Assembly (NCBI GenBank): GCA_903870275.1
Contig: CAIQCK010000119.1
Coordinates: 62,001-126,000 of the forward strand
DNA: 64,000 bases
Direction: 5' to 3'
Source: an uncultured bacterium
Lineage (GTDB): Bacteria; Verrucomicrobiota; Verrucomicrobiia; CAIQCK01
Shown here: positions 1 to 64,000 of the stretch, piece by piece
Position numbering within the stretch: the stretch's first letter is position 1
Layout of the letters: every line of letters starts with the position of its first letter
The notes under the pieces: model-generated
The model's input: only the letters and a program-made list of their open reading frames with translations
What the model was told of the DNA's origin: nothing
Database searches by the model: none
Made by a program: the position numbers and the translations under genes

Positions 1-1839
1 ACCGAAGGGGATGCCGGCAAAGACGCTCCCCGCCATGGCCACCGGAAAACGAATCGCGAAGACACCGCAGCCTTCAGTGGCATCCAGTTCGACGTGATAA
101 TCCAGACGCCGGCTGTTGCGCCAGAGGCGGAGTTCGCGCGTCGCCGAATGTCCGCCAAACGTTCCTTTCGCGCGGAGGGCGGCGAACACGGGACCCGCGA
201 CCTGTTGCAACTCGTCCTCTTTTGCGGTCCATCGGTGCATCGCACCGAGCGGGCCATCCATCATCCAACTTTTCGTTTGTGGCGCGTCATAGTAAACGAC
301 ATCGCCCAAGCCGCCGGCTTCCGCCGAGCCGAGTTGGACGTGGCGCGTCTTGTCCGAAATCTCCAGCGTGCCGTCGCTCCGCATTCGGATGCGAAATCGC
401 TCGTTCTCGACCGGCCCGGCACCGCGGCTAAAAGTGGCACCGCCAGCCGCGGCGGCCGGGTTCACGCCGAGGTAGAAGGTTTTGTAGCCGCACGCCGGCA
501 CCGCCTCCGCAATGAACGCGACGCGCTGAGGGCCGGTAAACTGAATGGGAACATCCTTGCCCGCAGCATCGCGGAGCCGCAGCGGCGCGCTGTCGCCCTG
601 CACGGCGACTTCAACCGGGCCGGTGACCGGCCATGCGTGGAAGTTGAACACCACCAAGGGCGCGCCCAGGCCGGTGCGGAAACCGATCTTCTCGGTCACG
701 GCCGAGAGCGTTTCGTGGAGCGCCTGTTCGATCTTCGCGCGGCGTTGGCGCGCGAACGCCATGCGTTCCTCGTAGTCCACCGTCCACGCCCACAGGATGG
801 CGTGACCGGTGCAGGAGAGCACGTCGTGCCAGAGCCGGTCCACGACACCGCGCTCAATCTCCCGTCCTGCGCGCTTCGCGATGACCTGCGCCTTTTCCAG
901 ACAGAGCAGCCGGTCTTCGTCCTGGTTATTCTGCATGTAAAGGTTGCGGTCGCCGTGCGCGCCGGCCTCGACGTAACACTCCAGGCTGTCGAGCGGGCCT
1001 TCCCGTTCGGTCAACTTCGCGCCGCACTTCTCCACTTCTTCGAAATAGCGCCGGTTGGTTCCGAGAATCTTCCGGTGCCGGTCCCAGCCGGCGACGGCCA
1101 CGGGCAACTTCGGGTCGGGCAGCACATCGTCACCGCCAATCGCTTCCCGCCAGATCGGCGCGGGCAGGAAACCGTTCACCGCCTCGCCGTATTTGCCCAT
1201 CTGGTTGTAGCCATAGAAACATTTCGCCGAGAGCATGCGCGTGCCGTCGAGGCCCTTTCGCCAGAAGACGACCTGCGGGCCGACCGGACGCGAAAACATG
1301 AAATAACGGTAGCCGGCTTTGGTGAAAATCTGCGGCATCTGCGAGGGGCCGCACATCAGGTCAACGGAATTATAGACCTTCAGCGCGTCGTCCGGGGCGT
1401 GGCGCAGGAAATACTCCCTGCCGAGCACCAGGTTGCGCACCAGCGTCTCCGGATACACCTCGGTTAGCCGCGGATTGCTGATCGCGCCGATGATCTCGAT
1501 CCGGCCTTCGCGCACGCGCCGCCAGAACTCGGCGATCATCTCCGGCCATTCGCGCGCGGCTTTGTCGAGAAACGGGGCGAGTTCCTCGTTCTCGGTCTCC
1601 AGCAACCACACGTAGTGGGGATGACTGCGCATGAGGACGAGCACTTGGCGGATGATTTCCGCGTAGCGCTGCTCGTGCCACAAGCGCGTGTGGCCCCAAC
1701 ACCAATCGCAGTGCGAGGAAACGTTGACCACCGTCAGTTGCGGCCCGGCGTCGGGTTTGACCGCCGGCCCGGCGAGAGCTTGCGCGGGGACAGCCATCAC
1801 CAGCAGGACGATCAGGCGGAACAACGCGTATGGTTTCAC
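1..1839 (-). CDS. GH38 alpha-mannosidase, secreted (3' end outside window)
   Basis: This gene is absent from the ORF track because it runs off the left edge; reading the minus strand from a GTG at 1839 gives 613 open codons. A hydrophobic signal peptide ending near ALA (residues 21-23) is followed by the GH38 N-terminal signature: SSHCDWCWGH places the metal-ligand pair at His43 and Asp45, and the segment SVDLMCGPSQMPQI places the candidate nucleophile at Asp160. GH38 enzymes are retaining, metal-dependent alpha-mannosidases, so this protein probably trims mannose from glycoproteins or polysaccharides outside the cytoplasm. A GGAG Shine-Dalgarno sits just upstream of the GTG. It is divergent from the secreted enzyme run that starts at 2105. 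The family call is firm; the exact linkage is unknown, and the C-terminal beta-sandwich domains are only partly present. Confidence 0.88.
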   Translation of the reverse strand, partial: MKPYALFRLIVLLVMAVPAQALAGPAVKPDAGPQLTVVNVSSHCDWCWGHTRLWHEQRYAEIIRQVLVLMRSHPHYVWLLETENEELAPFLDKAAREWPEMIAEFWRRVREGRIEIIGAISNPRLTEVYPETLVRNLVLGREYFLRHAPDDALKVYNSVDLMCGPSQMPQIFTKAGYRYFMFSRPVGPQVVFWRKGLDGTRMLSAKCFYGYNQMGKYGEAVNGFLPAPIWREAIGGDDVLPDPKLPVAVAGWDRHRKILGTNRRYFEEVEKCGAKLTEREGPLDSLECYVEAGAHGDRNLYMQNNQDEDRLLCLEKAQVIAKRAGREIERGVVDRLWHDVLSCTGHAILWAWTVDYEERMAFARQRRAKIEQALHETLSAVTEKIGFRTGLGAPLVVFNFHAWPVTGPVEVAVQGDSAPLRLRDAAGKDVPIQFTGPQRVAFIAEAVPACGYKTFYLGVNPAAAAGGATFSRGAGPVENERFRIRMRSDGTLEISDKTRHVQLGSAEAGGLGDVVYYDAPQTKSWMMDGPLGAMHRWTAKEDELQQVAGPVFAALRAKGTFGGHSATRELRLWRNSRRLDYHVELDATEGCGVFAIRFPVAMAGSVFAGIPFG

Positions 1840-2104
1840 GGTGGACTCCTTTTTCAAATTCGTCCGGACAGGCGAATCAATAGATACCCGTCGGGCCATG
1901 TACAACAATTCTTTTTTCGCGGTTCACGCGCTTCCCGGCCGGAACGGGGACAGAGATTGCGCGGTTCCTGCTGGATATTCTCCGGGATTAACTGACACGG
2001 ACTAGGTGGGTCAACGCCGATGGATTCCATCGCCCCGCTGACAACAGAGCCGGGTTCCGGTAACGCTGGAAAAAACGCGGCCCATCCTCTACGCTGCCGG
2101 CACG
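1840..2104. other. Divergent intergenic region
   Basis: These 265 bases separate the GH38 gene (minus) from the YVTN gene (plus) and must carry the promoters of both. I see no convincing -35/-10 pair. An AT-rich stretch around 1895-1922 is the best candidate location. The ORFs drawn here are short shadow frames. Confidence 0.4.
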
Positions 2105-3079
2105 ATGAAGATTGCGCGCTGGCTGCTCCCGCTCTTGGGGGTGTCCTTTGCCGTCGCGGCGGAGGAAGCGCCGATGCGCCAAATCGCCACGATCCCTCTG
2201 CCGAAGGTCGAGGGGCGCATAGACCACCTGGCTGTGGACACGGCGCGCCAGCGGCTGTTTGTCGCCGCGCTCGGCAACGGCTCGCTCGAAGTGGTGGACC
2301 TCGACAAGGGCGCGGTTGTGAAACACATTGGCGGTTTGCGCGAACCGCAGGGTGTGGTTTACGCGGCGGGCTTGGACAAACTCTTCGTCGCCTGCGGCGG
2401 CGACGGCACGTTCAAGGTTTTTGACGGCGGTTCGCTGGAGCTGATAAAGGACGTGCAGCTCGGCGAGGACGCCGACAACGTCCGCTACGACGAAAAGACG
2501 CGCCGCGTTTATGTCGGCGATGTCGGACTGGCGATCCTCGACGCGGCCACCGGCAGGCGCCTCGGCGATATCAAGCTGATGGCGCATCCGGAGTCGTTTC
2601 AGTTGGAGAGCCGGGGCCCGCGGGTTTTTGTGAACGTCGCGCGGGACGGCCTCGTCGCTATGGTGGACCGCGACAAACGCGCGGTCGTCGCCCGATGGCC
2701 GTTGGGGGAGGCTCGCGCCAATTTTCCGATGGCGCTGGACGAGGCGGGCCAGCGGCTGTTTGTCGGTTGCCACAAACCGCCGCGGCTGGTCGTGCTGAAC
2801 ACAACGACTGGCAAGATCATGGCTTCTTTGCCGATAGACGGCGATGCCGACGACCTGTTTTTTGACGCGGCGCGCCGGCGCATTTACATCTCGTGCGGCG
2901 TCGGCCTGTTGGACGTGCTGCGGCAAACGGACGCCGACCATTACACGATGGCGGGAAAAATCCCCACGGCGGCGGGCGCGCGCACGTCCTTGTTGGTCCC
3001 GGCGTTGAACCGTTTCTTCCTCGCCGTGCCGCATCGCGGCGAGCAACCGGCGGAGATTCGCGTTTACGAACTGCCCTAG
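2105..3079 (+). CDS. Exported YVTN-type beta-propeller protein
   Basis: The 324-aa protein begins with a signal peptide (MKIARWLLPLLGVSFAVAA) and then repeats a motif of about 40 residues of the form D-x-A-x-x-R-L-F-V-A followed by V-x-D and G. Examples are AVDTARQRLFVAALGNGSLEVVD, continued by LDEAGQRLFVGCHKPPRLVVL. This is the YVTN/NHL beta-propeller pattern, probably seven blades. Such proteins act as extracytoplasmic binding or scaffold modules; no catalytic residues can be assigned. It opens the plus-strand run of secreted enzymes, with 57 nt to the next gene. No strong Shine-Dalgarno is visible before the ATG. Confidence 0.8.
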   Translation: MKIARWLLPLLGVSFAVAAEEAPMRQIATIPLPKVEGRIDHLAVDTARQRLFVAALGNGSLEVVDLDKGAVVKHIGGLREPQGVVYAAGLDKLFVACGGDGTFKVFDGGSLELIKDVQLGEDADNVRYDEKTRRVYVGDVGLAILDAATGRRLGDIKLMAHPESFQLESRGPRVFVNVARDGLVAMVDRDKRAVVARWPLGEARANFPMALDEAGQRLFVGCHKPPRLVVLNTTTGKIMASLPIDGDADDLFFDAARRRIYISCGVGLLDVLRQTDADHYTMAGKIPTAAGARTSLLVPALNRFFLAVPHRGEQPAEIRVYELP

Positions 3080-3136
3080 GAAGAGACGAGGCCGGAGCAA
3101 AATATTTCTGCGTTTTCCACCAATCAAAGGAATGCA

Positions 3137-5332
3137 ATGAGCTATTGGCGATGGGTTGTTTTCCTGCTGGCATTGAGCTGTAGCGTGCGTGCGTCAGACG
3201 AAGCGCCGCCGACGCCGAAGTGGCTCCGCGACATCACGCGCGTCGCCTACACCGACCTGCCGAACATCCAGTCCATCGGCGACTGGCCGGAGAAGCTCCT
3301 CGAGGATTGCGGCAAGGCCGGGGTTCAGTTGTTCTTCTCGCGGGCGCACAGCGGCGACGGATGGAATGAACTGGGCTGGAAGAGCGCGTTCGGCAAGCCC
3401 GACCCGAAAATGGGCGACCGCGACGGCACGCGCGAGGTGCTGGCGCTCTGCCACAAACACGGCATCCGCTACATTCCTTATCTTTGGGCGCAGCGCGAGC
3501 CGGCGGCGTTTGGCGTGGAGCATCCGGACTGGCGGTGCGTCAACGCGCAAGGAAAGAAGACCGCCTACTTCTGCATCAACACGCCCTACCGCGACCTCGT
3601 CCGCAACCGCATCGTCGAACTGGTCAAGGAGGTCGGTGTGGACGGCATCTTCTTCGACATGTTCCACGCGCGCGCCGACGAATGCTACTGCGTGGCGTGC
3701 AAGGCGAAGTTCAAACAGGAAACCGGCCAGGAACCGCCGCTGAAGGAGGACTTCGACAGCGTGCTCTGGCAGCAGTGGGTAAATTTCAAATACCGCTCCA
3801 TCGAGTCAACGATGCTGGAGTTCAATCGCGCCATCAAGGCAGCGAATCCAGAGGCCGCGCTTCTCGTGAACTCGTGGAACGCGTGGGTTTATCGAAATCC
3901 GCATAACATCCGCAACTCCATCCGCGTGGCTGAGGTCGTGGACGGCATGTTGGAGGAAACCGGCTGGTATGACACGGTGGACCCGTCGTTCTTCGCGTTC
4001 CCGGCGCTGCACAACTTCATGAGCTGGCATCTCGGCGGCCTCTGCAAGGACACGCGCGCGTTCATGTGGTCGTCGCCGAGCTACGTGCGGTCGCAGCCGG
4101 TGGGCGGCGTCGAGGCCACGATCCGCGTCATGACAATGATGGCCAACGGTTCGGTCCCCGCGCAGTCGGTGCCGGGCCGCGACGTGATGGCGCGTTACAT
4201 GGCCGACACCGCCGCGCGCGACAATTTTTTTCGCCACGACCGTGTTCATCCCTGGTGCGGACTCGTCGTGTCGGAGAAAACCGAGTTGTGGTATGGCCGT
4301 GACGACTCGAAGAACCGCTACATCAAGGGCGTCTATGGCGCATTCCAGGCGATGATGGAGCGCCACCTGCCGGTCTCGCTCGTGACCGACCGCGAACTGG
4401 AACGCGGCAAGCTCGACGACTGCAAGGTTCTCTTCATGCCCAATTGCGCCGCCATGAGCGACACCGAGTTGGAAACGGTGCGCCGTTTCGTCCGCAACGG
4501 CGGTGGCCTCGTGGCCACCTACGAGACGTCGCTCTATGACGAGCACGCCAAACCGCGCGAGACTTTCGGCCTTGCCGATGTGCTCAATGCAAAGAAGACC
4601 GGCGCGTTCGACTGCCGGCGTCTGGTCATCAGTTGGGACGCGAAACAACAGCACGGCGCACATCTGCATCTCGCGCCCCAGCACCGCTGGGCCTCCGATC
4701 CGGTGATCCTCGACACGCTGGCGCGCCGCAATGCAACGCAGTCGCTGACCAACATTAGCTACGGCCTGCCGCTCAACTGCCAGATGCTTCTCGTCGAGCC
4801 GTTGAAGGGCGCGCCCAGCCCGATGCGGATCGTGGCCGCCACGACGGACAAAAAAACCGGCGAGGTCACGCGCACGAACACGCCGGCGATCATCGAGAGC
4901 ACCTACGGCAAGGGCAAGGTTATCTTCCTCCCGCACGACCTCTCGTGGTCATTTTTTCGTTTTGGCCAAGAGCATTGGTCGCGGATGATGGAGCTGGCCT
5001 TACGCGAGGTCGCCGCCGCCCCGCCGGCGGTCGAGGTCGCCGCGCCGCGGATCGTGCAGGCGATGACGCACACTCAGGATGGCCGACTCATCGTCCATCT
5101 GCTCAACGATATTTCCTCCCTTGGCCGCTCGCAGAACATCGCCGGCGAATCGCTCTACGAACGGCGCGAGGTCATTCCGATCCACGACATCACGCTGACT
5201 TTCCGAGACAAAAAGTGGAGCCGCTTCCTGCTGGTGCCCGGCAACAAGCCGCTCCAGTCGGTGGCGACAAGGGACGGCCTGACCGTGACCGTGCCGCAGT
5301 TGGACATTCACGCCATGGTTGTGGCGGAGTAA
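3137..5332 (+). CDS. Exported glycosidase-like protein (GHL6-type barrel plus beta-galactosidase-trimerisation-like domain)
   Basis: The 731-aa protein has a signal peptide (MSYWRWVVFLLALSCSVRA) and a TIM-barrel-like N-terminal half. The segment RNRIVELVKEVGVDGIFFD is typical of hypothetical glycosyl hydrolase 6 (GHL6) and alpha-fucosidase-like barrels, with carboxylates at barrel-strand ends (FFDMFHARADECYC; GMLEETGW). From about residue 415 the stretch LDDCKVLFMPNCAAMSD, then FVRNGGGLVATYETSL, matches the flavodoxin-like trimerisation domain of GH42 enzymes. The C-terminal 150 residues look like a beta-sandwich. AAGGA precedes the ATG. Glycan hydrolysis is inferred from fold and context; no substrate can be assigned. 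Confidence 0.75.
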   Translation: MSYWRWVVFLLALSCSVRASDEAPPTPKWLRDITRVAYTDLPNIQSIGDWPEKLLEDCGKAGVQLFFSRAHSGDGWNELGWKSAFGKPDPKMGDRDGTREVLALCHKHGIRYIPYLWAQREPAAFGVEHPDWRCVNAQGKKTAYFCINTPYRDLVRNRIVELVKEVGVDGIFFDMFHARADECYCVACKAKFKQETGQEPPLKEDFDSVLWQQWVNFKYRSIESTMLEFNRAIKAANPEAALLVNSWNAWVYRNPHNIRNSIRVAEVVDGMLEETGWYDTVDPSFFAFPALHNFMSWHLGGLCKDTRAFMWSSPSYVRSQPVGGVEATIRVMTMMANGSVPAQSVPGRDVMARYMADTAARDNFFRHDRVHPWCGLVVSEKTELWYGRDDSKNRYIKGVYGAFQAMMERHLPVSLVTDRELERGKLDDCKVLFMPNCAAMSDTELETVRRFVRNGGGLVATYETSLYDEHAKPRETFGLADVLNAKKTGAFDCRRLVISWDAKQQHGAHLHLAPQHRWASDPVILDTLARRNATQSLTNISYGLPLNCQMLLVEPLKGAPSPMRIVAATTDKKTGEVTRTNTPAIIESTYGKGKVIFLPHDLSWSFFRFGQEHWSRMMELALREVAAAPPAVEVAAPRIVQAMTHTQDGRLIVHLLNDISSLGRSQNIAGESLYERREVIPIHDITLTFRDKKWSRFLLVPGNKPLQSVATRDGLTVTVPQLDIHAMVVAE

Positions 5333-5336
5333 GCTT

Positions 5337-6578
5337 ATGAAGAGAAACATGCTGCCCAAGAACATGGCGTTATGCATCGCGCTGCTTTTGCCCTTCATGG
5401 CATTCGCCGCCGACCCGCCGGCTGGGACCGACACCGGCCTGGAGTTCATTGACACCAGCTTCGAGAACGCCTCGCCGCTCTGGTATGAGTTCACCTCCGA
5501 CGGGACGATACTCGTTCACCTGCTCTACGACCAGGAGCGCAACTCGCCCAACCGCGCCGCCGGACACATTCATTTCCTGCTCCACGCCAAGACCGGCTCC
5601 AAGCTCACACTGGAGTTCAAGAACCTGGACAACGTCTGGAACGGCAAGCCCGGCTCCGTGGCGAAGGAAATCAAAGCAATTTCCCTTTCTGAGAACGGCA
5701 GGGATTGGAAGGTGGTCCGGGCCGAGAATCTGCCGGGAGATCGCGTGCGGCTCACCGTCGAAATGCCCGGCCCGCGGCTTTACGTGGCGCGCATCGAGCC
5801 TTACCGCATCTCCGACCTCGACGCTCTCCTCGCGTCCATCCGCAACAATCCGCTCGTGCAAATCACGCCCATCGGCAAGACGGTGCAGGGCCGCGAACTC
5901 GAAATCATCCGCGTCGGCGACGAACACACGCCGTATCGCGTTTTCATTCGCGCGCGGGCGCATCCGTGGGAGCCCGGCGGCAACTGGGTTGTGCAGGGAC
6001 TCATCCAGCGCCTGCTGAAAGGCGACGACCAGGCAAGGAAGTTCCTCCAACGTTATTGCCTCTATGTCATGCCGATGGCGAACAAGGACGGCGTCGCGCG
6101 CGGCGGGACACGGTTCAATCTTCAAGGCAAGGACCTCAACCGCAACTGGGACAAGCCCGCCGACCCACAACTGGCCCCGGAAAACTACGCGCTGGAAAAG
6201 TGGCTGGAGAAAATGATCCGCGCCGGCCAGCCGCCGCATCTGGCGTTGGAACTGCACAACGACGGCAGCGGTTTGCTGCACGTCAGCCGGCCGGCGGTGG
6301 CGGGGTTGCAGCGGCACGTTGAGCGCATGGCGACGCTGGAGACGCTGCTCCGCAAACACACGTGGTTCACCGAGGGCAGCAGCAAGCCGTCGTTCCACAA
6401 TTCCGGCACGCTCGGCGACGGCTGGCTGGAACGCTACGGCATTGACGCGGCCGTCCACGAGTTCAACTGCAACTGGATCGCCGGGCTGAAAGATTACGCG
6501 ACGGGCCGGCATTGGGAAAACTACGGCGAAAAGCTTGCGGACGTTTTTTACGAATACTTCGACACCGTGAAACCGTGA
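5337..6578 (+). CDS. Secreted M14-family zinc carboxypeptidase-like protein
   Basis: The track starts at a TTG inside the upstream gene; I prefer the ATG at 5337, just after that gene's stop, giving 413 aa with signal peptide MALCIALLLPFMAFA. Residues 30-155 resemble a beta-sandwich. The rest is an M14 metallopeptidase domain: RAHPWE supplies zinc ligands His209 and Glu212, LELHND supplies the third ligand His307, DLNRNW carries the substrate-binding Asn-Arg pair, and HEFNCNW contains the probable catalytic Glu375. The arrangement is nearer to the cytosolic-carboxypeptidase/M14B style than to pancreatic carboxypeptidase. It probably removes terminal residues or amides from peptides or peptidoglycan-like substrates in the periplasm. 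It sits 4 nt after the GHL6-like gene and 24 nt before the amidase gene. Confidence 0.8.
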   Translation: MKRNMLPKNMALCIALLLPFMAFAADPPAGTDTGLEFIDTSFENASPLWYEFTSDGTILVHLLYDQERNSPNRAAGHIHFLLHAKTGSKLTLEFKNLDNVWNGKPGSVAKEIKAISLSENGRDWKVVRAENLPGDRVRLTVEMPGPRLYVARIEPYRISDLDALLASIRNNPLVQITPIGKTVQGRELEIIRVGDEHTPYRVFIRARAHPWEPGGNWVVQGLIQRLLKGDDQARKFLQRYCLYVMPMANKDGVARGGTRFNLQGKDLNRNWDKPADPQLAPENYALEKWLEKMIRAGQPPHLALELHNDGSGLLHVSRPAVAGLQRHVERMATLETLLRKHTWFTEGSSKPSFHNSGTLGDGWLERYGIDAAVHEFNCNWIAGLKDYATGRHWENYGEKLADVFYEYFDTVKP

Positions 6579-6602
6579 TGCGGTAAGAAAAGGAAACCAA
6601 CC

Positions 6603-7961
6603 ATGAAACTCTGTGTGTTTATGCTGTCCTTCGTCGCGCTGGCTGGCGCGGCTTCTCTCGCGGGCGCGGATTCTTCCACGGCGCCCGACGGCTGGACGAC
6701 CGCCGCGCCGCGCGATGAAATCAAGCCGCAGTTTGCCTGCAAACCCACCGGTGGCGTTGACGGCCAGGCGCTCTTCAGCATCCGCACCGACGCTCGCGAC
6801 GGACTCGACGGTTGTTGGATGAAAACTTTTCCCGTCACGGGCGACAAGCACTTCCGATTCGAGGCGTTCTTTCGCGCCACCAACGTCAGCGTGCCGCGCC
6901 GCAGTGTTGTGGCGCGGGTGATGTGGCAGGACGCCGCGGGACGCCGGGTGCCGAGCGAGGAGCCGATCGTGAGCGGTTATCTCATCAGCAAAGGCAAACC
7001 GATGGCGCCGGAGGAATTCCCCACGACGAAAGCCACGCGCGCCGACGGCTGGACCGAAATCTCCGACACCTACCTTGTGCCCTCGCAGGCGACGCAGGCA
7101 AAAGTAGAGCTGCACTTGCAGTGGGCCGCGCGAGCCGAGGTGCGCTGGAGCAAGGTTTCGCTCGCCGAGGTGGCGCCGCCCGCGCCGCGGATCGTGCGGC
7201 TGGCCACGGTCCACCTCGTGCCGCGCGGCGGCAAAACAGTGGAAGGAAATTGCCGGCTCTTCGTACCGCTGCTGGCCGAGGCCGCGCGGCAAAAGGCCGA
7301 CCTGGTGGTGCTCGGTGAGATCGCGCCATCGGCGAACCTCGGCAAGAAAAGCGAAGAGGTGGCCGAGCCGGTGCCCGGTCCGTCCACGGAGTATTTCGGC
7401 GCGCTGGCGCGGCAGCATAATTTCTACGTCGTCTTCAGCCTCGACGAACGCGTCGGCCATTTGATCTACAACGCCGCCGTGCTCATTGGTCCCGACGGCC
7501 GGCTTGTGGGCAAGTATCGCAAAACCTGCCTGCCGCGCGAGGAAGTCGAGGCGGGCATTGCGCCGGGAGGCGACTACCCGGTCTTCGAGACGCGCTTCGG
7601 CAAGGTCGGCATGATGATTTGCTATGACGGCTTCTTCCCGGAGACGGCGCGCGAACTGGCCAAGCGCGGCGCGGAGGTGATTGCGTGGCCGGTCTGGGGC
7701 TGCAATCCGCTGCTGGCCCGCGCCCGCGCCTGTGAGAACAATGTCTATCTCGTCAGCAGCACCTACGAGGACGCGTCGCGAAACTGGATGATCTCCGCCG
7801 TGTTCGACCGCAGCGGCGACGTGCTCGCGCAGGCCAAGGAGTGGGGCACGGTGGCCGTGGCCGAAGTGGACTTGAACAAGCGGACGATGTGGAATTTTCT
7901 TGGCGACTTCGGCGCGCGGGTGCCGCGTCACCGGCCAATTGCCGATTCCCGCGTCAAATGA
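6603..7961 (+). CDS. Exported nitrilase-superfamily (carbon-nitrogen hydrolase) amidase
   Basis: The 452-aa protein starts after AAAGGAAA with a signal peptide (MKLCVFMLSFVALAGAASLAGA). Residues 25-195 resemble a carbohydrate-binding-like beta-sandwich (FRFEAFFRATNV; KVELHLQWAA). Residues 197-440 form the nitrilase domain with an intact Glu-Lys-Cys triad: VVLGEIAP (Glu239), KYRKTCLP (Lys307) and MMICYDGFFPE (Cys340). The enzyme should cleave a C-N bond such as an amide. Signal-bearing nitrilases fused to a carbohydrate-binding-like module are uncommon, and with its neighbours this one may act on amidated or N-acylated sugars. That substrate is an inference from context. Confidence 0.85.
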   Translation: MKLCVFMLSFVALAGAASLAGADSSTAPDGWTTAAPRDEIKPQFACKPTGGVDGQALFSIRTDARDGLDGCWMKTFPVTGDKHFRFEAFFRATNVSVPRRSVVARVMWQDAAGRRVPSEEPIVSGYLISKGKPMAPEEFPTTKATRADGWTEISDTYLVPSQATQAKVELHLQWAARAEVRWSKVSLAEVAPPAPRIVRLATVHLVPRGGKTVEGNCRLFVPLLAEAARQKADLVVLGEIAPSANLGKKSEEVAEPVPGPSTEYFGALARQHNFYVVFSLDERVGHLIYNAAVLIGPDGRLVGKYRKTCLPREEVEAGIAPGGDYPVFETRFGKVGMMICYDGFFPETARELAKRGAEVIAWPVWGCNPLLARARACENNVYLVSSTYEDASRNWMISAVFDRSGDVLAQAKEWGTVAVAEVDLNKRTMWNFLGDFGARVPRHRPIADSRVK

Positions 7962-7998
7962 CGGCCGCCATTTCCGCGAACAAAACCAGGAGCCAACG

Positions 7999-9006
7999 AT
8001 GCAACAACACGATTCACCCCACGCCGTCAACCGCCGGACATTTCTCACGCGCTCCCTGGCCGCGCCGGCGGCAATCGCCGCGGTGACTGCCGCCGCTTCA
8101 CGCCAGGCGGCGGCCCAAAGCCCGCCAGTTTCGTCCCCCGCGCCACACGCGCAAGGCCAGTTGCCCAAGGGAAAAATCGGCGATCTGGAAATCAGCCGGC
8201 TCATCCTCGGCACCAACCACATCACCTTCTTCATGCACAGCCGCGACCTTCACTACGTGAACGATCTGTCGCGCCACTACAACACCGAGGAAAAAATCGC
8301 CGAGACTTTCGCCGAAGCCGAGGCCAACGGCGTCAACGCTTTCATGACGCACCAGGACGCGAAGATCGCCAAAATCTTCCGGCAGCATCGCGACCGCGGC
8401 GGCAAGCTCAAGTGGATCGTCGCGCCGTGGAGCGACAGCGAAGGCCGGGTCGCCGATCCGCCGAGCTACCGCCGCACCCTGCCGCAGCTCGTGGACAGCG
8501 GGGTGGACGCGCTCTACGTGCCCGGCATGATCACCGGGCAGTTGGTGAAGCAAGGCAAGGGCGCGTTGATCGGCGAAATGCTTGGCATCATCAAAGGCAC
8601 CGGCCTGCCCGTCGGCGTCGCCTGTCACGAACTGGAGGTCGTGCAGTATTGCGAGAAGGAAAAGCTCCCGCTCGATTTCTACGTGAAGACGTTCCATCAC
8701 CTGAAGTATCCCACCGCGCCGAAACCCGACGCGATGAAGACCGAATACGCCGAGGTGCCGGGCTACTGGTGCAACAACCCCGCGGAGACGGCGGAGTTCA
8801 TGAAGGGCGTGACGAAGCCATGGATCGCCTTCAAGGTCATGGCCGCCGGAGCGATCAAGCCGCGCGAGGGTTTCCAGCACGCCTACGCCAACGGCGCCGA
8901 CTTCATCCTTGCCGGCATGTTTGATTTCCAGATTGCCGAGGACGCGCAGATCGCCAGGGACACGCTCGCCGCCAATAAGAACCGCGCGCGTCCGTGGCGG
9001 AGTTGA
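7999..9006 (+). CDS. Tat-exported aldo/keto-reductase-like TIM-barrel protein
   Basis: The track begins upstream at 7900; I choose the ATG at 7999, which has AGGAG 8 nt before it and starts a clear twin-arginine signal (NRRTFLTRSLAAPAA). The 335-aa protein then shows aldo/keto-reductase-like features: GDLEISRLILGTNH, AEANGVNAFMTH and VDSGVDALYVPGM, with a C-terminal barrel segment YANGADFILAGMFD. The usual tetrad segment of these reductases (Asp-Thr-Ala then Tyr) is replaced by AFMTHQD, so reductase chemistry is doubtful. Tat export implies cytoplasmic folding, possibly with a cofactor. Similar Tat-tagged proteins are frequent in Planctomycetes and Verrucomicrobia. Function unassigned. Confidence 0.7.
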   Translation: MQQHDSPHAVNRRTFLTRSLAAPAAIAAVTAAASRQAAAQSPPVSSPAPHAQGQLPKGKIGDLEISRLILGTNHITFFMHSRDLHYVNDLSRHYNTEEKIAETFAEAEANGVNAFMTHQDAKIAKIFRQHRDRGGKLKWIVAPWSDSEGRVADPPSYRRTLPQLVDSGVDALYVPGMITGQLVKQGKGALIGEMLGIIKGTGLPVGVACHELEVVQYCEKEKLPLDFYVKTFHHLKYPTAPKPDAMKTEYAEVPGYWCNNPAETAEFMKGVTKPWIAFKVMAAGAIKPREGFQHAYANGADFILAGMFDFQIAEDAQIARDTLAANKNRARPWRS

Positions 9007-9050
9007 GACCATCCGTCGGAACAAGTAATTTTCAACGCCAGGGAACGCCC

Positions 9051-10640
9051 ATGAAACAGACTCCCGCCGTCGCCGTTTGTCTGGCCGCGCTGTTGTCGGT
9101 TGGCGCGGCGGTTACCCCGGCAGCAACAGCTGATGCGGGCCGGCGGCCCAACGTGCTGTTCATCGCCGTGGACGATCTCAACACGCGCATCGGCTGCTAC
9201 GGCGACCCGGTCGTCAAGACGCCCAACCTCGACCGGCTGGCGCGGCGCGGCGTGCGGTTTGACCGCGCCTATTGCCAGTTCCCGCTTTGCAATCCCTCGC
9301 GCGCGTCGTTGCTGCTGGGACGCTACCCGACGACCACGGAGATCATTGACTTCGCGTATCCGGCGCTGTTGGGCCGCGATTGGGTGTCGCTGCCGCAGCA
9401 TTTCCGCAACAACGGCTACGACGTGCGGCTGCTGGGCAAGGTTTGGCACTTCGACAAGGAGTTGATGAAAAACTGGTTTCATGAGGAAGTGCCCGGCGCG
9501 GAGTATCCGCCGGACTGGAGCGCGGGTGAGAAGTGGGTGCTAAAAAGCCAGGAAGTCCACGCGCGCATGTTGGGCGACCTGACCCGATGGGAGCCTTACC
9601 GCACGCAGGCGCCGCCGCCGAACAAGTTTGCCAACATGCTGCGGACCTGGGCCAACGTATTCGGCCCCGTGGCCGACGCCGAGGAGGACGGCGCGGAGGC
9701 GAGAGCCAAAGCCTACGAGTGGACCGCCGATGCGAAGAACGCCCGGCAGGCGGTGGAGTTGCTCGCGCGCCACGGCTTGTCGGACAAGCCTTTCTTTCTG
9801 GGCGTGGGTTTCTACAAGCCGCACGTGCCTCTCGTGGCGCCCAAGCGTTTTTTCGATCTTTACCCGCCGGAAAAGCTCCCGCTGCCGGACGATTTCGTGC
9901 CCGTGCCGACCGCGGACGACGCGGTGCCGCGATACGCCTTGCGCGACAACCTCGATCTGTTCTTCGAGGAGCGCGTGACACCGCAACGAGCCAGGGAAGC
10001 CATCGCGGCCTATTACGCCTGCATCAGTTTCATGGACGAAAAACTGAGCATCGTGCTGGACGCGCTGGAGCACGCCGGCTTGTCCGACAACACGGTGATC
10101 GTGCTTTGGGGCGACCACGGCTGGCATCTGGGCGAAAAAGGCATGTGGGCCAAGGGAACGTTGTTCGACGTGGCGGCGCGCGCGCCGTTGATCATTGTGG
10201 ATCCCCGCAAAAAAACCGCCGGCCAGGGCTGCCGGCGCACGGTGGAATTTGTGGACATCTATCCCACGCTCGCCGAACTCTGCGGCCTGGCCTTGCCGCC
10301 GGGACTGGAAGGCAAGAGTCTGATTTCGCTGCTCGACAACCCCGAAGCCGTTTGGGACAAACCCGCATTCACGCTGGTGGCGCGTGAAGACTGGCTGGCG
10401 CGCTCGGTGCGAACGGAGCGTTGGTGCTACACCGAGTGGGACGAAGGCCGTCACGGCGCGGAGCTTTACGATCTGCAAGCCGACCCGCGCGAATCGAAGA
10501 ACCTGGCGAAAGACCCCCGGCAATCCGCTACCATTGCCAGGTTGAGGGAAATGCTCCACACCGGCCCGGTGGCCAGGGAATCGCCGGTTCGGACTGCCGT
10601 TTTCCCGGACAAATTTTGCAAGGCCGAAGGAATGCGTTAA
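9051..10640 (+). CDS. Secreted sulfatase, iduronate-2-sulfatase-like (S1 family)
   Basis: The ATG at 9051 gives 529 aa with a signal peptide (MKQTPAVAVCLAALLSVGAAV). RPNVLFIAVDDLNT supplies the Asp-Asp calcium ligands (41-42), and CNPSRASLLLGRYP holds the C-x-P-S-R motif whose Cys80 is converted to formylglycine. WGDHGWHLGEKGMWAKG carries further metal and active-site residues. FLGVGFYKPHVPLVAPKRFF is characteristic of the iduronate-2-sulfatase branch. It should hydrolyse sulfate esters on polysaccharides in the periplasm, and needs a formylglycine-generating enzyme not in this window. It closes the secreted enzyme run; the next gene is 13 nt away but functionally unrelated. Confidence 0.92.
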   Translation: MKQTPAVAVCLAALLSVGAAVTPAATADAGRRPNVLFIAVDDLNTRIGCYGDPVVKTPNLDRLARRGVRFDRAYCQFPLCNPSRASLLLGRYPTTTEIIDFAYPALLGRDWVSLPQHFRNNGYDVRLLGKVWHFDKELMKNWFHEEVPGAEYPPDWSAGEKWVLKSQEVHARMLGDLTRWEPYRTQAPPPNKFANMLRTWANVFGPVADAEEDGAEARAKAYEWTADAKNARQAVELLARHGLSDKPFFLGVGFYKPHVPLVAPKRFFDLYPPEKLPLPDDFVPVPTADDAVPRYALRDNLDLFFEERVTPQRAREAIAAYYACISFMDEKLSIVLDALEHAGLSDNTVIVLWGDHGWHLGEKGMWAKGTLFDVAARAPLIIVDPRKKTAGQGCRRTVEFVDIYPTLAELCGLALPPGLEGKSLISLLDNPEAVWDKPAFTLVAREDWLARSVRTERWCYTEWDEGRHGAELYDLQADPRESKNLAKDPRQSATIARLREMLHTGPVARESPVRTAVFPDKFCKAEGMR

Positions 10641-10653
10641 CGTTTCCTAGACG

Positions 10654-11502
10654 ATGAAGGTTTTGCTCACAGGCGCAAACGGTCTTGTCGGCTCGGCGCT
10701 GATACCCGAACTGACCGCCGCGGGACACAGCGTTACGCGGCTTTCACACTCGCAAGCGTGGCCGGAATTGGCGGGCCACGACGCGGTGGTGCATCTGGCC
10801 GGCGACAACGTTGCATCGGGCCGCTGGACGCCGGAGAAAAAGGCGCGCATCCGCGACAGCCGCGTGCAAATGACGCGGCGGCTTTGCGAAGCGGTCGCGA
10901 GGCTCGCGTCGCCGCCGCGCGTGGCCGTCTGCGCGTCGGCAGTCGGCTTCTACGGCCATCGCGGCGGCGAAATCCTGCGTGAGGAGAGCGCGCCGGGCGC
11001 GGATTTTCTGGCGGAGGTGTGCCGCGACTGGGAGGCGGCGACGAAGCCGGCGACGGACGCGGGAATCCGCGTGGTCAATCTCCGCTTCGGCGTCGTCCTC
11101 AGCACCACCGGCGGCGCGCTCGCGAAGATGCTGACGCCTTTCAAACTCGGCCTCGGCGGCGTCATCGGCGACGGCCGGCAATGGATGAGTTGGATTACGC
11201 TCGACGACGCGATCAGCGTGGTCAGCCGTGCACTGACAGACGGAACATTGCGCGGACCGGTGAATGCCGTCACACCGCAGCCGGTGACAAACCGCGAGTT
11301 CACGAAAACGCTTGGCCGCGTGCTGTGCCGGCCGGTGCTTTTCCCGCTGCCGGCGTTTGTGGCGCGGCTGACACTGGGCGAGATGGCCGACGCGCTGTTG
11401 CTGTCGAGCCAGCGTGTGGAGCCGGCAAAGCTGACCGCCAGCGGCTACCACTTCCGTTTCCCGGAACTCGACGGCGCGCTGCGGCATGCGTTGAACCAAT
11501 AG
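10654..11502 (+). CDS. TIGR01777/YfcH-type NAD(P)-dependent epimerase-like protein
   Basis: The 282-aa cytoplasmic protein starts with the Rossmann glycine motif TGANGLVGSAL (residues 6-16). It continues with SQAWPELAGHDAVVHLAGDN and the substrate-domain signature RWTPEKKARIRDSRV typical of the SDR39U1/YfcH family, with a C-terminal DUF1731-like segment (LGEMADALLLSSQRVEPAKL). These extended short-chain dehydrogenases bind NADP(H); their substrate is unknown, though the family is linked to cell-division or sulfide phenotypes in some bacteria. It follows the sulfatase by 13 nt, so cotranscription is possible. Confidence 0.88.
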   Translation: MKVLLTGANGLVGSALIPELTAAGHSVTRLSHSQAWPELAGHDAVVHLAGDNVASGRWTPEKKARIRDSRVQMTRRLCEAVARLASPPRVAVCASAVGFYGHRGGEILREESAPGADFLAEVCRDWEAATKPATDAGIRVVNLRFGVVLSTTGGALAKMLTPFKLGLGGVIGDGRQWMSWITLDDAISVVSRALTDGTLRGPVNAVTPQPVTNREFTKTLGRVLCRPVLFPLPAFVARLTLGEMADALLLSSQRVEPAKLTASGYHFRFPELDGALRHALNQ

Positions 11503-11765
11503 TTTGTTCCTCGTCTACGCCCACCTGCGCTCCTTCAGGGCGCACACAATTGTTTGCTGCGGCCCCAAAGCAGCGCTCGCGGACTCGCTTGCCTTGGGCT
11601 GGTTTACTTCGGCGCGGCAAGACGAGGCGCCGTGCACGATATGAGAACGAACGGCGGTCAGGGACCGCAGCTACAGTTTACACAAATGTCACATTACCTT
11701 CGCAACTCTCACCTTGATTTCCGTCCAGCGGACTACTACAAGTCCGGCTCTTTTTGCGCGAGACC

Positions 11766-13211
11766 ATGAACGAACGACGACGCGGCATCAACGAAGACTG
11801 GCTGGCGGTGTGGATCGGGCTGGGCATTTTTGCGCTTTCCCTCGGCACGCTGGCAGGCGTGGATTTGCTCGGCTGGAGCGTGACGACGAAGGTGTGGACG
11901 AACCTGGCGAAGGCGCTCGCGCCGGTGTCCGACTCCTGCGCGAAACTGCCCGGCGTGGTGTCGCTGCTGGCCACATATCTGTTCCTGCTCGCCGTGACAT
12001 CGCTCGGCGCGGCGGCACTGCGGGCGAACGTGCGGCGTTTCGCGGGAGCGTTCACGGTGGTGTTCTGGATCAGCTACGCATGCTGGGTGATCGGCAGTTA
12101 CGCCAACATCGCGGCGACGTCGGACAAGCTGGCGGCGTTCAAGATTTCCTGGTCGCTCCGACTCACCTCCGAAGCGGGCTTCATTGTTGCACTGGCGGCG
12201 GGGTTGATCGTCGGCAATTTTCTGCCACGTTGCGGCGAGGCGCTACGCGAAGCGATCCGGCCGGAGTGGTATATCAAGACCGGCATCGTGCTGCTCGGCG
12301 GGTTTTTCGGCGTGGCGGCAGCAGGCCAGTTGGTGCTGGCGAAGGCGGTGATGTTCCGCGGCGTTTGCGCCATCATCGAGGCTTACCTGATCTACTGGGG
12401 CTTGGTTTATTTCGTCGCGCGCAAATATTTCAAATTCCCGCGCGAGTGGGCGGCGCCGCTGGCATCGGGCATTTCGATTTGCGGCGTGTCGGCGGCCATC
12501 GCCACGGGCGCCGCCATCCGCGCGCGACCGGTGGTGCCGATCATGGTGTCGTCGCTCGTGGTGATCTTCGCGGTGGTGGAACTGGTGGTGCTGCCGTTCG
12601 CGGCGCAGCATTTCCTCGCCAACGAGCCGATGGTGGCCGGCGCGTGGATGGGGCTGGCGGTGAAGACCGACGGCGCGGCCGTGGCCAGCGGCGCGGTGAC
12701 CGATTCGCTCATCCGCGAGCAGGCGCTGGCAACGTATGGCGTGCGTTACCAGGAAGGCTGGATCATGAACACCGCGGCGGCGATCAAGGTGTTCATTGAC
12801 GTTTTCATCGGCGTGTGGGCGTTCATTCTCGCCGTCATCTGGAGCACGAAGATCGAACGGCGCGAAGGCGATCCGGTGCGGGCCGTGGAGATCTGGCAGC
12901 GGTTTCCGAAGTTCGTCCTGGGCTACATGTTGACGTTCGCCGTCGGGCTAACGCTCGGTCTGACCGCGCCGGCGTTGATGGGGAAGCTCAAGGCCGCGAT
13001 GGCCGAGGCGAACGTGTTCCGCGGCATTTTTTTCGTGATGACCTTTTTCACCATCGGCGTGACGTCCAATTTCAAGCGGCTGGTTGAGGAGGGTATTGGC
13101 CGGCTCGCGCTCGTTTACGTCGTTTGTTTGTTCGGCTTCATCATTTGGATCGGGCTGGCGATCTCGTGGGTCTTCTTCCACGGCATCAAACCACCGCTGG
13201 TCACCGGTTGA
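11766..13211 (+). CDS. YeiH/UPF0324-type putative sulfate exporter, multi-spanning membrane protein
   Basis: The track start at 11754 is a TTG; the ATG at 11766 (MNERRRGINEDW) is a better start. The 481-aa protein has about ten or more hydrophobic helices and the family signatures FKISWSLRLTSEAGFIVALAAGL, ISICGVSAAIATGAAI and AVASGAVTD. These place it in the Cons_hypoth698 (UPF0324) family, often annotated as putative sulfate exporters, though direct biochemical proof is limited. It is longer than the usual 340-residue form, with extra N-terminal helices. It follows a 263-nt gap and is tightly linked to a 51-aa membrane peptide. A sulfatase 1 kb upstream makes sulfate export attractive but unproven. 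Confidence 0.82.
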   Translation: MNERRRGINEDWLAVWIGLGIFALSLGTLAGVDLLGWSVTTKVWTNLAKALAPVSDSCAKLPGVVSLLATYLFLLAVTSLGAAALRANVRRFAGAFTVVFWISYACWVIGSYANIAATSDKLAAFKISWSLRLTSEAGFIVALAAGLIVGNFLPRCGEALREAIRPEWYIKTGIVLLGGFFGVAAAGQLVLAKAVMFRGVCAIIEAYLIYWGLVYFVARKYFKFPREWAAPLASGISICGVSAAIATGAAIRARPVVPIMVSSLVVIFAVVELVVLPFAAQHFLANEPMVAGAWMGLAVKTDGAAVASGAVTDSLIREQALATYGVRYQEGWIMNTAAAIKVFIDVFIGVWAFILAVIWSTKIERREGDPVRAVEIWQRFPKFVLGYMLTFAVGLTLGLTAPALMGKLKAAMAEANVFRGIFFVMTFFTIGVTSNFKRLVEEGIGRLALVYVVCLFGFIIWIGLAISWVFFHGIKPPLVTG

Positions 13212-13230
13212 AGGGCACGGAGGAACGCGC

Positions 13231-13386
13231 ATGTCGGAAAAACCCAAACTGGCCGAGGAAATGAAAAAGCTGGCGGAGGAGCCGCTACTGCCCGTTGAGA
13301 AGAAACTTATCGCGTGGAGCGTCGGCCTCGGCATCGTGCTGCTGGGCTTGCTGGTCTGGATCAGCCGGACGTTTTTCCCGGGCTGA
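13231..13386 (+). CDS. 51-aa single-pass membrane peptide downstream of the exporter
   Basis: The track extends this frame to 13084, inside the exporter; the ATG at 13231 with GGAGG nine bases upstream is the likely start. The peptide has a charged, probably helical N-terminus (LAEEMKKLAEEPLLPVEKK), one transmembrane segment (LIAWSVGLGIVLLGLLVWI) and a short tail. It starts 19 nt after the exporter stop, so cotranslation or complex formation with the exporter is plausible. I do not recognise the family. Confidence 0.75.
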   Translation: MSEKPKLAEEMKKLAEEPLLPVEKKLIAWSVGLGIVLLGLLVWISRTFFPG

Positions 13387-13401
13387 GCCGCGCGCTGGCC
13401 G

Positions 13402-14019
13402 TCAATCTCTTGCCACAAGCGCGATTTGAAAAAAACCGCGCCCCGCCGCCGCTTCGCGGTGGACGACGCGCAGGCCGGAGCCGGCCAGCAGCGGGCCGAG
13501 GCGGCGATTGACGTTGGTGGCGAAAAAAGAGGCGATCGGATTCAACAAGCGGAGCCGCAGCGGCAGCGGGCCTTGGTCGGGGGCGAATTTGTCGAGGATG
13601 ACGGCGCGTCCGCCGCGGCGCAGCACGCGCGCGGCTTCGTTGAGGCAGAGCACCGGATCGGGAATGACGGCGACGATGAAGTGAAGGATGACGGCGTCGA
13701 ACGAACCATCGGCAAACTCCAGCGCGTGGCCGTCCATCACGCGAGCGTCCACGGCGAGGCCGAGCCGCCCGGCGCGGCGGCGAAGTTTTTCCAGCATGGC
13801 CGGCGTGAGATCAATCGCCGTGAGGATCGGGCCGGGCGTGATGCCGTCGAGATCGAGGCCGGTGCCGGCGCCGGCGATAAGGACGCGCTCGCCGGGTTGG
13901 AGGTCGAGCAGCGCGAGGGAGCGACGGCGCATCCGTTGCGTCGGGCGCGCAATGAGGTCGTAGATCGGCGCCAGGCCACTGTAGCGAATGCGGTTCCAAA
14001 GGTTGGTGTTGACGTTCAC
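13402..14019 (-). CDS. Class I SAM-dependent methyltransferase
   Basis: The 205-aa protein starts at a GTG (14019). It shows motif I as ERVLIAGAGTGLDLD, an acidic motif II end (LTAIDLTPAML), motif post-II RVMDGHALEFADGSFDAVI, and RRGGRAVILDKFAPD before the C-terminal strands. The overall look resembles UbiE/phosphatidylethanolamine N-methyltransferase-type small-molecule or lipid methylases. Binding of S-adenosylmethionine is well supported; the substrate is not. It lies 18 nt downstream of the Cys-rich peptide gene on the same strand and converges with the exporter unit. Confidence 0.85.
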   Translation of the reverse strand: MNVNTNLWNRIRYSGLAPIYDLIARPTQRMRRRSLALLDLQPGERVLIAGAGTGLDLDGITPGPILTAIDLTPAMLEKLRRRAGRLGLAVDARVMDGHALEFADGSFDAVILHFIVAVIPDPVLCLNEAARVLRRGGRAVILDKFAPDQGPLPLRLRLLNPIASFFATNVNRRLGPLLAGSGLRVVHREAAAGRGFFQIALVARD

Positions 14020-14037
14020 GGCAAAGGTCGTCGCGGA

Positions 14038-14250
14038 TCAGGATGCCGCCGGTTCGTGGGCCTTGCGGCCGTGGACGCGCTCGTAGGCTTTGCAAAACGG
14101 ACAAAGATGGACTTCGACGGCCTGCACCATTTTGAAAGCGACGCCGCGCTGTTTTGCCCGGGCGCGGCGGCAGACGGGGCACAGCGCGCAGGCCTGTGCC
14201 ATCATTTTGTCAAAACCTGTGGCGTCCTTCGATGGAGTTGAATTATTCAT
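14038..14250 (-). CDS. 70-aa Cys-rich (double CxxC) small protein
   Basis: The small protein contains four cysteines in two CxxC knuckles, CALCPVCRRAR and VHLCPFCKAYERVHG, separated by 29 residues, which suggests a zinc ribbon. The ATG at 14250 follows a weak GAG. It is upstream of and probably cotranscribed with the methyltransferase (18 nt gap). I do not recognise the family. A metal-binding or redox accessory role is inferred only from the cysteines. The 204-nt gap to the Mg2+ ATPase gene should contain divergent promoters. Confidence 0.7.
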   Translation of the reverse strand: MNNSTPSKDATGFDKMMAQACALCPVCRRARAKQRGVAFKMVQAVEVHLCPFCKAYERVHGRKAHEPAAS

Positions 14251-14454
14251 GACTCAATCGCTGCGCTTATTGTGGAACGGAACAGAGCGGTCGTCGAGAC
14301 AAACCGGACCGTCGCGCGCAGTCTGTGGCATTCGTGTGACACGCCGGAGTTTTTTTCAGGCGGATTGCCTTGCCAATGAAGAGCCGACTGGTAAATTTGA
14401 CGTGCTCACGGGCGGAACAAACTCCGCGCATTACATGTTGAAAGCGGCCAACCC

Positions 14455-17106
14455 ATGTCTGCTCCGAAAAATTCGAGTAACAACCAGGCGTCCGGCCTCA
14501 TCCAGGACGCCGCGACCAGCGAGAGCGCCGACGTGCTGCAACGGCTCGGCTCGTCGCCCGCCGGCTTGACGGAGGAGGAAGCGGCCGCGCGGCTGGAGCA
14601 ACACGGCTTTAACGAGATCGCGAGAGAGAAACAGCAAGGATGGTTGCAGCGCCTCTACGTGGCCGCGCGCAATCCGCTGGTGATTCTGCTGACGGTGCTG
14701 GCGGTCCTTTCCTTCGCGACGGGCGACGCCCGCGCCGGCACGGTGATGTTTTTGATGGTGGCGCTGGGCATGTCGTTGCGCTTCATCCAGGAAACACGCG
14801 CCGACAACGCGGCGGCCAAACTCAAGGCGATGATCAGCGTCACCGCCACGGTGGTGCGCAACGGCCAGCCGAAGGAAATTCCGCTCAAGCAACTCGTCCC
14901 CGGCGACGTGGTGAAGCTGTCGGCGGGCGACATGATTCCCGGCGATGTGCGGCTTCTTGCCGCGAAGGACTTGTTCGTCATTCAAGCCACGCTGACCGGT
15001 GAGTCCATGCCGGTGGAGAAGACCGACGCGCGCGACGCGCGCGAGAACATCTCCCCCATCGAACGCGCCAACCTCTGCTTCCTGGGCACCAGCGTCGAAA
15101 GCGGCTCGGCCACGGCCATCATCGTCGCGACCGGCTCGCAGACTTACTTCGGCAAGATGGCGCACTCGCTCGCCGGCCAGCAGGTCGAGACGGCGTTCGA
15201 CCGCGGCGTGAAGAAATTCACGTGGTTGATGATCCGGTTCATGATCGTGATGGTGCCACTGGTTTTCCTCATCAATGGCCTCACCAAGCACGACTGGCAC
15301 GAGGCGTTTTTCTTCTCGATGGCGGTGGCGGTGGGACTGACGCCGGAGATGCTGCCGATGATCGTCTCGGTCTGCCTCTCGAAGGGCGCGATGGCGATGT
15401 CGCGCAAGAAGGTCATCGTCAAGCGCCTCAATTCCATCCAGAACTTCGGCGCGATGAACGTGCTCTGCACCGACAAGACTGGCACGCTCACGATGGATCA
15501 CGTTATCCTGGAGTTCTACTGCGACGTTTTCAAAAAAGAAAACGCCGAAGTGCTGCGCGACGCCTACCTCATCAGCCACTTCCAGACCGGCTTGAAAAAT
15601 ATCCTCGACCGCGCCGTGCTGCGGCACGAGGAAGTTCACGGACAGCTCCCGCTCGACAAATACACGAAGGTGGATGAAATCCCGTTCGACTTCTCGCGCC
15701 GCATGATGTCGGTGGCCGTCGAGGGGCCGGATGGCGGGCGGCAACTGCTGACCAAAGGCGCGCCGGAAGCCGTGTTCGCCCGATGCACGCACTTCGAGAG
15801 CGAAGGCGAAATTTTCCCGATGGAGCCGGTCCTGGTCGGCGACCTCATGCAGCAGGTCAATGAACTGAGCGAAGACGGTTTCCGCGTGCTGGCGGTGGCG
15901 TCAAAGAAAGTGGACAAACGCGAAACCTACTCAAAGGCCGACGAAGCGAACCTGGTCCTGACCGGATACCTCGCGTTTCTCGACCCGCCCAAGGACACCG
16001 CCAAGACCGCTATCACCGCGCTGCGCCAGCACGGCGTCGCGGTCAAGGTCCTCACCGGCGACAACGATCTGGTCACGCGCAAAGTCTGCACGGAAGTCGG
16101 CATCAATGCCGAGAAGATCGTGCTTGGCAGCCAGGTCGAGACGATGAGCGAGGCGCAACTGGCCGACGCGGTGGAGAACACCGATGTGTTCGCGCGCCTC
16201 TCGCCGGCGCACAAGCAGCGCATCGTCAAAGCGCTCCAGAGCAAAGGCCATGTCGTCGGTTTCATGGGCGACGGCATCAACGACGCGCCCGCCTTGCGTG
16301 CCGCCGACGTGGGCATTTCCGTGGACAACGCGGTGGACATCGCCAAGGAATCCGCCGACGTCATCCTGCTCGAAAAAAACCTGATGGTGCTGGAGGAAGG
16401 CGTGCTGGAAGGCCGCAAAGTCTTTGTCAATATCCTCAAATACATCCGCATGGGCGCCAGCTCGAACTTCGGCAACATGTTCAGCGTCATCGGCGCGAGC
16501 GCGTGGCTGCCCTACGTGCCGATGGCCCCGATCCAGGTGCTCACCAATAACCTGCTGTATGATTTCTCACAGGTGCCGATTCCGACTGACAACGTCGGCC
16601 CGCTACAGACCGCCAAGCCGCGGCCGTGGCAGATGGGCGAGATCGCCAAGTTTATTGTCTGCATCGGCCCGATCAGTTCGATCTTCGACTACACCACCTA
16701 TGCGATGATGTGGTTCGTGTTCAAGTGCGACCAGCTCGCTCTGGCGCCGCCCGCGGATTTGGCGTCGCGTTTTCCCGCCGGCGCGTCGCCCGACCAAAGT
16801 TACGCCGCCGCGCTCTTTCACACGGGCTGGTTCGTGGAGTCGCTGATGACGCAGACACTCATCATCCACATCATCCGCACTAATCTCATTCCGTTCGTGC
16901 AATCGCGCGCCAGTTGGCAACTGACCATGACAACGCTGCTGATCATGGCCTTCGGCGCGTGGCTGCCGTATTCGCCCGCGGCGACGGCGCTGGGTTTCGT
17001 GCCGCTGCCGCCGCTCTACTGGCTGCTGCTGGCGCTGACGCTGCTGTGTTACGTCGGCCTGACGCAGCTCATCAAGACGTGGTTGATTCGCAAGTCCTGG
17101 GTTTGA
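14455..17106 (+). CDS. mgtA: MgtA-type magnesium-translocating P-type ATPase (P3B)
   Basis: The 883-aa protein has every P-type ATPase motif: TGES in the actuator domain, the phosphorylation motif CTDKTGTLTMD (Asp near residue 339), KGAPEAVF in the nucleotide domain and GDGINDAPALRAADVGI in the hinge. The membrane signature GLTPEMLPMIVSVCLSKGA and the C-terminal helices containing VLTNNLLYDFSQVPIPTDNV are diagnostic of the MgtA/MgtB subgroup. It imports Mg2+ at the inner membrane using ATP. The N-terminus carries the usual cation-ATPase N domain (LTEEEAAARLEQHGFNEIA). No Mg2+-sensing leader of the enterobacterial type is obvious upstream. Confidence 0.93.
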   Translation: MSAPKNSSNNQASGLIQDAATSESADVLQRLGSSPAGLTEEEAAARLEQHGFNEIAREKQQGWLQRLYVAARNPLVILLTVLAVLSFATGDARAGTVMFLMVALGMSLRFIQETRADNAAAKLKAMISVTATVVRNGQPKEIPLKQLVPGDVVKLSAGDMIPGDVRLLAAKDLFVIQATLTGESMPVEKTDARDARENISPIERANLCFLGTSVESGSATAIIVATGSQTYFGKMAHSLAGQQVETAFDRGVKKFTWLMIRFMIVMVPLVFLINGLTKHDWHEAFFFSMAVAVGLTPEMLPMIVSVCLSKGAMAMSRKKVIVKRLNSIQNFGAMNVLCTDKTGTLTMDHVILEFYCDVFKKENAEVLRDAYLISHFQTGLKNILDRAVLRHEEVHGQLPLDKYTKVDEIPFDFSRRMMSVAVEGPDGGRQLLTKGAPEAVFARCTHFESEGEIFPMEPVLVGDLMQQVNELSEDGFRVLAVASKKVDKRETYSKADEANLVLTGYLAFLDPPKDTAKTAITALRQHGVAVKVLTGDNDLVTRKVCTEVGINAEKIVLGSQVETMSEAQLADAVENTDVFARLSPAHKQRIVKALQSKGHVVGFMGDGINDAPALRAADVGISVDNAVDIAKESADVILLEKNLMVLEEGVLEGRKVFVNILKYIRMGASSNFGNMFSVIGASAWLPYVPMAPIQVLTNNLLYDFSQVPIPTDNVGPLQTAKPRPWQMGEIAKFIVCIGPISSIFDYTTYAMMWFVFKCDQLALAPPADLASRFPAGASPDQSYAAALFHTGWFVESLMTQTLIIHIIRTNLIPFVQSRASWQLTMTTLLIMAFGAWLPYSPAATALGFVPLPPLYWLLLALTLLCYVGLTQLIKTWLIRKSWV

Positions 17107-17264
17107 TCGCCAGCCAGGGGCGCAATCCATGAAAAACAGAAACCGTGTGTGGAGCGCATTTTTTGCTGGCTCGGCCGCCTGCGCCGGCAAACGGTCCGAC
17201 GTTTTCCTTCCGAAAGCGGGACAGCCTGAAAAAGTCGTGCCGGTTGGTTGACCATCGTCGTCGG

Positions 17265-18455
17265 ATGAAATTTCCCATCTATCTCGACTACCAAGCCACC
17301 ACGCCGGTGGACCCGCGCGTGCTGGAGGCGATGCTGCCGTTCTTCTCAGAGCAGTTCGGCAATCCCGCGAGCCGCACGCACGTCTTCGGCTGGCGGGCGG
17401 CGGAGGCGGTGGACGTTGCGCGTGCGCAGGTGGCGGCGCTCCTCGGCGCGCGGTCGCCGGAGGAAATCGCCTTCACGAGCGGCGCGACGGAGTCGGACAA
17501 CCTCGCGCTCAAAGGCGTCGCGCGCGCCTGCCGCGACAAGGGCGGCCACGTCGTCACCGTGGCGACGGAACACCGCGCGGTGCTCGATGGTTGCAAACGG
17601 CTGGAGGAAGACGGCCTTCGCGTCACGTATCTGCCCGTGGACAAGCACGGCATGGTCTCGCCGGACGCCGTGCGCGCGGCGATCACCGGCGGCACGGTCC
17701 TCGTCAGCGTGATGGCCGCAAACAACGAAGTGGGCACGCTCGCGCCGCTGGCGGAGATCGGCCGCATCACGCGCGAGCGGGGCGTCTTGCTGCACACCGA
17801 TGCCGCGCAAGCTGTCGGCAAAATCCAGATCGACGTCGAGGCGCTGGGCGTGGACCTGCTCTCGCTCAGCGCGCACAAGCTCTGCGGCCCGAAGGGCGTC
17901 GGGGCGCTTTACGTGCGGCGCGGCGTCCGCCTGTCGCCGCAGATGGACGGCGGCGGCCACGAGTTTGGGCTGCGCTCCGGCACGCTCAACGTCCCCGGCG
18001 TCGTCGGTCTCGGCAAGGCGTGCGACATTTGCCGGCTGGAGATGGCCGAAGAAACCGCGCGTGTCCGCACGTGGCGCGACCGGCTCCACGCGGAGATTGC
18101 CGGGGCACTGGACAATGTTTCCCTGAACGGCCATCCCGCCGAGCGGCTCGCAGGCAACCTGAACCTGAGTTTCGCCGGCGCGACGGCGGACGCGGTCATG
18201 GCGACGATGAAAGAGGTGGCCGTCTCGTCGGCGTCGGCCTGCACAACCGCGGCGGTCGAGCCGTCGCACGTGCTGCGGGCGATGGGCGTGAAGCGTTTAC
18301 TGTCGCATTGTTCGATCCGTTTCGGTCTCGGCCGGTTCACAACGAAAGAGGAAGTGGACTACGCCGCGCGCCGCGTGATCGAGGTGGTGCGGGCCGTGCG
18401 CGCGATGCCGCCGATGGAGCAATTGGCCATCGTCGCCGCGCGCGACCGGTGTTGA
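17265..18455 (+). CDS. iscS: Cysteine desulfurase (IscS/NifS type)
   Basis: The track frame opens at 17145, but the ATG at 17265 (MKFPIYLDYQATTPVDP) is the conserved family start, giving 396 aa. SGATESDN and ATEHRAVLDGC are PLP-site segments, Lys205 in SLSAHKLCGPKG forms the Schiff base, and Cys326 in SSASACTTAAVEPSHVL is the persulfide-carrying cysteine. The enzyme removes sulfur from L-cysteine for Fe-S cluster and thiocofactor assembly. No iscU, iscR or other Fe-S assembly gene is adjacent in the window. A metallophosphoesterase gene follows after 60 nt. Confidence 0.93.
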   Translation: MKFPIYLDYQATTPVDPRVLEAMLPFFSEQFGNPASRTHVFGWRAAEAVDVARAQVAALLGARSPEEIAFTSGATESDNLALKGVARACRDKGGHVVTVATEHRAVLDGCKRLEEDGLRVTYLPVDKHGMVSPDAVRAAITGGTVLVSVMAANNEVGTLAPLAEIGRITRERGVLLHTDAAQAVGKIQIDVEALGVDLLSLSAHKLCGPKGVGALYVRRGVRLSPQMDGGGHEFGLRSGTLNVPGVVGLGKACDICRLEMAEETARVRTWRDRLHAEIAGALDNVSLNGHPAERLAGNLNLSFAGATADAVMATMKEVAVSSASACTTAAVEPSHVLRAMGVKRLLSHCSIRFGLGRFTTKEEVDYAARRVIEVVRAVRAMPPMEQLAIVAARDRC

Positions 18456-18515
18456 CCGTGATGTCCATTCGACAAAAACTTTTCCGCCGCTGCTGAAAAC
18501 TGGTTAGATTGCGCC

Positions 18516-19877
18516 ATGCCAGAGACTTTTCGATTCGCCATCATCGGCGACTGCCATTTCGTCAGCCCGAAATATCACGCCGCGGCAAACCGTGGCGACG
18601 ACTACCGGCGTTACGCGTGGATGATGGAGAACGTCTGGCCGCGCGTGATGTCGGAGATCGCGGCGGAGAAGCCGGCGTTTCTGGTGCAGCTCGGCGACTT
18701 TGTCGAGGGCGCGCGCGATCCGTCACTGCAATCGGCGGAGTTGCGCGAGGCACTTGAGCTGCTCCGGAACGGTTGCGGCTGCCCGATGTGGTTCGTCAAG
18801 GGCAACCACGATCGCGAGCTGGCGCTGCGCGAGGTGGCAATGCCGGAGCTGCGCGAGCGACTGCTGGCGCTGGGCGGCGGCAAGGGCCGTCCGCTGACGA
18901 CGTTCCATTATGCGTTCAGCCACGGCGACGCGCGGTTCATCGTGGTGGACGACGTGAGTTTGCGCCCCGGCTTGCCGCAGGTGGCGTGGCTGGAGAGTGA
19001 ATTGAAATGGGCGCAGGAGCACGCAGCGAGGACATTTCTGTTTTCGCACGCGCCGCTGTTCTCCATCGGCCGGCCGTTCTGGGGTTACAAGCCGATGCTC
19101 GACGTGACGCTGCCGCTGCTGGACCGCTACCGCGTGGACGCGTTTTTCTGCGGGCACTCGCACAACCACGCGGCGACGCTGCATCGCAACGTCCGCCATC
19201 CGTTGCTGCACCTGGAAACGACGATCCTCGGCTATCCACAGGCCCCGCTGGTGCCGCTGCACGAGGTGCGGCCGTCGGCGGTATCGCGCCACAGCTACGA
19301 TTATTTTTGGGGCTTCCTGGAAGATTCCGCGCCATCGTGGCATCTCGTCACCGTTGCCGGCGCGCAAGTCCGCGCGGAATGGCGTCTGCTCGGGCGCGGC
19401 GCGGCGGGCGTACTGGAGTGGACCGAAGCCGGGCGCGTGGCGTGCGTGCGGCAACCGGAGTTTCCGCCGCGCGTCGGGCTGGGCGCGGCGGAGTTGCACG
19501 ACGTGCGGGAGGCGCGTGTGTTCATGGCGGGCTACAAGTGCCTCGATCCGGAGAAGCGCGTGTTGTTAAACGGGGAGCCAATCGGCGTCACGCCGCCCCT
19601 GACCTGTTTCGAAGGCCACATGGCGGTGACTGTGCCGCCGGAGAAACTTACCGCGCTCGTCGTTGAGAACGAAGTCGTGGTCGAAAACCCGCACGGCGAA
19701 AAGTTTCTGCTCGGCGCCTTTTACATCGAGGCCCGGTTGCGTGACGGCCGGCTGGCGCGCTCCACGGTGGCGCAGGAAGTTTATGCGACGTGCGGCGACT
19801 GGGATGCGTGGAACTCGCCGATCCTGCGGCACGTGACGCCGGGGGAACCGATCCGGGTTGAGGGATTGGTGTTTTGA
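18516..19877 (+). CDS. Calcineurin-like metallophosphoesterase
   Basis: The 453-aa protein carries the metallophosphatase motif series: IIGDCHF (D-x-H), QLGDFVEG (GD), KGNHDREL (GNHD), LFSHAPLF and FCGHSHNHA (GHxH), together forming a dinuclear metal site within the first 235 residues. The C-terminal 200 residues are beta-rich and may be an accessory domain. No signal peptide is visible, so a cytoplasmic phosphoesterase is likely; the substrate cannot be predicted. It ends just before a degenerate tandem repeat tract that separates it from the convergent MEMO1-AMMECR1 gene. Confidence 0.85.
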   Translation: MPETFRFAIIGDCHFVSPKYHAAANRGDDYRRYAWMMENVWPRVMSEIAAEKPAFLVQLGDFVEGARDPSLQSAELREALELLRNGCGCPMWFVKGNHDRELALREVAMPELRERLLALGGGKGRPLTTFHYAFSHGDARFIVVDDVSLRPGLPQVAWLESELKWAQEHAARTFLFSHAPLFSIGRPFWGYKPMLDVTLPLLDRYRVDAFFCGHSHNHAATLHRNVRHPLLHLETTILGYPQAPLVPLHEVRPSAVSRHSYDYFWGFLEDSAPSWHLVTVAGAQVRAEWRLLGRGAAGVLEWTEAGRVACVRQPEFPPRVGLGAAELHDVREARVFMAGYKCLDPEKRVLLNGEPIGVTPPLTCFEGHMAVTVPPEKLTALVVENEVVVENPHGEKFLLGAFYIEARLRDGRLARSTVAQEVYATCGDWDAWNSPILRHVTPGEPIRVEGLVF

Positions 19878-19882
19878 GGAGC

Positions 19883-19962
19883 GTAACTCGTAATTCTTGG
19901 TTCGTAAGTCGCCCAGTTCCAACTGCGAATCACGGGTTACGAATCCCGAATCCCGGATCCCG
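19883..19962. repeat. Degenerate GATTCGTAA-like tandem tract
   Basis: On the minus strand this tract repeats variants of GGATTCGTAA and CTTACGAA every 8-12 nt. It lies between the convergent metallophosphoesterase and MEMO1-AMMECR1 genes and overlaps the 3' end of the latter, whose last residues (ERDPGFGIRNP) are encoded by it. It looks like non-coding repeat expansion rather than a selected protein tail. Confidence 0.6.
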
Positions 19963-21432
19963 CTCCCCAAACGCTTCCGTCTCGAAACAGTGCAGCGTGC
20001 AACCGCTGCGCCAGGCGTCGCGCGGCAGGCCGGCCTTGAGGCAGAGGTGGGCGAGTGTTTCCTCCGGCGCCCATCCCTGCTCGACCATCACCTCCGGCAG
20101 GAACAGCGCGCGGCGGCCGTTCTTCTCCAGGATGAGGCCGTGTTTGCCGTGCACGAACTCTTCGATGCCGCGCACGGGAAACGGCGGCTTCAGCACGTTG
20201 ATCTCGATGTGAACGCGTTCCAACTCGTCCGCGCCAACCGGGAAGAAACGCGGGTCGCCCGTGGCGGCGCTGACGGCGTTGTGCGCCACGTTGAGCGCCA
20301 GCGGCTCGTCCGCCTCGATGCTGCCGATGCAGCCGCGCAACTTGCCGTCTTCGGTCAGCGTGACAAACGCCGCGCCGGCCTGCATCAGTTTCGGCGCCAG
20401 TCGTCCGGTGTCCACCACCGGTTCTTCGACGCGCCCGACGATGTTCTGTCCCATGGCTTGACGTGCCAGTTCGAGCAACGCGCGTTTCTCGCCGGCGGTG
20501 AACGGCTCGGCCTTTGCGGCGGCGCGCGGCGGCCCGCCGGTCCCGCCAAAGGCGATGGCAGCGTAGCTGACGGACTGTTCGTAATCATGCTCCACGTCGC
20601 CGGAAAGCGCATAGGCCGTGAGCACCGGCGGCGGCATTTGGCACAATCGCGCGAGCCGCAACAACACACCGATCGGCACACGACCGCAAATGGTATTGTG
20701 CGTGCGCGCCATGTAGTCGTCAAAACCGGCCGGGTCCAGCGCCAGAATCCTGTCAATGCCTTCGCGATCGAGTTGCGTGATGTGCTCGCGATCTGTTTTG
20801 CCAAATGGCTCGAAATCGAAGCTCGGTCCGTAATGACAGAAATCGCTGCTGGCCACGATCAGTGTGCGCTCGTCCCACAACGGCAGCAACGCCTCGGCCA
20901 GCGTGTCGCGTTCACCCGCCGTCATTTCGCCCACGACCAACGGCACGAGGCTGAATCGGCCGAGTGTTTTTTGCAGGAACGGCAACTGCACCTCCAGCGA
21001 GTGTTCGCGCGCGTGCGCCTCCGGCCGGTCGCTCACCAGCTTGCAGCGACAAAGATTGGCGGCGGCGTCCGTGTCCACCGGCACGTCGCCGAGCGGCGTG
21101 CGGAACGCGCTGAAGTTGCCGACACTCGCGCCGCGCAACAACGTAAAGTGGCCCGGCGCCATCACCACGACGCGCGCAAACTGACCCGGTTGGAGGCGTT
21201 TGTAGTTGGCCGCGGCCGTCGGGCCGCTGTAGGCATAGCCGGCGTGGGGGCAGATCATCGCGCGCACCGGGCCGGGCAGCGCAGGCGCCGCCGGCGCGAC
21301 ATCGAGCTGGCGCTCGATGGTTGCCGCGAGCGTTTTCGCGTCGCCGGGATAAAACTGTCCCGCGACGGACGGTTCGCGCACGCCGGAGAAACCTTTCCCG
21401 CCGCCGGCCGGCTTGTTGTTGAACAACTTCAC
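19930..21432 (-). CDS. Fused MEMO1-like plus AMMECR1-domain protein (AmmeMemoRadiSam system B-A)
   Basis: The 500-aa protein from a GTG start joins two domains usually encoded separately. Residues 15-300 match the MEMO1 family: PSVAGQFYPGD, ICPHAGYAYSGPTAA, EHSLEVQLPFLQ and SSDFCHYGP supply the conserved His, Asp and Cys pocket related to extradiol dioxygenases. Residues 310-480 match AMMECR1: FVTLTEDGKLRGCIGSIEA, HNAVSAATGDPRF and FLPEVMVEQGW. In bacteria and archaea these two families accompany a radical-SAM enzyme in the so-called AmmeMemoRadiSam system; none is seen in this window. The biochemical role is not established. The C-terminal tail is repeat-derived. Confidence 0.88.
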   Translation of the reverse strand: MKLFNNKPAGGGKGFSGVREPSVAGQFYPGDAKTLAATIERQLDVAPAAPALPGPVRAMICPHAGYAYSGPTAAANYKRLQPGQFARVVVMAPGHFTLLRGASVGNFSAFRTPLGDVPVDTDAAANLCRCKLVSDRPEAHAREHSLEVQLPFLQKTLGRFSLVPLVVGEMTAGERDTLAEALLPLWDERTLIVASSDFCHYGPSFDFEPFGKTDREHITQLDREGIDRILALDPAGFDDYMARTHNTICGRVPIGVLLRLARLCQMPPPVLTAYALSGDVEHDYEQSVSYAAIAFGGTGGPPRAAAKAEPFTAGEKRALLELARQAMGQNIVGRVEEPVVDTGRLAPKLMQAGAAFVTLTEDGKLRGCIGSIEADEPLALNVAHNAVSAATGDPRFFPVGADELERVHIEINVLKPPFPVRGIEEFVHGKHGLILEKNGRRALFLPEVMVEQGWAPEETLAHLCLKAGLPRDAWRSGCTLHCFETEAFGERDPGFGIRNP

Positions 21433-21528
21433 GGCCTGGTCCCTTTACAACTTTGCGACCAGATTTTCACCAGTGTTTAACTTAGCACACCGGCCGGCGC
21501 GGACAACGGCAAAAACCAGCAGCGGTCC

Positions 21529-22221
21529 TTACACTCCAGGAGCAGGCGCCGCGTGGGCGCGCTCCAGGGCCGCCTTGAATTTCTCAGCGGATTCCGTGAT
21601 GCCCGAGCGCGCGGCGGAGAACTTGCCAAACGTCTTGCTGACATCCAACGCCAGCGGCGTTTGTTTGGTGAGGAAGGCGGCGACGGCGGTGCCGGATTGC
21701 GCGTCGCACAGTTCGCCCGCGAGGGTGACGGAACCCATGAACGACCCCTGCATGCCGGCGCCGCTCTTGATCAGGTTGATCCCTGCGCCGGCGGGAGCGA
21801 GATGCGAAACGACCGCCAACGAAGGAGTGGTCAGTTCCACATCCGTCAGGGTCAGCTTTATACGAAGCACGCCCGGACCGGGCTGATCCACCACACCATA
21901 GGCTTTTCCCAGAACGCGGACGAACTCCGCGCGCGCGAATTGAGCCAATTCCTGTTTTTCCTGTTCGGTGACTTTATGTTTGTGCCAACTGGCGTCGGTG
22001 CCCTGGTAGATGGCGACCGGGTCAATGATGAACTTCGAATACTGGGCGAATTTCACGCCTTCTTTGAGATAAACCAAGCTGTGGGGGAAGCGGGTGTCGC
22101 GTTCCAGCTTCTCCGCTTCGGGCACTTCGGAATACTTCCCGGATTTTGGTGCCGTCGAACAGCCTGCCACCAACAAGCCGATGGCGAGGGAACAAACCAC
22201 ACTTACTGTTGTTGTTTTCAT
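21529..22221 (-). CDS. DUF3313-family lipoprotein
   Basis: The 230-aa protein has a lipoprotein signal ending in LLVAGCSTAPK, so it is probably anchored at the outer or inner membrane face. The body (SGKYSEVPEAEK; DPVAIYQGTDAS; ARAEFVRVLGKAYGVV; GAGINLIKSGAG) fits the DUF3313 family, whose function is unknown. AAGGAG lies just upstream of the ATG. It is the last gene of the eight-gene minus-strand envelope operon, 65 nt after the DUF4410 gene, with a GGGGA-rich repeat tract between. Confidence 0.78.
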   Translation of the reverse strand: MKTTTVSVVCSLAIGLLVAGCSTAPKSGKYSEVPEAEKLERDTRFPHSLVYLKEGVKFAQYSKFIIDPVAIYQGTDASWHKHKVTEQEKQELAQFARAEFVRVLGKAYGVVDQPGPGVLRIKLTLTDVELTTPSLAVVSHLAPAGAGINLIKSGAGMQGSFMGSVTLAGELCDAQSGTAVAAFLTKQTPLALDVSKTFGKFSAARSGITESAEKFKAALERAHAAPAPGV

Positions 22222-22237
22222 TTCGGTTCTCCTTGTT

Positions 22238-22269
22238 ATTGATTATTGGGGACTGGGAATTGGGGATGA
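22238..22269. repeat. Short degenerate ATTGGGGA tandem tract
   Basis: The plus strand reads ATTGGGGA, CTGGGA and ATTGGGGA in succession in the gap between the DUF4410 and DUF3313 genes. It is short, and similar in style to other degenerate tracts in the window. Confidence 0.45.
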
Positions 22270-22286
22270 CGTTGTGTTCCGGCGTC

Positions 22287-23045
22287 TTACTGTGGCTTTG
22301 CCGAACCTTGTTTCATGCAACTGACCAAGCTCTTGGCGATTTCAGCACCGAGACTTTTGATATCTTTCTCAGTGCCGTGCCGTTTGTCCATGACAAATTT
22401 TGCGCCCATGACGTAAGGATTCATCATGATGAGGCCGCCGGGCATCTTCTTGGCGCGGCTGCCGGAGCCCATGACCATGATGGGCACGCCTGCATCGCGG
22501 GTGAGATCGGACACCACCACGTCCGCCTCGGCTTTGCCGGAGCCAGCGCCAAAACCAACGGTGGCTTGGACTGCGGCCTGGCCTTCCTTCACTTCCTCGA
22601 ACCATCCGGTGACCAGCCAGCCTTCTCGCGGCAACGGCGCGTTGCTCGCGGCAAACTGAATCCGGCCCTTGGTCTGGTCGGGATAGTATTCGGCACGGAT
22701 TTCCGGAAGGTATTCGGCGCGCAGTCCCGCCTTTCTCAAATCCTTGACGATCGAGTCCGAGAGGATGTGAACCAACGCCGCGGCTTTGTCGGCTGGATCC
22801 TGGTTGCGTTGAAGCGGACCCCGCCCGCCGAGAAGGTGCGGCCGATCACCGCCGGCCAGTCCCTTGTGCTCGATCTGGGATGAATCCAGGTGGAAATCGG
22901 TCACGTAGATGACGGCTGGCGCTGCCGGCAACGCCCTGACGATTTGATCTGACGTCGCGGGCTGTTGCCCGACGGCGCCTCCGGGCAGGCAGACGAATGC
23001 GAGCCAGGCGGCGGAGCATATCCATTGGTGAACGGGGGTGTTCAT
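22287..23045 (-). CDS. DUF4410-family exported protein
   Basis: The 252-aa protein has an N-terminal signal (WICSAAWLAFVCLPGGAVG) and the DUF4410 layout: a strand-rich start (APAVIYVTDFHLD), LSDSIVKDLRKAGLRAEY, then LVTGWFEEVKEGQAAVQATVGFGAG, which resembles periplasmic proteins of unknown function found near efflux genes. Its ATG overlaps the stop of the outer-membrane-factor gene by 4 nt (ATGA), so the two are translationally coupled. This places it firmly in the RND operon. Confidence 0.78.
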   Translation of the reverse strand: MNTPVHQWICSAAWLAFVCLPGGAVGQQPATSDQIVRALPAAPAVIYVTDFHLDSSQIEHKGLAGGDRPHLLGGRGPLQRNQDPADKAAALVHILSDSIVKDLRKAGLRAEYLPEIRAEYYPDQTKGRIQFAASNAPLPREGWLVTGWFEEVKEGQAAVQATVGFGAGSGKAEADVVVSDLTRDAGVPIMVMGSGSRAKKMPGGLIMMNPYVMGAKFVMDKRHGTEKDIKSLGAEIAKSLVSCMKQGSAKPQ

Positions 23046-24562
23046 GGTTTCCTTTGAATCGGGGGTTGTGGTTGCGGTTTCGACTTCGTCTCTTCCGGGC
23101 GGACGGGCTGCATCTCCTGTTGCCAGCCGCCACCGAGAGCCTTGTAGAGCTGGACAATCGCCAGCAACTGATTGAGCTGTGTCTGCGCGAGCGAGTTCTC
23201 GGCGGGGAACAGTTCATTTTGCGCGTCCAGCACATCGAAGTAACTGGCCTTGCCGGCCACGTATCGCTTTGTCGCAACACTCACGGCCTGCTTGTACGCG
23301 CGAACGGATCGCGCCTGCTGCTCGCAGACTCCTTCGAGTTTTTCCCGGTCAATGAGAGCGTTGGCAACATCACCCAGGGCGTTGAGCGCCGTCTGCTCGT
23401 AGGTGAGCCGCGCTTCGTCCCACGCGGCCTTGGCCTGGCGGTATTGGGCAATCAGTTTTCCTCCCTGAAAAATCGGTCCTGAAGCATTGGCGGCAAGCGA
23501 CCACCCGTTGGCCGTGCCGCTGGTCATCGCAATCGTCGAGAGGTCAGGGCTCATCTTTCCGGCGAACGCCGTCAGACCGATCTTGGGAAGGAATTCGGCC
23601 ATCGCGACGCCGATCTGCGCGTTGGCGGTCCGAAGGTTCTGTTCGGCTTGCCGGATGTCGGGCCGGCGTTCGAGCAGCGTGCTGGGCAGGCCGGCGGGCA
23701 CGGCGGGGGGCATGGTCTCCCCCAACAACTTCGCGGTGCGCGGGATCGGGCCGGGCGCGCGACCGAGGAGGATGTTGATCTGGTTTTCCTTGCGGACGAT
23801 CTGGCGTTCGACATCGGGAATGGCCGCGGCAGCCGTCGCCATCGAGGCTTCGGCACGCGAGGTGTCGAGCAGCGAGGCGGCGCCTCCCTCCAGCTTCCGC
23901 TTGAACAACGTGTAGCTTTCACCGAAAGACTTCGTGGTGCGTTTGGCGATGTCCAGCGCGAGGTCGAGTTCGAGGAGTTCGAAATAAGCCTGGGCCACGG
24001 AACTGACAAGGCTGAGGGTGACGCCGTTGCGGGCTTCCTCGCTGGCAAGAAATTGAGCGCGGGCCGCTTCATTGAGGCGGCGAATGCGCCCCCACAGGTC
24101 CACCTCCCACGCGGCGTTGAGAGAGCCCAGCGCCGTGTTGAACACCGTGGGATTCTGCGGATTGGGAGCGGGATTTCCCACGAACTGGTTTTTGCCGCGA
24201 CCGACGGCGCCTTGGTAATCCACCGTCGGGAAAAACTGGGAGCGCACCTGCGCCGCCGACTGGCGGGCCTGTTCGATGCGGGTCACGGCGATGCGCGCGT
24301 CATAGTTGTTCGCCAACGCGGTCTGGATGAGCTGTTTCAGCGCTTCGTCCTTGTAGATGTCCCACCACGTCACGTCGGCCAGGGAGTTCGTCGTTGCGAG
24401 GCCGGTGGCGCTGCGGAAATTATCGGGCGAAGCCACGGCCGGGCGCTTGTAGTTCGGGCCGATCGCGCAACCGTCGAGAAAGAGTGCAGCCGCGCACGCG
24501 GCCACGGCGACCGCGTGGCGCAACCGTCGTTGGCCTTCAGTTATTGAAGCTTTCCTGGTCAT
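23042..24562 (-). CDS. RND efflux outer-membrane factor lipoprotein (OprM/NodT type)
   Basis: The track starts at 24655, inside the upstream permease gene; the ATG at 24562 gives 506 aa with lipobox LFLDGCAIGPNYKRP, the NodT-family N-terminal signature. It has two OEP repeats: ALKQLIQTALANNYDARIA starts the first, and QAEQNLRTANAQIG belongs to the second. This TolC-like channel completes the tripartite pump encoded by the upstream adaptor and permease genes. It starts 26 nt after the second permease and overlaps DUF4410 by 4 nt. Confidence 0.92.
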   Translation of the reverse strand: MTRKASITEGQRRLRHAVAVAACAAALFLDGCAIGPNYKRPAVASPDNFRSATGLATTNSLADVTWWDIYKDEALKQLIQTALANNYDARIAVTRIEQARQSAAQVRSQFFPTVDYQGAVGRGKNQFVGNPAPNPQNPTVFNTALGSLNAAWEVDLWGRIRRLNEAARAQFLASEEARNGVTLSLVSSVAQAYFELLELDLALDIAKRTTKSFGESYTLFKRKLEGGAASLLDTSRAEASMATAAAAIPDVERQIVRKENQINILLGRAPGPIPRTAKLLGETMPPAVPAGLPSTLLERRPDIRQAEQNLRTANAQIGVAMAEFLPKIGLTAFAGKMSPDLSTIAMTSGTANGWSLAANASGPIFQGGKLIAQYRQAKAAWDEARLTYEQTALNALGDVANALIDREKLEGVCEQQARSVRAYKQAVSVATKRYVAGKASYFDVLDAQNELFPAENSLAQTQLNQLLAIVQLYKALGGGWQQEMQPVRPEETKSKPQPQPPIQRKP

Positions 24563-24588
24563 AGTCCCGTTTGGTGTTTTGTATTCAA

Positions 24589-27500
24589 TCAACCCGATCC
24601 TTCGGGCGTGAGCCTCGGCGTTTCGGGGACGGCGGCGTGTTTCTTCCCGCCCCACTTTTCAACCACGTAAAACGTCACTGGGATCAGGAAGATGGCGATG
24701 CCCGTCGCGGCGAGCATGCCGCCGATGACCACCGTGCCCATCACCTGCCGGGCGATGGCGCCGGAGCCGGACGCCATGGCCAGCGGCAGACAGCCGAGGA
24801 TGAACGCGAACGAAGTCATCAAGATTGGCCGCAGCCGCAACCGCGCACCGGCCAGCGCGGCGTCCACAAGGCTCTTGCCGCTTTCGTATTCCATCTTGGC
24901 GAACTCGACGATGAGGATGGCGTTTTTGGCGGCCAGACCGATAAGCATCACCAAACCGATCTGGGCATAGATGTTGTTTTCCATCTGCCGCACCATCAGC
25001 CCGGCAAACGCGCCGAACACCGCGATGGGCGTGCCGAGCAGCACGCTGAACGGCAGCGACCAGCTTTCGTATTGCGCCGCCAGGATCAGGAATACGAACA
25101 GCAGGGAGAGGCTGAAGATGGCCACCGGCGAGATGCCTTGCTGCGCCTTTTTCTCCTGGTAGGACATCGCGAGGTAGTCGTAACCCATCTCGCGCGGCAT
25201 GGTTTTCTCAAACACGTCCTCCAGGGCCTTCATCGCCTGCGCGGAACTGAAGCCGGGATTGGCGGTCACGTTGAGTTGCGCGCAGCGGTAGAGATTATAC
25301 CGCAACGTGAACTCCGGGCCGGCGCAATCCTCAATGGTCGTCACCGCCGACAGCGGCACCATGTTGCCGTCGTTGTTTCGCACGTGGAATTGGCCGAGAT
25401 GATCCGCCCGCGTGCGATACTCGCCTTCCGCCTGCACATACATCTGCCACTGGCGTCCGAACCGGTTGAAATAATTCACAAACGTCCCGCCCATGAAACA
25501 CTGGAGCGTCTGATACACGTCACTCAGGGCGATGCCCTGCTTGATCACCTTGTCGCGGTCCACCTTGATGAACATTTGCGGCACCGAGGCCAGCATGGTG
25601 GTCATCACATTTTCAATCTCCGGCCGCTGCCGCACCGCGGCAATGAACTTGTTCACGTTGGCGGCGAGGAACTGCACGTCACGGCCGGAGCGGTCTTCCA
25701 GCATGAACGTCACGCCGCCGGAGGTGCCCACGCCGGGGATCGCCGGCGGCGGGAACGCGAAGCCGTAACCGTCGGGCACGGTCTGCAACCCGTGATTCAG
25801 CGCCGCCAGGATGTGCTCGTATTGTTCCTCCGGCTTCTTGCGCACCGACCACGGCTTCAGCTTGATGAAGAAGAAGCCGCTATAGGTGGCCGTCACGCCG
25901 CTGATCATGCTGTAGCCCACCACGGTGGTGCAATCCTCGACGCCCGGCACTTTTCGAATGATTTCATCCGCCTTGTGACAGGCGTGCTCGGTGCGCTGGA
26001 GCGACGCGGCATTCGGCAGCTGGATGCCTCCGAACACGTAGCCCATGTCCTCTTCGGGCAGGAAACTGGTCGGCGTTTTGTCGCCCAGGAAGCCGCCCGC
26101 CACCGCCACGGTCAACAGAAACAGGAGGCTGAAGCTGCTTTTGCGGACCAACGCCCCGCAGACACCCGCATACCCGTCGGTGGTCCGGCCGAAGCCGCGG
26201 TTGAACATGTCGTAGAATTTCTGCAGCAGCCCGCTCGATTTCTTCTTCGGCCGCAGCAACAACGCCGAAAGCGCCGGGCTGAGCGACAACGCGTTGAAAG
26301 CGGAAACGAGGACCGAGATCGCAATGGTGATGGCGAACTGCTGATAAAGCCGGCCCGTGATGCCGGGGATGAACGCCGTCGGGATGAACACGGCGGCCAG
26401 GATGAGCGCAATGGCGACCACCGGCCCGGACACTTGTTCCATGGCCTTGAGCGTGGCATCCCTCGGCGACAGGCCATGTTCGATGTGGTGCTCGACCGCC
26501 TCCACCACGACAATGGCGTCGTCCACGACGAGACCGATGGCGAGCACGAGGCCGAAGAGCGACAGCGTGTTGATCGAGAACCCGAGCAGCGGAAACACCG
26601 CAAAGGTTCCGATGAGCGACACGGGCACCGCCAGCAACGGGATAAGCGTCGCCCGCCAGCCTTGCAGGAACACGAACACGACGATCATCACCAGGAGCAG
26701 CGCTTCATACAGCGTCTTGATGATTTCCTTGATGCCTTCCGTGACGGCCTCGGTGGTATCGAGGGCGATGGCATAATCGAGATCCTGCGGAAAACGCTGT
26801 TTCCACTCCTCCATCAGCTTCTTGGCGCGGTTGGCCGTGTCAATGGCGTTGGAGCCGGGAAGCTGATACACGCATATGATCGCCGCGGGTTTGTTGTTGA
26901 AACGGCCCTTGTACCCATAGGTTTGCGCGCCCAACTCGACGCGGCCCACGTCCTTAACGCGCAACAACGACCCGTCGGAGTTGGCGCGAATGACGATCTG
27001 GCCGAACTCTTCTTCTTTGACGAGCCGGCCTTGCGCGCGCACCGCATAGGTAAACTCCTGCCCGTGCGGCACCGGTTCCGCGCCGATCTGGCCGGACGGA
27101 TTCACCGCGTTTTGGGCGTTGAGCGCGTCCGTGATGTCGCCGACGGTGACGCCCAGCTTGGCCAACTGGTCGGGCTTGACCCAGAGCCGCATCGCATACT
27201 GGCCCGCGCCGAAAATTTGCACCTGGCCGACGCCCTGCACGCGCGAGAGCGGATCGTTGATGTTGATGTAGCCGTAGTTGGTGATGAAGATCTCGTCGTA
27301 AGTGTTCTTGGGCGAGTAGAGCGCAAAAATCAGCAACGGGCTGGACGTGGACTTGGTCACGGTGACGCCGTAGTTGTTCACGTCCGACGGCAACTGCGAC
27401 TGCGCCTGACCGAGACGCATCTGCGTGAGCACCTGGTCGGTATTGGGATCGGTTGCCACGTCGAAGTTCACGCGCAACGTCATCTGGCCGTTGTTGGCGT

Positions 27501-27744
27501 TGACCGAATACATGTAGTTCATGTTGTCCACGCCGCTCATCTGCTGCTCGATGGGCGTGGCAACCGACTCTTCGACGGTGACCGCATCCGCCCCGACATA
27601 GGTGCCCTGCACCTGGATTTCGGGGGGAATGATATTCGGGAACTGGGCGATGGGCAGACCCAGGATCGCCACAACGCCCACAATGACCGTCACAATGGCA
27701 ATCACCATCGCCACGATCGGCCGGTTAATAAAAAATTTACACAT
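24589..27744 (-). CDS. RND efflux permease, HAE1/AcrB type (second tandem copy)
   Basis: The 1051-aa inner-membrane pump has the RND layout of two sets of helices and large periplasmic loops. [18 protein letters not shown] is the classic N-terminus. [20 protein letters not shown] contains the proton-relay Asp pair, and [20 protein letters not shown] contains the relay Lys. [17 protein letters not shown] and [12 protein letters not shown] are porter-domain segments. It should export hydrophobic or amphiphilic compounds using the proton gradient. It follows a close paralogue by 23 nt. The 1097-aa plus-strand ORF across it is a codon-bias shadow. Confidence 0.94.
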
Positions 27745-27767
27745 GACAGTTCAGCTTTTCGTCATCG

Positions 27768-30700
27768 TCAAACGTTCATCGACGCGCCGCCGGCCGGCAA
27801 ATCCGGCATGATCGGCGCGACGGATGCCGGTGCCGGACGGTGCGCCAGTTTCTCAACCACATAAAAAGCCACCGGGATGAGGAACACGGCGATCAACGTC
27901 GCCGCGAGCATGCCCCCGATCACCACTGTTCCCAAAATCCGCCGCGAAATCGCGCCGGAACCGGACGCGACGGCCAGCGGCACGGTGCCTAGGATGAACG
28001 CAAAGGCGGTCATCAGGATCGGCCTCAAGCGCAACCGGGCGCCTTCCAGCGCGGCGTCGGCTATCGGCCGGCCGGCCTCGAATCTCGATTTGGCAAACTC
28101 GACAATCAGAATCGCGTTCTTCGCCGCCAGACCGATTAGCATGACGAGTCCGATCTGCGCATAGACGTTGTTTTCCATCTGGCGACACATCAGCGCCGCG
28201 AACGCGCCGAACACGGCCACCGGCGTGCCGAGCAGGACGCTGAACGGCAGCGACCAGCTTTCGTATTGCGCCGCCAGAATCAGAAACACGAACAGCAGCG
28301 ACACGCTGAAGATGACGGCTGGCGGAATCCCTTCGGCGGCGACTTTCTGCTGGAAGGACATGCCGAGGTAGTCGTAGCCCATGTCCGGCGGCATCGTGTC
28401 GTGAAACACCTGTTCGAGCGCCTCCATGGCCTGACCGGAACTGTAATCGGGCGCCTGGATGACGTTGATCTGCGCCGCGCGATACTCGTTGTAGCGGACG
28501 GTGAACTCCGGCCCGGTCGAGCGCTCAATGGTGACCAGCGCGGACAACGGCACCATCTGACCGGTCTTGTTGCGCACGTAAAATTGTCCGAGGTTCTCCG
28601 CCCGCGTGCGATACTCGCCGTCGGCCAGCACATAGACCTGCCACTGCCGGCCGAAACGGTTGAAGTAGTTCACGAACGGCCCGCCCATGAATGCCTGCAG
28701 CGTTTCGTAAACGTCACCCAGCTTCACCCCCTGTTTGACGACTTTGTCGCGATCCACGCTCGCGAAAACCTGCGGCACCGCCGAGGAGAACGACGTCGTC
28801 ACCGATCCGAACTCCGGCCGCTGCCGCACGGCGGCGATGAATTTCTTTGTGTTTTCAGCGAGATAATCCAACCCCTTGCCGCCGCGATCCTCCAGCATGA
28901 ACGTCAGCCCGCCCGAAACGCCGATGCCCGGAATGGCCGGCGGCGAGAACGCGAACGCCCGCGCGTCGGGTAGCTCGGCCAGCTCGCGGTTCAGTTGCGC
29001 GACGATGGCGGCGTATTTCTCCTCCGGCTTTTTACGATCGTGCCACGGCTTGAGCGTGACGGAAAAATAGCCGTTGTAGGTGGTATTGACCTGGTTGAGG
29101 ATGCTGTAGCCGACGATCGTGTTGAACACGTCCACGCCGGGCGTCCGCCGCAGGATGTCTTCGACTTTCTTGCAGACCGCGTCCAGCCGCTGAAGCGAGG
29201 CTGCTTCGGGCAACTGGATGTCGAGATAGAAATAACCCTGGTCCTCTTCCGGCAGAAAACCTGACGGAAGTTTCACGCCAAGGAAGCCAGCCGCCAGGAC
29301 GACCACGATGAGAAAGACCAGGCTTCGCCCCACCTTCTGGATCAGCAGGCCGCAGACGTTCACATAGCCGTCCCGCGCGCGCGCGAACCCCCGGTTGAAC
29401 CCGCCGAAGAACCAGCGGGCCAGTCCGCGCGGCTCCTGGCGCGGGCGCAGCAGCATCGCCGCCAGCGCCGGGCTGAGCGAGAGCGCGTTGAAAGCGGAGA
29501 TCAGCATCGAGACGGCGATGGTGACCGCGAATTGCTGGTAAAGCCGGCCGGTGATGCCGGGGATGAACGCCGTCGGCACAAAGACGGCAAACAGGATCAA
29601 CGCGATGGCGACCACCGGCCCGGAAACTTCCTCCATCGCCTTGATCGTGGCGTCGCGCGGAGACAGTCCCTCCTCGATGTGATGTTCCACCGCCTCGACG
29701 ACCACGATGGCGTCATCCACCACCAGGCCGATGGCGAGCACCAGCCCGAAGAGCGACAACGTGTTGATGGAAAACCCGAGGAGCGGAAAGACCGCAAAGG
29801 TGCCGATCAGCGAGACGGGCACGGCGATCAGCGGAATGAGCGTCGCGCGCCAGCCTTGAAGGAAAACAAACACCACCAGAATGACCAGCAGCACGGCCTC
29901 CCAAAGCGTTTCGGCAATCTCCTTGATACCTTCCGTGACGGCGAGAGTGGTGTCGAGCGAGACCTGGTAGTCGAGGTCCGCCGGAAACCGCCGTTTCACC
30001 TCGTCCATGAGTTTGCGCACGCCGCGCGCCGCCTCGATGGCGTTGGAGCCGGGCAACTGATAGACCGCGAGGATCGCCGCGGGGGCGCCGTTCATCCGGC
30101 CAATGATGTTATAGACCTGCGCGCCCAGTTCGACCCGCGCGACATCCTTCAGGCGCACGATGGAGCCGTCCGGCGTGGCGCGGAGAACGATGTTCTCGAA
30201 TTCCTCCTCACTCACCAGCCGGCCTGGTGCGCGCAGCGTGTGGGTAAACGTCTGTCCGGGCGGCGACGGCTCCGCGCCGATCTGGCCGACGGGATTGACT
30301 TTGTTTTGCTGGTTGAGCGCGTTGGCGATGTCCGGAACGGTGATGCCGAGCTTGGCGAGCTTGTCCGGCTGCAGCCAGAGCCGCATCGCATACTGGCCCG
30401 CGCCGAAGATTTGCACCTGGCCGACACCCGGCGTGCGCGAGAGCGGGTCGTTGATATTGATATAGGCGTAGTTGGCCAGAAACGTCGCGTCGTAGGTGCG
30501 CTTGGGCGAATAGAGCGTGATCAGCATCAGCGGGCTGCTGAGCGACTTCGGGTTGGAGATGCCGTAGCGCCGGACGCTCTGGGGCACCTGCATCGCCGCC
30601 TGCGATTGGCGCATCTGGGTGAGCACTTGGTCCACGTTCGGGTTGGTGGCCACGTCGAAGGCCACACGCAACGTCATCTGGCCGTTGTTGGCGTTGATGG

Positions 30701-30938
30701 AATACATGTAGAGCATGTTGTCCACACCGTTGATCTGCTGTTCCAACGGTGTGGCCACCGCTTCCTCCACCGTCAGCGCGTCCGCGCCAAGGAACGTCGT
30801 CTGGACCTGGATCTCCGGCGGAACAATGCTGGGGAACTGGGCCACCGGCAGACCGAGCATGGCCACCAAGCCGACGATGACCATGATGATCGAAATCACC
30901 ATGGCCACAATCGGCCGGTTGATGAAGAATTTGGCCAT
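27768..30938 (-). CDS. RND efflux permease, HAE1/AcrB type (first tandem copy)
   Basis: The 1056-aa pump starts [18 protein letters not shown]. It retains the proton-relay Asp pair ([17 protein letters not shown]), the relay Lys ([20 protein letters not shown]) and the docking and porter loops. By eye its first 130 residues are roughly two thirds identical to the downstream copy, so the pair probably arose by tandem duplication, and both copies look functional. They could form separate homotrimers or a mixed trimer as in MdtBC. It starts 6 nt after the adaptor gene. Confidence 0.94.
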   Translation of the reverse strand: MAKFFINRPIVAMVISIIMVIVGLVAMLGLPVAQFPSIVPPEIQVQTTFLGADALTVEEAVATPLEQQINGVDNMLYMYSINANNGQMTLRVAFDVATNPNVDQVLTQMRQSQAAMQVPQSVRRYGISNPKSLSSPLMLITLYSPKRTYDATFLANYAYININDPLSRTPGVGQVQIFGAGQYAMRLWLQPDKLAKLGITVPDIANALNQQNKVNPVGQIGAEPSPPGQTFTHTLRAPGRLVSEEEFENIVLRATPDGSIVRLKDVARVELGAQVYNIIGRMNGAPAAILAVYQLPGSNAIEAARGVRKLMDEVKRRFPADLDYQVSLDTTLAVTEGIKEIAETLWEAVLLVILVVFVFLQGWRATLIPLIAVPVSLIGTFAVFPLLGFSINTLSLFGLVLAIGLVVDDAIVVVEAVEHHIEEGLSPRDATIKAMEEVSGPVVAIALILFAVFVPTAFIPGITGRLYQQFAVTIAVSMLISAFNALSLSPALAAMLLRPRQEPRGLARWFFGGFNRGFARARDGYVNVCGLLIQKVGRSLVFLIVVVLAAGFLGVKLPSGFLPEEDQGYFYLDIQLPEAASLQRLDAVCKKVEDILRRTPGVDVFNTIVGYSILNQVNTTYNGYFSVTLKPWHDRKKPEEKYAAIVAQLNRELAELPDARAFAFSPPAIPGIGVSGGLTFMLEDRGGKGLDYLAENTKKFIAAVRQRPEFGSVTTSFSSAVPQVFASVDRDKVVKQGVKLGDVYETLQAFMGGPFVNYFNRFGRQWQVYVLADGEYRTRAENLGQFYVRNKTGQMVPLSALVTIERSTGPEFTVRYNEYRAAQINVIQAPDYSSGQAMEALEQVFHDTMPPDMGYDYLGMSFQQKVAAEGIPPAVIFSVSLLFVFLILAAQYESWSLPFSVLLGTPVAVFGAFAALMCRQMENNVYAQIGLVMLIGLAAKNAILIVEFAKSRFEAGRPIADAALEGARLRLRPILMTAFAFILGTVPLAVASGSGAISRRILGTVVIGGMLAATLIAVFLIPVAFYVVEKLAHRPAPASVAPIMPDLPAGGASMNV

Positions 30939-30944
30939 GACGGC

Positions 30945-32150
30945 CTAGTGGCTTTGGGGTTTGACGCCGGGCGCGTGAGTCGCTCCGGCAGGAGGCTGGT
31001 CGGCGCCGGGGACGTATGGCTTCGGAACCACCGTCAGTCCCTCATGCACCTTTTGCACACCTTCGACGACAACCAGTTCGCCGCGTCGCAGACCCTCCTC
31101 GATCACCCAGTTGGAACCGATACGCTCGCCAACTTTCACGGGCCTGATGGAAACCTTGTGATTGCTCCCCACCACGGTCACGAGATATTTGCCCTGCAAC
31201 TCGCTCACCGCACGCTGGGGAATCAGCAGCGCGTTGGCGCGCGTCTCCACCAACGCCCGCACACGCACGAACAAACCGGGCCGGAGAATCTTCTCGGGAT
31301 TGGGAAACAAGCCCGTGAGGTGAATCGTGCCGGTTTTGTCGTCCACCTGCCGGTCCACCGCGCTGATGAGACCTTTATGATCATAGGTGCTTTCATCGGA
31401 CAGCACCAGTTCGAGGTCCGGTCCTTTGGCACCTTTGCGCCAGCCAGAGGCGTCGGGCCATTTCACCGCATAGAGGTATTCCTGTTCGCTCAGGAAGAAA
31501 TTCACCTTGATCGGATCCATCGTGGACACGGTCGTCAGGTCGCCGCTGCTGGGCGACACCAGATCGCCGACATCCACCTTGGAAATGCCGGCGACGCCGC
31601 TGATGAGCGAGGTCAACTTCGTGAAATCCACGTTCAGTTGCGCCTGTTGAACGGCGGCTCTCGACGAGAGCACCTGGGCTTTGGCCGCGAGATTGGCTTG
31701 AATGGCATCGTCCAGTTCCTGCTGGCTGATGGCCTGTTCCTTGGCCAACGGCGTGTAGCGTTTCACGTCGAGTTCGGTCTTGCCCTGTTGCGCCTCGGCC
31801 TGGGCCAAGTTGGCCTGGGCCTGGCTGAGGATGGCTTCAAAAGGGCGCGGATCAATCTCGAACAACAGGTCGCCTTTCTTCACGTCGCGGCCCTCCTGAT
31901 AGGCCCGCCTCCATACATAGCCGGTAATCTGCGCGCGAATCACCGCGTTAGTGGACCCGTCGCATGATCCGACCCACTCCTTATAATAGGGAACATCTTT
32001 CTGCACCACCGCGACGACCTGCACCTCCGGCGGTCCCGGCGGTGTGATCTTTGGCTTGCAGCCGGCACAAACGCCTGTCAACAAACCGGCAATCGCCGGC
32101 AGCCAGACGAACACTCGTCGCCACGAAGAATCAAGGGACATAAATTTCAT
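30945..32150 (-). CDS. RND periplasmic adaptor (membrane fusion) lipoprotein
   Basis: The track begins at 32351 inside the DUF2950 gene; the ATG at 32150 (MKFMSLDSSW) gives 401 aa. A hydrophobic segment ends in LTGVCAGCKPK, a probable lipidation site. Residues 40-340 are the HlyD/AcrA-type fold: lipoyl half-motif (AQITGYVWRRAYQEGRDVKKG), a coiled-coil hairpin (LSQAQANLAQAEAQQGKTEL) and beta-barrel/MP domains (LFPNPEKILRPGLFVRVRAL). It links the permeases to the outer-membrane factor. Its start lies 44 nt after the DUF2950 stop. Confidence 0.92.
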   Translation of the reverse strand: MKFMSLDSSWRRVFVWLPAIAGLLTGVCAGCKPKITPPGPPEVQVVAVVQKDVPYYKEWVGSCDGSTNAVIRAQITGYVWRRAYQEGRDVKKGDLLFEIDPRPFEAILSQAQANLAQAEAQQGKTELDVKRYTPLAKEQAISQQELDDAIQANLAAKAQVLSSRAAVQQAQLNVDFTKLTSLISGVAGISKVDVGDLVSPSSGDLTTVSTMDPIKVNFFLSEQEYLYAVKWPDASGWRKGAKGPDLELVLSDESTYDHKGLISAVDRQVDDKTGTIHLTGLFPNPEKILRPGLFVRVRALVETRANALLIPQRAVSELQGKYLVTVVGSNHKVSIRPVKVGERIGSNWVIEEGLRRGELVVVEGVQKVHEGLTVVPKPYVPGADQPPAGATHAPGVKPQSH

Positions 32151-32194
32151 CTTGCACTTTCTCTTTTCGCGCCTGCCTGTCTTGAAATGCGAAA

Positions 32195-33193
32195 TCAGTC
32201 GCGGCTCAACGTCCAGGTTTTGTCGGGATCGTAGCTCGTCAGGCTTTTGACCGATGACACGGTTTTCGAGCCAAGATCCTTCTGATAGACGCGGCCCTGC
32301 TGGTTGACGATGAACGTCATGATGCCGGACCGGCCGTATTCCGCCGGCCATGCCACAAGGGCAAAGCCGCCAATCATGTTGCCGTTGATGATGTAATCGT
32401 ATCGGCCTCCCGGGGCGTGCGAACCCTGGCGCGTGAGGATCTTGAAGAAGTAACCGTTGAAGGAGCGCGGCGCACTGCTCTTGTCATTCGGTTTGATTTC
32501 ATAGCCGTGGACCTGGGCCTCGGCCACCAGAGGACCGAACGGGCTGATTTCGCCGTCAAGCTCCTGCGGCCAGTAGAGACCATCCTTCTTGCCGGGAGAA
32601 CTGCGGAGGCGCTGGGCATACTTCAGCACTTCGCCGCCGTCGCGGTCGCGGCTGGCGTATTCGCGCTGGGCCTCCACGTAGGCGCGCACGACCTGAATCG
32701 CCTGCAATTCATTGCGACCGATCCGGCGGTTCAACAACTCCTCTTTGCCGGCCCGAACGTCGAACTGCCACTGACCATTGGCCTTCACCATCGGGATCGG
32801 AAAAGGCCAGAATTCTTTGCCCGCTTCCAAAACACACCGAGTGTCACCCAGGCGCACGATGCGGCTGGTTTCCTTGAGCGCGGCCGCAAACGCCGCAAGC
32901 TCGTTGGCGGCTTGCACAGGGTCGTGGTTCTCAATGTCCGCGCCAGCCGGTCCGAAGATGACGCGCAGTGCGGCCGTGTCTTTCGCGTTCACAGCGGCCG
33001 TCAACGCCGCCACCGCTTCTTCGGGCGAATTGAAGTTTTGGGCCGTCCCGGCCGCCTGGAGCGCGGGCGCGGCGCCCAGGATCAGCGCCACGAGGAGCCA
33101 GCCGCGCCATACGCGGCCGGGCAGGCGAGTGCTGGCGAGCAGCACTGCCGGTCGCCGTGTGGTCATCGCAAAGCTTGATTGCAGGGTTTTCAT
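32195..33193 (-). CDS. DUF2950-family exported protein
   Basis: From the ATG at 33193 the 332-aa protein has a long N-terminal region with one hydrophobic segment (GWLLVALILGAAPALQAAG). The DUF2950 body follows: FNSPEEAVAALTAAVNAKD, VRAYVEAQREYASRDRDG, GYFFKILTRQGSHAPGG and the end segment TSYDPDKTWT. DUF2950 proteins are periplasmic, of unknown function, and commonly lie next to DUF3300 genes as here (32 nt gap). In this operon the pair leads the RND genes, suggesting an envelope-stress role. Confidence 0.85.
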   Translation of the reverse strand: MKTLQSSFAMTTRRPAVLLASTRLPGRVWRGWLLVALILGAAPALQAAGTAQNFNSPEEAVAALTAAVNAKDTAALRVIFGPAGADIENHDPVQAANELAAFAAALKETSRIVRLGDTRCVLEAGKEFWPFPIPMVKANGQWQFDVRAGKEELLNRRIGRNELQAIQVVRAYVEAQREYASRDRDGGEVLKYAQRLRSSPGKKDGLYWPQELDGEISPFGPLVAEAQVHGYEIKPNDKSSAPRSFNGYFFKILTRQGSHAPGGRYDYIINGNMIGGFALVAWPAEYGRSGIMTFIVNQQGRVYQKDLGSKTVSSVKSLTSYDPDKTWTLSRD

Positions 33194-33225
33194 GTCAGTT
33201 CGAGGATCAGGTGCTGTAGTATCTC

Positions 33226-34554
33226 TCACCGGCGTCCTCCTCTGAAACCTCCACCGCCGCCGCCGTGCGTGCCGCCGGAGTATGAGCCGCCACGGCTGGA
33301 AGAGCCGCGATTGCTGTAGTCATGTGTGGCGGCCCCGTTGCCCATTCCGCCAAACGCACTCTCGTGCGAGTAACCCGACGTTGAGGACGAACGCGTGTAG
33401 GACTGGCTTGATGTCGCCGGACGCGTGAACCCCGTTTCAGCGGTGGAATGACGATCGAAGGAGGACGGAGTGGCTGGTCGCGTCGCGTTGCTGCCGCCGC
33501 CCGATCCCCAACCACGCGCGTCGAATGTTCTGGCGCTGGACGCCGAAGAGGACGGGGCGAAACTCTGCTTGTGATTCGGGTCTGGCTGCCATCGCTGGCC
33601 TGTTCCGCCGGCACCCGTCGTGCCGGGACTCTGACCGCCCGACGGCGATACGCCCGAAGAGTGATGGTCCGGTGACGGCGACGGCCCCGGCGGATGCGGC
33701 CCCGGAGGATTCGGGCTTGGCGGGTGCGGCCCGGGAGGCCCCGGCGGATGCGGCGGCGGGGGCGGCGGGGGCGGCGGCCCCCAACCTCCGTGCCAGACAT
33801 AAACGCATCCACCATGCCAGTCGCAGTTGTTCGCGATGAGCGCGCCCACGGCGATACCGGCACCGAAGGTGAGAAGCGACGCCATGGGATCCGGCGGCGG
33901 CGCGGCATACACAACGGTCGGGTTGTATTGCGGCACGTAGATCACCTGCGGGTTGGCCGGTTGAATCTGTACCACCGTGTTCGTCACATAAATAATCTGC
34001 TGCTGAACGGTCTTCTCCACCACGGCGCTGTTGACGACAACCTTCTGCTGCTCATTATCCTTCAGCGTGCCAACTGCCTGCGCCCTGGCGCGCAGCGTCT
34101 GGATGGCGTTCATCACGTCGGTCTGTTGGTCCATGAAGGCGCGGCCGAGGTCCATGGTCCACGACAGGTCCGCATCCATCTTCTGAATCACCGATGGGAA
34201 CCGGGCCACCGCCTTGACGTTCACATCCCAGGGCTGCTGGTCGAGCTGGGCCACATTGTTGCTGTCCTTCACAAAGCGCGCTGCTTGGACAATCTCCAGC
34301 GGATACGCCGAGGCGGGCAACAGCACCGAGAGCAGGGGATCGGGATAAAGTGCGATCGGTGCCACGAGTTTTTCCAACTCGGCGGCGCCAAGCTTCGCCG
34401 GCGCAGCCGGCGGCGGAACCGGCGGCGGAACCGGCTGGGATGCCGCGGGCACCGCAGAGGTCGCGGCGGAGGGGGAGGGATCGTTCGCCGCCACCCCAAC
34501 CGAAGCGCTCATGGCCAGGCTGAGACCGATGAGCAGAATACAAGCCAAGTTCAT
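33226..34554 (-). CDS. DUF3300-family exported protein with Pro/Gly/Ser-rich tail
   Basis: The track opens at 34770; the ATG at 34554 starts a signal peptide (MNLACILLIGLSLAMSASVGVAA), giving 442 aa. Residues 50-235 are the DUF3300 domain: LVAPIALYPDPLLSVLLPAS, YPLEIVQAARFV, WDVNVKAVARFPSVIQKM and VIYVPQYNPTVVYAA. The rest is low complexity, with a GW segment, a run of prolines, Ser/Thr-rich stretches and a glycine-rich end (GGGGGGFRGGRR). Such tails suggest surface or peptidoglycan association. It is the first gene of the envelope operon, and its promoter must lie within the next few hundred bases towards the kinase. Confidence 0.85.
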   Translation of the reverse strand: MNLACILLIGLSLAMSASVGVAANDPSPSAATSAVPAASQPVPPPVPPPAAPAKLGAAELEKLVAPIALYPDPLLSVLLPASAYPLEIVQAARFVKDSNNVAQLDQQPWDVNVKAVARFPSVIQKMDADLSWTMDLGRAFMDQQTDVMNAIQTLRARAQAVGTLKDNEQQKVVVNSAVVEKTVQQQIIYVTNTVVQIQPANPQVIYVPQYNPTVVYAAPPPDPMASLLTFGAGIAVGALIANNCDWHGGCVYVWHGGWGPPPPPPPPPHPPGPPGPHPPSPNPPGPHPPGPSPSPDHHSSGVSPSGGQSPGTTGAGGTGQRWQPDPNHKQSFAPSSSASSARTFDARGWGSGGGSNATRPATPSSFDRHSTAETGFTRPATSSQSYTRSSSTSGYSHESAFGGMGNGAATHDYSNRGSSSRGGSYSGGTHGGGGGGFRGGRR

Positions 34555-34924
34555 GTGTTTATGCCCTTTTGAGGTGCTCCATGGACAGGAAAGCAAATCA
34601 CGCACGCTTGAAGCCAAACAAGCTGAGAAACCCATTGAAGTTCCAAAAAGGAGTAATCCTTCCGCGTTGCATATCAGATACCGCGCCGGATCCTGCGACA
34701 TGGCACCTTGTCCCATGTCCTGCTCCAACCTCGCTGTCATGCTATCAACGTCGCGATACCGCGCAAGCACAAAAATCGCCCGCCAAAAAAACGGGGTGGT
34801 CGCGGCTTCGCAACGGCGAAAACACAGCCCGGCGTGGCTTCTAAGGCTTCGCCTGATGGCAAAATCAGGATTTCACCCATAGACATGACTCCGCGGACGC
34901 CCGCAAGATTCAGGGTGAAATTCA
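34555..34924. other. Divergent control region between envelope operon and kinase unit
   Basis: These 370 bases separate the DUF3300 start (minus) from the small membrane ORF (plus). They contain a TTCGC-AACG-GCGAA inverted repeat at 34807-34820 and the 43-nt element described separately. An AAGGA-GTAA-TCCTT palindromic stretch lies near 34650. ORFs drawn across the region are not convincing. I could not fix a sigma-70 promoter by eye. Confidence 0.5.
34840..34882 (+). promoter_or_regulatory. 43-nt operator-like element A
   Basis: The element begins TCTAAGG and has the core GGCAAAATCAGG. It aligns without gaps to a second element at 42326-42368 with 32 of 43 positions identical. Inside it, CCTGAT and ATCAGG form a 6-bp inverted repeat spaced by 6 nt. 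It stands 42 nt before the small ORF at 34925 and 285 nt from the DUF3300 start. A binding site for the linked NarL-type regulator is my inference. Confidence 0.5.
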
Positions 34925-35164
34925 GTGAACAGTTCCAGATTTATCTTGATGGTGTTTTTTGTGCTGGCGTTGGTTTTCGGCACGCGCTGGTGCATCCTGT
35001 TTTTTTACGAAGGAGCGTTTGTGTCCACCGGCCGGCGCGGCTTGGAAGAACAAATGCTGTTTGCCGCGCCGCCTTCCGACGCCTCGTCTCACGAAGAAGG
35101 GGCTCCCGCCCCCATGTCGGCGCCGGCCCGGCTGCCGGAGACAGGCTCGCCACGCGGGCGCTAG
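34925..35164 (+). CDS. Possible 79-aa membrane protein preceding the kinase
   Basis: A GTG-started frame encodes one strong N-terminal transmembrane or signal segment (FILMVFFVLALVFGTRWCILFF), then a short charged and Pro-rich tail. GGGTG lies about a dozen bases upstream. Codon composition after the helix is less convincing, and 164 nt separate it from the kinase start. It may be a small accessory of the sensor system or a chance ORF. I do not recognise the family. Confidence 0.4.
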   Translation: MNSSRFILMVFFVLALVFGTRWCILFFYEGAFVSTGRRGLEEQMLFAAPPSDASSHEEGAPAPMSAPARLPETGSPRGR

Positions 35165-35328
35165 CGGCGGCCGCAGCCGTTTGAACGAAAACGTTGTATT
35201 GTCGCCACCGCCGTCCATTGCTATTCTCCGCCAGAGACAGGCGCGCGGTATGTCGGGCTGGGCGAAGCCAGGACCGGTGGGACAAACGACAACCTCCAAC
35301 CGGTTGACAAAAAGGAAGGGCCGAAAGA

Positions 35329-38300
35329 ATGTGGCGGTTTCGGAACATGCCAATCAAGTGGAAGCTGATGTTGGCGATGATGCTCACCAGCGTCATCACG
35401 CTCATGCTTCTGGGTCCGGCATTGTTCCTGGCGGGATTCCTCCACCTTCAGCATCTCACGGTCCAAGAAACGGCCGCGCTGGCGGAGATCGTCGGCGGCA
35501 ACTCCGCCGGCATGATGGCCGCCCGCAACGCGTCAGCGGCGGCGAAACAGCTGAACAATCTTGAGGCCCGGGCCAGCGTCGAGGACGCCTTTCTCTACGA
35601 CGCCGCCGGCCAGTTGTTCGCGCGCTACACGCGGCGCGATCTGGTGCCCCGGCCGCCGCCGCCGGTTCACGAGCCGGGGGAAAGCCTCGACGGCGACAGT
35701 TTGGAGTTGTATCGCCGGGTCCAACACGACGGCGTGCCGGTGGGCACGATCTGCCTGCGGGCCAACACGCAAATCGTGTGGACGCGGCTCAAACATTACG
35801 TTGGCGTTGGCGCCGTCGTGATGGGCATCTCCATGTTCGTGGCGCTCATCTTCGCCCGCCGGCTGGAGCAGATCATCTCCCGTCCCATACTGGAACTGGC
35901 CCGCGTGGCGCGCGGCGTCACGGAACACAAGAACTTCACGCTGCGCGCGGCCAAGCTGGGCGACGACGAAACCGGCGTCTTGACGGAAGCGTTCAACCGG
36001 ATGCTTTCCATCATCCAGGAACACGACAGCGGCTCGCGGGCGTCGCACAGCCGGTTGGAGAAGCACGTGGCCGAACGCGTCGTCGAACTGCGCAAGGTGA
36101 ACGAGGCCTTGCGGGAAAGCGAGGAACGGCTCCAGGCCGCGTTCGAAAAGGCGATGGATGGTTTCCTGCTGCTGGATGCGGAGACCCAGCGGTTCGTCCT
36201 GTCCAATTCCCAATTGCGTCAGATGCTCGGCTACCGCGCCGATGAGATGCAGAAACTGACGTTGCCGGACATTCATCCAGCCGGGGACTTGCCGCGGCTC
36301 ACGGAGATGTTTGCAAGGATGCTCCGTGGAGAGATCAGCCTGTCGCCGGAAACGCGTGTCCGGCGCAAAGATGGCACGATCTTCTACGCAGACATCAACG
36401 CCGGGACATTGACGCTGGGCGGGCGCCCGCATGTGATGGCGGTCTTTCATGACGTCACCGAACGCAGACGGGTCAACGAAATCCTCCAACGCCGGCTGGC
36501 GGCGGAACAATTCGTGGCGTCCGTTTCCCACCGGCTCGCCAACACCGCGCCGCCGGAAGCGGAGACCGCCGTCCAGGAAGTGCTGGCCGGTCTCGGCCGG
36601 CTCACGCAAACGGACCGTTGTTACCTCTTTCGCGTCTCCGACGATCTGGTTGTCGCCGACAACACCCACGAGTGGTGCGCGCCCGGCGTGCGGTCGCAGA
36701 TCGGCGAGCTGCGCAACATGCCCACGGCGTCGGTCCCGTGGTATCTGGAGCGGCTGCGCGCGGGCGATCCGTTGCTGCTGCCGCGCAGGACGGATCTGCC
36801 GGCAGAGGCGGTGGCGGAAAGACGGCTTTCGGATTCGGGAGGCACCTTGTCCTCGGCGCTGGTGCCGATCCGTCAGGCAAACAAATTGGTTGGCTTGATC
36901 GGCTGCGACACTGTGCGGGCCGAGCGCAATTGGAGCGACGAAGACGTGCGGCTGCTACGGACCATCGGTGAACAAATCACCGATACGCTGACGCGTCTCC
37001 GGATCGGCAAGGCGCTGCGCGAAAGCGAGGCCCGCCTGCAACTTGCCATCGACGCCGCGCAAATAGGACCATGGCATTGGGACCTCGTCACCGGCGAGGT
37101 CTTATGGTCGCCGCAATGCCTTGCCCTTTTCGGGTTGCCGGCGGACACCGTCATGACCCACGAACGGTTTCTACAGGCTGTCCACCCAGACGACCGCGAG
37201 CGCGTCCAGGCCGCGTTGCGAGAGGCGATCGAGAATCATGTGGAATACGCCATCGAGAAGCGCGTGCTCGAGACTGACGGCTCGGTGAGATGGCTCGCCG
37301 CGCGGGGCCGCTGCAACTACGACGACGCCGGCCGACCCCTCCACATCGTTGGCGTCACGTTCGACATCACTGACCGCAAGCGGGCCGAGGAGGCGTTGCG
37401 CGAGAGCGAAGACCGGCTCCGCATCGTGTTGAACAGCTCTCGCGACGTCGTCTACCGACTGAATCTACAGACCGGTCAATACGATTTCTTCAGCCAGGCG
37501 GTCCAGGACCTGACCGGTTACTCGGATGAAGAGCTGTTTGCAAAAGGCATGAACGGGGTTTTGGATGAAATCCATCCCAACGATTTGGCATCCGTCAAGA
37601 AAGCCCTGTACGAGGCTCAAACGGTTGGGATGATGGACGGCATCCTCGAATACCGGTTCAGGCACAAGAACGGCGAATACCGTTGGCTCTCCGACCGGTT
37701 CACCATCGTCCAGGGTGCGGATGCACGCTTGCTGCATTGGGTGGGCGTCTCCCGCGACATCACCGAACGCAAACAGGCCGAGGAAGAACTGCGCCGGAGC
37801 GCAGCGGACCTCGCAGAGGCACAGCGGGTGGCCAAGATTGGGAGCTGGAGCTTTGACATCGACGCCAACTGGGTCACGTGGTCGGAGGAACTGCACCTGA
37901 TTTTTGAAATCCCCAAGACCGGGTTCGACCATACGTTTGAAGCTTTCCTCAGCCGGATCCACCCCGAGGATCGCGCGGCGGTCCTGCAAGCCAACGCGAA
38001 GGCTCAAGCCGAGGGCAAGTCCTTCGCTGTCGAATACCGCATCCTCACGCCGTCCGGCAGCGTGAAGACCCTCCACGAGATCGGTTACGCCGCGAAGAAC
38101 GAGGCCGGCCGGATCATCCGTCTCTTGGGCACCGCCCAGGACATCAGCGAGCGCAAGCGGGCGGAAGCGGAATTGCGCGCCAGCGAAGACCAATACCGCG
38201 TATTGGCCGAGGCCGCGCACGACATAATCTTCATCGTGGATCGCAACGACCGCGTCCGTTACGTCAACAGTTTCGCCGCCCGACAACTGAACCGGCCGCC

Positions 38301-41300
38301 GGAGCAGATCATCGGCCAGCCGCGGTCCGACTTGTTCCCGCCACAGACAGCCGAACACCAGCAGCGAAACTTGCAGAAGGTCTTTGCCGACGGCCAGGCC
38401 GTTTACGTCGAGGACGAACTGCCCGTCGCGCAGGGTGGAGTTTCGATTGGCACATGGCTGACGCCGCTGCGCTCGCCGGACGGCGGCGTTTGGGCCGTGC
38501 TGGGCATCTCGCGCGACATCACCGAGCGCAAACGCGCGGAACAACGTCTGCAATTGGCACAGCGCGCGGGGCGTGTCGGCGTGTTCGACTGGGACTTGCG
38601 GACACAGAGCGCCATCTGGACGCCGGAGTTGGAGGAAATCTTCGGTTTGCCGCCGGGCGGATTCGAGGGCAACTATGCGAGTTGGGCCAGACACGTGCAT
38701 CCCGACGATTTGCCGCGCTTGGAAACCATGTTTGCCGAGTGGCAAGCCTCCACACGCGACCATGGCGAATGGGAATACCGAATCACCCATCCCACCGGGG
38801 AAGTGCGTTGGATCGCGTCGCGCGCCCGGATTTTCCGCGACGATGCCGGCCGGCCGGCCCGCATGATCGGCACGAACGTGGACATCACCGAACTCCGGCG
38901 GGCGGAGGAGGCGCTGAAGGCGCTCAACGAAGCGCTCGAGCGGCGCGTGGCCGAACGCACCGCCGCGTGGAAGCAGCAGGCGCAGGAACTGGAGCGCTCC
39001 GAGGCGTCGCTGCGCACCCGTGAGGAACAACTGCGGTTTGCCCTCGACAGCATCCAGGCGGGCGCATGGGATTTGGACCTGAAAGACCACACGGCCACGC
39101 GGTCTTTGCGGCACGATGAAATTTTTGGCTACAAAGAAATGCTGCCGCAGTGGACTTATGAGATGTTCATGGATCATGTCCTGCCTGGCGACCGCAAGAA
39201 GGTGGACGGGCTGTTTGAGGAAGCGGTGCGGCGGCAAACACCGTGGAGTTTTGAGTGCCGCATCCGCCGCGCGGACGGCGAGGTCCGCTGGATTCGAGCC
39301 AGCGGCCAGCATTTCATCAACCGGCAGGGACGCCGGAATCTGGTGGGCTTGGTTGAAGACGTTACCGACCGCAAAGAAGCCGAGGAAGCGTTGCGCCTGA
39401 GCGAAGAGCAATACCGGGTGTTAATCGAGACAACCGACACCGGCTTCGTTGTTTTGGATGCCGCAGGAAGAATCCTGGATGCCAATGCGGAATATGTCCG
39501 GCTCACGGGCCATGACCAGTTGGAGGAGATTCGCGGCCGCAATGTTGTGGAATGGACGGCTCCCCATGACCTGAAGCGGAACGCCGACGAGGTAAAGAAG
39601 TGTTTTGAGCGGGGTTTCATCCGGAATCTGGAAGTTGATTATGTGGACCGGAAACGGCAAATCACCCCCGTCGAGATCAACGCGACGGTCGTGGGCAAGG
39701 GTGACGGCGCAAAGATACTGTCGCTGTGCCGTGACATCACCGAACGCAGGCACGCCGAGGAAGCGCTGCGCCAGAGCGAGGAAAAATTCCGGCGGATCGC
39801 CGCGCACATTCAGGATGTGCTTTACAGCGTGGATGTCGAGACGCGGGAGTTCCGCTACCTGAGCCCGGCCTTCGAGAAGATGCTCGGATACACCGAGGAA
39901 GACATCCAAAACATGGGAGGCCGTGTCGCCTTTTTGAATCGAATCACCGAGCAAGTGGCTTTGAATCCCAACGAACAGGCGCGCCGGCTGGAACGGTTGA
40001 AATCGCAGCCGGAGGAAGGCACGGCCTTCCGCGACGAAGAGTGGTGGCGCTGCAAAGACGGGAGCTTGAAGTGCATCGAGGATCGCTGGATGCCTGTTTA
40101 CGAGTCGGGCCGGCTAACCTCCACGGAGGGATTGTTGAGCGACATCACCGAGCGTAAGCGCGCCGAAGACGCGCTGCGACAAAGCGAGAAACAATTTCGC
40201 GCCGTATTCGAAACGGCCTCGGTCGGCATAGGGCAGGGCGATCCGCAGACCGGGCGATTCCTGCGCGTGAACCAGAAACTGTGCGCGATCACCGGTTACT
40301 CGGAGATAGAATTGTTGGCACGGAGCGTGCCTGACATCACGCACCCGGACGACCGGGAGCGCGACTGGGCGATGTTCCAGCGCGTCGTGCGCGGCAAGGC
40401 GACCAGCTACCACGTGGAGAAGCGTTACGTGCGCAAAGACGGCACGGTGGCCTGGGTGAATGTGAACATGACCGTCATCCGGGACGCTGCCGGCCAGCCC
40501 GTGCGCACCCTGGCCACGATCGAAGACATCACCGAGCGCAAGCGCGCCGAGGTGGCGCTGACCGAAAGCGAAGAGCGATACCGTTCGCTCGTGGATAATC
40601 TCAATGTCGGCGTGTATCGGAGCACGGCGGAAGCCGACGGACGCTTTCTTCAGGCCAATCCCGCGCTGGTCCGGATGCACGGCTATGATTCCGTGGACGA
40701 GTTCGCAAATAAGAGAGTCGTGGACCTCTACGAAAATCCGGCTGATCGGCGGATTCTTCTCGACACCTTGTTGAAAACGGGCGCGGTGACAAACCACGAG
40801 GTGCGTCTGAAGAAGAAAGACGGCAACACCATCTTCTGCGCCATCACCGCCAAGGCGCATTACGACCCCGACGGCAAAGTGGATTGGACTGACGGCGTTG
40901 TCGAAGACATCACCGAGCGCAAACGACTGGAGCGCCAATTACTGGAGATCAGCGAACGCGAGCAGCGCCGCATCGGTCAGGACCTCCACGACGGCCTCTG
41001 CCAGCATCTGGCGGGCGTCGGCTACATGAGCAAGGCGCTGGCCAAAAAACTGGACGGCGCCGGTCGCGCCGAGGCGGCGGACGCCCGGACATTGGCCGAC
41101 CTGATCCGCCAGGCCATCGCCGACGCGCGCGCGACCGCCAGCGGACTTTATCCGGTGAAGATGGAAACCAACGGCATCATGGCCGCGTTGCAGGCCCTGG
41201 CTGCCAACGCCGAGAGCCTCTTCCATATCCAATGCGTGTTCCACTGCGATCCGCCGGTGCTCCTGGCAAACAACGACGCGGCGATCCATCTCTACCGTAT

Positions 41301-41565
41301 CGCGCAGGAAGCAATGAACAACGCCCTGCGCCATGGCAAAGCCAGGCGCATCGGCATCACGCTCGCCCAAGCCGACGGTCGCGTCACGCTCACCGTGCGC
41401 GATGACGGCCAAGGCCTGCCCGACCCGCTGCCCGCCCGCCGCGGCATCGGCTTGGACATCATGCACCATCGCGCGCGGATGATCAACGGCGTGCTCGACA
41501 TCCGCCGCGCGCCCGAAGGCGGGACGATCCTGACGTGCTCGTTCCCGCTGACCACTGCCCCTTGA
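35329..41565 (+). CDS. Giant membrane-anchored multi-PAS sensor histidine kinase (NarX/HisKA_3 type)
   Basis: The 2078-aa protein has, in order: a transmembrane helix (residues 13-37), a periplasmic CHASE8-like sensor (to about 160), a second helix (162-184), HAMP (about 185-238) and PAS1 (262-380). A GAF domain (about 400-560) follows, then ten more PAS/PAC units each ending in a DITERK-like PAC tail (565-1865). The transmitter is HisKA_3, with the phospho-accepting His1887 in QDLHDGLCQHL and an ATPase domain containing AMNNALRHG, VRDDGQGLP and GIGLDIMHHRA. A coiled segment (ALERRVAERTAAWKQQAQEL) sits between PAS6 and PAS7. It should phosphorylate the regulator encoded 14 nt downstream. Eleven PAS domains is extreme. 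The signals sensed are unknown. Confidence 0.93.
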   Translation: MWRFRNMPIKWKLMLAMMLTSVITLMLLGPALFLAGFLHLQHLTVQETAALAEIVGGNSAGMMAARNASAAAKQLNNLEARASVEDAFLYDAAGQLFARYTRRDLVPRPPPPVHEPGESLDGDSLELYRRVQHDGVPVGTICLRANTQIVWTRLKHYVGVGAVVMGISMFVALIFARRLEQIISRPILELARVARGVTEHKNFTLRAAKLGDDETGVLTEAFNRMLSIIQEHDSGSRASHSRLEKHVAERVVELRKVNEALRESEERLQAAFEKAMDGFLLLDAETQRFVLSNSQLRQMLGYRADEMQKLTLPDIHPAGDLPRLTEMFARMLRGEISLSPETRVRRKDGTIFYADINAGTLTLGGRPHVMAVFHDVTERRRVNEILQRRLAAEQFVASVSHRLANTAPPEAETAVQEVLAGLGRLTQTDRCYLFRVSDDLVVADNTHEWCAPGVRSQIGELRNMPTASVPWYLERLRAGDPLLLPRRTDLPAEAVAERRLSDSGGTLSSALVPIRQANKLVGLIGCDTVRAERNWSDEDVRLLRTIGEQITDTLTRLRIGKALRESEARLQLAIDAAQIGPWHWDLVTGEVLWSPQCLALFGLPADTVMTHERFLQAVHPDDRERVQAALREAIENHVEYAIEKRVLETDGSVRWLAARGRCNYDDAGRPLHIVGVTFDITDRKRAEEALRESEDRLRIVLNSSRDVVYRLNLQTGQYDFFSQAVQDLTGYSDEELFAKGMNGVLDEIHPNDLASVKKALYEAQTVGMMDGILEYRFRHKNGEYRWLSDRFTIVQGADARLLHWVGVSRDITERKQAEEELRRSAADLAEAQRVAKIGSWSFDIDANWVTWSEELHLIFEIPKTGFDHTFEAFLSRIHPEDRAAVLQANAKAQAEGKSFAVEYRILTPSGSVKTLHEIGYAAKNEAGRIIRLLGTAQDISERKRAEAELRASEDQYRVLAEAAHDIIFIVDRNDRVRYVNSFAARQLNRPPEQIIGQPRSDLFPPQTAEHQQRNLQKVFADGQAVYVEDELPVAQGGVSIGTWLTPLRSPDGGVWAVLGISRDITERKRAEQRLQLAQRAGRVGVFDWDLRTQSAIWTPELEEIFGLPPGGFEGNYASWARHVHPDDLPRLETMFAEWQASTRDHGEWEYRITHPTGEVRWIASRARIFRDDAGRPARMIGTNVDITELRRAEEALKALNEALERRVAERTAAWKQQAQELERSEASLRTREEQLRFALDSIQAGAWDLDLKDHTATRSLRHDEIFGYKEMLPQWTYEMFMDHVLPGDRKKVDGLFEEAVRRQTPWSFECRIRRADGEVRWIRASGQHFINRQGRRNLVGLVEDVTDRKEAEEALRLSEEQYRVLIETTDTGFVVLDAAGRILDANAEYVRLTGHDQLEEIRGRNVVEWTAPHDLKRNADEVKKCFERGFIRNLEVDYVDRKRQITPVEINATVVGKGDGAKILSLCRDITERRHAEEALRQSEEKFRRIAAHIQDVLYSVDVETREFRYLSPAFEKMLGYTEEDIQNMGGRVAFLNRITEQVALNPNEQARRLERLKSQPEEGTAFRDEEWWRCKDGSLKCIEDRWMPVYESGRLTSTEGLLSDITERKRAEDALRQSEKQFRAVFETASVGIGQGDPQTGRFLRVNQKLCAITGYSEIELLARSVPDITHPDDRERDWAMFQRVVRGKATSYHVEKRYVRKDGTVAWVNVNMTVIRDAAGQPVRTLATIEDITERKRAEVALTESEERYRSLVDNLNVGVYRSTAEADGRFLQANPALVRMHGYDSVDEFANKRVVDLYENPADRRILLDTLLKTGAVTNHEVRLKKKDGNTIFCAITAKAHYDPDGKVDWTDGVVEDITERKRLERQLLEISEREQRRIGQDLHDGLCQHLAGVGYMSKALAKKLDGAGRAEAADARTLADLIRQAIADARATASGLYPVKMETNGIMAALQALAANAESLFHIQCVFHCDPPVLLANNDAAIHLYRIAQEAMNNALRHGKARRIGITLAQADGRVTLTVRDDGQGLPDPLPARRGIGLDIMHHRARMINGVLDIRRAPEGGTILTCSFPLTTAP

Positions 41566-41579
41566 CCGGAGGACCCCCC

Positions 41580-42257
41580 ATGCCAAAAAAACAAAAGCCA
41601 TCGCCAAAAAGCAAAGCGCGCATCCTCATCGTGGACGACCATCCGATCGCGCGCCAGGGCTTGGCGCAACTCATCAACGAGGAACCGGATCTGGCCGTGT
41701 GCTGGCAGACCGACAGCGCGGGAGCGGCATTGGAACTGATCGGCATCGACAAACCCGATCTGGCCATCGTGGATGTCTCGTTGCGGGACTCCAGCGGCAT
41801 CGAACTGGTGAAAAACATCAAAGCGCAGTCGGCAGGCGTGCCGGTCCTGGTGTTCTCCATGCACGAGGAGTCGTTTTTCGCCGAACGGTCGTTGCAAGCC
41901 GGTGCGCTTGGCTACCTCACCAAACAGGAGCCGACCGAGTCCATCCTCGTCGCCATCCGCCGCATCCTGGGCGGCGACATCTATCTCAGCGAACAAATGA
42001 CCAACTGGCTGCTGAAGAAGGCCGGCGGAAACCGCACCGGGTTGTTACAGTCGCCAGTCCGCGTCCTGAGCGACCGCGAGCTTGAAATGTTTCAGCTTTT
42101 TGGCCAGGGCAAAAGCCCGCGCGAGATCGCCGCCGGCCTGCACCTCAGCCCCAAGACCGTCGAAACGCACCGCGCGAACATTCTCCGAAAGCTGAAGCTG
42201 AAAAACGCGGTGGAACTGGTGCGATACGCCTGTCAGTGGAACGCCAGCGGACACTGA
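41580..42257 (+). CDS. NarL/FixJ-type response regulator
   Basis: The track starts at 41535 inside the kinase gene; the ATG at 41580 with CGGAGGA upstream is the real start, giving 225 aa. The receiver domain has acidic residues 19-20 (ILIVDDHP), phospho-acceptor Asp65 (LAIVDVSLRD) and Lys115 (GYLTKQE). The C-terminal LuxR-type helix-turn-helix follows (LSDRELEMFQLFGQGKSPRE; LHLSPKTVETHRANILRKL). It is the partner of the upstream kinase and probably binds DNA as a dimer after phosphorylation. Likely targets are the divergent envelope operon and the leader-like unit just downstream. Confidence 0.93.
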   Translation: MPKKQKPSPKSKARILIVDDHPIARQGLAQLINEEPDLAVCWQTDSAGAALELIGIDKPDLAIVDVSLRDSSGIELVKNIKAQSAGVPVLVFSMHEESFFAERSLQAGALGYLTKQEPTESILVAIRRILGGDIYLSEQMTNWLLKKAGGNRTGLLQSPVRVLSDRELEMFQLFGQGKSPREIAAGLHLSPKTVETHRANILRKLKLKNAVELVRYACQWNASGH

Positions 42258-42325
42258 ATCGCGCCGGCGGTTCGGCCTGTTTCACCGATGGCCCGCCTCG
42301 CCGTCTGAAAAAGTGCAGTCCACGA

Positions 42326-42368
42326 TCTAAGGGTTTTGCTTACGGCAAAATCAGGTTTTTCCTCATTG
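42326..42368 (+). promoter_or_regulatory. 43-nt operator-like element B
   Basis: This copy begins TCTAAGG, shares GGCAAAATCAGG with element A and matches it at 32 of 43 positions with no gap. It contains the inverted repeat TTTTGC-TTACG-GCAAAA (42334-42350). It lies 68 nt after the response-regulator stop and upstream of a structured leader, so it may direct regulated transcription of that unit. Confidence 0.5.
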
Positions 42369-42493
42369 CGCGCCGTCCACTTGTTGCCCAGTCTCAATCT
42401 TGAAAATCGAACGCGGACGGTTGATGGAAACGCGAGCGATGTTTCCGCGGTTTTGGTGTCTCGTCTGGCGGGCGGTGGCAGCGCCGTGCGGGG

Positions 42494-42582
42494 GGAGTCG
42501 CTGCCGCCAGGATGAGGCAGCTGTGTATCGCCTGAGGAGGCGGCAGGAAGCGAGCCAAGAGGGCGGAGTCGCTTCCTGCCGC
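42494..42582 (+). promoter_or_regulatory. Leader-like RNA segment with mutually exclusive stems
   Basis: GCGGCAGGAAGCGA (42540-42553) is perfectly complementary to 42569-42582, giving a 14-bp stem with a 15-nt loop. The 5' part of that strand, GGCGGCAG (42539-42546), is also complementary to CTGCCGCC at 42501-42508. The two pairings cannot coexist, because both 3' partners derive from a direct repeat (GGAGTCGCTGCCGC and GGAGTCGCTTCCTGCCGC). No U-tract follows; instead GGAGG and an ATG follow within 25 nt. An RNA switch is plausible but unproven. Confidence 0.45.
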
Positions 42583-42604
42583 AACACACGGGAGGAAACG
42601 ACGC

Positions 42605-42694
42605 ATGTTTTTGAGAAACGGCTTTCGCAAGAAAGCCAGGAGGAAACCCCGCAAGAGCCTAGCGTCCGCTCCAAGCGCGAACTGTCCGGGCTGA
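42605..42694 (+). CDS. Possible 29-aa highly basic peptide
   Basis: The ATG at 42605 is preceded at 9 nt by GGAGG. The peptide begins MFLRNGFRKKARRKPRKS and ends in a neutral tail, with ten Arg/Lys in 29 residues. It is too short for the track. It follows the leader-like segment directly, which is the main reason to list it. A competing frame (42400-42768) overlaps it. It could be a leader peptide, a nucleic-acid-binding peptide or chance. Confidence 0.3.
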   Translation: MFLRNGFRKKARRKPRKSLASAPSANCPG

Positions 42695-42731
42695 ATTTGC
42701 CTCCCCCGAAACCGCCACCGCTCCCGCGGCG

Positions 42732-42980
42732 CTACGCACCACCGGCTGATTTGGTGGTGGATTCCTGACGCCACCGCCGCCAAGCCGTTCGATACTTGGC
42801 CACCCAGTCCACCAGCGCGCGCTCGAAACCGATATCGTGCCCCGCCTTTTCGCTTTCCAGCCACTTGTGCCGGAGGATCTCCTCGCGCTCGGCGATGAAT
42901 TCTTTATACAACGAAGTTTGTTTGACCCACTCGTCCGGCGTGGCTTGCATGCCTTTGTCTGATTTGTTGCCGTTGTCCAT
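42732..42980 (-). CDS. Conserved small hypothetical protein (82 aa)
   Basis: I choose the ATG at 42980 (MDNGNKSDKGMQATPDEW), preceded by GAGGTG, rather than the track start at 43007. The core EREEILRHKWLESEKAGHDI followed by GFERALVDWVAKYRTAWRRW is alpha-helical and Trp-rich, and looks like a small conserved protein I have seen in diverse bacteria without a known function. No signal peptide is present. It converges on the leader-like unit and lies 141 nt downstream of the SYLF gene on the same strand. Confidence 0.7.
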   Translation of the reverse strand: MDNGNKSDKGMQATPDEWVKQTSLYKEFIAEREEILRHKWLESEKAGHDIGFERALVDWVAKYRTAWRRWRQESTTKSAGGA

Positions 42981-43121
42981 AAACGCGTTCACCTCTCGGA
43001 GAAGCAAACCTCGACTTGCATTGTCATACTATCAGAACGCACGAAGACGCGCAACTCCTGCTTCGTCCCGAAATCCAGTTTCGGCTTTATCCCGATCCCG
43101 CCGGCCGGCGTAGCGCAACGG

Positions 43122-43883
43122 TTATTGGGCCGGCAATGCCTTGACGGTTGACGGCGCTGCGGGCGTTGGCGCGGGCGCGTTGGTCACCGGCAGGGCGCGC
43201 ACCGGCGGCATCTCTCCGGCGGATGAAGCCACCAGTTCTCTGATCAACGCCAGCGCGCCGGCTGGCGGCGGAACTTTGCCGCTGAGAATGTCGCCGGCTT
43301 CCACCGGGCGGCCGTAATATTCGGCATTACGTTCTTTTTTCGTGATGATCACCGTGCCCTCCAGCGAAATGCCTGCGAAAGCACCCTGACTCCGGCTGTA
43401 GGTATAGACCGCCGCCGTCGGCAGCACGCCCGCGGCCATGTGCCGGCCCACCGGACCAGCCGCAACGCTGAGGTCGGCGCCCAACTCGAAGTTGCCGCCC
43501 TGCGCGAACGCCCTCACTGCCGCCGGCGTGTTCAGCACCATCACAAACTCCGTGGCCTGCAATCCGATTTGCAGACCGAAGCCCGCGCCGCCCGTGCCGA
43601 CGGCCGACGGACCCGACCAACCGGACGGCGTCCGCGCCAGCACCACGCCCTGGCCGCCGCGCGCGCTGAAGATGAAGCCCGCCTTCACCACCGTCAGCAC
43701 CGCAATCCCTTTGGCGTCGCGGAGGACTTCCACCGGAATGGACTCCTCCGGGATTTGCTTGAACTCCTTGATCACCACGAGCGCCTGGTCCACGGACTTT
43801 TGCAGGGTTTCCGCCCGCAGCGGTGCGGCGGCCAGCGCCAGCGCGATGATCCACAGATACCAGGTTCTCAAAGTTGTCTTCAT
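43122..43883 (-). CDS. Exported SYLF/Ysc84-domain protein
   Basis: The track begins at 44108 inside parA; the ATG at 43883 with GTGAGG upstream starts a signal peptide (WIIALALAAAPLRA), giving 253 aa. The Ysc84/SYLF (lipid-binding) domain is clear: IPVEVLRDAKGIAVLTVVKA, FSARGGQGVVLAR, GGAGFGLQIGLQATEFVMVL, GRHMAAGVLPTAAVYTYSRS and GAFAGISLEGTVI. Bacterial homologues are periplasmic and poorly characterised; the eukaryotic domain binds phosphoinositides. Its closeness to the envelope regulon suggests membership, but an independent promoter is likely. Confidence 0.88.
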   Translation of the reverse strand: MKTTLRTWYLWIIALALAAAPLRAETLQKSVDQALVVIKEFKQIPEESIPVEVLRDAKGIAVLTVVKAGFIFSARGGQGVVLARTPSGWSGPSAVGTGGAGFGLQIGLQATEFVMVLNTPAAVRAFAQGGNFELGADLSVAAGPVGRHMAAGVLPTAAVYTYSRSQGAFAGISLEGTVIITKKERNAEYYGRPVEAGDILSGKVPPPAGALALIRELVASSAGEMPPVRALPVTNAPAPTPAAPSTVKALPAQ

Positions 43884-43935
43884 TTCTGGCCTCACCAAAA
43901 CATGGCACGTGTTGGTATAAAGAAAAACAAAAGAC

Positions 43936-44811
43936 TTATGCCACCGGAGGACTGGGCGGCTCAGGCGCGGCGGGCGCGGCGGGAGCGACGGCCGGGGGAA
44001 CCGCCGGCTCCGCGACGACGACAGCGGCTGCTTGTTCCGCGCGCTGCCGCTTGAGGAATTCCTTCGCCAGCGCCATGTAGGCGGTTGCGCCGGCGGAATG
44101 TCTGTCATAGTGAATGATCGGTTTGCCGAAGCTCGGCGCTTCGCTCAGCCGCACGGTGCGCGGGATGATGGTCTTGAAAACCTTGTCGGCGAAATGCTTG
44201 TGGACTTCCTCAACCACCTGATGCGCGAGGTTGGTGCGGCTGTCGAACATCGTCATCACAATGCCCTCGACGTCAAGCGTCGGATTCGCGCCGCTGCTGC
44301 GCAGATGCTCCACCACCCGCAGGATCACCGTCAGCCCTTCCAGGGCGTAGTATTCGCATTGCAGCGCAATGACGATGCGCTCCACGCCGACCAACGCGTT
44401 CATCGTGAGGATGCCGAGCGACGGCGGGCAATCCACAAAAATAAAATCGTAGGTCCCCGCCGCCTTGATCGGCTCGATCGCCATCTTGAACCGCTCCAGG
44501 TATCGCTCCGCGCGCGGCACGTCCACCTCCGCCGCGGCGAGGTCCTCCTCGCTGGGAATGAGGTCGAGGTTGGGAAATTCCGTCTGCCGGATGAGCGTGG
44601 CCAGCGGCTGGCCGTGGAGCAGCGCGTCATAAACGCTGTGGCCCTCCAACTTCTCCTGCCCCAGGCCGCTGGTGGCGTTGGCTTGCGGGTCGAAATCAAT
44701 GACGAGCACGCGCTGGCCCGCGTCGGCGAGGCACGCGGCGAGGCTCAGGACGGTCGTCGTCTTGCCGACGCCGCCTTTCTGGTTGGCGAACGCAAACGTT
44801 TGGGTTGGCAC
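43936..44811 (-). CDS. parA: ParA/Soj-type chromosome-partitioning ATPase
   Basis: The 291-aa protein starts at a GTG. NQKGGVGKTTT is the deviant Walker A motif with the signature lysine, VLVIDFDPQANATSGLG is Walker A', and YDFIFVDCPPSLGILTMNAL is Walker B. It ends with an Ala/Pro-rich tail. ParA forms ATP-dependent dimers on DNA and, with ParB, segregates chromosome origins. ParB is encoded at 50904 on the other strand rather than next door. The gene lies 52 nt upstream of the SYLF gene on the same strand. Confidence 0.9.
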   Translation of the reverse strand: MPTQTFAFANQKGGVGKTTTVLSLAACLADAGQRVLVIDFDPQANATSGLGQEKLEGHSVYDALLHGQPLATLIRQTEFPNLDLIPSEEDLAAAEVDVPRAERYLERFKMAIEPIKAAGTYDFIFVDCPPSLGILTMNALVGVERIVIALQCEYYALEGLTVILRVVEHLRSSGANPTLDVEGIVMTMFDSRTNLAHQVVEEVHKHFADKVFKTIIPRTVRLSEAPSFGKPIIHYDRHSAGATAYMALAKEFLKRQRAEQAAAVVVAEPAVPPAVAPAAPAAPEPPSPPVA

Positions 44812-45289
44812 GCGCGCATCCTAAAGACCGGCGCTCAAAGTTCAACCATGTTTTGCACGCTCCAAGATCAATGTGAAGGGACGGGGAAGCCGCGCGGCCT
44901 GCCGGCCGAGACGCTTCACGGCGCGGCCAGGTCGTAGTCCAATGGAAAAATGGGGAACGGGCAAAATCATGAATGGCAAAATCATGATTTTGCCATTCAT
45001 GATTTTGCCGAAAAACCGGCTCAATAGCGTACACACGCGTAGGCAGCGCCGACAAATTGTGGCCACGAACGCATGGAGGCGGAACGTTCTCCGATCACGG
45101 CCTTTTCGCCTCCACGCGGCTGCTGCGAGATATCCGGGACAACGCGCGCCGAAAACCGCCCGCCCGTCGCTTTGTTCTGGAAAAACTTTTTCCGGGTCCC
45201 CATGCTTGTAAAACGTTTGCTGAATAAAAACGGGTTGTGGTTTGTCTAAGGCCGCAACGCAGTCCGAACAACGAAAAGAAAATAAAACT
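44812..45289. other. Intergenic region between parA and the GW-rich exported protein
   Basis: The 478 bases contain the perfect 50-bp palindrome listed separately and no convincing gene. Track ORFs here read through the palindrome and lack start signals. Promoters for parA (minus) and the 45290 gene (plus) must lie within it. No parS-like TGTTTCACGTGAAACA site is visible. Confidence 0.5.
44960..45009. repeat. Perfect 50-bp palindrome
   Basis: The sequence is exactly self-complementary over 50 bases with no loop. Each half carries the unit GGCAAAATCATGA twice in tandem, separated by AT. It could extrude as a cruciform, form an RNA hairpin, or derive from a mobile-element end. The GGCAAAATCA core also occurs in the two 43-nt elements near the kinase, which may be coincidence. 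Confidence 0.8.
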
Positions 45290-46345
45290 GTGAAAACTGG
45301 ATATTTGAGTTTGCTGGCCGCCGCCTGCATGGCCGGCGTCGGCGGTGTTCAAGCCATGAACGACACCGCCATCAACGAAGTCATCAAGCTGCAAAACGCC
45401 GGCTTCGCGGAAGATACCGTCGTTTCGTATATCAAAGGCAAGAACATCAACTACGACATCTCGGCTGATGAGGCCATTTCGCTAAAGCAGCGCGGCATTC
45501 CGGCGGCGGTGTTGAACGCCATGCTCGCCAGCGGTGGAGGCGTGCCGGCCCCGGTGACATCGGCCCCCGTGACATCCGCTCCGATGGCACCTCCGCCCGC
45601 GCCCGTGCCGCAAGTAATGCCGTCTGCTCCGATGACAGCGCCATCGCCGCAGCCCGTCATGCAACCGATGGCCGCGACGCCGCCCGCTTCCAACCCCGAC
45701 GTCGCCTATTTCCAGCAGGACCTCGGTCCGCACGGTCGCTGGATGCAACTTGAGGACGGCCAATCGTATTGGCAGCCGACCATCGCGGCCTCCAACCCGG
45801 CGTGGCGGCCGTATTGGGACGGCGGCCACTGGGTTTACTCCGATGCCGGCTGGTATTGGGCGTCGGATTATCCGTGGGGCCGGGCGGCGTTTCACTACGG
45901 GCGATGGCATCTGCATCCGCGGCACGGCTGGGTTTGGTTCCCCGACCGCGTTTGGGGGCCGGGATGGGTCGTCTGGCGCAACGGCGGCGAATACTGCGGC
46001 TGGGCGCCGATGCCGCCGCACGCGGGATTTGACGCCGTTGCCGGTGTGTATCTGTTCCATGGCCGGCGCGTTGAAGTCGGGTTCGATTTCGGCCTGGAGT
46101 GGGGCCATTTCAACTTCTGCTTCGTGAGGGACATGGGCTCGCCGTTCCACGGCCGTCCCTTCCGCGAGGAGGAAATGCGGCGCATCTACCATGAAACGGT
46201 CTTTGTCCACGGCGGCATTCATCCCGATCGCATCATGGCCGTGCGCGGCCGCGAAGTCGAGCGCATCCGGGTGGAAGAGGTTCGCGGCCACGACCGCGAC
46301 TTCGGCCATGACCACGGCCATGATCGCGACCACGACCGCCGGTAG
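45290..46345 (+). CDS. Exported GW/proline-rich protein of unknown function
   Basis: The track starts at TTG 45242; GTG 45290 gives a clean signal peptide (VKTGYLSLLAAACMAGVGGVQA) and 351 aa. Residues 23-80 are a helical segment (INEVIKLQNAGFAEDTVVSY). A Pro/Ala-rich linker follows, then aromatic repeats (WRPYWDGGHWVYSDAGWYW, HGWVWFPDRVWGPGWVVW) resembling the DUF6600-like tryptophan-rich domain of surface proteins. The C-terminus is His/Asp-rich (DRDFGHDHGHDRDHDRR) and may bind metal. No enzymatic motif is visible. It stands alone between two repeat-bearing gaps. Confidence 0.72.
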   Translation: MKTGYLSLLAAACMAGVGGVQAMNDTAINEVIKLQNAGFAEDTVVSYIKGKNINYDISADEAISLKQRGIPAAVLNAMLASGGGVPAPVTSAPVTSAPMAPPPAPVPQVMPSAPMTAPSPQPVMQPMAATPPASNPDVAYFQQDLGPHGRWMQLEDGQSYWQPTIAASNPAWRPYWDGGHWVYSDAGWYWASDYPWGRAAFHYGRWHLHPRHGWVWFPDRVWGPGWVVWRNGGEYCGWAPMPPHAGFDAVAGVYLFHGRRVEVGFDFGLEWGHFNFCFVRDMGSPFHGRPFREEEMRRIYHETVFVHGGIHPDRIMAVRGREVERIRVEEVRGHDRDFGHDHGHDRDHDRR

Positions 46346-46526
46346 GATGGCGACAGAAGGTAGTTTAGTGTTTGCCGGCCCTGAGGCGGCGGTGATTTGA
46401 GGTTTCGGAAACAGGCCAGCAATCAGTGCCGTTGCGGCCAGTTGCCGCGACATACCGGCCAGTTGAAAACGCGTTGCGAGGCATGCGAATTCTTGCAGTT
46501 TGAGCTTCCGCGCCTACACTGGCTCC

Positions 46527-47333
46527 ATGCCCCGACAAACTTCGCAGATCACGCGGCTGCTCGGCATCATGGCCCGGCTGCGCGCGCCGGGCGGCTGCCC
46601 TTGGGACCGCCAGCAAACGCACGCGTCCATCAAACTCAATCTCATCGAGGAAGCCTACGAGGTTCTGGATGCCATCGAGTCGCGCAACGACGCGGACTTG
46701 CGCGAGGAACTCGGCGATCTGCTGTTGCAGGTGACGTTCCACGCGCAGATGGCGAAGGAAAAGAAGCGCTTCGATTTCGAGGACGTGGCGCGGGCCATCG
46801 CCGACAAGCTCGTGTCGCGGCATCCGCACGTCTTCGGCAACCGCAAGCTGCGCACCGCCGGCCAGGTGCTCGACCAATGGCACAAGCTCAAGCACGCCGA
46901 GAAACAACACCGCCGTCCGTCCGTCACCGACGGCGTGCCGCGGCATCTGCCGGCGCTGATGCGCGCGCAGGAGGTGCAGAAAAAAGTCGCCCGCGTCGGG
47001 TTCGACTGGAGCCGCGCCGGCGAGGTGCTCGACAAGGTCGAGGAGGAAATCCGCGAGCTGCGCCATGAGATCCGGCGCGGTGACCGCCGGAAAATGGCGG
47101 AGGAACTTGGCGACCTGATGTTCGCACTGGTGAATCTCGCGCGGTTCCAGAAGTTCCAAGCGGAGGACCTGTTGAACCAATGCACGAAGAAGTTTGCCGC
47201 CCGGTTCCGCAAGGTTGAGGCCGCGCTGGCCGCGCGCGGCAAACAGCCGCACGAGTCCACGCTCGAGGAGATGGAAGCGGAGTGGCAGAAAGCCAAGGGG
47301 AAGAAGGCGAAGGGCGGAAGGCGGAAAGGGTGA
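46527..47333 (+). CDS. mazG: MazG nucleoside triphosphate pyrophosphohydrolase
   Basis: From the ATG at 46527 (MPRQTSQITRLLGIMARLR) the 268-aa protein has tandem MazG domains. RAPGGCPWDRQQTHASIKLN, LIEEAYEVLDAIE and ELGDLLLQVTFHA form the first, with EExxD-type metal ligands. KVEEEIRELRHEI and EELGDLMFALVNLARF form the second. It hydrolyses NTPs to NMP and pyrophosphate, cleaning the nucleotide pool. The C-terminal Lys/Gly-rich tail (KAKGKKAKGGRRKG) is encoded by a GAAGGCGGAA-like repeat that continues past the stop, so it is probably not functional. Confidence 0.92.
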   Translation: MPRQTSQITRLLGIMARLRAPGGCPWDRQQTHASIKLNLIEEAYEVLDAIESRNDADLREELGDLLLQVTFHAQMAKEKKRFDFEDVARAIADKLVSRHPHVFGNRKLRTAGQVLDQWHKLKHAEKQHRRPSVTDGVPRHLPALMRAQEVQKKVARVGFDWSRAGEVLDKVEEEIRELRHEIRRGDRRKMAEELGDLMFALVNLARFQKFQAEDLLNQCTKKFAARFRKVEAALAARGKQPHESTLEEMEAEWQKAKGKKAKGGRRKG

Positions 47334-47432
47334 ACGGGAAAGGCGGAACGCGAAACGCGAAGAGGGGAAGGCGGGAGCAGTGAGGGGGGCGTGATGCGCG
47401 TATCGTTTGAGCCGCGGAGCGGCGGCAGAAAA

Positions 47433-47586
47433 TAGCCCACGGCGCCAGCCGTGGGGACTCGTAACAAGAGACGCAAGCCCCGGCAGGGGCGGAAGAAATC
47501 ATTCATCGTTGGCGCGCGTTTTCTACCGCCCCTGACGGGGCTTTGGTCTTTCGACACGTTATTCCCACGGCTGGCGCCGTGGGCTA
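47433..47586. repeat. 154-bp nested inverted-repeat element (MITE/REP-like)
   Basis: The outer arms, 47433-47455 and 47564-47586, are perfect 23-bp inverted copies. The inner arms, 47475-47492 and 47526-47543, match in inverted orientation at 17 of 18 positions. Each outer arm is itself a hairpin (CCCACGG ... CCGTGGG), and each inner arm likewise (GCCCC ... GGGGC). No transposase is nearby, so a non-autonomous mobile or structured element is likely. Similar repeats are familiar from PVC-group genomes. Confidence 0.75.
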
Positions 47587-47729
47587 CGATCTGCCGCGCC
47601 TCCGGCGCTCCCCGCGGAACCGGAACCGCTCGCATTCCAAAGGCTGCGGCCCGCCGGGAACGGCCCGCCCTGCCCAACGGATGCGCGAGTGACCTCAACG
47701 TTCGGCAGCAAAAATTAAGCAAAAATATC

Positions 47730-47756
47730 TTGACAATAAGAGATTATCACTATAGT
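47730..47756 (+). promoter_or_regulatory. Candidate sigma-70 promoter
   Basis: TTGACA at 47730-47735 and TATAGT at 47751-47756 are spaced by 15 nt, slightly short, with A-rich sequence upstream (AAAAATTAAGCAAAAATA) that could act as an UP element. It is one of the few near-consensus promoters in the window. The next credible coding start is about 520 nt downstream (glucan phosphorylase), so it may drive a long leader or an unannotated RNA. Confidence 0.5.
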
Positions 47757-47959
47757 TTGCGCCGACGCTGAAACGCGCCGGGACGCCAACGCAGACTTCC
47801 GGTGCGGCAAGAAAGAAGACAGGAAACAAAAGGAAAAAAGGCAGACAGCTTCCAGCCCGGCGAAGTGGTCGCGGCGTGACGTGACGGCTTTGCGCGGGAG
47901 AGGATGGTTTTGTCGAAACGAAGCCAGGTGAGCCGAAATGACACGGACCCGGAAAAAAT

Positions 47960-48059
47960 ATCCGACTCGATCCGACCCAATCCGACTCAATCCGATCGGA
48001 GCTGACTGGACCGACCGGTCCGGGTCAATCCGGGTAAATCCGACTCAATCCGACTCAAC
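47960..48059. repeat. Degenerate AATCCGACTC tandem tract
   Basis: Roughly eight variants of ATCCGACTC/ATCCGACCC are repeated at 9-11 nt spacing, interrupted in the middle by GACCGACCGGTCC. The track ORF at 47938 is built from this repeat (SDPIRLNPIG) and is therefore doubtful. Confidence 0.65.
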
Positions 48060-48279
48060 CCCGGGCATTGCCGAACGAATGAAGCCGGTTGAACATTGCA
48101 AATGCACGATGACGGTGGCCGCGAGCCATCCGCTTGGAAACCCGCGGTGTGGCGCGCGGATGTCAGCAAGCGCCCCCCGTGACCGCCGGCGGACGGAAAC
48201 GCTTGGAAAAAACGGGGAGGTCAGTTATTAAAAAGAGCGCTTCGCGGGCTGACCGCGTCGCGTCAACTTCATCCGAGCC

Positions 48280-50835
48280 ATGAAAAACATTCGCGCTTTC
48301 AACGTTGTCGCCAACCTTCCCGAAGAACTGAGCGGACTGCGCACGCTGGCCTTCAACCTCTGGTGGTCGTGGGACGCCGAGGCCATCGAACTGTTCCGGC
48401 GGCTCGACCGGGAGATATGGCGCGCCTGTTATCACAACCCCGTGCGGCTGCTCGGCCAGATGGACCAGAGCCGGCTTCAGACGTTGAAGGCGGACAGCGG
48501 GTTCATGGCGCACATGCGACGCGTGCTGGCGCGGATGGAGCGCTACATGAGCGAGCCGACCTGGTTCCAAAAAGCGCACGACGGCACGGCGAAGTCGGAC
48601 ATGGCTTACTTCTCGCTGGAGTTCGGCATTCACGAATGTCTGCCGATTTACTCCGGCGGCCTTGGCGTGCTGGCGGGCGATCACCTGAAGAGCGCGAGCG
48701 ACCTCGGCCTGCCGCTGGTGGGCGTCGGCCTGTTGTATCGGAACGGTTTTTTTGAGCAGCAACTCAACGCTGACGGCTGGCAGCTCGAAGCGTATCCCGA
48801 TAATGATTTTTACAACATGCCGATTTCGCCGGCGACCGGCCCCAAGGGCGAGCGGTTGAAAGTCACCGTGGACCTGCCGGGCCGGCGGGTCGCGGCGCAA
48901 ATCTGGCGGGCGCAGGTGGGCCGCGTGCCGCTCTATCTGCTCGACACGAACCTTCAGGAGAATCCGCCCGCCGACCGCGGCATCACCTCCACGCTTTACG
49001 GCGGCGACAAGGACATGCGCATCCGGCAGGAAATCCTGCTCGGCGTCGGCGGCTTCCGCGCATTGCGCGCGCTGGGCTGCAACCCGCTGGTCTGCCACAT
49101 GAACGAGGGCCACGCGGCGTTTCTGGCGCTGGAGCGCATCCGGACGATGATGAAAGAGCAGGGGCTGAATTTCGCCGAGGCGCGCGAAGCGGTGGAAGCG
49201 GGCACGGTGTTCACCACCCACACGCCGGTGCCGGCGGGCATTGATGTGTTTCAGCCGGACCTGGTCGGGCATTACTTCGGCGGCTTCCAGCAGGAGCTGG
49301 GCCTGAACCGCGACCAGTTCCTGGCGATCGGCCGCGCCAATCCGGGCGACAACGGCGAAGGTTTCAACATGGCCATCCTCGCGCTGCGCACCTCCGCGAA
49401 ACGCAACGCCGTCAGCAAACTCCACGGCTCGGTCTCGCGCCGGATGTGGCGGTCGCTCTGGCCGGACTTGACGGAGCCGGAGGTGCCCATCTCGCACATC
49501 ACCAACGGCGTTCACACGCACTCGTGGCTCTCCAACGAAATGGCGTTCCTGTTCGAGACCTATCTCGGCAACCGCATGAAGGAAGAGCCGGCGGACGAAA
49601 GCGTCTGGGAAGGCATTCGCGAAATCCCCGACGCCGAGTTGTGGCGCACGCACGAGCGGCAGCGCGAGCGGCTCGTGGCGCACGCCCGGCGGCACCTGCG
49701 TTGGGAGCTGACGCGGCGCGGCGGCACGGCGGCGGAACTGGCCGACGCCGAGGAGGTGCTGGACCCGCGCGTGCTGACGATTGGCTTCGCGCGGCGCTTC
49801 GCAACCTACAAACGGCCGGCGCTGCTGCTGAGGGATATGGCGCGATTGAAGCGGCTGGTGACCAATGCGGACCGGCCCGTGCAATTCATTTTCTGCGGCA
49901 AGGCCCATCCGGAGGACAATCAGGGCAAGGAGATGATCCGCCAGTGGGTCCACGCCATCCGCGACCCCGAACTGCGCCGGCGGATCATCTTCATTGAAAA
50001 CTACGACGTGAACATCGCGCACTTCATGGTGCAGGGCAGTGACGTGTGGCTCAACAACCCGCGCCGGCCCCTGGAAGCCAGCGGCACCAGCGGCATGAAG
50101 GCCACCATCAACGGCGCCATCAACCTCAGCACCCTCGACGGTTGGTGGGCCGAGGCCGCCAGCCTCGACAACGGATGGACCATCGGCGGCGGCGAGGAAT
50201 ACCAGGACACCGACTACCAGGACAAAGTCGAGTGCGGCAATCTCTTCGACCTGCTGGAGAAGGAGGTCGTGCCGCTCTTCTACGAACGCGGCCCCGACGG
50301 ACTGCCGCGCCGCTGGATTCAGCGGATGAAAACATCCATCCAGACCATCGGCCCGTTCTTCAACAGCAACCGCATGGTCCGCGACTACGCCGAGCAGTTC
50401 TACCTGCCGTGCGCCGGGCGGTTCGCGCGCCTCACCGCCGACAAAGTCAAGGCCGGCCGCCAGCTTGCCGCCTGGAAACAGCGCCTTGCCGCCAAGTGGG
50501 GTGGCATCCGGCTCTCGCCCGCGCAGGACGCCGGCGCCGCCGAACTCCTCGCAGGCCAGGAACTTTCCGTCAGCGTCACCGTTTCACTCGACGGGCTGAC
50601 GCCGGACGACATCAATGCACAAATTGTCTTCGGTTCCATCGAGGCCGACGGCAGTCTCCAGCGCGTGCAGACCATGCCGATGAAACTCGTCTCGTCCGAA
50701 TCGGGCAACGCGCATCGTTTCACGGGCAAGATTACGTGCGGCGCCAGCGGTCGATTCGGCTACGCCGTCCGCATTCTGCCGCACCATCCCGACCTGAGCG
50801 AGCCGCTCGACATGCGCCTCGTCCACTGGGCGTAG
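48280..50835 (+). CDS. glgP: Alpha-glucan (glycogen/maltodextrin) phosphorylase, GT35
   Basis: The 851-aa protein starts with the DUF3417 N-terminal domain (LPEELSGLRTLAFNLWWSWD). It shows the short-type phosphorylase core: YFSLEFGIHECLPIYSGGLG, VCHMNEGHAAFLALERIR, ITNGVHTHSW, GFARRFATYKRPALLL and the PLP-binding segment EASGTSGMKATINGAIN with Lys607. It releases glucose-1-phosphate from alpha-1,4-glucans with phosphate in the cytoplasm. The layout matches the TIGR02094 group, which lacks the mammalian regulatory sites. No other glycogen gene is adjacent, though a secreted GH13 gene lies at the window end. Confidence 0.94.
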   Translation: MKNIRAFNVVANLPEELSGLRTLAFNLWWSWDAEAIELFRRLDREIWRACYHNPVRLLGQMDQSRLQTLKADSGFMAHMRRVLARMERYMSEPTWFQKAHDGTAKSDMAYFSLEFGIHECLPIYSGGLGVLAGDHLKSASDLGLPLVGVGLLYRNGFFEQQLNADGWQLEAYPDNDFYNMPISPATGPKGERLKVTVDLPGRRVAAQIWRAQVGRVPLYLLDTNLQENPPADRGITSTLYGGDKDMRIRQEILLGVGGFRALRALGCNPLVCHMNEGHAAFLALERIRTMMKEQGLNFAEAREAVEAGTVFTTHTPVPAGIDVFQPDLVGHYFGGFQQELGLNRDQFLAIGRANPGDNGEGFNMAILALRTSAKRNAVSKLHGSVSRRMWRSLWPDLTEPEVPISHITNGVHTHSWLSNEMAFLFETYLGNRMKEEPADESVWEGIREIPDAELWRTHERQRERLVAHARRHLRWELTRRGGTAAELADAEEVLDPRVLTIGFARRFATYKRPALLLRDMARLKRLVTNADRPVQFIFCGKAHPEDNQGKEMIRQWVHAIRDPELRRRIIFIENYDVNIAHFMVQGSDVWLNNPRRPLEASGTSGMKATINGAINLSTLDGWWAEAASLDNGWTIGGGEEYQDTDYQDKVECGNLFDLLEKEVVPLFYERGPDGLPRRWIQRMKTSIQTIGPFFNSNRMVRDYAEQFYLPCAGRFARLTADKVKAGRQLAAWKQRLAAKWGGIRLSPAQDAGAAELLAGQELSVSVTVSLDGLTPDDINAQIVFGSIEADGSLQRVQTMPMKLVSSESGNAHRFTGKITCGASGRFGYAVRILPHHPDLSEPLDMRLVHWA

Positions 50836-50903
50836 CGCGTTGCCGGCCCGGCCAGCAACATCCTCTTTGACTTTGGCGGCGCGCCGATGTAAACAGCCCG
50901 CCA

Positions 50904-51875
50904 ATGACCCACAAGAAAGCGCTTGGTAAAGGGCTGGATGCGCTCATCCAGCGCGGGTTGTCGAGGTCCGCAACCGCACCCACGGTAACGCCGCCGGCAG
51001 CCGCGCCGCTAGCGCCACCGCCGGCCGCCGTGGCCGTCGCACCCGCGCCGCCAGCCGCGCCTTCGGCCGATTCCGTCGCGCAGGCGGAGATCGGCAGCAT
51101 TCGCGCCAATCCGTTTCAACCGCGCACCAAGTTCGAGCATGAAGCGCTGGAGGAACTCGTCGCTTCCATCCGCGAGCACGGCGTCGTCTCGCCGCTCATC
51201 GTCCGCCGCGCCGCCGACGGGCAGGGCTACGAACTCATCGCCGGCGAGCGCCGCCTGCGCGCCTCGCGCGAAGCCGGGCTGGCCACCGTGCCGATCATCG
51301 TCCGCGCCGCGGACGACCGCGTTTCGCTGGAGCTGGCGCTCATCGAAAACCTCCAGCGTCAGGACCTCAACCCCATCGAGGAATCACACGGCTACCAGCA
51401 GTTGATGGAGAAGTTCGGGCTGACGCAGGAACAGGTGGCCCAGCAAGTCGGCAAGAACCGCGCCACCGTGGCGAACTCGCTACGCCTGCTCGGCCTGCCG
51501 GAGCAGGTGCAGGCGTGGGTCCGCGACGGCCAGCTCTCCGTCGGCCACGCCAAGGTCATCCTCGGCCTCACGATCACCGACGAGATGACGATCGTCGCCG
51601 AGCGCGTGTTGCGCGACAGCCTCAACGTCCGCGACACCGAGAAACTCATCGAGCACATCAAGGCCACCACCGGCCGGCGCCAACCGGTCCGCCGCAAACG
51701 CAGTGCCGACGCCGAGAAGGCGCCGCACCTCCTCGCCGTCGAAAACGACATGTGCCGCAAGCTCGGCACCAAGGTCACCGTCCATCCGCAAACCATCGGC
51801 GGCTTCATCCGCATCGAGTATTACAACGACGACGACCTCAGCCGACTCGGCGGCATCCTTGGCGGCGAGTTGTGA
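50904..51875 (+). CDS. parB: ParB/Spo0J-type partitioning protein
   Basis: The 323-aa protein begins KKALGKGLDALI, the ParA-stimulating N-terminal motif. After an Ala/Pro-rich linker it shows the CTP-binding ParB domain (ANPFQPRTKFEHEALEELVA; AGERRLRASREAG; ALIENLQRQDLNPIEES) and the DNA-binding helix-turn-helix (LTQEQVAQQVGKNRATVANS LRLL), then a C-terminal dimerisation domain. It binds parS sites and spreads as a CTP-dependent clamp. Its partner ParA lies 6 kb upstream on the opposite strand. gatC starts 76 nt downstream. Confidence 0.93.
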   Translation: MTHKKALGKGLDALIQRGLSRSATAPTVTPPAAAPLAPPPAAVAVAPAPPAAPSADSVAQAEIGSIRANPFQPRTKFEHEALEELVASIREHGVVSPLIVRRAADGQGYELIAGERRLRASREAGLATVPIIVRAADDRVSLELALIENLQRQDLNPIEESHGYQQLMEKFGLTQEQVAQQVGKNRATVANSLRLLGLPEQVQAWVRDGQLSVGHAKVILGLTITDEMTIVAERVLRDSLNVRDTEKLIEHIKATTGRRQPVRRKRSADAEKAPHLLAVENDMCRKLGTKVTVHPQTIGGFIRIEYYNDDDLSRLGGILGGEL

Positions 51876-51951
51876 CGCGGCATTCACGCCCCCGCCACGC
51901 GCGGACAATTTCCTTGAAAGCCTCCGTCCCTTTCGTTTCACTTCCCCGCTT

Positions 51952-52254
51952 ATGAGTTTGGACCCGAAGACGCCCAAGATGGATGTGCCGTATCTGGCGC
52001 AGCTCGCGCGCATCTCGCTCAACGCGGAGCAGGTGGAGAAGTTTGGCGCGCAACTCCAGCAGATCGTCGCCTACGTCGAAAAACTCAAGGAGGTCAACGT
52101 CGAGGGCATCGAGCCGACGGCGCACGCGACGCCGATCACCAACGTTTTCCGGGCGGACGAGCCGCGGACGCCGCCGGGCGACCCCGCGCCGTTCCTGAAG
52201 AACGCGCCGCAGCAGGCCAACAACCTGTTCGTGGTGCCGAAGATTGTCGAATAA
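51952..52254 (+). CDS. gatC: Asp/Glu-tRNA amidotransferase subunit C
   Basis: The track frame opens at 51703 within parB; the ATG at 51952 gives 100 aa. It shows MDVPYLAQLARISLNAEQV and LQQIVAYVEKLKEVNVEGIEPTA split across the sequence, and a DEPR motif, all typical of GatC. It wraps the GatA-GatB interface and stabilises the GatCAB complex that converts Glu-tRNA(Gln) or Asp-tRNA(Asn) to the amide. gatA follows after an AT-rich repeat of 35 nt. Confidence 0.93.
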   Translation: MSLDPKTPKMDVPYLAQLARISLNAEQVEKFGAQLQQIVAYVEKLKEVNVEGIEPTAHATPITNVFRADEPRTPPGDPAPFLKNAPQQANNLFVVPKIVE

Positions 52255-52261
52255 TGCCGTG

Positions 52262-52290
52262 ATTTGAAATTAGTAATTTGTAATTTGAAA
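52262..52290. repeat. AT-rich ATTTGAAAT/TAATTTG tract in the gatC-gatA gap
   Basis: The gap reads ATTTGAAAT, TAGTAATTTG, TAATTTGAAAT, a degenerate tandem arrangement that fills almost the whole 35-nt spacer and leaves no purine-rich Shine-Dalgarno before gatA. The gatA ATG is the last element of the tract. Confidence 0.6.
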
Positions 52291-53753
52291 TGGGCCTCAA
52301 CGACTTAACCATCCACGAACTGGCCGGCCGGCTGGCGAAGAAAGAGATCGCCGCCGCCGACCTGGCGCGCGATGTCGTGGCGCGGACGGAAGCGATGGAG
52401 CCGAAGCTGCACGCGTTTCTGGAGTGGAACGGCGGGGAGTTGCTGACGGCGGCGCGCGACATGGACGAGCGGCGGGCGCGCGGCGAGGTGCTGGGACCAC
52501 TGGCGGGAATTCCGGTCGGCATCAAGGACGTGTTGAACGTCCAGGGGCACAGTTGCCGGTGCGGGTCGAAGATTTTGCAGGGCTATGTCGCGCCCTACGA
52601 CGCGACGGTGGTCGCGAAGCTGCGCGCGGCGGGCGTGATTCCGTTCGGGCGGCTGAACATGGACGAGTTTGCAATGGGCAGCTCGACGGAGAACTCGGCG
52701 TTCGGCGTGACGCACAATCCGTGGGACCTGGAACGGATTCCGGGCGGCTCCAGCGGCGGCAGCGCGGCGGCGGTGGCGGCGGCCGAAGTGCCGGCGGCGC
52801 TCGGCAGCGACACGGGCGGCAGCATCCGCCAGCCGGCGTCGCTCTGCGGCGTCGTCGGGATGAAACCAACCTACGGCCGCGTGTCGCGGTTCGGGCTGGT
52901 GGCATTCGCGTCGTCGCTCGACCAGATTGGCCCGTTTGCAAAGGACGTGACTGATGCGGCGCTGGTGCTCGGCGCGATCAGCGGCCGCGATCCGAACGAT
53001 TCCACCAGCGTGCCGGAGCCGGTGCCGGATTACACCAAGGCGCTGACCGGCGATGTGAAGGGCCTGAAGCTCGGTTTGCCGAAGGAATATTTCATCCCCG
53101 GCATGGACAAGGAAGTGGACGCGGCCGTGCGCGCGGCGGTGGACAAGCTCGTGTCGCTTGGCGCGGAGATCATCGAGATTTCACTGCCGCACAGCGACTA
53201 CGGGCTGGCGGTTTATTACATCATCGCCACGGCGGAGGCGTCGGCGAACCTTGCGCGGTTCGACGGCGTGCGCTACGGCTCCCGCGCGAAGGACGCGAAG
53301 GACCCGCTCGACATGTATGGCCGCACGCGCGGCGCGGGCTTCGGGCCGGAAGTGACGCGGCGGATTATCCTCGGCACCTATGTGCTCAGCAGCGGTTACT
53401 ACGACGCCTACTACCTGCGTGCGCAGAAAGTCCGGACGCTGATCCGGCGCGATTTCATGGAGGCGTTCCAAAAGTGTGACGCAATCCTGACGCCGACAAC
53501 GCCCTCCGCGGCGTTCAAGATCGGCGAGAAAGCCGAAGACCCGCTGACGATGTATCTGAGCGATATTTTCACGGTGAACGTGAATCTGGCCGGCATCTGC
53601 GGCGTGAGCGTGCCGTGCGGATTCACAAAGCAGCCGAAGCTGCCGATCGGGTTGCAAGTACTCGGCAAGCCGTTTGGCGAGGCAACGATTTTGAAGGTGG
53701 CGCATGCTTATGAGCAGGCGACGGAATGGCATAAAGAAAAACCCAAAATTTGA
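52290..53753 (+). CDS. gatA: Asp/Glu-tRNA amidotransferase subunit A
   Basis: The 487-aa amidase-signature protein has the full Lys-cisSer-Ser triad at Lys79 (GIPVGIKDVL), Ser154 (GGSSGGSAAAV) and Ser178 (GSDTGGSIRQPAS), the same numbering as well-studied GatA proteins. It generates ammonia from glutamine for transamidation of mischarged tRNA by GatB. It is the second gene of gatCAB; gatB follows after a 69-nt gap filled by an inverted repeat. Confidence 0.96.
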   Translation: MGLNDLTIHELAGRLAKKEIAAADLARDVVARTEAMEPKLHAFLEWNGGELLTAARDMDERRARGEVLGPLAGIPVGIKDVLNVQGHSCRCGSKILQGYVAPYDATVVAKLRAAGVIPFGRLNMDEFAMGSSTENSAFGVTHNPWDLERIPGGSSGGSAAAVAAAEVPAALGSDTGGSIRQPASLCGVVGMKPTYGRVSRFGLVAFASSLDQIGPFAKDVTDAALVLGAISGRDPNDSTSVPEPVPDYTKALTGDVKGLKLGLPKEYFIPGMDKEVDAAVRAAVDKLVSLGAEIIEISLPHSDYGLAVYYIIATAEASANLARFDGVRYGSRAKDAKDPLDMYGRTRGAGFGPEVTRRIILGTYVLSSGYYDAYYLRAQKVRTLIRRDFMEAFQKCDAILTPTTPSAAFKIGEKAEDPLTMYLSDIFTVNVNLAGICGVSVPCGFTKQPKLPIGLQVLGKPFGEATILKVAHAYEQATEWHKEKPKI

Positions 53754-53756
53754 ATC

Positions 53757-53814
53757 GTAGCCGTCGACATAAGTCGGTGGCTGCCCCGCGCCACGGACTT
53801 ACGTCCGCGGCTAC
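53757..53814. repeat. 58-bp inverted repeat in the gatA-gatB gap
   Basis: Arms 53757-53781 and 53790-53814 are inverted copies matching at 21 of 25 positions with an 8-nt loop. They start GTAGCCG and contain the TAAGTCC/GGACTTA core. This fills the gap and may act as an RNA hairpin modulating gatB expression or as a dispersed repeat. Similar GTAGCCGCGGACGTAAGTCC repeats are, in my recollection, widespread in PVC genomes. Confidence 0.75.
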
Positions 53815-53822
53815 GAAGTAAA

Positions 53823-55268
53823 ATGGACTACGAGATTTGCATCGGTCTTGAGACGCACGTGCAGGTGAAAACCCGCACGAAGGTGTTCTGCGCCTGCCCG
53901 ACGGAGTTTGGCGCGGAGCCGAACACCAACGTCTGCCCCGTCTGCCTCGGTTATCCCGGCAGCCTGCCGGTGATCAACGAGGTGGCCATCCGCAAGACGG
54001 TGCTGGCGGGGATGCTCGTCGGGGCGAAGATCGCGCATCACTCGAAGTTCGACCGGAAGAATTATTTCTACCCGGACATGCCGAAGAACTACCAGATTTC
54101 CCAATACGACCTGCCGCTGGTCATCGGCGGCACGGTCGAATACGACTTCGGCGTCGTGGACAAAAAGCGGCTCGGCGAGACCAAAGTCTGCCGGCTCACG
54201 CGCATCCATCTGGAGGAAGACGTTGGCAAGAACTTCCACTTCGAGCGCACCAGCGGCGTGGATTTCAACCGCGCCGGTACGCCGTTGATGGAGATCGTCA
54301 GCGAGCCGGACCTGTCGTCGTCGGACGAGGCGTTCGCCTACCTGACGGCGCTGAAGGAAATCCTGATTTACGGCGGCATCAGCGATTGCGACATGGAGAA
54401 GGGCCAGGTCCGCTGCGATGTGAACATTTCCGTCCGGCCGCGCGGCCAGAAGGAACTCGGCCAGAAGGTCGAGATCAAGAACATGAACACCTTCTCCGGC
54501 GTGCGGCACGCGGTGGACTACGAAGCGCAGCGGCAGATCGAGACGCTCAACCGCGGCGGCCGGCTCGTGCAAGAGACGCGGCGTTGGGATGACATGGCCG
54601 GCGTTACCGAGAGCATGCGCACGAAGGAACACGCCCACGATTACCGCTACTTCCCGGAACCGGACCTGCTGCCGGTGTCGCTGAACGAGGCATGGCTCGC
54701 GGAAGTGCGCAAGCTGGTGCCGGAGCTGCCGAGCGCGAAACGCAAGCGGATGGTCGGACGCTACGGCATCCCGCCCTACGACGCCGGCGTGCTGGCTGCG
54801 GACGCGGCGCTGGCGGATTACTTCGAGGCGGCGGCGCAGGCGTCGAAGAACCCGAAGTCCGTCGTGAACTGGGTGACGAACGATTTGTTGCGCGACCTGG
54901 CGGAAGCAAAGCTGGCCATCGGGCAGTCGCCGGTGAAACCGCCGCACATTGCGGAGCTGGTGGAATTGGTGGACAGCGGCAAAATTTCGTCGAAGATTGC
55001 CAAGGACGTTTTTGTGGAGATGTTCAAGACCGGCAGGGCGCCAGCGGCCATCGTGGCGGAGAAAGGCCTGGTCCAGGTCAGCGACACCGGCGCGATCGGG
55101 AAATTCTGCGACGAGGTGATCGCCGCGAATCCGAAGATTGTGGCGGATTTCAAGGCCGGCAAGGAAGCGGCGCTGAACGCGCTGACCGGCCAGGTGATGA
55201 AGCTCTCCAAAGGCAAGGCGAACCCGCAGGCAGTGCGGGACGCGTTGCGCGGAAAGTTGTCTGGCTAA
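53823..55268 (+). CDS. gatB: Asp/Glu-tRNA amidotransferase subunit B
   Basis: The 481-aa protein shows the GatB catalytic cradle: YEICIGLETHVQVKT, CPVCLGYPGSLPVIN with the zinc-site cysteines, DRKNYFYPDMPKNYQISQYD, HLEEDVGKNFH, VDFNRAGTPLMEIVSEPD and the HDYRYFPEPDLLP segment. A C-terminal YqeY-like tail domain (AKDVFVEMFKTGRAPAAIVA) recognises tRNA. It phosphorylates and amidates Glu-tRNA(Gln) or Asp-tRNA(Asn). The type IV pilus cluster starts 87 nt downstream. Confidence 0.96.
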   Translation: MDYEICIGLETHVQVKTRTKVFCACPTEFGAEPNTNVCPVCLGYPGSLPVINEVAIRKTVLAGMLVGAKIAHHSKFDRKNYFYPDMPKNYQISQYDLPLVIGGTVEYDFGVVDKKRLGETKVCRLTRIHLEEDVGKNFHFERTSGVDFNRAGTPLMEIVSEPDLSSSDEAFAYLTALKEILIYGGISDCDMEKGQVRCDVNISVRPRGQKELGQKVEIKNMNTFSGVRHAVDYEAQRQIETLNRGGRLVQETRRWDDMAGVTESMRTKEHAHDYRYFPEPDLLPVSLNEAWLAEVRKLVPELPSAKRKRMVGRYGIPPYDAGVLAADAALADYFEAAAQASKNPKSVVNWVTNDLLRDLAEAKLAIGQSPVKPPHIAELVELVDSGKISSKIAKDVFVEMFKTGRAPAAIVAEKGLVQVSDTGAIGKFCDEVIAANPKIVADFKAGKEAALNALTGQVMKLSKGKANPQAVRDALRGKLSG

Positions 55269-55355
55269 TGCGCCGGACTTCCGGTAAAAAATGGTTTTGT
55301 AACGGGCGGTTTTTCACCGCCGGACCGAACGGGTAACAGTTAGCGGACGCTTTTT

Positions 55356-57071
55356 GTGGCATCCAACGACCAATATGTAGTGGACATCTTGCGCGACCTG
55401 GGACTGGTGACCCAGGAGGACATCGAGCAAGCGACGCCGCTCATCGGCAGCGACCCCAAAACCAAGGGCATCGTGGACGCCTTGATCAAAAAGGGCGTCG
55501 TCAACGAGCTGCAGGTGACGCAGGCGCTCGCCAACCAGTTCGGCATGGACATCATCACCTTGTCCGAACACAAGGTGGCCGACGATGTCATCCAGTCCGT
55601 GCCGGCGCACGTGGCCCGCCGCTACAAGATCGTGCCAGTGTTCAAACACGAGAACACGATCACCGTGGCGCTTTCCAACCCGATGGACGTGGATACGCTC
55701 GACAGCTTGCGCTACATCCTCAAGTGCAACGTCGAGGGCATGGTGGCCACGCAGTCCGAAATCGACAAGGCTCTCACCCAATACTACGGCAGCGCCGACG
55801 ACGCCATCGAGACGATCATGGGCAAGATCGGCCACGAGGTGACCGACGAGGAAATTTCGTTGCGCGGCGGGGAAGAGGAGACTGGCCCGGTCAGCGAAGG
55901 CGACGCGCCGATCATCAAGCTGGTGACGGCAATGATCGTGCAGGCGGTGAAGATGCGGGCGAGCGACATTCACGTCGAGCCGTTGGAGAAGAAGCTGCGC
56001 GTGCGTTACCGGATTGACGGCTACCTCCACGAGATCGAAAACCCACCGAAACGGTTGCAGGCGTCCATCATCTCGCGCCTGAAGATCATGTCGAACATGT
56101 CCATCGCCGAGAAACGCATCCCGCAGGATGGCCGCATCCGCATCGCCGTGGCCGAGCGGCAGTTCGACTTGCGCGTGAGCGACATCCCGACGGCGCACGG
56201 CGAGAGCATCGTCATGCGTATTCTCGACAAGAAAAGCATGCTCGTCGGCCTGCCGCAGCTCGGATTTTTCAGCGACGACCAGGCGACGTTCGAGCGGCTG
56301 ATCACGCTGCCCGACGGCATCCTGCTGGTGACCGGCCCGACCGGCAGCGGCAAGACCACCACGCTGAACTCCTGTCTGAATTTCATCAACCGTCCCGACA
56401 AGAAACTGATCACGGTGGAAGACCCGGTGGAGTATGTGCTGTCGGGCGTGAACCAGGTGGAGGTGCGGGAGGAAGTCGGCATGACGTTCGCGGCGGCGTT
56501 GCGCTCGATCCTGCGCCAGGCGCCGAACGTGATTATGATCGGTGAAATTCGCGACTTGGAAACGGCGGAAATCGCCATCAACGCGTCACTGACCGGCCAC
56601 CTTGTCTTCTCCACGCTGCACACCAACGACGCGCCCAGCGCCATCACGCGGTTGCTGGACATCGGCGTGAAGCCGTTCCTGGCCGCGTCCTCCATCCGCG
56701 CGATCATGGCCCAACGGCTGGTCCGGAGAATCTGCGAGCACTGTAAGGAGCCTTACATGCCGACCGACGCCGAGCGGCGGTTCATGGGGTTGGCGGCGGA
56801 GCAGGCTGCGGCTACGACATTTTACAAAGGCCGCGGTTGCAACGAATGCAACCGGAGCGGTTTCCGCGGCCGGCTGGGTATCTATGAGATCTTTGTCATC
56901 AACGAAGATGTTCAGAAACTGATATACGAGCGCGTGTCGGCGCACGTCCTGCGCAAGTCGGCGCGCGAACTGGGCATGCGAACGCTGCGCGAGGACGGCG
57001 TGCGCAAGGCGGTCGCCGGCATCACGACACCGGAGGAAGTGATGAAGACCACGGTGGCCGACGTTGACTAG
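55356..57071 (+). CDS. pilB: Type IV pilus/type II secretion assembly ATPase (PilB/GspE), copy 1
   Basis: The 571-aa protein starts at a GTG. Residues 1-150 are an MshEN/GspE N-terminal domain ([33 protein letters not shown]). The ATPase core has Walker [14 protein letters not shown] near residue 327, an Asp box ([18 protein letters not shown]), Walker B ([17 protein letters not shown]) and His box ([13 protein letters not shown]). Two CxxC pairs ([20 protein letters not shown]) mark the zinc-binding extension-type ATPase. It powers pilus extension at the inner membrane. pilT follows after 47 nt. Confidence 0.93.
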
Positions 57072-57118
57072 GCCCCGCGAGAATCGCCGCCGGCCAAAAC
57101 GATTTTAGAGGAAACGCT

Positions 57119-58186
57119 ATGAAAGTCCAAATGGACCAGTTGCTGGAGTTGGTCGTGACGGAGAACTGCTCCGACCTGCACCTCCGCGTGGGCCTGCCGC
57201 CGGTGGTGCGCCTGCACGGCTCGTTGGTGACGTTGACGCAGGTGCCGCCGCTGACGCAAGAGGACTCCGAGCGGCTGGTCAAATCCATCACCAGCGAGGA
57301 GCATCTGCGCCGCACGCGCGAGGTCGGCGGCAGTGACTTCGGATTTTCGTATCAGGACAAGGCGCGGTTTCGCGTCAGCATTTTCAAGGAACGCGGCAAT
57401 TTCGCGCTGGTGATGCGGCAGATTCCGACGAAGATGATGACGCTGGAGCAGATCGGTCTGCCGCCCAGCATTAAGGACCTGCTTTACCTCCCCCGGGGTT
57501 TGATCCTGGTCGTCGGCCCGACCGGCTCCGGCAAGACCACAACGCTGGCCTCGATGTTGAACATCGTCAACGAGGATCGCGACGTCCACATCATCACCGT
57601 CGAAGACCCGATCGAGTATTACCACGCGAACAAAAAGAGCATCGTCACCCAGCGCGAGATCGGCGTGGACGTGACCTCGTTCTCCGAGGCGCTGCGCCGC
57701 GCGCTGCGCCAGGACCCCGATGTGATTCTCGTCGGTGAAATGCGCGACTTGGAGACCATGGAAGCGGCCATCGCCGCGGCGGAAACCGGCCACTTGGTCT
57801 TTGCCACGCTGCACACCACCGGCGCGGCGCGCACGGTGGACCGCATCGTGGACGCGTTCCCGACGGCGCAACAGGAGCAGATTCGCACGCAGCTCGCCAG
57901 CTCGATCAAGGCCGTCATCTCGCAGTTGCTGCTGCCGAAGAAGGACGGCAAGGGGCGCGTGGCGGTGTTCGAGGTGATGATCACCACGCAATCCATCCAG
58001 GCGCTCATCCGCGACAACAAGACGTTTCGCATCCAGAGCGATATTCAGACCGGCGCGAAACACGGCATGTTCACGCTCGACAGCCATCTGGTGGAGCTTT
58101 ACCAGAAGGGCATTATTGACTACGGCGAACTGCTGACGACCGCGCAAGACCCCGAAACCATGATGCAACAACTGGGCATGAAGTAA
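57119..58186 (+). CDS. pilT: Type IV pilus retraction ATPase
   Basis: The 355-aa protein shows the PilT layout: an N-terminal PAS-like domain ([21 protein letters not shown]), Walker [18 protein letters not shown] near residue 134, [21 protein letters not shown], Walker [19 protein letters not shown], the His box [20 protein letters not shown] and the C-terminal AIRNLIRE-like region as [15 protein letters not shown]. Zinc-binding cysteines are absent, as expected for retraction ATPases. AGAGGAAA precedes the ATG. The stop is one nucleotide from the next ATPase gene. Confidence 0.94.
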
Positions 58187-58187
58187 T

Positions 58188-59891
58188 ATGTTTGAAGCTG
58201 AATCCAACGTTTTGCTGGGCATTCTGAAAGAACATCAACTGCTGCCCTCCGAGCAACTGGCCGAGGCCGAGTCCGAAAGCAAGCGCTCCGGCAAAAGCGT
58301 CGCGCAGGTGCTCATGGACACGGACGTCCTGACGCGCGAACAGATTCTCAGCGTCGTGGCGCAGCATCTCGGCACCGAGCAGATCAGCATCAAGGACCAG
58401 GAACTGTCCAAGGATATTCTGAAACTGATTCCGGCGGCGCAGGCCCGCGCTTACTGCGTCATCCCGATCAAGCTTGAAGGCAATACGCTTCACGTCGTCG
58501 TCAACGACCCGCTCAACGCCTCCGTCGTCGAGGAACTGCGTTTCATCCTGGACCGCGACATCCACATCCTGGTCGGCGATCCCGACGAAATCGAGGCGAT
58601 GGTCAAACAGCTCTACGGCGAGGAGGGGTCCGAGTCGGTGGACGATCTCATCTCACAGATCGAGGGCTTGACCAACGTCACCGAGGTCGCCGCGCCGGAG
58701 ATCATGACGGTGGAGAACATCGCGGCGATGGCCGGCGAGGCGCCCGTCATCCGCTTCGTGAACCTCGTGCTTTTTCAGGCCATCCGCGACAGGGCGAGCG
58801 ACATTCACTTCGAGCCGTTTGAGGAGGAGTTCAAGATTCGTTACCGCGTGGACGGCGCGCTCTACGAAATGGCGCCGCCGCCGAAGCACCTGGCGCTGCC
58901 CGTCACCAGCCGTATCAAGGTCATGGCCAACCTCAACATCGCCGAGCGGCGCATCCCGCAGGACGGCCGCATCCAGATGTCCATTGCCGGCCGGCCCGTG
59001 GATCTGCGCGTCTCGACGCTGCCAACGCAGTTCGGCGAAAGCGTGGTGCTTCGCGTGCTGGACCGCTCTGTCGTCAACCTCGACCTCGCCACGCTCGGCA
59101 TGCCCAAGCAGGCCTTTGACGACGTCTGCGAAATCATCAGCCGGCCCAATGGCATCTTCATCGTCACCGGCCCGACCGGCTCCGGCAAGACCACCACGCT
59201 GTATTCCTGCCTCGGCCGCATCAACACCATTGATTCCAAACTGCTCACCGCCGAGGACCCCGTCGAATACGAAATCGAAGGCATCATGCAGGTGCCGATC
59301 AACCCCGCCGTCGGACTGACGTTCGGCCGGGCGTTGCGCGCGTTCCTGCGCCAGGACCCCGACATCATCCTTGTGGGCGAGATGCGCGACTTGGAAACGG
59401 CGCAGATCGCCATCCAGTCGTCGCTGACCGGCCACTTGGTTTTCTCGACGCTGCACACCAATGACGCCGCCGGCGCCATCACCCGTCTGCTCGACATGGG
59501 CGTCGAGCCGTTCCTGGTCAGCTCCACGCTCGAAGCGGTGCTCGGCCAGCGGCTGGTGCGCAAGATTTGCAAGGTCTGCCGCACCGCCTACGAGCCGACC
59601 GAACAGGACCTGACTCTGCTCGGTCTCAAGCCGTCCGAAGTGGTGGGCAAATCGTTTTACTTCGGCAAGGGCTGCTCGGAGTGCAACGACAGCGGCTACA
59701 AAGGCCGCACCGTGCTCTGCGAATTGATGCGCGTGTCCGATCCCATCCGCACCCTCATCAACGAGCGCGTGGCCGGCCTGGTGCTCCGGGACAAGGCCAT
59801 GGAGCTTGGCATGCGCACCATGCGCCAGGACGGCATCCGGCGCATCCTCGACGGCGAAACCTCGCTCGAGGAAGTGGTGAAATACACGTAG
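58188..59891 (+). CDS. Type IV pilus/type II secretion assembly ATPase (PilB/GspE), copy 2
   Basis: The 567-aa protein has the same architecture as the pilB product at 55356: MshEN domain (LLPSEQLAEAESESKRSGKS), Walker [18 protein letters not shown], Walker [21 protein letters not shown], the His box [20 protein letters not shown] and two CxxC pairs (CKVCRTAYEP, CSECNDSGYKGR). It starts one nucleotide after pilT, so it is cotranslated. Two assembly ATPases with one retraction ATPase may serve a pilus plus a secretion system. No pilin, PilC or secretin gene lies in the window. Confidence 0.92.
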   Translation: MFEAESNVLLGILKEHQLLPSEQLAEAESESKRSGKSVAQVLMDTDVLTREQILSVVAQHLGTEQISIKDQELSKDILKLIPAAQARAYCVIPIKLEGNTLHVVVNDPLNASVVEELRFILDRDIHILVGDPDEIEAMVKQLYGEEGSESVDDLISQIEGLTNVTEVAAPEIMTVENIAAMAGEAPVIRFVNLVLFQAIRDRASDIHFEPFEEEFKIRYRVDGALYEMAPPPKHLALPVTSRIKVMANLNIAERRIPQDGRIQMSIAGRPVDLRVSTLPTQFGESVVLRVLDRSVVNLDLATLGMPKQAFDDVCEIISRPNGIFIVTGPTGSGKTTTLYSCLGRINTIDSKLLTAEDPVEYEIEGIMQVPINPAVGLTFGRALRAFLRQDPDIILVGEMRDLETAQIAIQSSLTGHLVFSTLHTNDAAGAITRLLDMGVEPFLVSSTLEAVLGQRLVRKICKVCRTAYEPTEQDLTLLGLKPSEVVGKSFYFGKGCSECNDSGYKGRTVLCELMRVSDPIRTLINERVAGLVLRDKAMELGMRTMRQDGIRRILDGETSLEEVVKYT

Positions 59892-59925
59892 TCAAACGGA
59901 CCTTGCTGTCCGTTGTTCTTCCGAA

Positions 59926-60002
59926 CCGGCTGAAACCGGAACTCCGAACAACGACGAAAGGGCTTGGAACCGATCACCGTTCGGAGTTCCGGCTCTAGCC
60001 GG
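59926..60002. repeat. 77-bp inverted repeat, possible bidirectional terminator
   Basis: Arms 59926-59949 and 59979-60002 match in inverted orientation at 21 of 24 positions, sharing GGAACTCCGAAC. The 29-nt loop is CGACGAAAGGG-like. It lies between convergent genes, a position suited to termination, but no long T-tract follows on either strand. It resembles the other dispersed repeats in this window. Confidence 0.6.
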
Positions 60003-60012
60003 CTGCCTGTTC

Positions 60013-60207
60013 TTATCTGGGCAACTCCACACCCGTTGAAAAAGGCATATTGCTTTCGAGGATCGGCACGACTTTCTCGATAAGCTTAGAAGCCTTGTCG
60101 AACTTCAAGCTCCATAACCGGACGGTCCTCGCGTCCCACGCCTCGAGGTTTTTGCCGACGGACATGACGAGGTTTTTCAACACCTGGTGATAAAGTTTTA
60201 TTTTCAC
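60013..60207 (-). pseudogene. C-terminal fragment or separate small ORF after the secreted protein
   Basis: This 64-residue frame (from GTG 60207, KIKLYHQVLKNLVMSVGKN onwards) has plausible helical coding content, VRLWSLKFDKASKLIEKVVP. It lies in a different frame immediately after the secreted protein gene; the open frame extends upstream past 60240. Two readings are possible: a small overlapping gene starting at the GTG after GGAG, or the original C-terminus of the secreted protein detached by an indel near a T5 run around 60295. I lean to the frameshift. Confidence 0.4.
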
Positions 60208-60647
60208 CTCCACTTCGCAAGCGTTACATCCGGTTGACACTTGCGACCATGGAACAATGTAGCCGTGTTCTGTACAATCTTCACCTCTGCAAAAACGTCT
60301 ATGGACGCGATCTGACGAGCCGTTAACGGCCGATCTTCGACGTTCCCCATGCGATTATTCACCTCGACAACAAGGTCGCGGAGGAAACGGATGTATGCAT
60401 ACCCTTCCTGCACTTCGCCGGATGTGTTCAGCAGCCAGACATAGCGTTTATGGCTCCTCATGCGCTTCTCAACCTGCGCCGGCGTCGGAGGGAATCCCAA
60501 CTCCGATTCCATCAAACTGGCGATTTGTTTTCGGACGAAGTTTTCCATGCGTGCCGGGATATTCTGAAGCATCCCGCCCTCCGTTTCGGCCGCGCGGACG
60601 GGAAGAACAGCAACAAGGCAGGCGCAGAGCGTAAACAGATGTTTCAT
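60204..60647 (-). CDS. Secreted hypothetical protein, possibly frameshifted
   Basis: The track starts at 60839; the ATG at 60647 gives 147 aa with signal peptide MKHLFTLCACLVAVLPVRAA. The mature part is helical (FVRKQIASLMESELGFPPTP; VEKRMRSHKRYVWLLNTSGE) and unlike any family I recognise. The last 20 residues (LFHGRKCQPDVTLAKWR) look random, whereas another frame over the same DNA reads like protein, hinting at a frameshift. The DNA here is visibly lower in GC than the surrounding genes. It is convergent with the pilus operon. Confidence 0.5.
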   Translation of the reverse strand: MKHLFTLCACLVAVLPVRAAETEGGMLQNIPARMENFVRKQIASLMESELGFPPTPAQVEKRMRSHKRYVWLLNTSGEVQEGYAYIRFLRDLVVEVNNRMGNVEDRPLTARQIASIDVFAEVKIVQNTATLFHGRKCQPDVTLAKWR

Positions 60648-60691
60648 GGCGCGTTTTGTCGCAAATGTCTGGCTGAGTATGCGAGAGGGAA

Positions 60692-60835
60692 ATGACCTTT
60701 CACAGTGGTCAAGCCCATCCCGAAAAGGAGGCGTTTTTGGTTGACCGTCCGAGGCGGAAGCATAGGCTGCGGCTGGATTTGAGCGCGTATAAGCCAGACA
60801 CACCGCCACCACCGCCAGAAAAAACAACTGAATGA
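60692..60835 (+). CDS. 47-aa basic/proline-tailed small protein (not in ORF track)
   Basis: An ATG at 60692 preceded by GAGAGGG opens a 47-codon frame: acidic/basic start (HPEKEAFLVDRPRRKHRLRL) then SAYKPDTPPPPPEKTTE. Its TGA overlaps the ATG of the downstream membrane protein as ATGA, a classic translational-coupling arrangement, which is the strongest evidence that it is real. The Arg/Lys-rich middle and proline tail could contact membrane or nucleic acid. I do not recognise a named family. Confidence 0.65.
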   Translation: MTFHSGQAHPEKEAFLVDRPRRKHRLRLDLSAYKPDTPPPPPEKTTE

Positions 60836-61158
60836 ACACTGCGCAATTACGGCGAATTTATCTTTATGGTGGCGCTTGTATAAATGCAGCGATATGGGTC
60901 TTCTTGGTTCTGATAATCTATCATGACTACCCATCGAACCACACGGGATTTCAACCGTATTGGATTTGGGCGGTCGCGATTGGAACTTCAGGATCGATTG
61001 CGGCACCTCGTTATTTGAGAAGAAATATCGGATGGGTGATACTGGGAATTTGGGGAGTATTGGTCTTCACTCTCATTGTGTTGGATCGATTTAATATGTT
61101 GGTGGAATACGATGTCTGGGCTAGTCGGGGCATGCCTCCATGGGGAAAGCTCTATTGA
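60832..61158 (+). CDS. Small integral membrane protein (108 aa)
   Basis: The protein has about three hydrophobic segments: CINAAIWVFLVLIIYH, WIWAVAIGTSGSIAAP and IGWVILGIWGVLVFTLIVLD. It has no known motif. Its start overlaps the 47-aa gene by 4 nt, and its stop overlaps the ATG of the glycosidase gene by 1 nt (TGATG), so the three genes form one coupled unit. The GC content is clearly lower (about 45% over the first 60 bases), suggesting acquisition. Function unknown. Confidence 0.65.
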   Translation: MNTAQLRRIYLYGGACINAAIWVFLVLIIYHDYPSNHTGFQPYWIWAVAIGTSGSIAAPRYLRRNIGWVILGIWGVLVFTLIVLDRFNMLVEYDVWASRGMPPWGKLY

Positions 61159-62612
61159 TGAAAACACGAACAGGTTCGCAATGGGTCATGGCAGTGACAG
61201 TGTGCTGTGCCGCATGGTGCGTGGCGGTGGCGGGGCCGAAGATTGACACGTCGCCCGATCGGGCGAAGACGGATCTAAATCCGGGACTGAAGCAAATCGG
61301 CACGATCCAGCCGCGCGGCGTGAACGAGATTTCGGGGTCGAACTGGACGCTAGGATGCGAGACGCTCGACCGTGACTTCGCGGATTATCAGCAATACAAG
61401 GAATACCTCGTCCCGCTCGGCATCAGGACCATCCGGTTGCAGGGCGGCTGGGCCAAGACCGAGAAGGTGAAGGGAACCTATGATTTCACCTGGCTGGACA
61501 CGATCCTTGACGATGCCCGCGGGCGAGGCCTGAACATCCTTTTGGAAACCGGCTACGGCAACGCGGCCTACCAGGGCGGCGGCGGCACGGACCTGTCGGG
61601 CGGCTTTCCAACCTCCGAGGAGGGATTGGCGGCTTGGGACCGCTGGGTGGAGACCATGGCCACGCGCTACAAAGGCAAAGTCCGCGACTGGGCCATGTGG
61701 AACGAGCCGGACAACAACAAGCAGCACAAACCGGAGAACATTGCCGCGTTCAACATCCGCACGGCGGAGATCATCAAGCGCGTGATTCCCGACGCGCGCA
61801 TCGCCGGCCTCTCGCTGGCCAGTTCCAGCCCCAAGTTGCTGGAGAACTGCCTAAAGGCACTGGCCGAGAAGGGGAAGGTGGACCTTTTCCACTGGTTCAT
61901 TTACCACGGCTACGAGTTCAACCCGGACAGGTCCTATCAAAACGTCGAGGAGTTGAAGGCGACGCTGGCCAAATACTCGACGAAGGCGAAGATGCGGCAG
62001 GGCGAGAACGGTTGCCCGTCGGAAACGACAACGAAGTTCGCGCTCCCCAACCATCCGTGGACGGAGTCCAGCCAGGCCAAGTGGGATTTGCGGCGGATGC
62101 TCGGCGACCTGGGGCACGACGTGGAGTCGGCGGTCTTCACGATCTGCGATTTCAACCACACGGGGCGCGAGATCAACCGCAAGGGCCTGCTCCGGGCCAC
62201 GGCGGACAAGAAAGTGGAGAAGATCAAACCCGCCTACTATGCGGTCCAGAACTGCGTGGCGGTGTTCGACGACGCGCTGGAGCGCGTGAAGGAGCCGGTG
62301 GTCGGCGTGATGTATGACAAGGCAACGGCGAGCTTCGCCTACCGGAACAAAAAGACAGGACAGGCTCTTGTGGCGTTGTGGGACAACTCGGGAACTCCGG
62401 ACGATGCGTTTGTGACGCGGCCGGCGCAGGTCGTGGTGAAGGGCCTCGCGATCCAGGAGCCGGTTTGGGTGGACCTGGTCTCCGGGCGGATTTACGAAAT
62501 CCCGGCGGACCGCATCCTGAACGCAGGCGGGTTCACCATTTTCAAAAACATTCCCCTCTACGACGCGCCGGTGCTGATTGCAGAGAAGGCATTGCTGCCG
62601 TTCCGCCCGTAA
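61158..62612 (+). CDS. Secreted clan-A glycoside hydrolase (GH39/GH5-like)
   Basis: From the ATG at 61158 (GGGGAAAG upstream) the 484-aa protein has a signal peptide (WVMAVTVCCAAWCVAVAG) and a TIM barrel. IRTIRLQGGWAKTEKVKGTYDF is an early strand, WAMWNEPDNNK places the acid/base at Glu183, and MRQGENGCPS places the nucleophile at Glu283, the spacing expected of retaining clan GH-A enzymes. The C-terminal 120 residues are a beta-sandwich. It should hydrolyse a beta-linked glycan outside the cytoplasm. It is translationally coupled to the small membrane protein gene upstream. Confidence 0.82.
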   Translation: MKTRTGSQWVMAVTVCCAAWCVAVAGPKIDTSPDRAKTDLNPGLKQIGTIQPRGVNEISGSNWTLGCETLDRDFADYQQYKEYLVPLGIRTIRLQGGWAKTEKVKGTYDFTWLDTILDDARGRGLNILLETGYGNAAYQGGGGTDLSGGFPTSEEGLAAWDRWVETMATRYKGKVRDWAMWNEPDNNKQHKPENIAAFNIRTAEIIKRVIPDARIAGLSLASSSPKLLENCLKALAEKGKVDLFHWFIYHGYEFNPDRSYQNVEELKATLAKYSTKAKMRQGENGCPSETTTKFALPNHPWTESSQAKWDLRRMLGDLGHDVESAVFTICDFNHTGREINRKGLLRATADKKVEKIKPAYYAVQNCVAVFDDALERVKEPVVGVMYDKATASFAYRNKKTGQALVALWDNSGTPDDAFVTRPAQVVVKGLAIQEPVWVDLVSGRIYEIPADRILNAGGFTIFKNIPLYDAPVLIAEKALLPFRP

Positions 62613-62640
62613 GACTTGGCATCAACTGTATTTCGACTCC

Positions 62641-64000
62641 ATGAAAACACTCCACCTGTCATCCGGTTCTGCGATCTGCTTATTCACGCTGTCATTCGCA
62701 TTGCTCGCGACCTTACAAGCCGCCGAGCCGGCGACGAATCCCGCTTCACTCCAAGCCCGCCCGTCGCCGGAGTGGCTGACGCGCGGCGTGATGTATCAGG
62801 TCTGGCTGCGCGGGTTCACGCCGGAGGGGACGCTGCGCGCGGCGACGAAGCGTCTGCCGTCGGTGGCGGAACTCGGCGCGAACATCCTCTACCTCGGTCC
62901 CGTCTGCCTCCAGGACGACGACATGCGGCAGGAGTTCTGGAGCAAACGCCAGATGGCTTCGGGCACCAACAATCCGCGGAACCCGTATCGCATCAAGGAC
63001 TACAACCGCGTGGATCCGGAGTATGGCAGCGAGGCCGACCTGCGCGCGTTCGTCGCCACGGCGCACAAGCTCGGCCTGCGCGTGTTGATGGACCTTGTCT
63101 ATTTCCACTGCGGGCCGACGTCGGTGTTGATGAAACACTCCGAGTTCTTCAAACACGATGCTTCGGGAAAAATTTCGACCGGCGAGTGGCACTTTCCCGT
63201 CCTTGATTTCAACAATCCCCAACTTCGCGAGCATCTCTGGGCGAACATGGCGCATTGGGTGAAGGACTTCGACGTGGATGGCTTCCGCTGCGACGTGGCC
63301 GACGCCGTGCCGCTGGATTTCTGGGAGGAAGCCCGCGCGCGGCTCGAACCGCTCAGGCCCGACCTTGTCATGCTCGCCGAGGGCCAGGCAAAGCGCGAGC
63401 AGCTCAAGGCATTCGACCTCAGTTACAGTTTCTCGTGGCTCAACGCGGTCCATGCCGTCTTCAGCCGCGGCGAACCGGCGTCGTCGTTGCGCGCGCTCTG
63501 GCAGAAGATGAGCGACGAGCGTCCGCGCGGCGCGCGGTTCATTCGCTACACGGAGAACCACGACATCGTCAACGACCTGCTGCGCGCGGAAGTGGTCCTC
63601 GGCGAACGCGGCGCGGCGGCCCTGGCCGCCGTCCATTTCACTCTCGACGGCGTGCCGATGCTCTACAACGGCCAGGAGATCGGCGACACGTCGTTGCAGA
63701 GCATCTACGCCCGCTGGCCGGTGCAATGGGAAGCCGCCTGTCTGCCGAAAGCGAAGGCGAAATTTGTGTTCCACCAGAAGCTCTGCCAGTTGCGCCACAC
63801 CGAGCCGGCGCTGACCAGCGGCGAAGTTGTCTGGCTCGACAACGACCAGCCCGACGCCGTGCTTTCGTTCCTCCGCCGCGCCGGCAGCGGGGAGATTGTC
63901 ACCGTCGCAAACCTCTCCAACCGCAAGCTCAAGGTGTCGGTCGAGTTGCCGGGAAAGTTCAACGCGTTGGTGTCCGACGGCGCCAAGCCCGGCGCCGCCG
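62641..64000 (+). CDS. Secreted GH13 alpha-amylase-family enzyme (3' end outside window)
   Basis: The frame is missing from the track because it runs off the window; 453 codons are open from the ATG at 62641. A signal peptide (AICLFTLSFALLATLQAAE) precedes the barrel. GH13 conserved regions are present: I as LRVLMDLVYFHCG, II as VDGFRCDVADA with nucleophile Asp218, III as VMLAEGQA with acid/base Glu247, and IV as YTENHDIVN with Asp308. A C-terminal beta domain follows. It acts on alpha-glucans or trehalose-like sugars in the periplasm, and its products could feed the cytoplasmic phosphorylase encoded at 48280. It starts 28 nt after the clan-A glycosidase gene. Confidence 0.9.
   Translation, partial: MKTLHLSSGSAICLFTLSFALLATLQAAEPATNPASLQARPSPEWLTRGVMYQVWLRGFTPEGTLRAATKRLPSVAELGANILYLGPVCLQDDDMRQEFWSKRQMASGTNNPRNPYRIKDYNRVDPEYGSEADLRAFVATAHKLGLRVLMDLVYFHCGPTSVLMKHSEFFKHDASGKISTGEWHFPVLDFNNPQLREHLWANMAHWVKDFDVDGFRCDVADAVPLDFWEEARARLEPLRPDLVMLAEGQAKREQLKAFDLSYSFSWLNAVHAVFSRGEPASSLRALWQKMSDERPRGARFIRYTENHDIVNDLLRAEVVLGERGAAALAAVHFTLDGVPMLYNGQEIGDTSLQSIYARWPVQWEAACLPKAKAKFVFHQKLCQLRHTEPALTSGEVVWLDNDQPDAVLSFLRRAGSGEIVTVANLSNRKLKVSVELPGKFNALVSDGAKPGAA

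Follow-up and report, generated by a model that had tools for sequence, protein, structure and literature searches.

Orphan cis-regulatory leader motifs, such as the former yjdF motif (PMC4793209), are conserved structured RNAs that lie directly before one gene of unassigned function and have no ligand assigned to them. The leader described here, from a 64-kb stretch of DNA of an uncultured verrucomicrobial bacterium (hereafter, the window), resembles them in both respects. It is unlike them in being known from four genomes of one genus and a half-match, which is too few to define a class, and in showing neither the sign of a ligand pocket nor an identified expression platform. Transcription attenuators and switching riboswitches also invite comparison: the sequence common to the leader's arms allows a rival pairing to be drawn, but this rival falls far short of the two hairpins in stability, neither hairpin coincides with a terminator-like site, and no leader peptide is conserved. 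With REP/BIME repeats it shares two adjacent GC-rich palindromes of similar sequence, yet it is single-copy, sits at an orthologous position and carries compensated stem changes. Finally, small RNAs of the GacA/RsmA type (RsmY, RsmZ, RsmW) combine hairpins bearing GGA in their loops with an adjoining LuxR-type response regulator and an upstream palindromic site, as does our locus; in contrast to these, three of the four genomes of the genus yielded no csrA, the leader stands at a fixed distance before an ORF, and it has no significant Rfam match.

What, then, is this element? It is an undescribed, genus-restricted and genuine leader RNA. With moderate confidence, we favor its being the structured 5′ UTR of a 189-aa orphan gene, transcribed from a regulator-driven promoter and acting in cis, with the copy in the window a probable relic. 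A sequence-only reading of the window had proposed a leader with mutually exclusive stems; the conserved structured leader ahead of a Shine-Dalgarno (SD) sequence and an ATG, belonging to no known RNA family, has stood up, the mutual exclusivity of its stems has not. What was a guess drawn from one genome is now a leader RNA that is defined, can be tested and has a partner gene, and the tiny ORF behind it is explained as a remnant. The features are collected in Table 1.

Table 1. Features of the leader locus (coordinates are positions in the window)
Feature	Position	Strand	Basis and remarks
Operator-like motif, second copy	34844..34869	+	Pattern match C119:96844-96869, before kinase operon; equivalently placed in G001 and G003
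Multi-PAS histidine kinase gene, 2078 aa	35329..41565	+	ORF; kinase reading from sequence and adjacent response regulator
LuxR/NarL-type response regulator gene	41580..42257	+	Pfam Response_reg 6e-25, GerE 3e-19
Operator-like motif AGGGTTTTGCTTACGGCAAAATCAGG	42330..42355	+	Alignment; conserved before leader
Promoter position of relatives	42366..42394	+	TTGCGC-17-CAGTCT in window, weak; alignment by eye
Hairpin H1	42464..42511	+	Conserved G-rich loop GCGGGGGG(A)AGT; register varies among genomes
Linker TCGCCTGAGGA	42528..42538	+	11 nt, identical in all four genus members
Hairpin H2	42540..42582	+	14-bp stem closing a variable 15-nt loop; five compensated pairs in a five-sequence comparison
SD-like GGAGG	42591..42595	+	Sequence; SD-like sequence at equivalent place in relatives
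29-codon ORF	42605..42694	+	By alignment, eroded 5′ end of relatives' 189-aa gene
DUF4032-like small gene, convergent	42732..42980	-	Homologue search; Pfam DUF4032 on G001 homologue; syntenic in four genomes

Hairpins, covariation and distribution

The element comprises two consecutive hairpins, the 5′ arm of H1 lying just upstream of the interval to which attention was originally drawn (42494-42604). The stem of H2 is perfect, pairing 42540-42553 with 42569-42582, while H1 can form in either of two registers: 42474-42483 with 42499-42508 (register a), or 42464-42479 with 42497-42511 (register b), the latter being the more stable in the window and in the congener G001. Both hairpins carry the same GCGGCAG/CTGCCGC core. 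When the H1 5′ arm is included in the fold, the mean pair probability of H2 is 0.998. The leader region is more stable than all of 200 shuffles (z = -4.4). Perfect 14-bp hairpins with loops of at most 20 nt occur twice in the 64-kb window, versus none in 20 dinucleotide shuffles. The individual sequence features noted earlier were all found again, namely the 14-bp H2 and an 8-bp pairing of 42501-42508 with 42539-42546, a diverged direct repeat (42483-42505 and 42554-42576, 78%), and the GGAGG and ATG downstream. As a side observation, H1 and H2, both GC-rich near-perfect palindromes, resemble diverged copies of each other; the window's other perfect palindrome of at least 14 bp, at 44961-45012, is accompanied by repeated ATGGCAAAATCAT units.

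Covariation, named in the sequence-only reading as the check on its stems, bears out H2, for which five compensated pairs over five sequences were matched by none of 500 shuffles. The comparison comprises four close sequences of one genus and one half-match from another genus (G005; locus L014, the same as L018); this distant sequence supplies four of the five compensated pairs. Before the G005 homologue of the 189-aa gene (34% identity) stands GGCGGCAGACGCCA...TGGCGCCTGCCGCC, which has the lower stem in common with H2 and an upper stem that has changed in step. The linker is not present on the G005 contig, which begins too close to the gene to show H1. Among the four sequences within the genus, covariation is slight and not above shuffles (122/500), and H1 taken alone has one compensated pair. 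H2 is a conserved secondary structure with compensated changes, mainly by virtue of one distant sequence.

Single-copy in the window's 7.1-Mb draft genome, the element recurs at the same locus in all three congeners examined (G001-G003) at ~74% identity. The respective loci (L003, L004 and L005; records JAPLTX010000014.1, JACRQF010000020.1 and JACRJX010000032.1) belong to Verrucomicrobia MAGs whose isolate names suggest Lac Pavin and groundwater as their origins. Identity along the alignment is highest in H1 (0.83–0.97), followed by the linker and H2, and low around them, being raised outside the hairpins and linker only at the upstream motif and the start-codon region. A covariance model of the leader recovers the four genus members and, across 380 further genomes of the class, nothing better than chance; further R1 matches in 384 class genomes at E <= 0.1 per genome were about the number expected by chance, in a search that scores few candidates per genome and that weak distant relatives could escape. 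The best of these further matches (L023, L024 and L025) were rejected, their stems being broken or only one hairpin being present. In the sister genus g2 (G004, G006), the DUF4032-like gene is present, but neither the leader model nor the 189-aa protein found a match. The absence of a known riboswitch consensus, remarked upon from the letters alone, agrees with Rfam, which returned no family for the leader at gathering or permissive thresholds, and our literature search found no paper on such a motif.

The probable control region upstream and the gene downstream

Some 120 nt ahead of H1, the window, G001 and G003 share a motif of the form TAAGGNTTTNCCCTATGGCAAAATCAGG, of which G002 has a diverged version. 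It has 21 matches in the four genomes as compared to 0 for a reversed control, precedes the kinase operon in three of them (the window, at 34844, G001 and G003), and is also found before other genes, among them a paralogous LuxR-type response regulator in the window's genome (L051, L076). Judged from this recurrence, it is probably the operator to which response regulators of this type would bind, and its occurrences outline an initial regulon for one two-component system in an uncultured lineage. At the promoter position, the relatives have -35/-10 pairs assigned by eye (TTGCCG/TAAAGT, TTGCGG/TAATGT and TTGCCG/TAGTAT), and a consensus promoter scan found no promoter at this position of the window, whose weak TTGCGC/CAGTCT is in keeping with decay. 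Concerning the neighborhood at large, the histidine kinase contains many PAS-like repeats, and in relatives an ORF for a small membrane protein of ~76 aa lies before the kinase gene. Beyond the leader, two Rfam matches to Acido-Lenti-1 RNA (47410-47455 on the reverse and 47564-47609 on the forward strand; 54–55 bits, cut-off 37) face each other at a distance of ~110 nt.

Downstream of the leader, G001–G003 encode a 189-aa ORF, 76–80% identical to that of G001, which begins 27–28 nt after the H2 core CGCTTCC. The ATG in the window keeps this spacing (28, 28, 28 and 27 nt in the four genomes), so that the leader's position is constant, by spacing in four genomes and by the presence of the 189-aa gene in three. 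In G002 the leader still accompanies the gene, even with something other than the response regulator encoded upstream, which argues that the two form a unit of their own. The 189-aa gene is absent elsewhere in the window's genome. When the 29-codon ORF was compared, ungapped, to the first 78 nt of the gene, we counted 41 (G002), 36 (G001) and 35 (G003) identities, against 36, 35 and 34, respectively, for the best among ~9,100 other offsets in the window. Since these values exceed those of all other offsets, the alignment identifies the tiny ORF as the eroded start (~26 codons) of the 189-aa gene, the rest of which is gone. Accordingly, the order of regulator gene and tiny ORF that had been pointed out is present, but as a decayed copy of regulator gene followed by 189-aa gene. 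The protein itself has no match in Pfam, NCBIfam or PADLOC and no convincing sequence relative in the PDB; a structural model of moderate confidence (pLDDT 75) shows a weak likeness to the thioredoxin fold (best E 0.08).

Proposed cis action and its alternatives

How might such a leader act? The neighboring LuxR-type response regulator would control the promoter, and in the transcript H1 and H2 would fold in succession. H2, kept at a constant spacing from the start codon and bordering the ribosome footprint, would most likely set translation or stability of the mRNA of the 189-aa gene in cis. That the same element occupies the same locus in three congeners, with conservation peaking in H1, linker and H2, argues for such a cis-acting leader, as does the H2-like hairpin before the start of the homologous gene in another genus. 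On the other side, SD and AUG are open in the predicted folds of some genomes and paired in those of others, leaving no translation-control state common to all. In the window's genome, where the gene is lost bar those ~26 eroded codons, the leader has presumably lost its function as well and is probably a recent relic, because its target gene is gone. Against this speaks its good state of preservation despite the gene loss, which a dead relic need not show. Should transcription of the leader persist in the window's species, the leader would represent a natural case of a 5′ UTR outliving its gene, possibly en route to becoming a free small RNA.

The preservation of the leader leaves room for an RNA that has already been freed. 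It could be a trans-acting small RNA expressed from the regulator-controlled promoter, with the 189-aa gene a mere neighbor or the RNA being bifunctional, in which case the window's species would have lost the gene and kept the RNA. We consider this unlikely, albeit worth entertaining: the window retains H1, linker and H2 undamaged, H2 as a perfect 14-bp stem; pairing could take place at the G-rich loop and the linker, both strongly conserved; and a response regulator adjoins. The constant distance from H2 to the ATG, the tie to the gene in three species and the H2-like hairpin before its homologue in a further genus, however, speak against it, no terminator-like site follows H2, and the window's -10 hexamer is weak. 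A bolder version, namely that the element constitutes a new, small class of regulatory RNA restricted to one uncultured verrucomicrobial genus, defined by two related hairpins, a G-rich loop that is conserved and a linker of 11 invariant nt, governed by a two-component system and, having outlived its gene in the window's species, now working there independently as a small RNA, strikes us as distinctly unlikely.

An on/off switch between rival stems is not supported. Positions 42501-42508, taken in the sequence-only reading for an alternative partner of H2, already form the 3′ arm of H1, in both of its registers. A fold of the originally noted interval that contains the alternative stem falls 6 kcal/mol short of the best one; when the H1 5′ arm is included, the alternative is 13–14 kcal/mol worse, with a probability of ~6e-11, and by these energies the leader does not possess two mutually exclusive structures of comparable stability. 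We therefore regard as improbable an attenuator or riboswitch in which a ligand, ribosome or protein would shift the H2 5′ arm onto 42501-42508. In its favor, the alternative can be drawn in each of the four genus genomes with 7–8 pairs, but this is the case because both hairpins share the same core; 73 of 500 shuffles are no worse, and G003 carries a G-C to A-U change that retains H2 while breaking one alternative pair. Likewise, the invariant linker could belong to a ligand site and, according to RNAalifold, can pair with the flank on the 5′ side of H1, yet this pairing has ~0 probability in single-sequence folds. A terminator scan found no terminator-like site at H1 or H2. Leader-peptide attenuation, wherein a short ORF running from an NTG before H1 into H1 would be translated and control folding, is scarcely credible: the frame from the aligned NTG through H1 is open in all four genomes, but G001 and G003 differ by six amino-acid-changing versus one silent codon, start codon apart, and both stop position and peptide vary among genomes.

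Could the hairpins instead function as DNA? Two near-perfect GC-rich palindromes that look like diverged copies would suit a dispersed REP- or MITE-like repeat or a protein-binding site devoid of RNA function, but the palindrome cores are no commoner than a control in seven genomes and the element has a single genomic copy, so a dispersed repeat, which should be present in many copies, was rejected. Compensated stem changes next to a variable loop, and the constant distance to the start codon, further render any purely DNA-level role quite improbable. Lastly, GGA occurs in the H1 loop, the linker, most H2 loops and the SD sequence, and together with the adjoining LuxR-type regulator this would fit an element serving the RNA-binding protein CsrA as target or decoy, as the GacA-controlled RsmY and RsmZ do. 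Such control is very improbable, because csrA (PF02599) was found in G003 and not in G001, G002 or the window's genome (drafts, 93–96% complete); the match to RsmW is at chance level. The G003 gene (L061; G003:C26:139505-139660) is the sole CsrA match among seven genomes of the family, and represents either an acquired gene or contamination.
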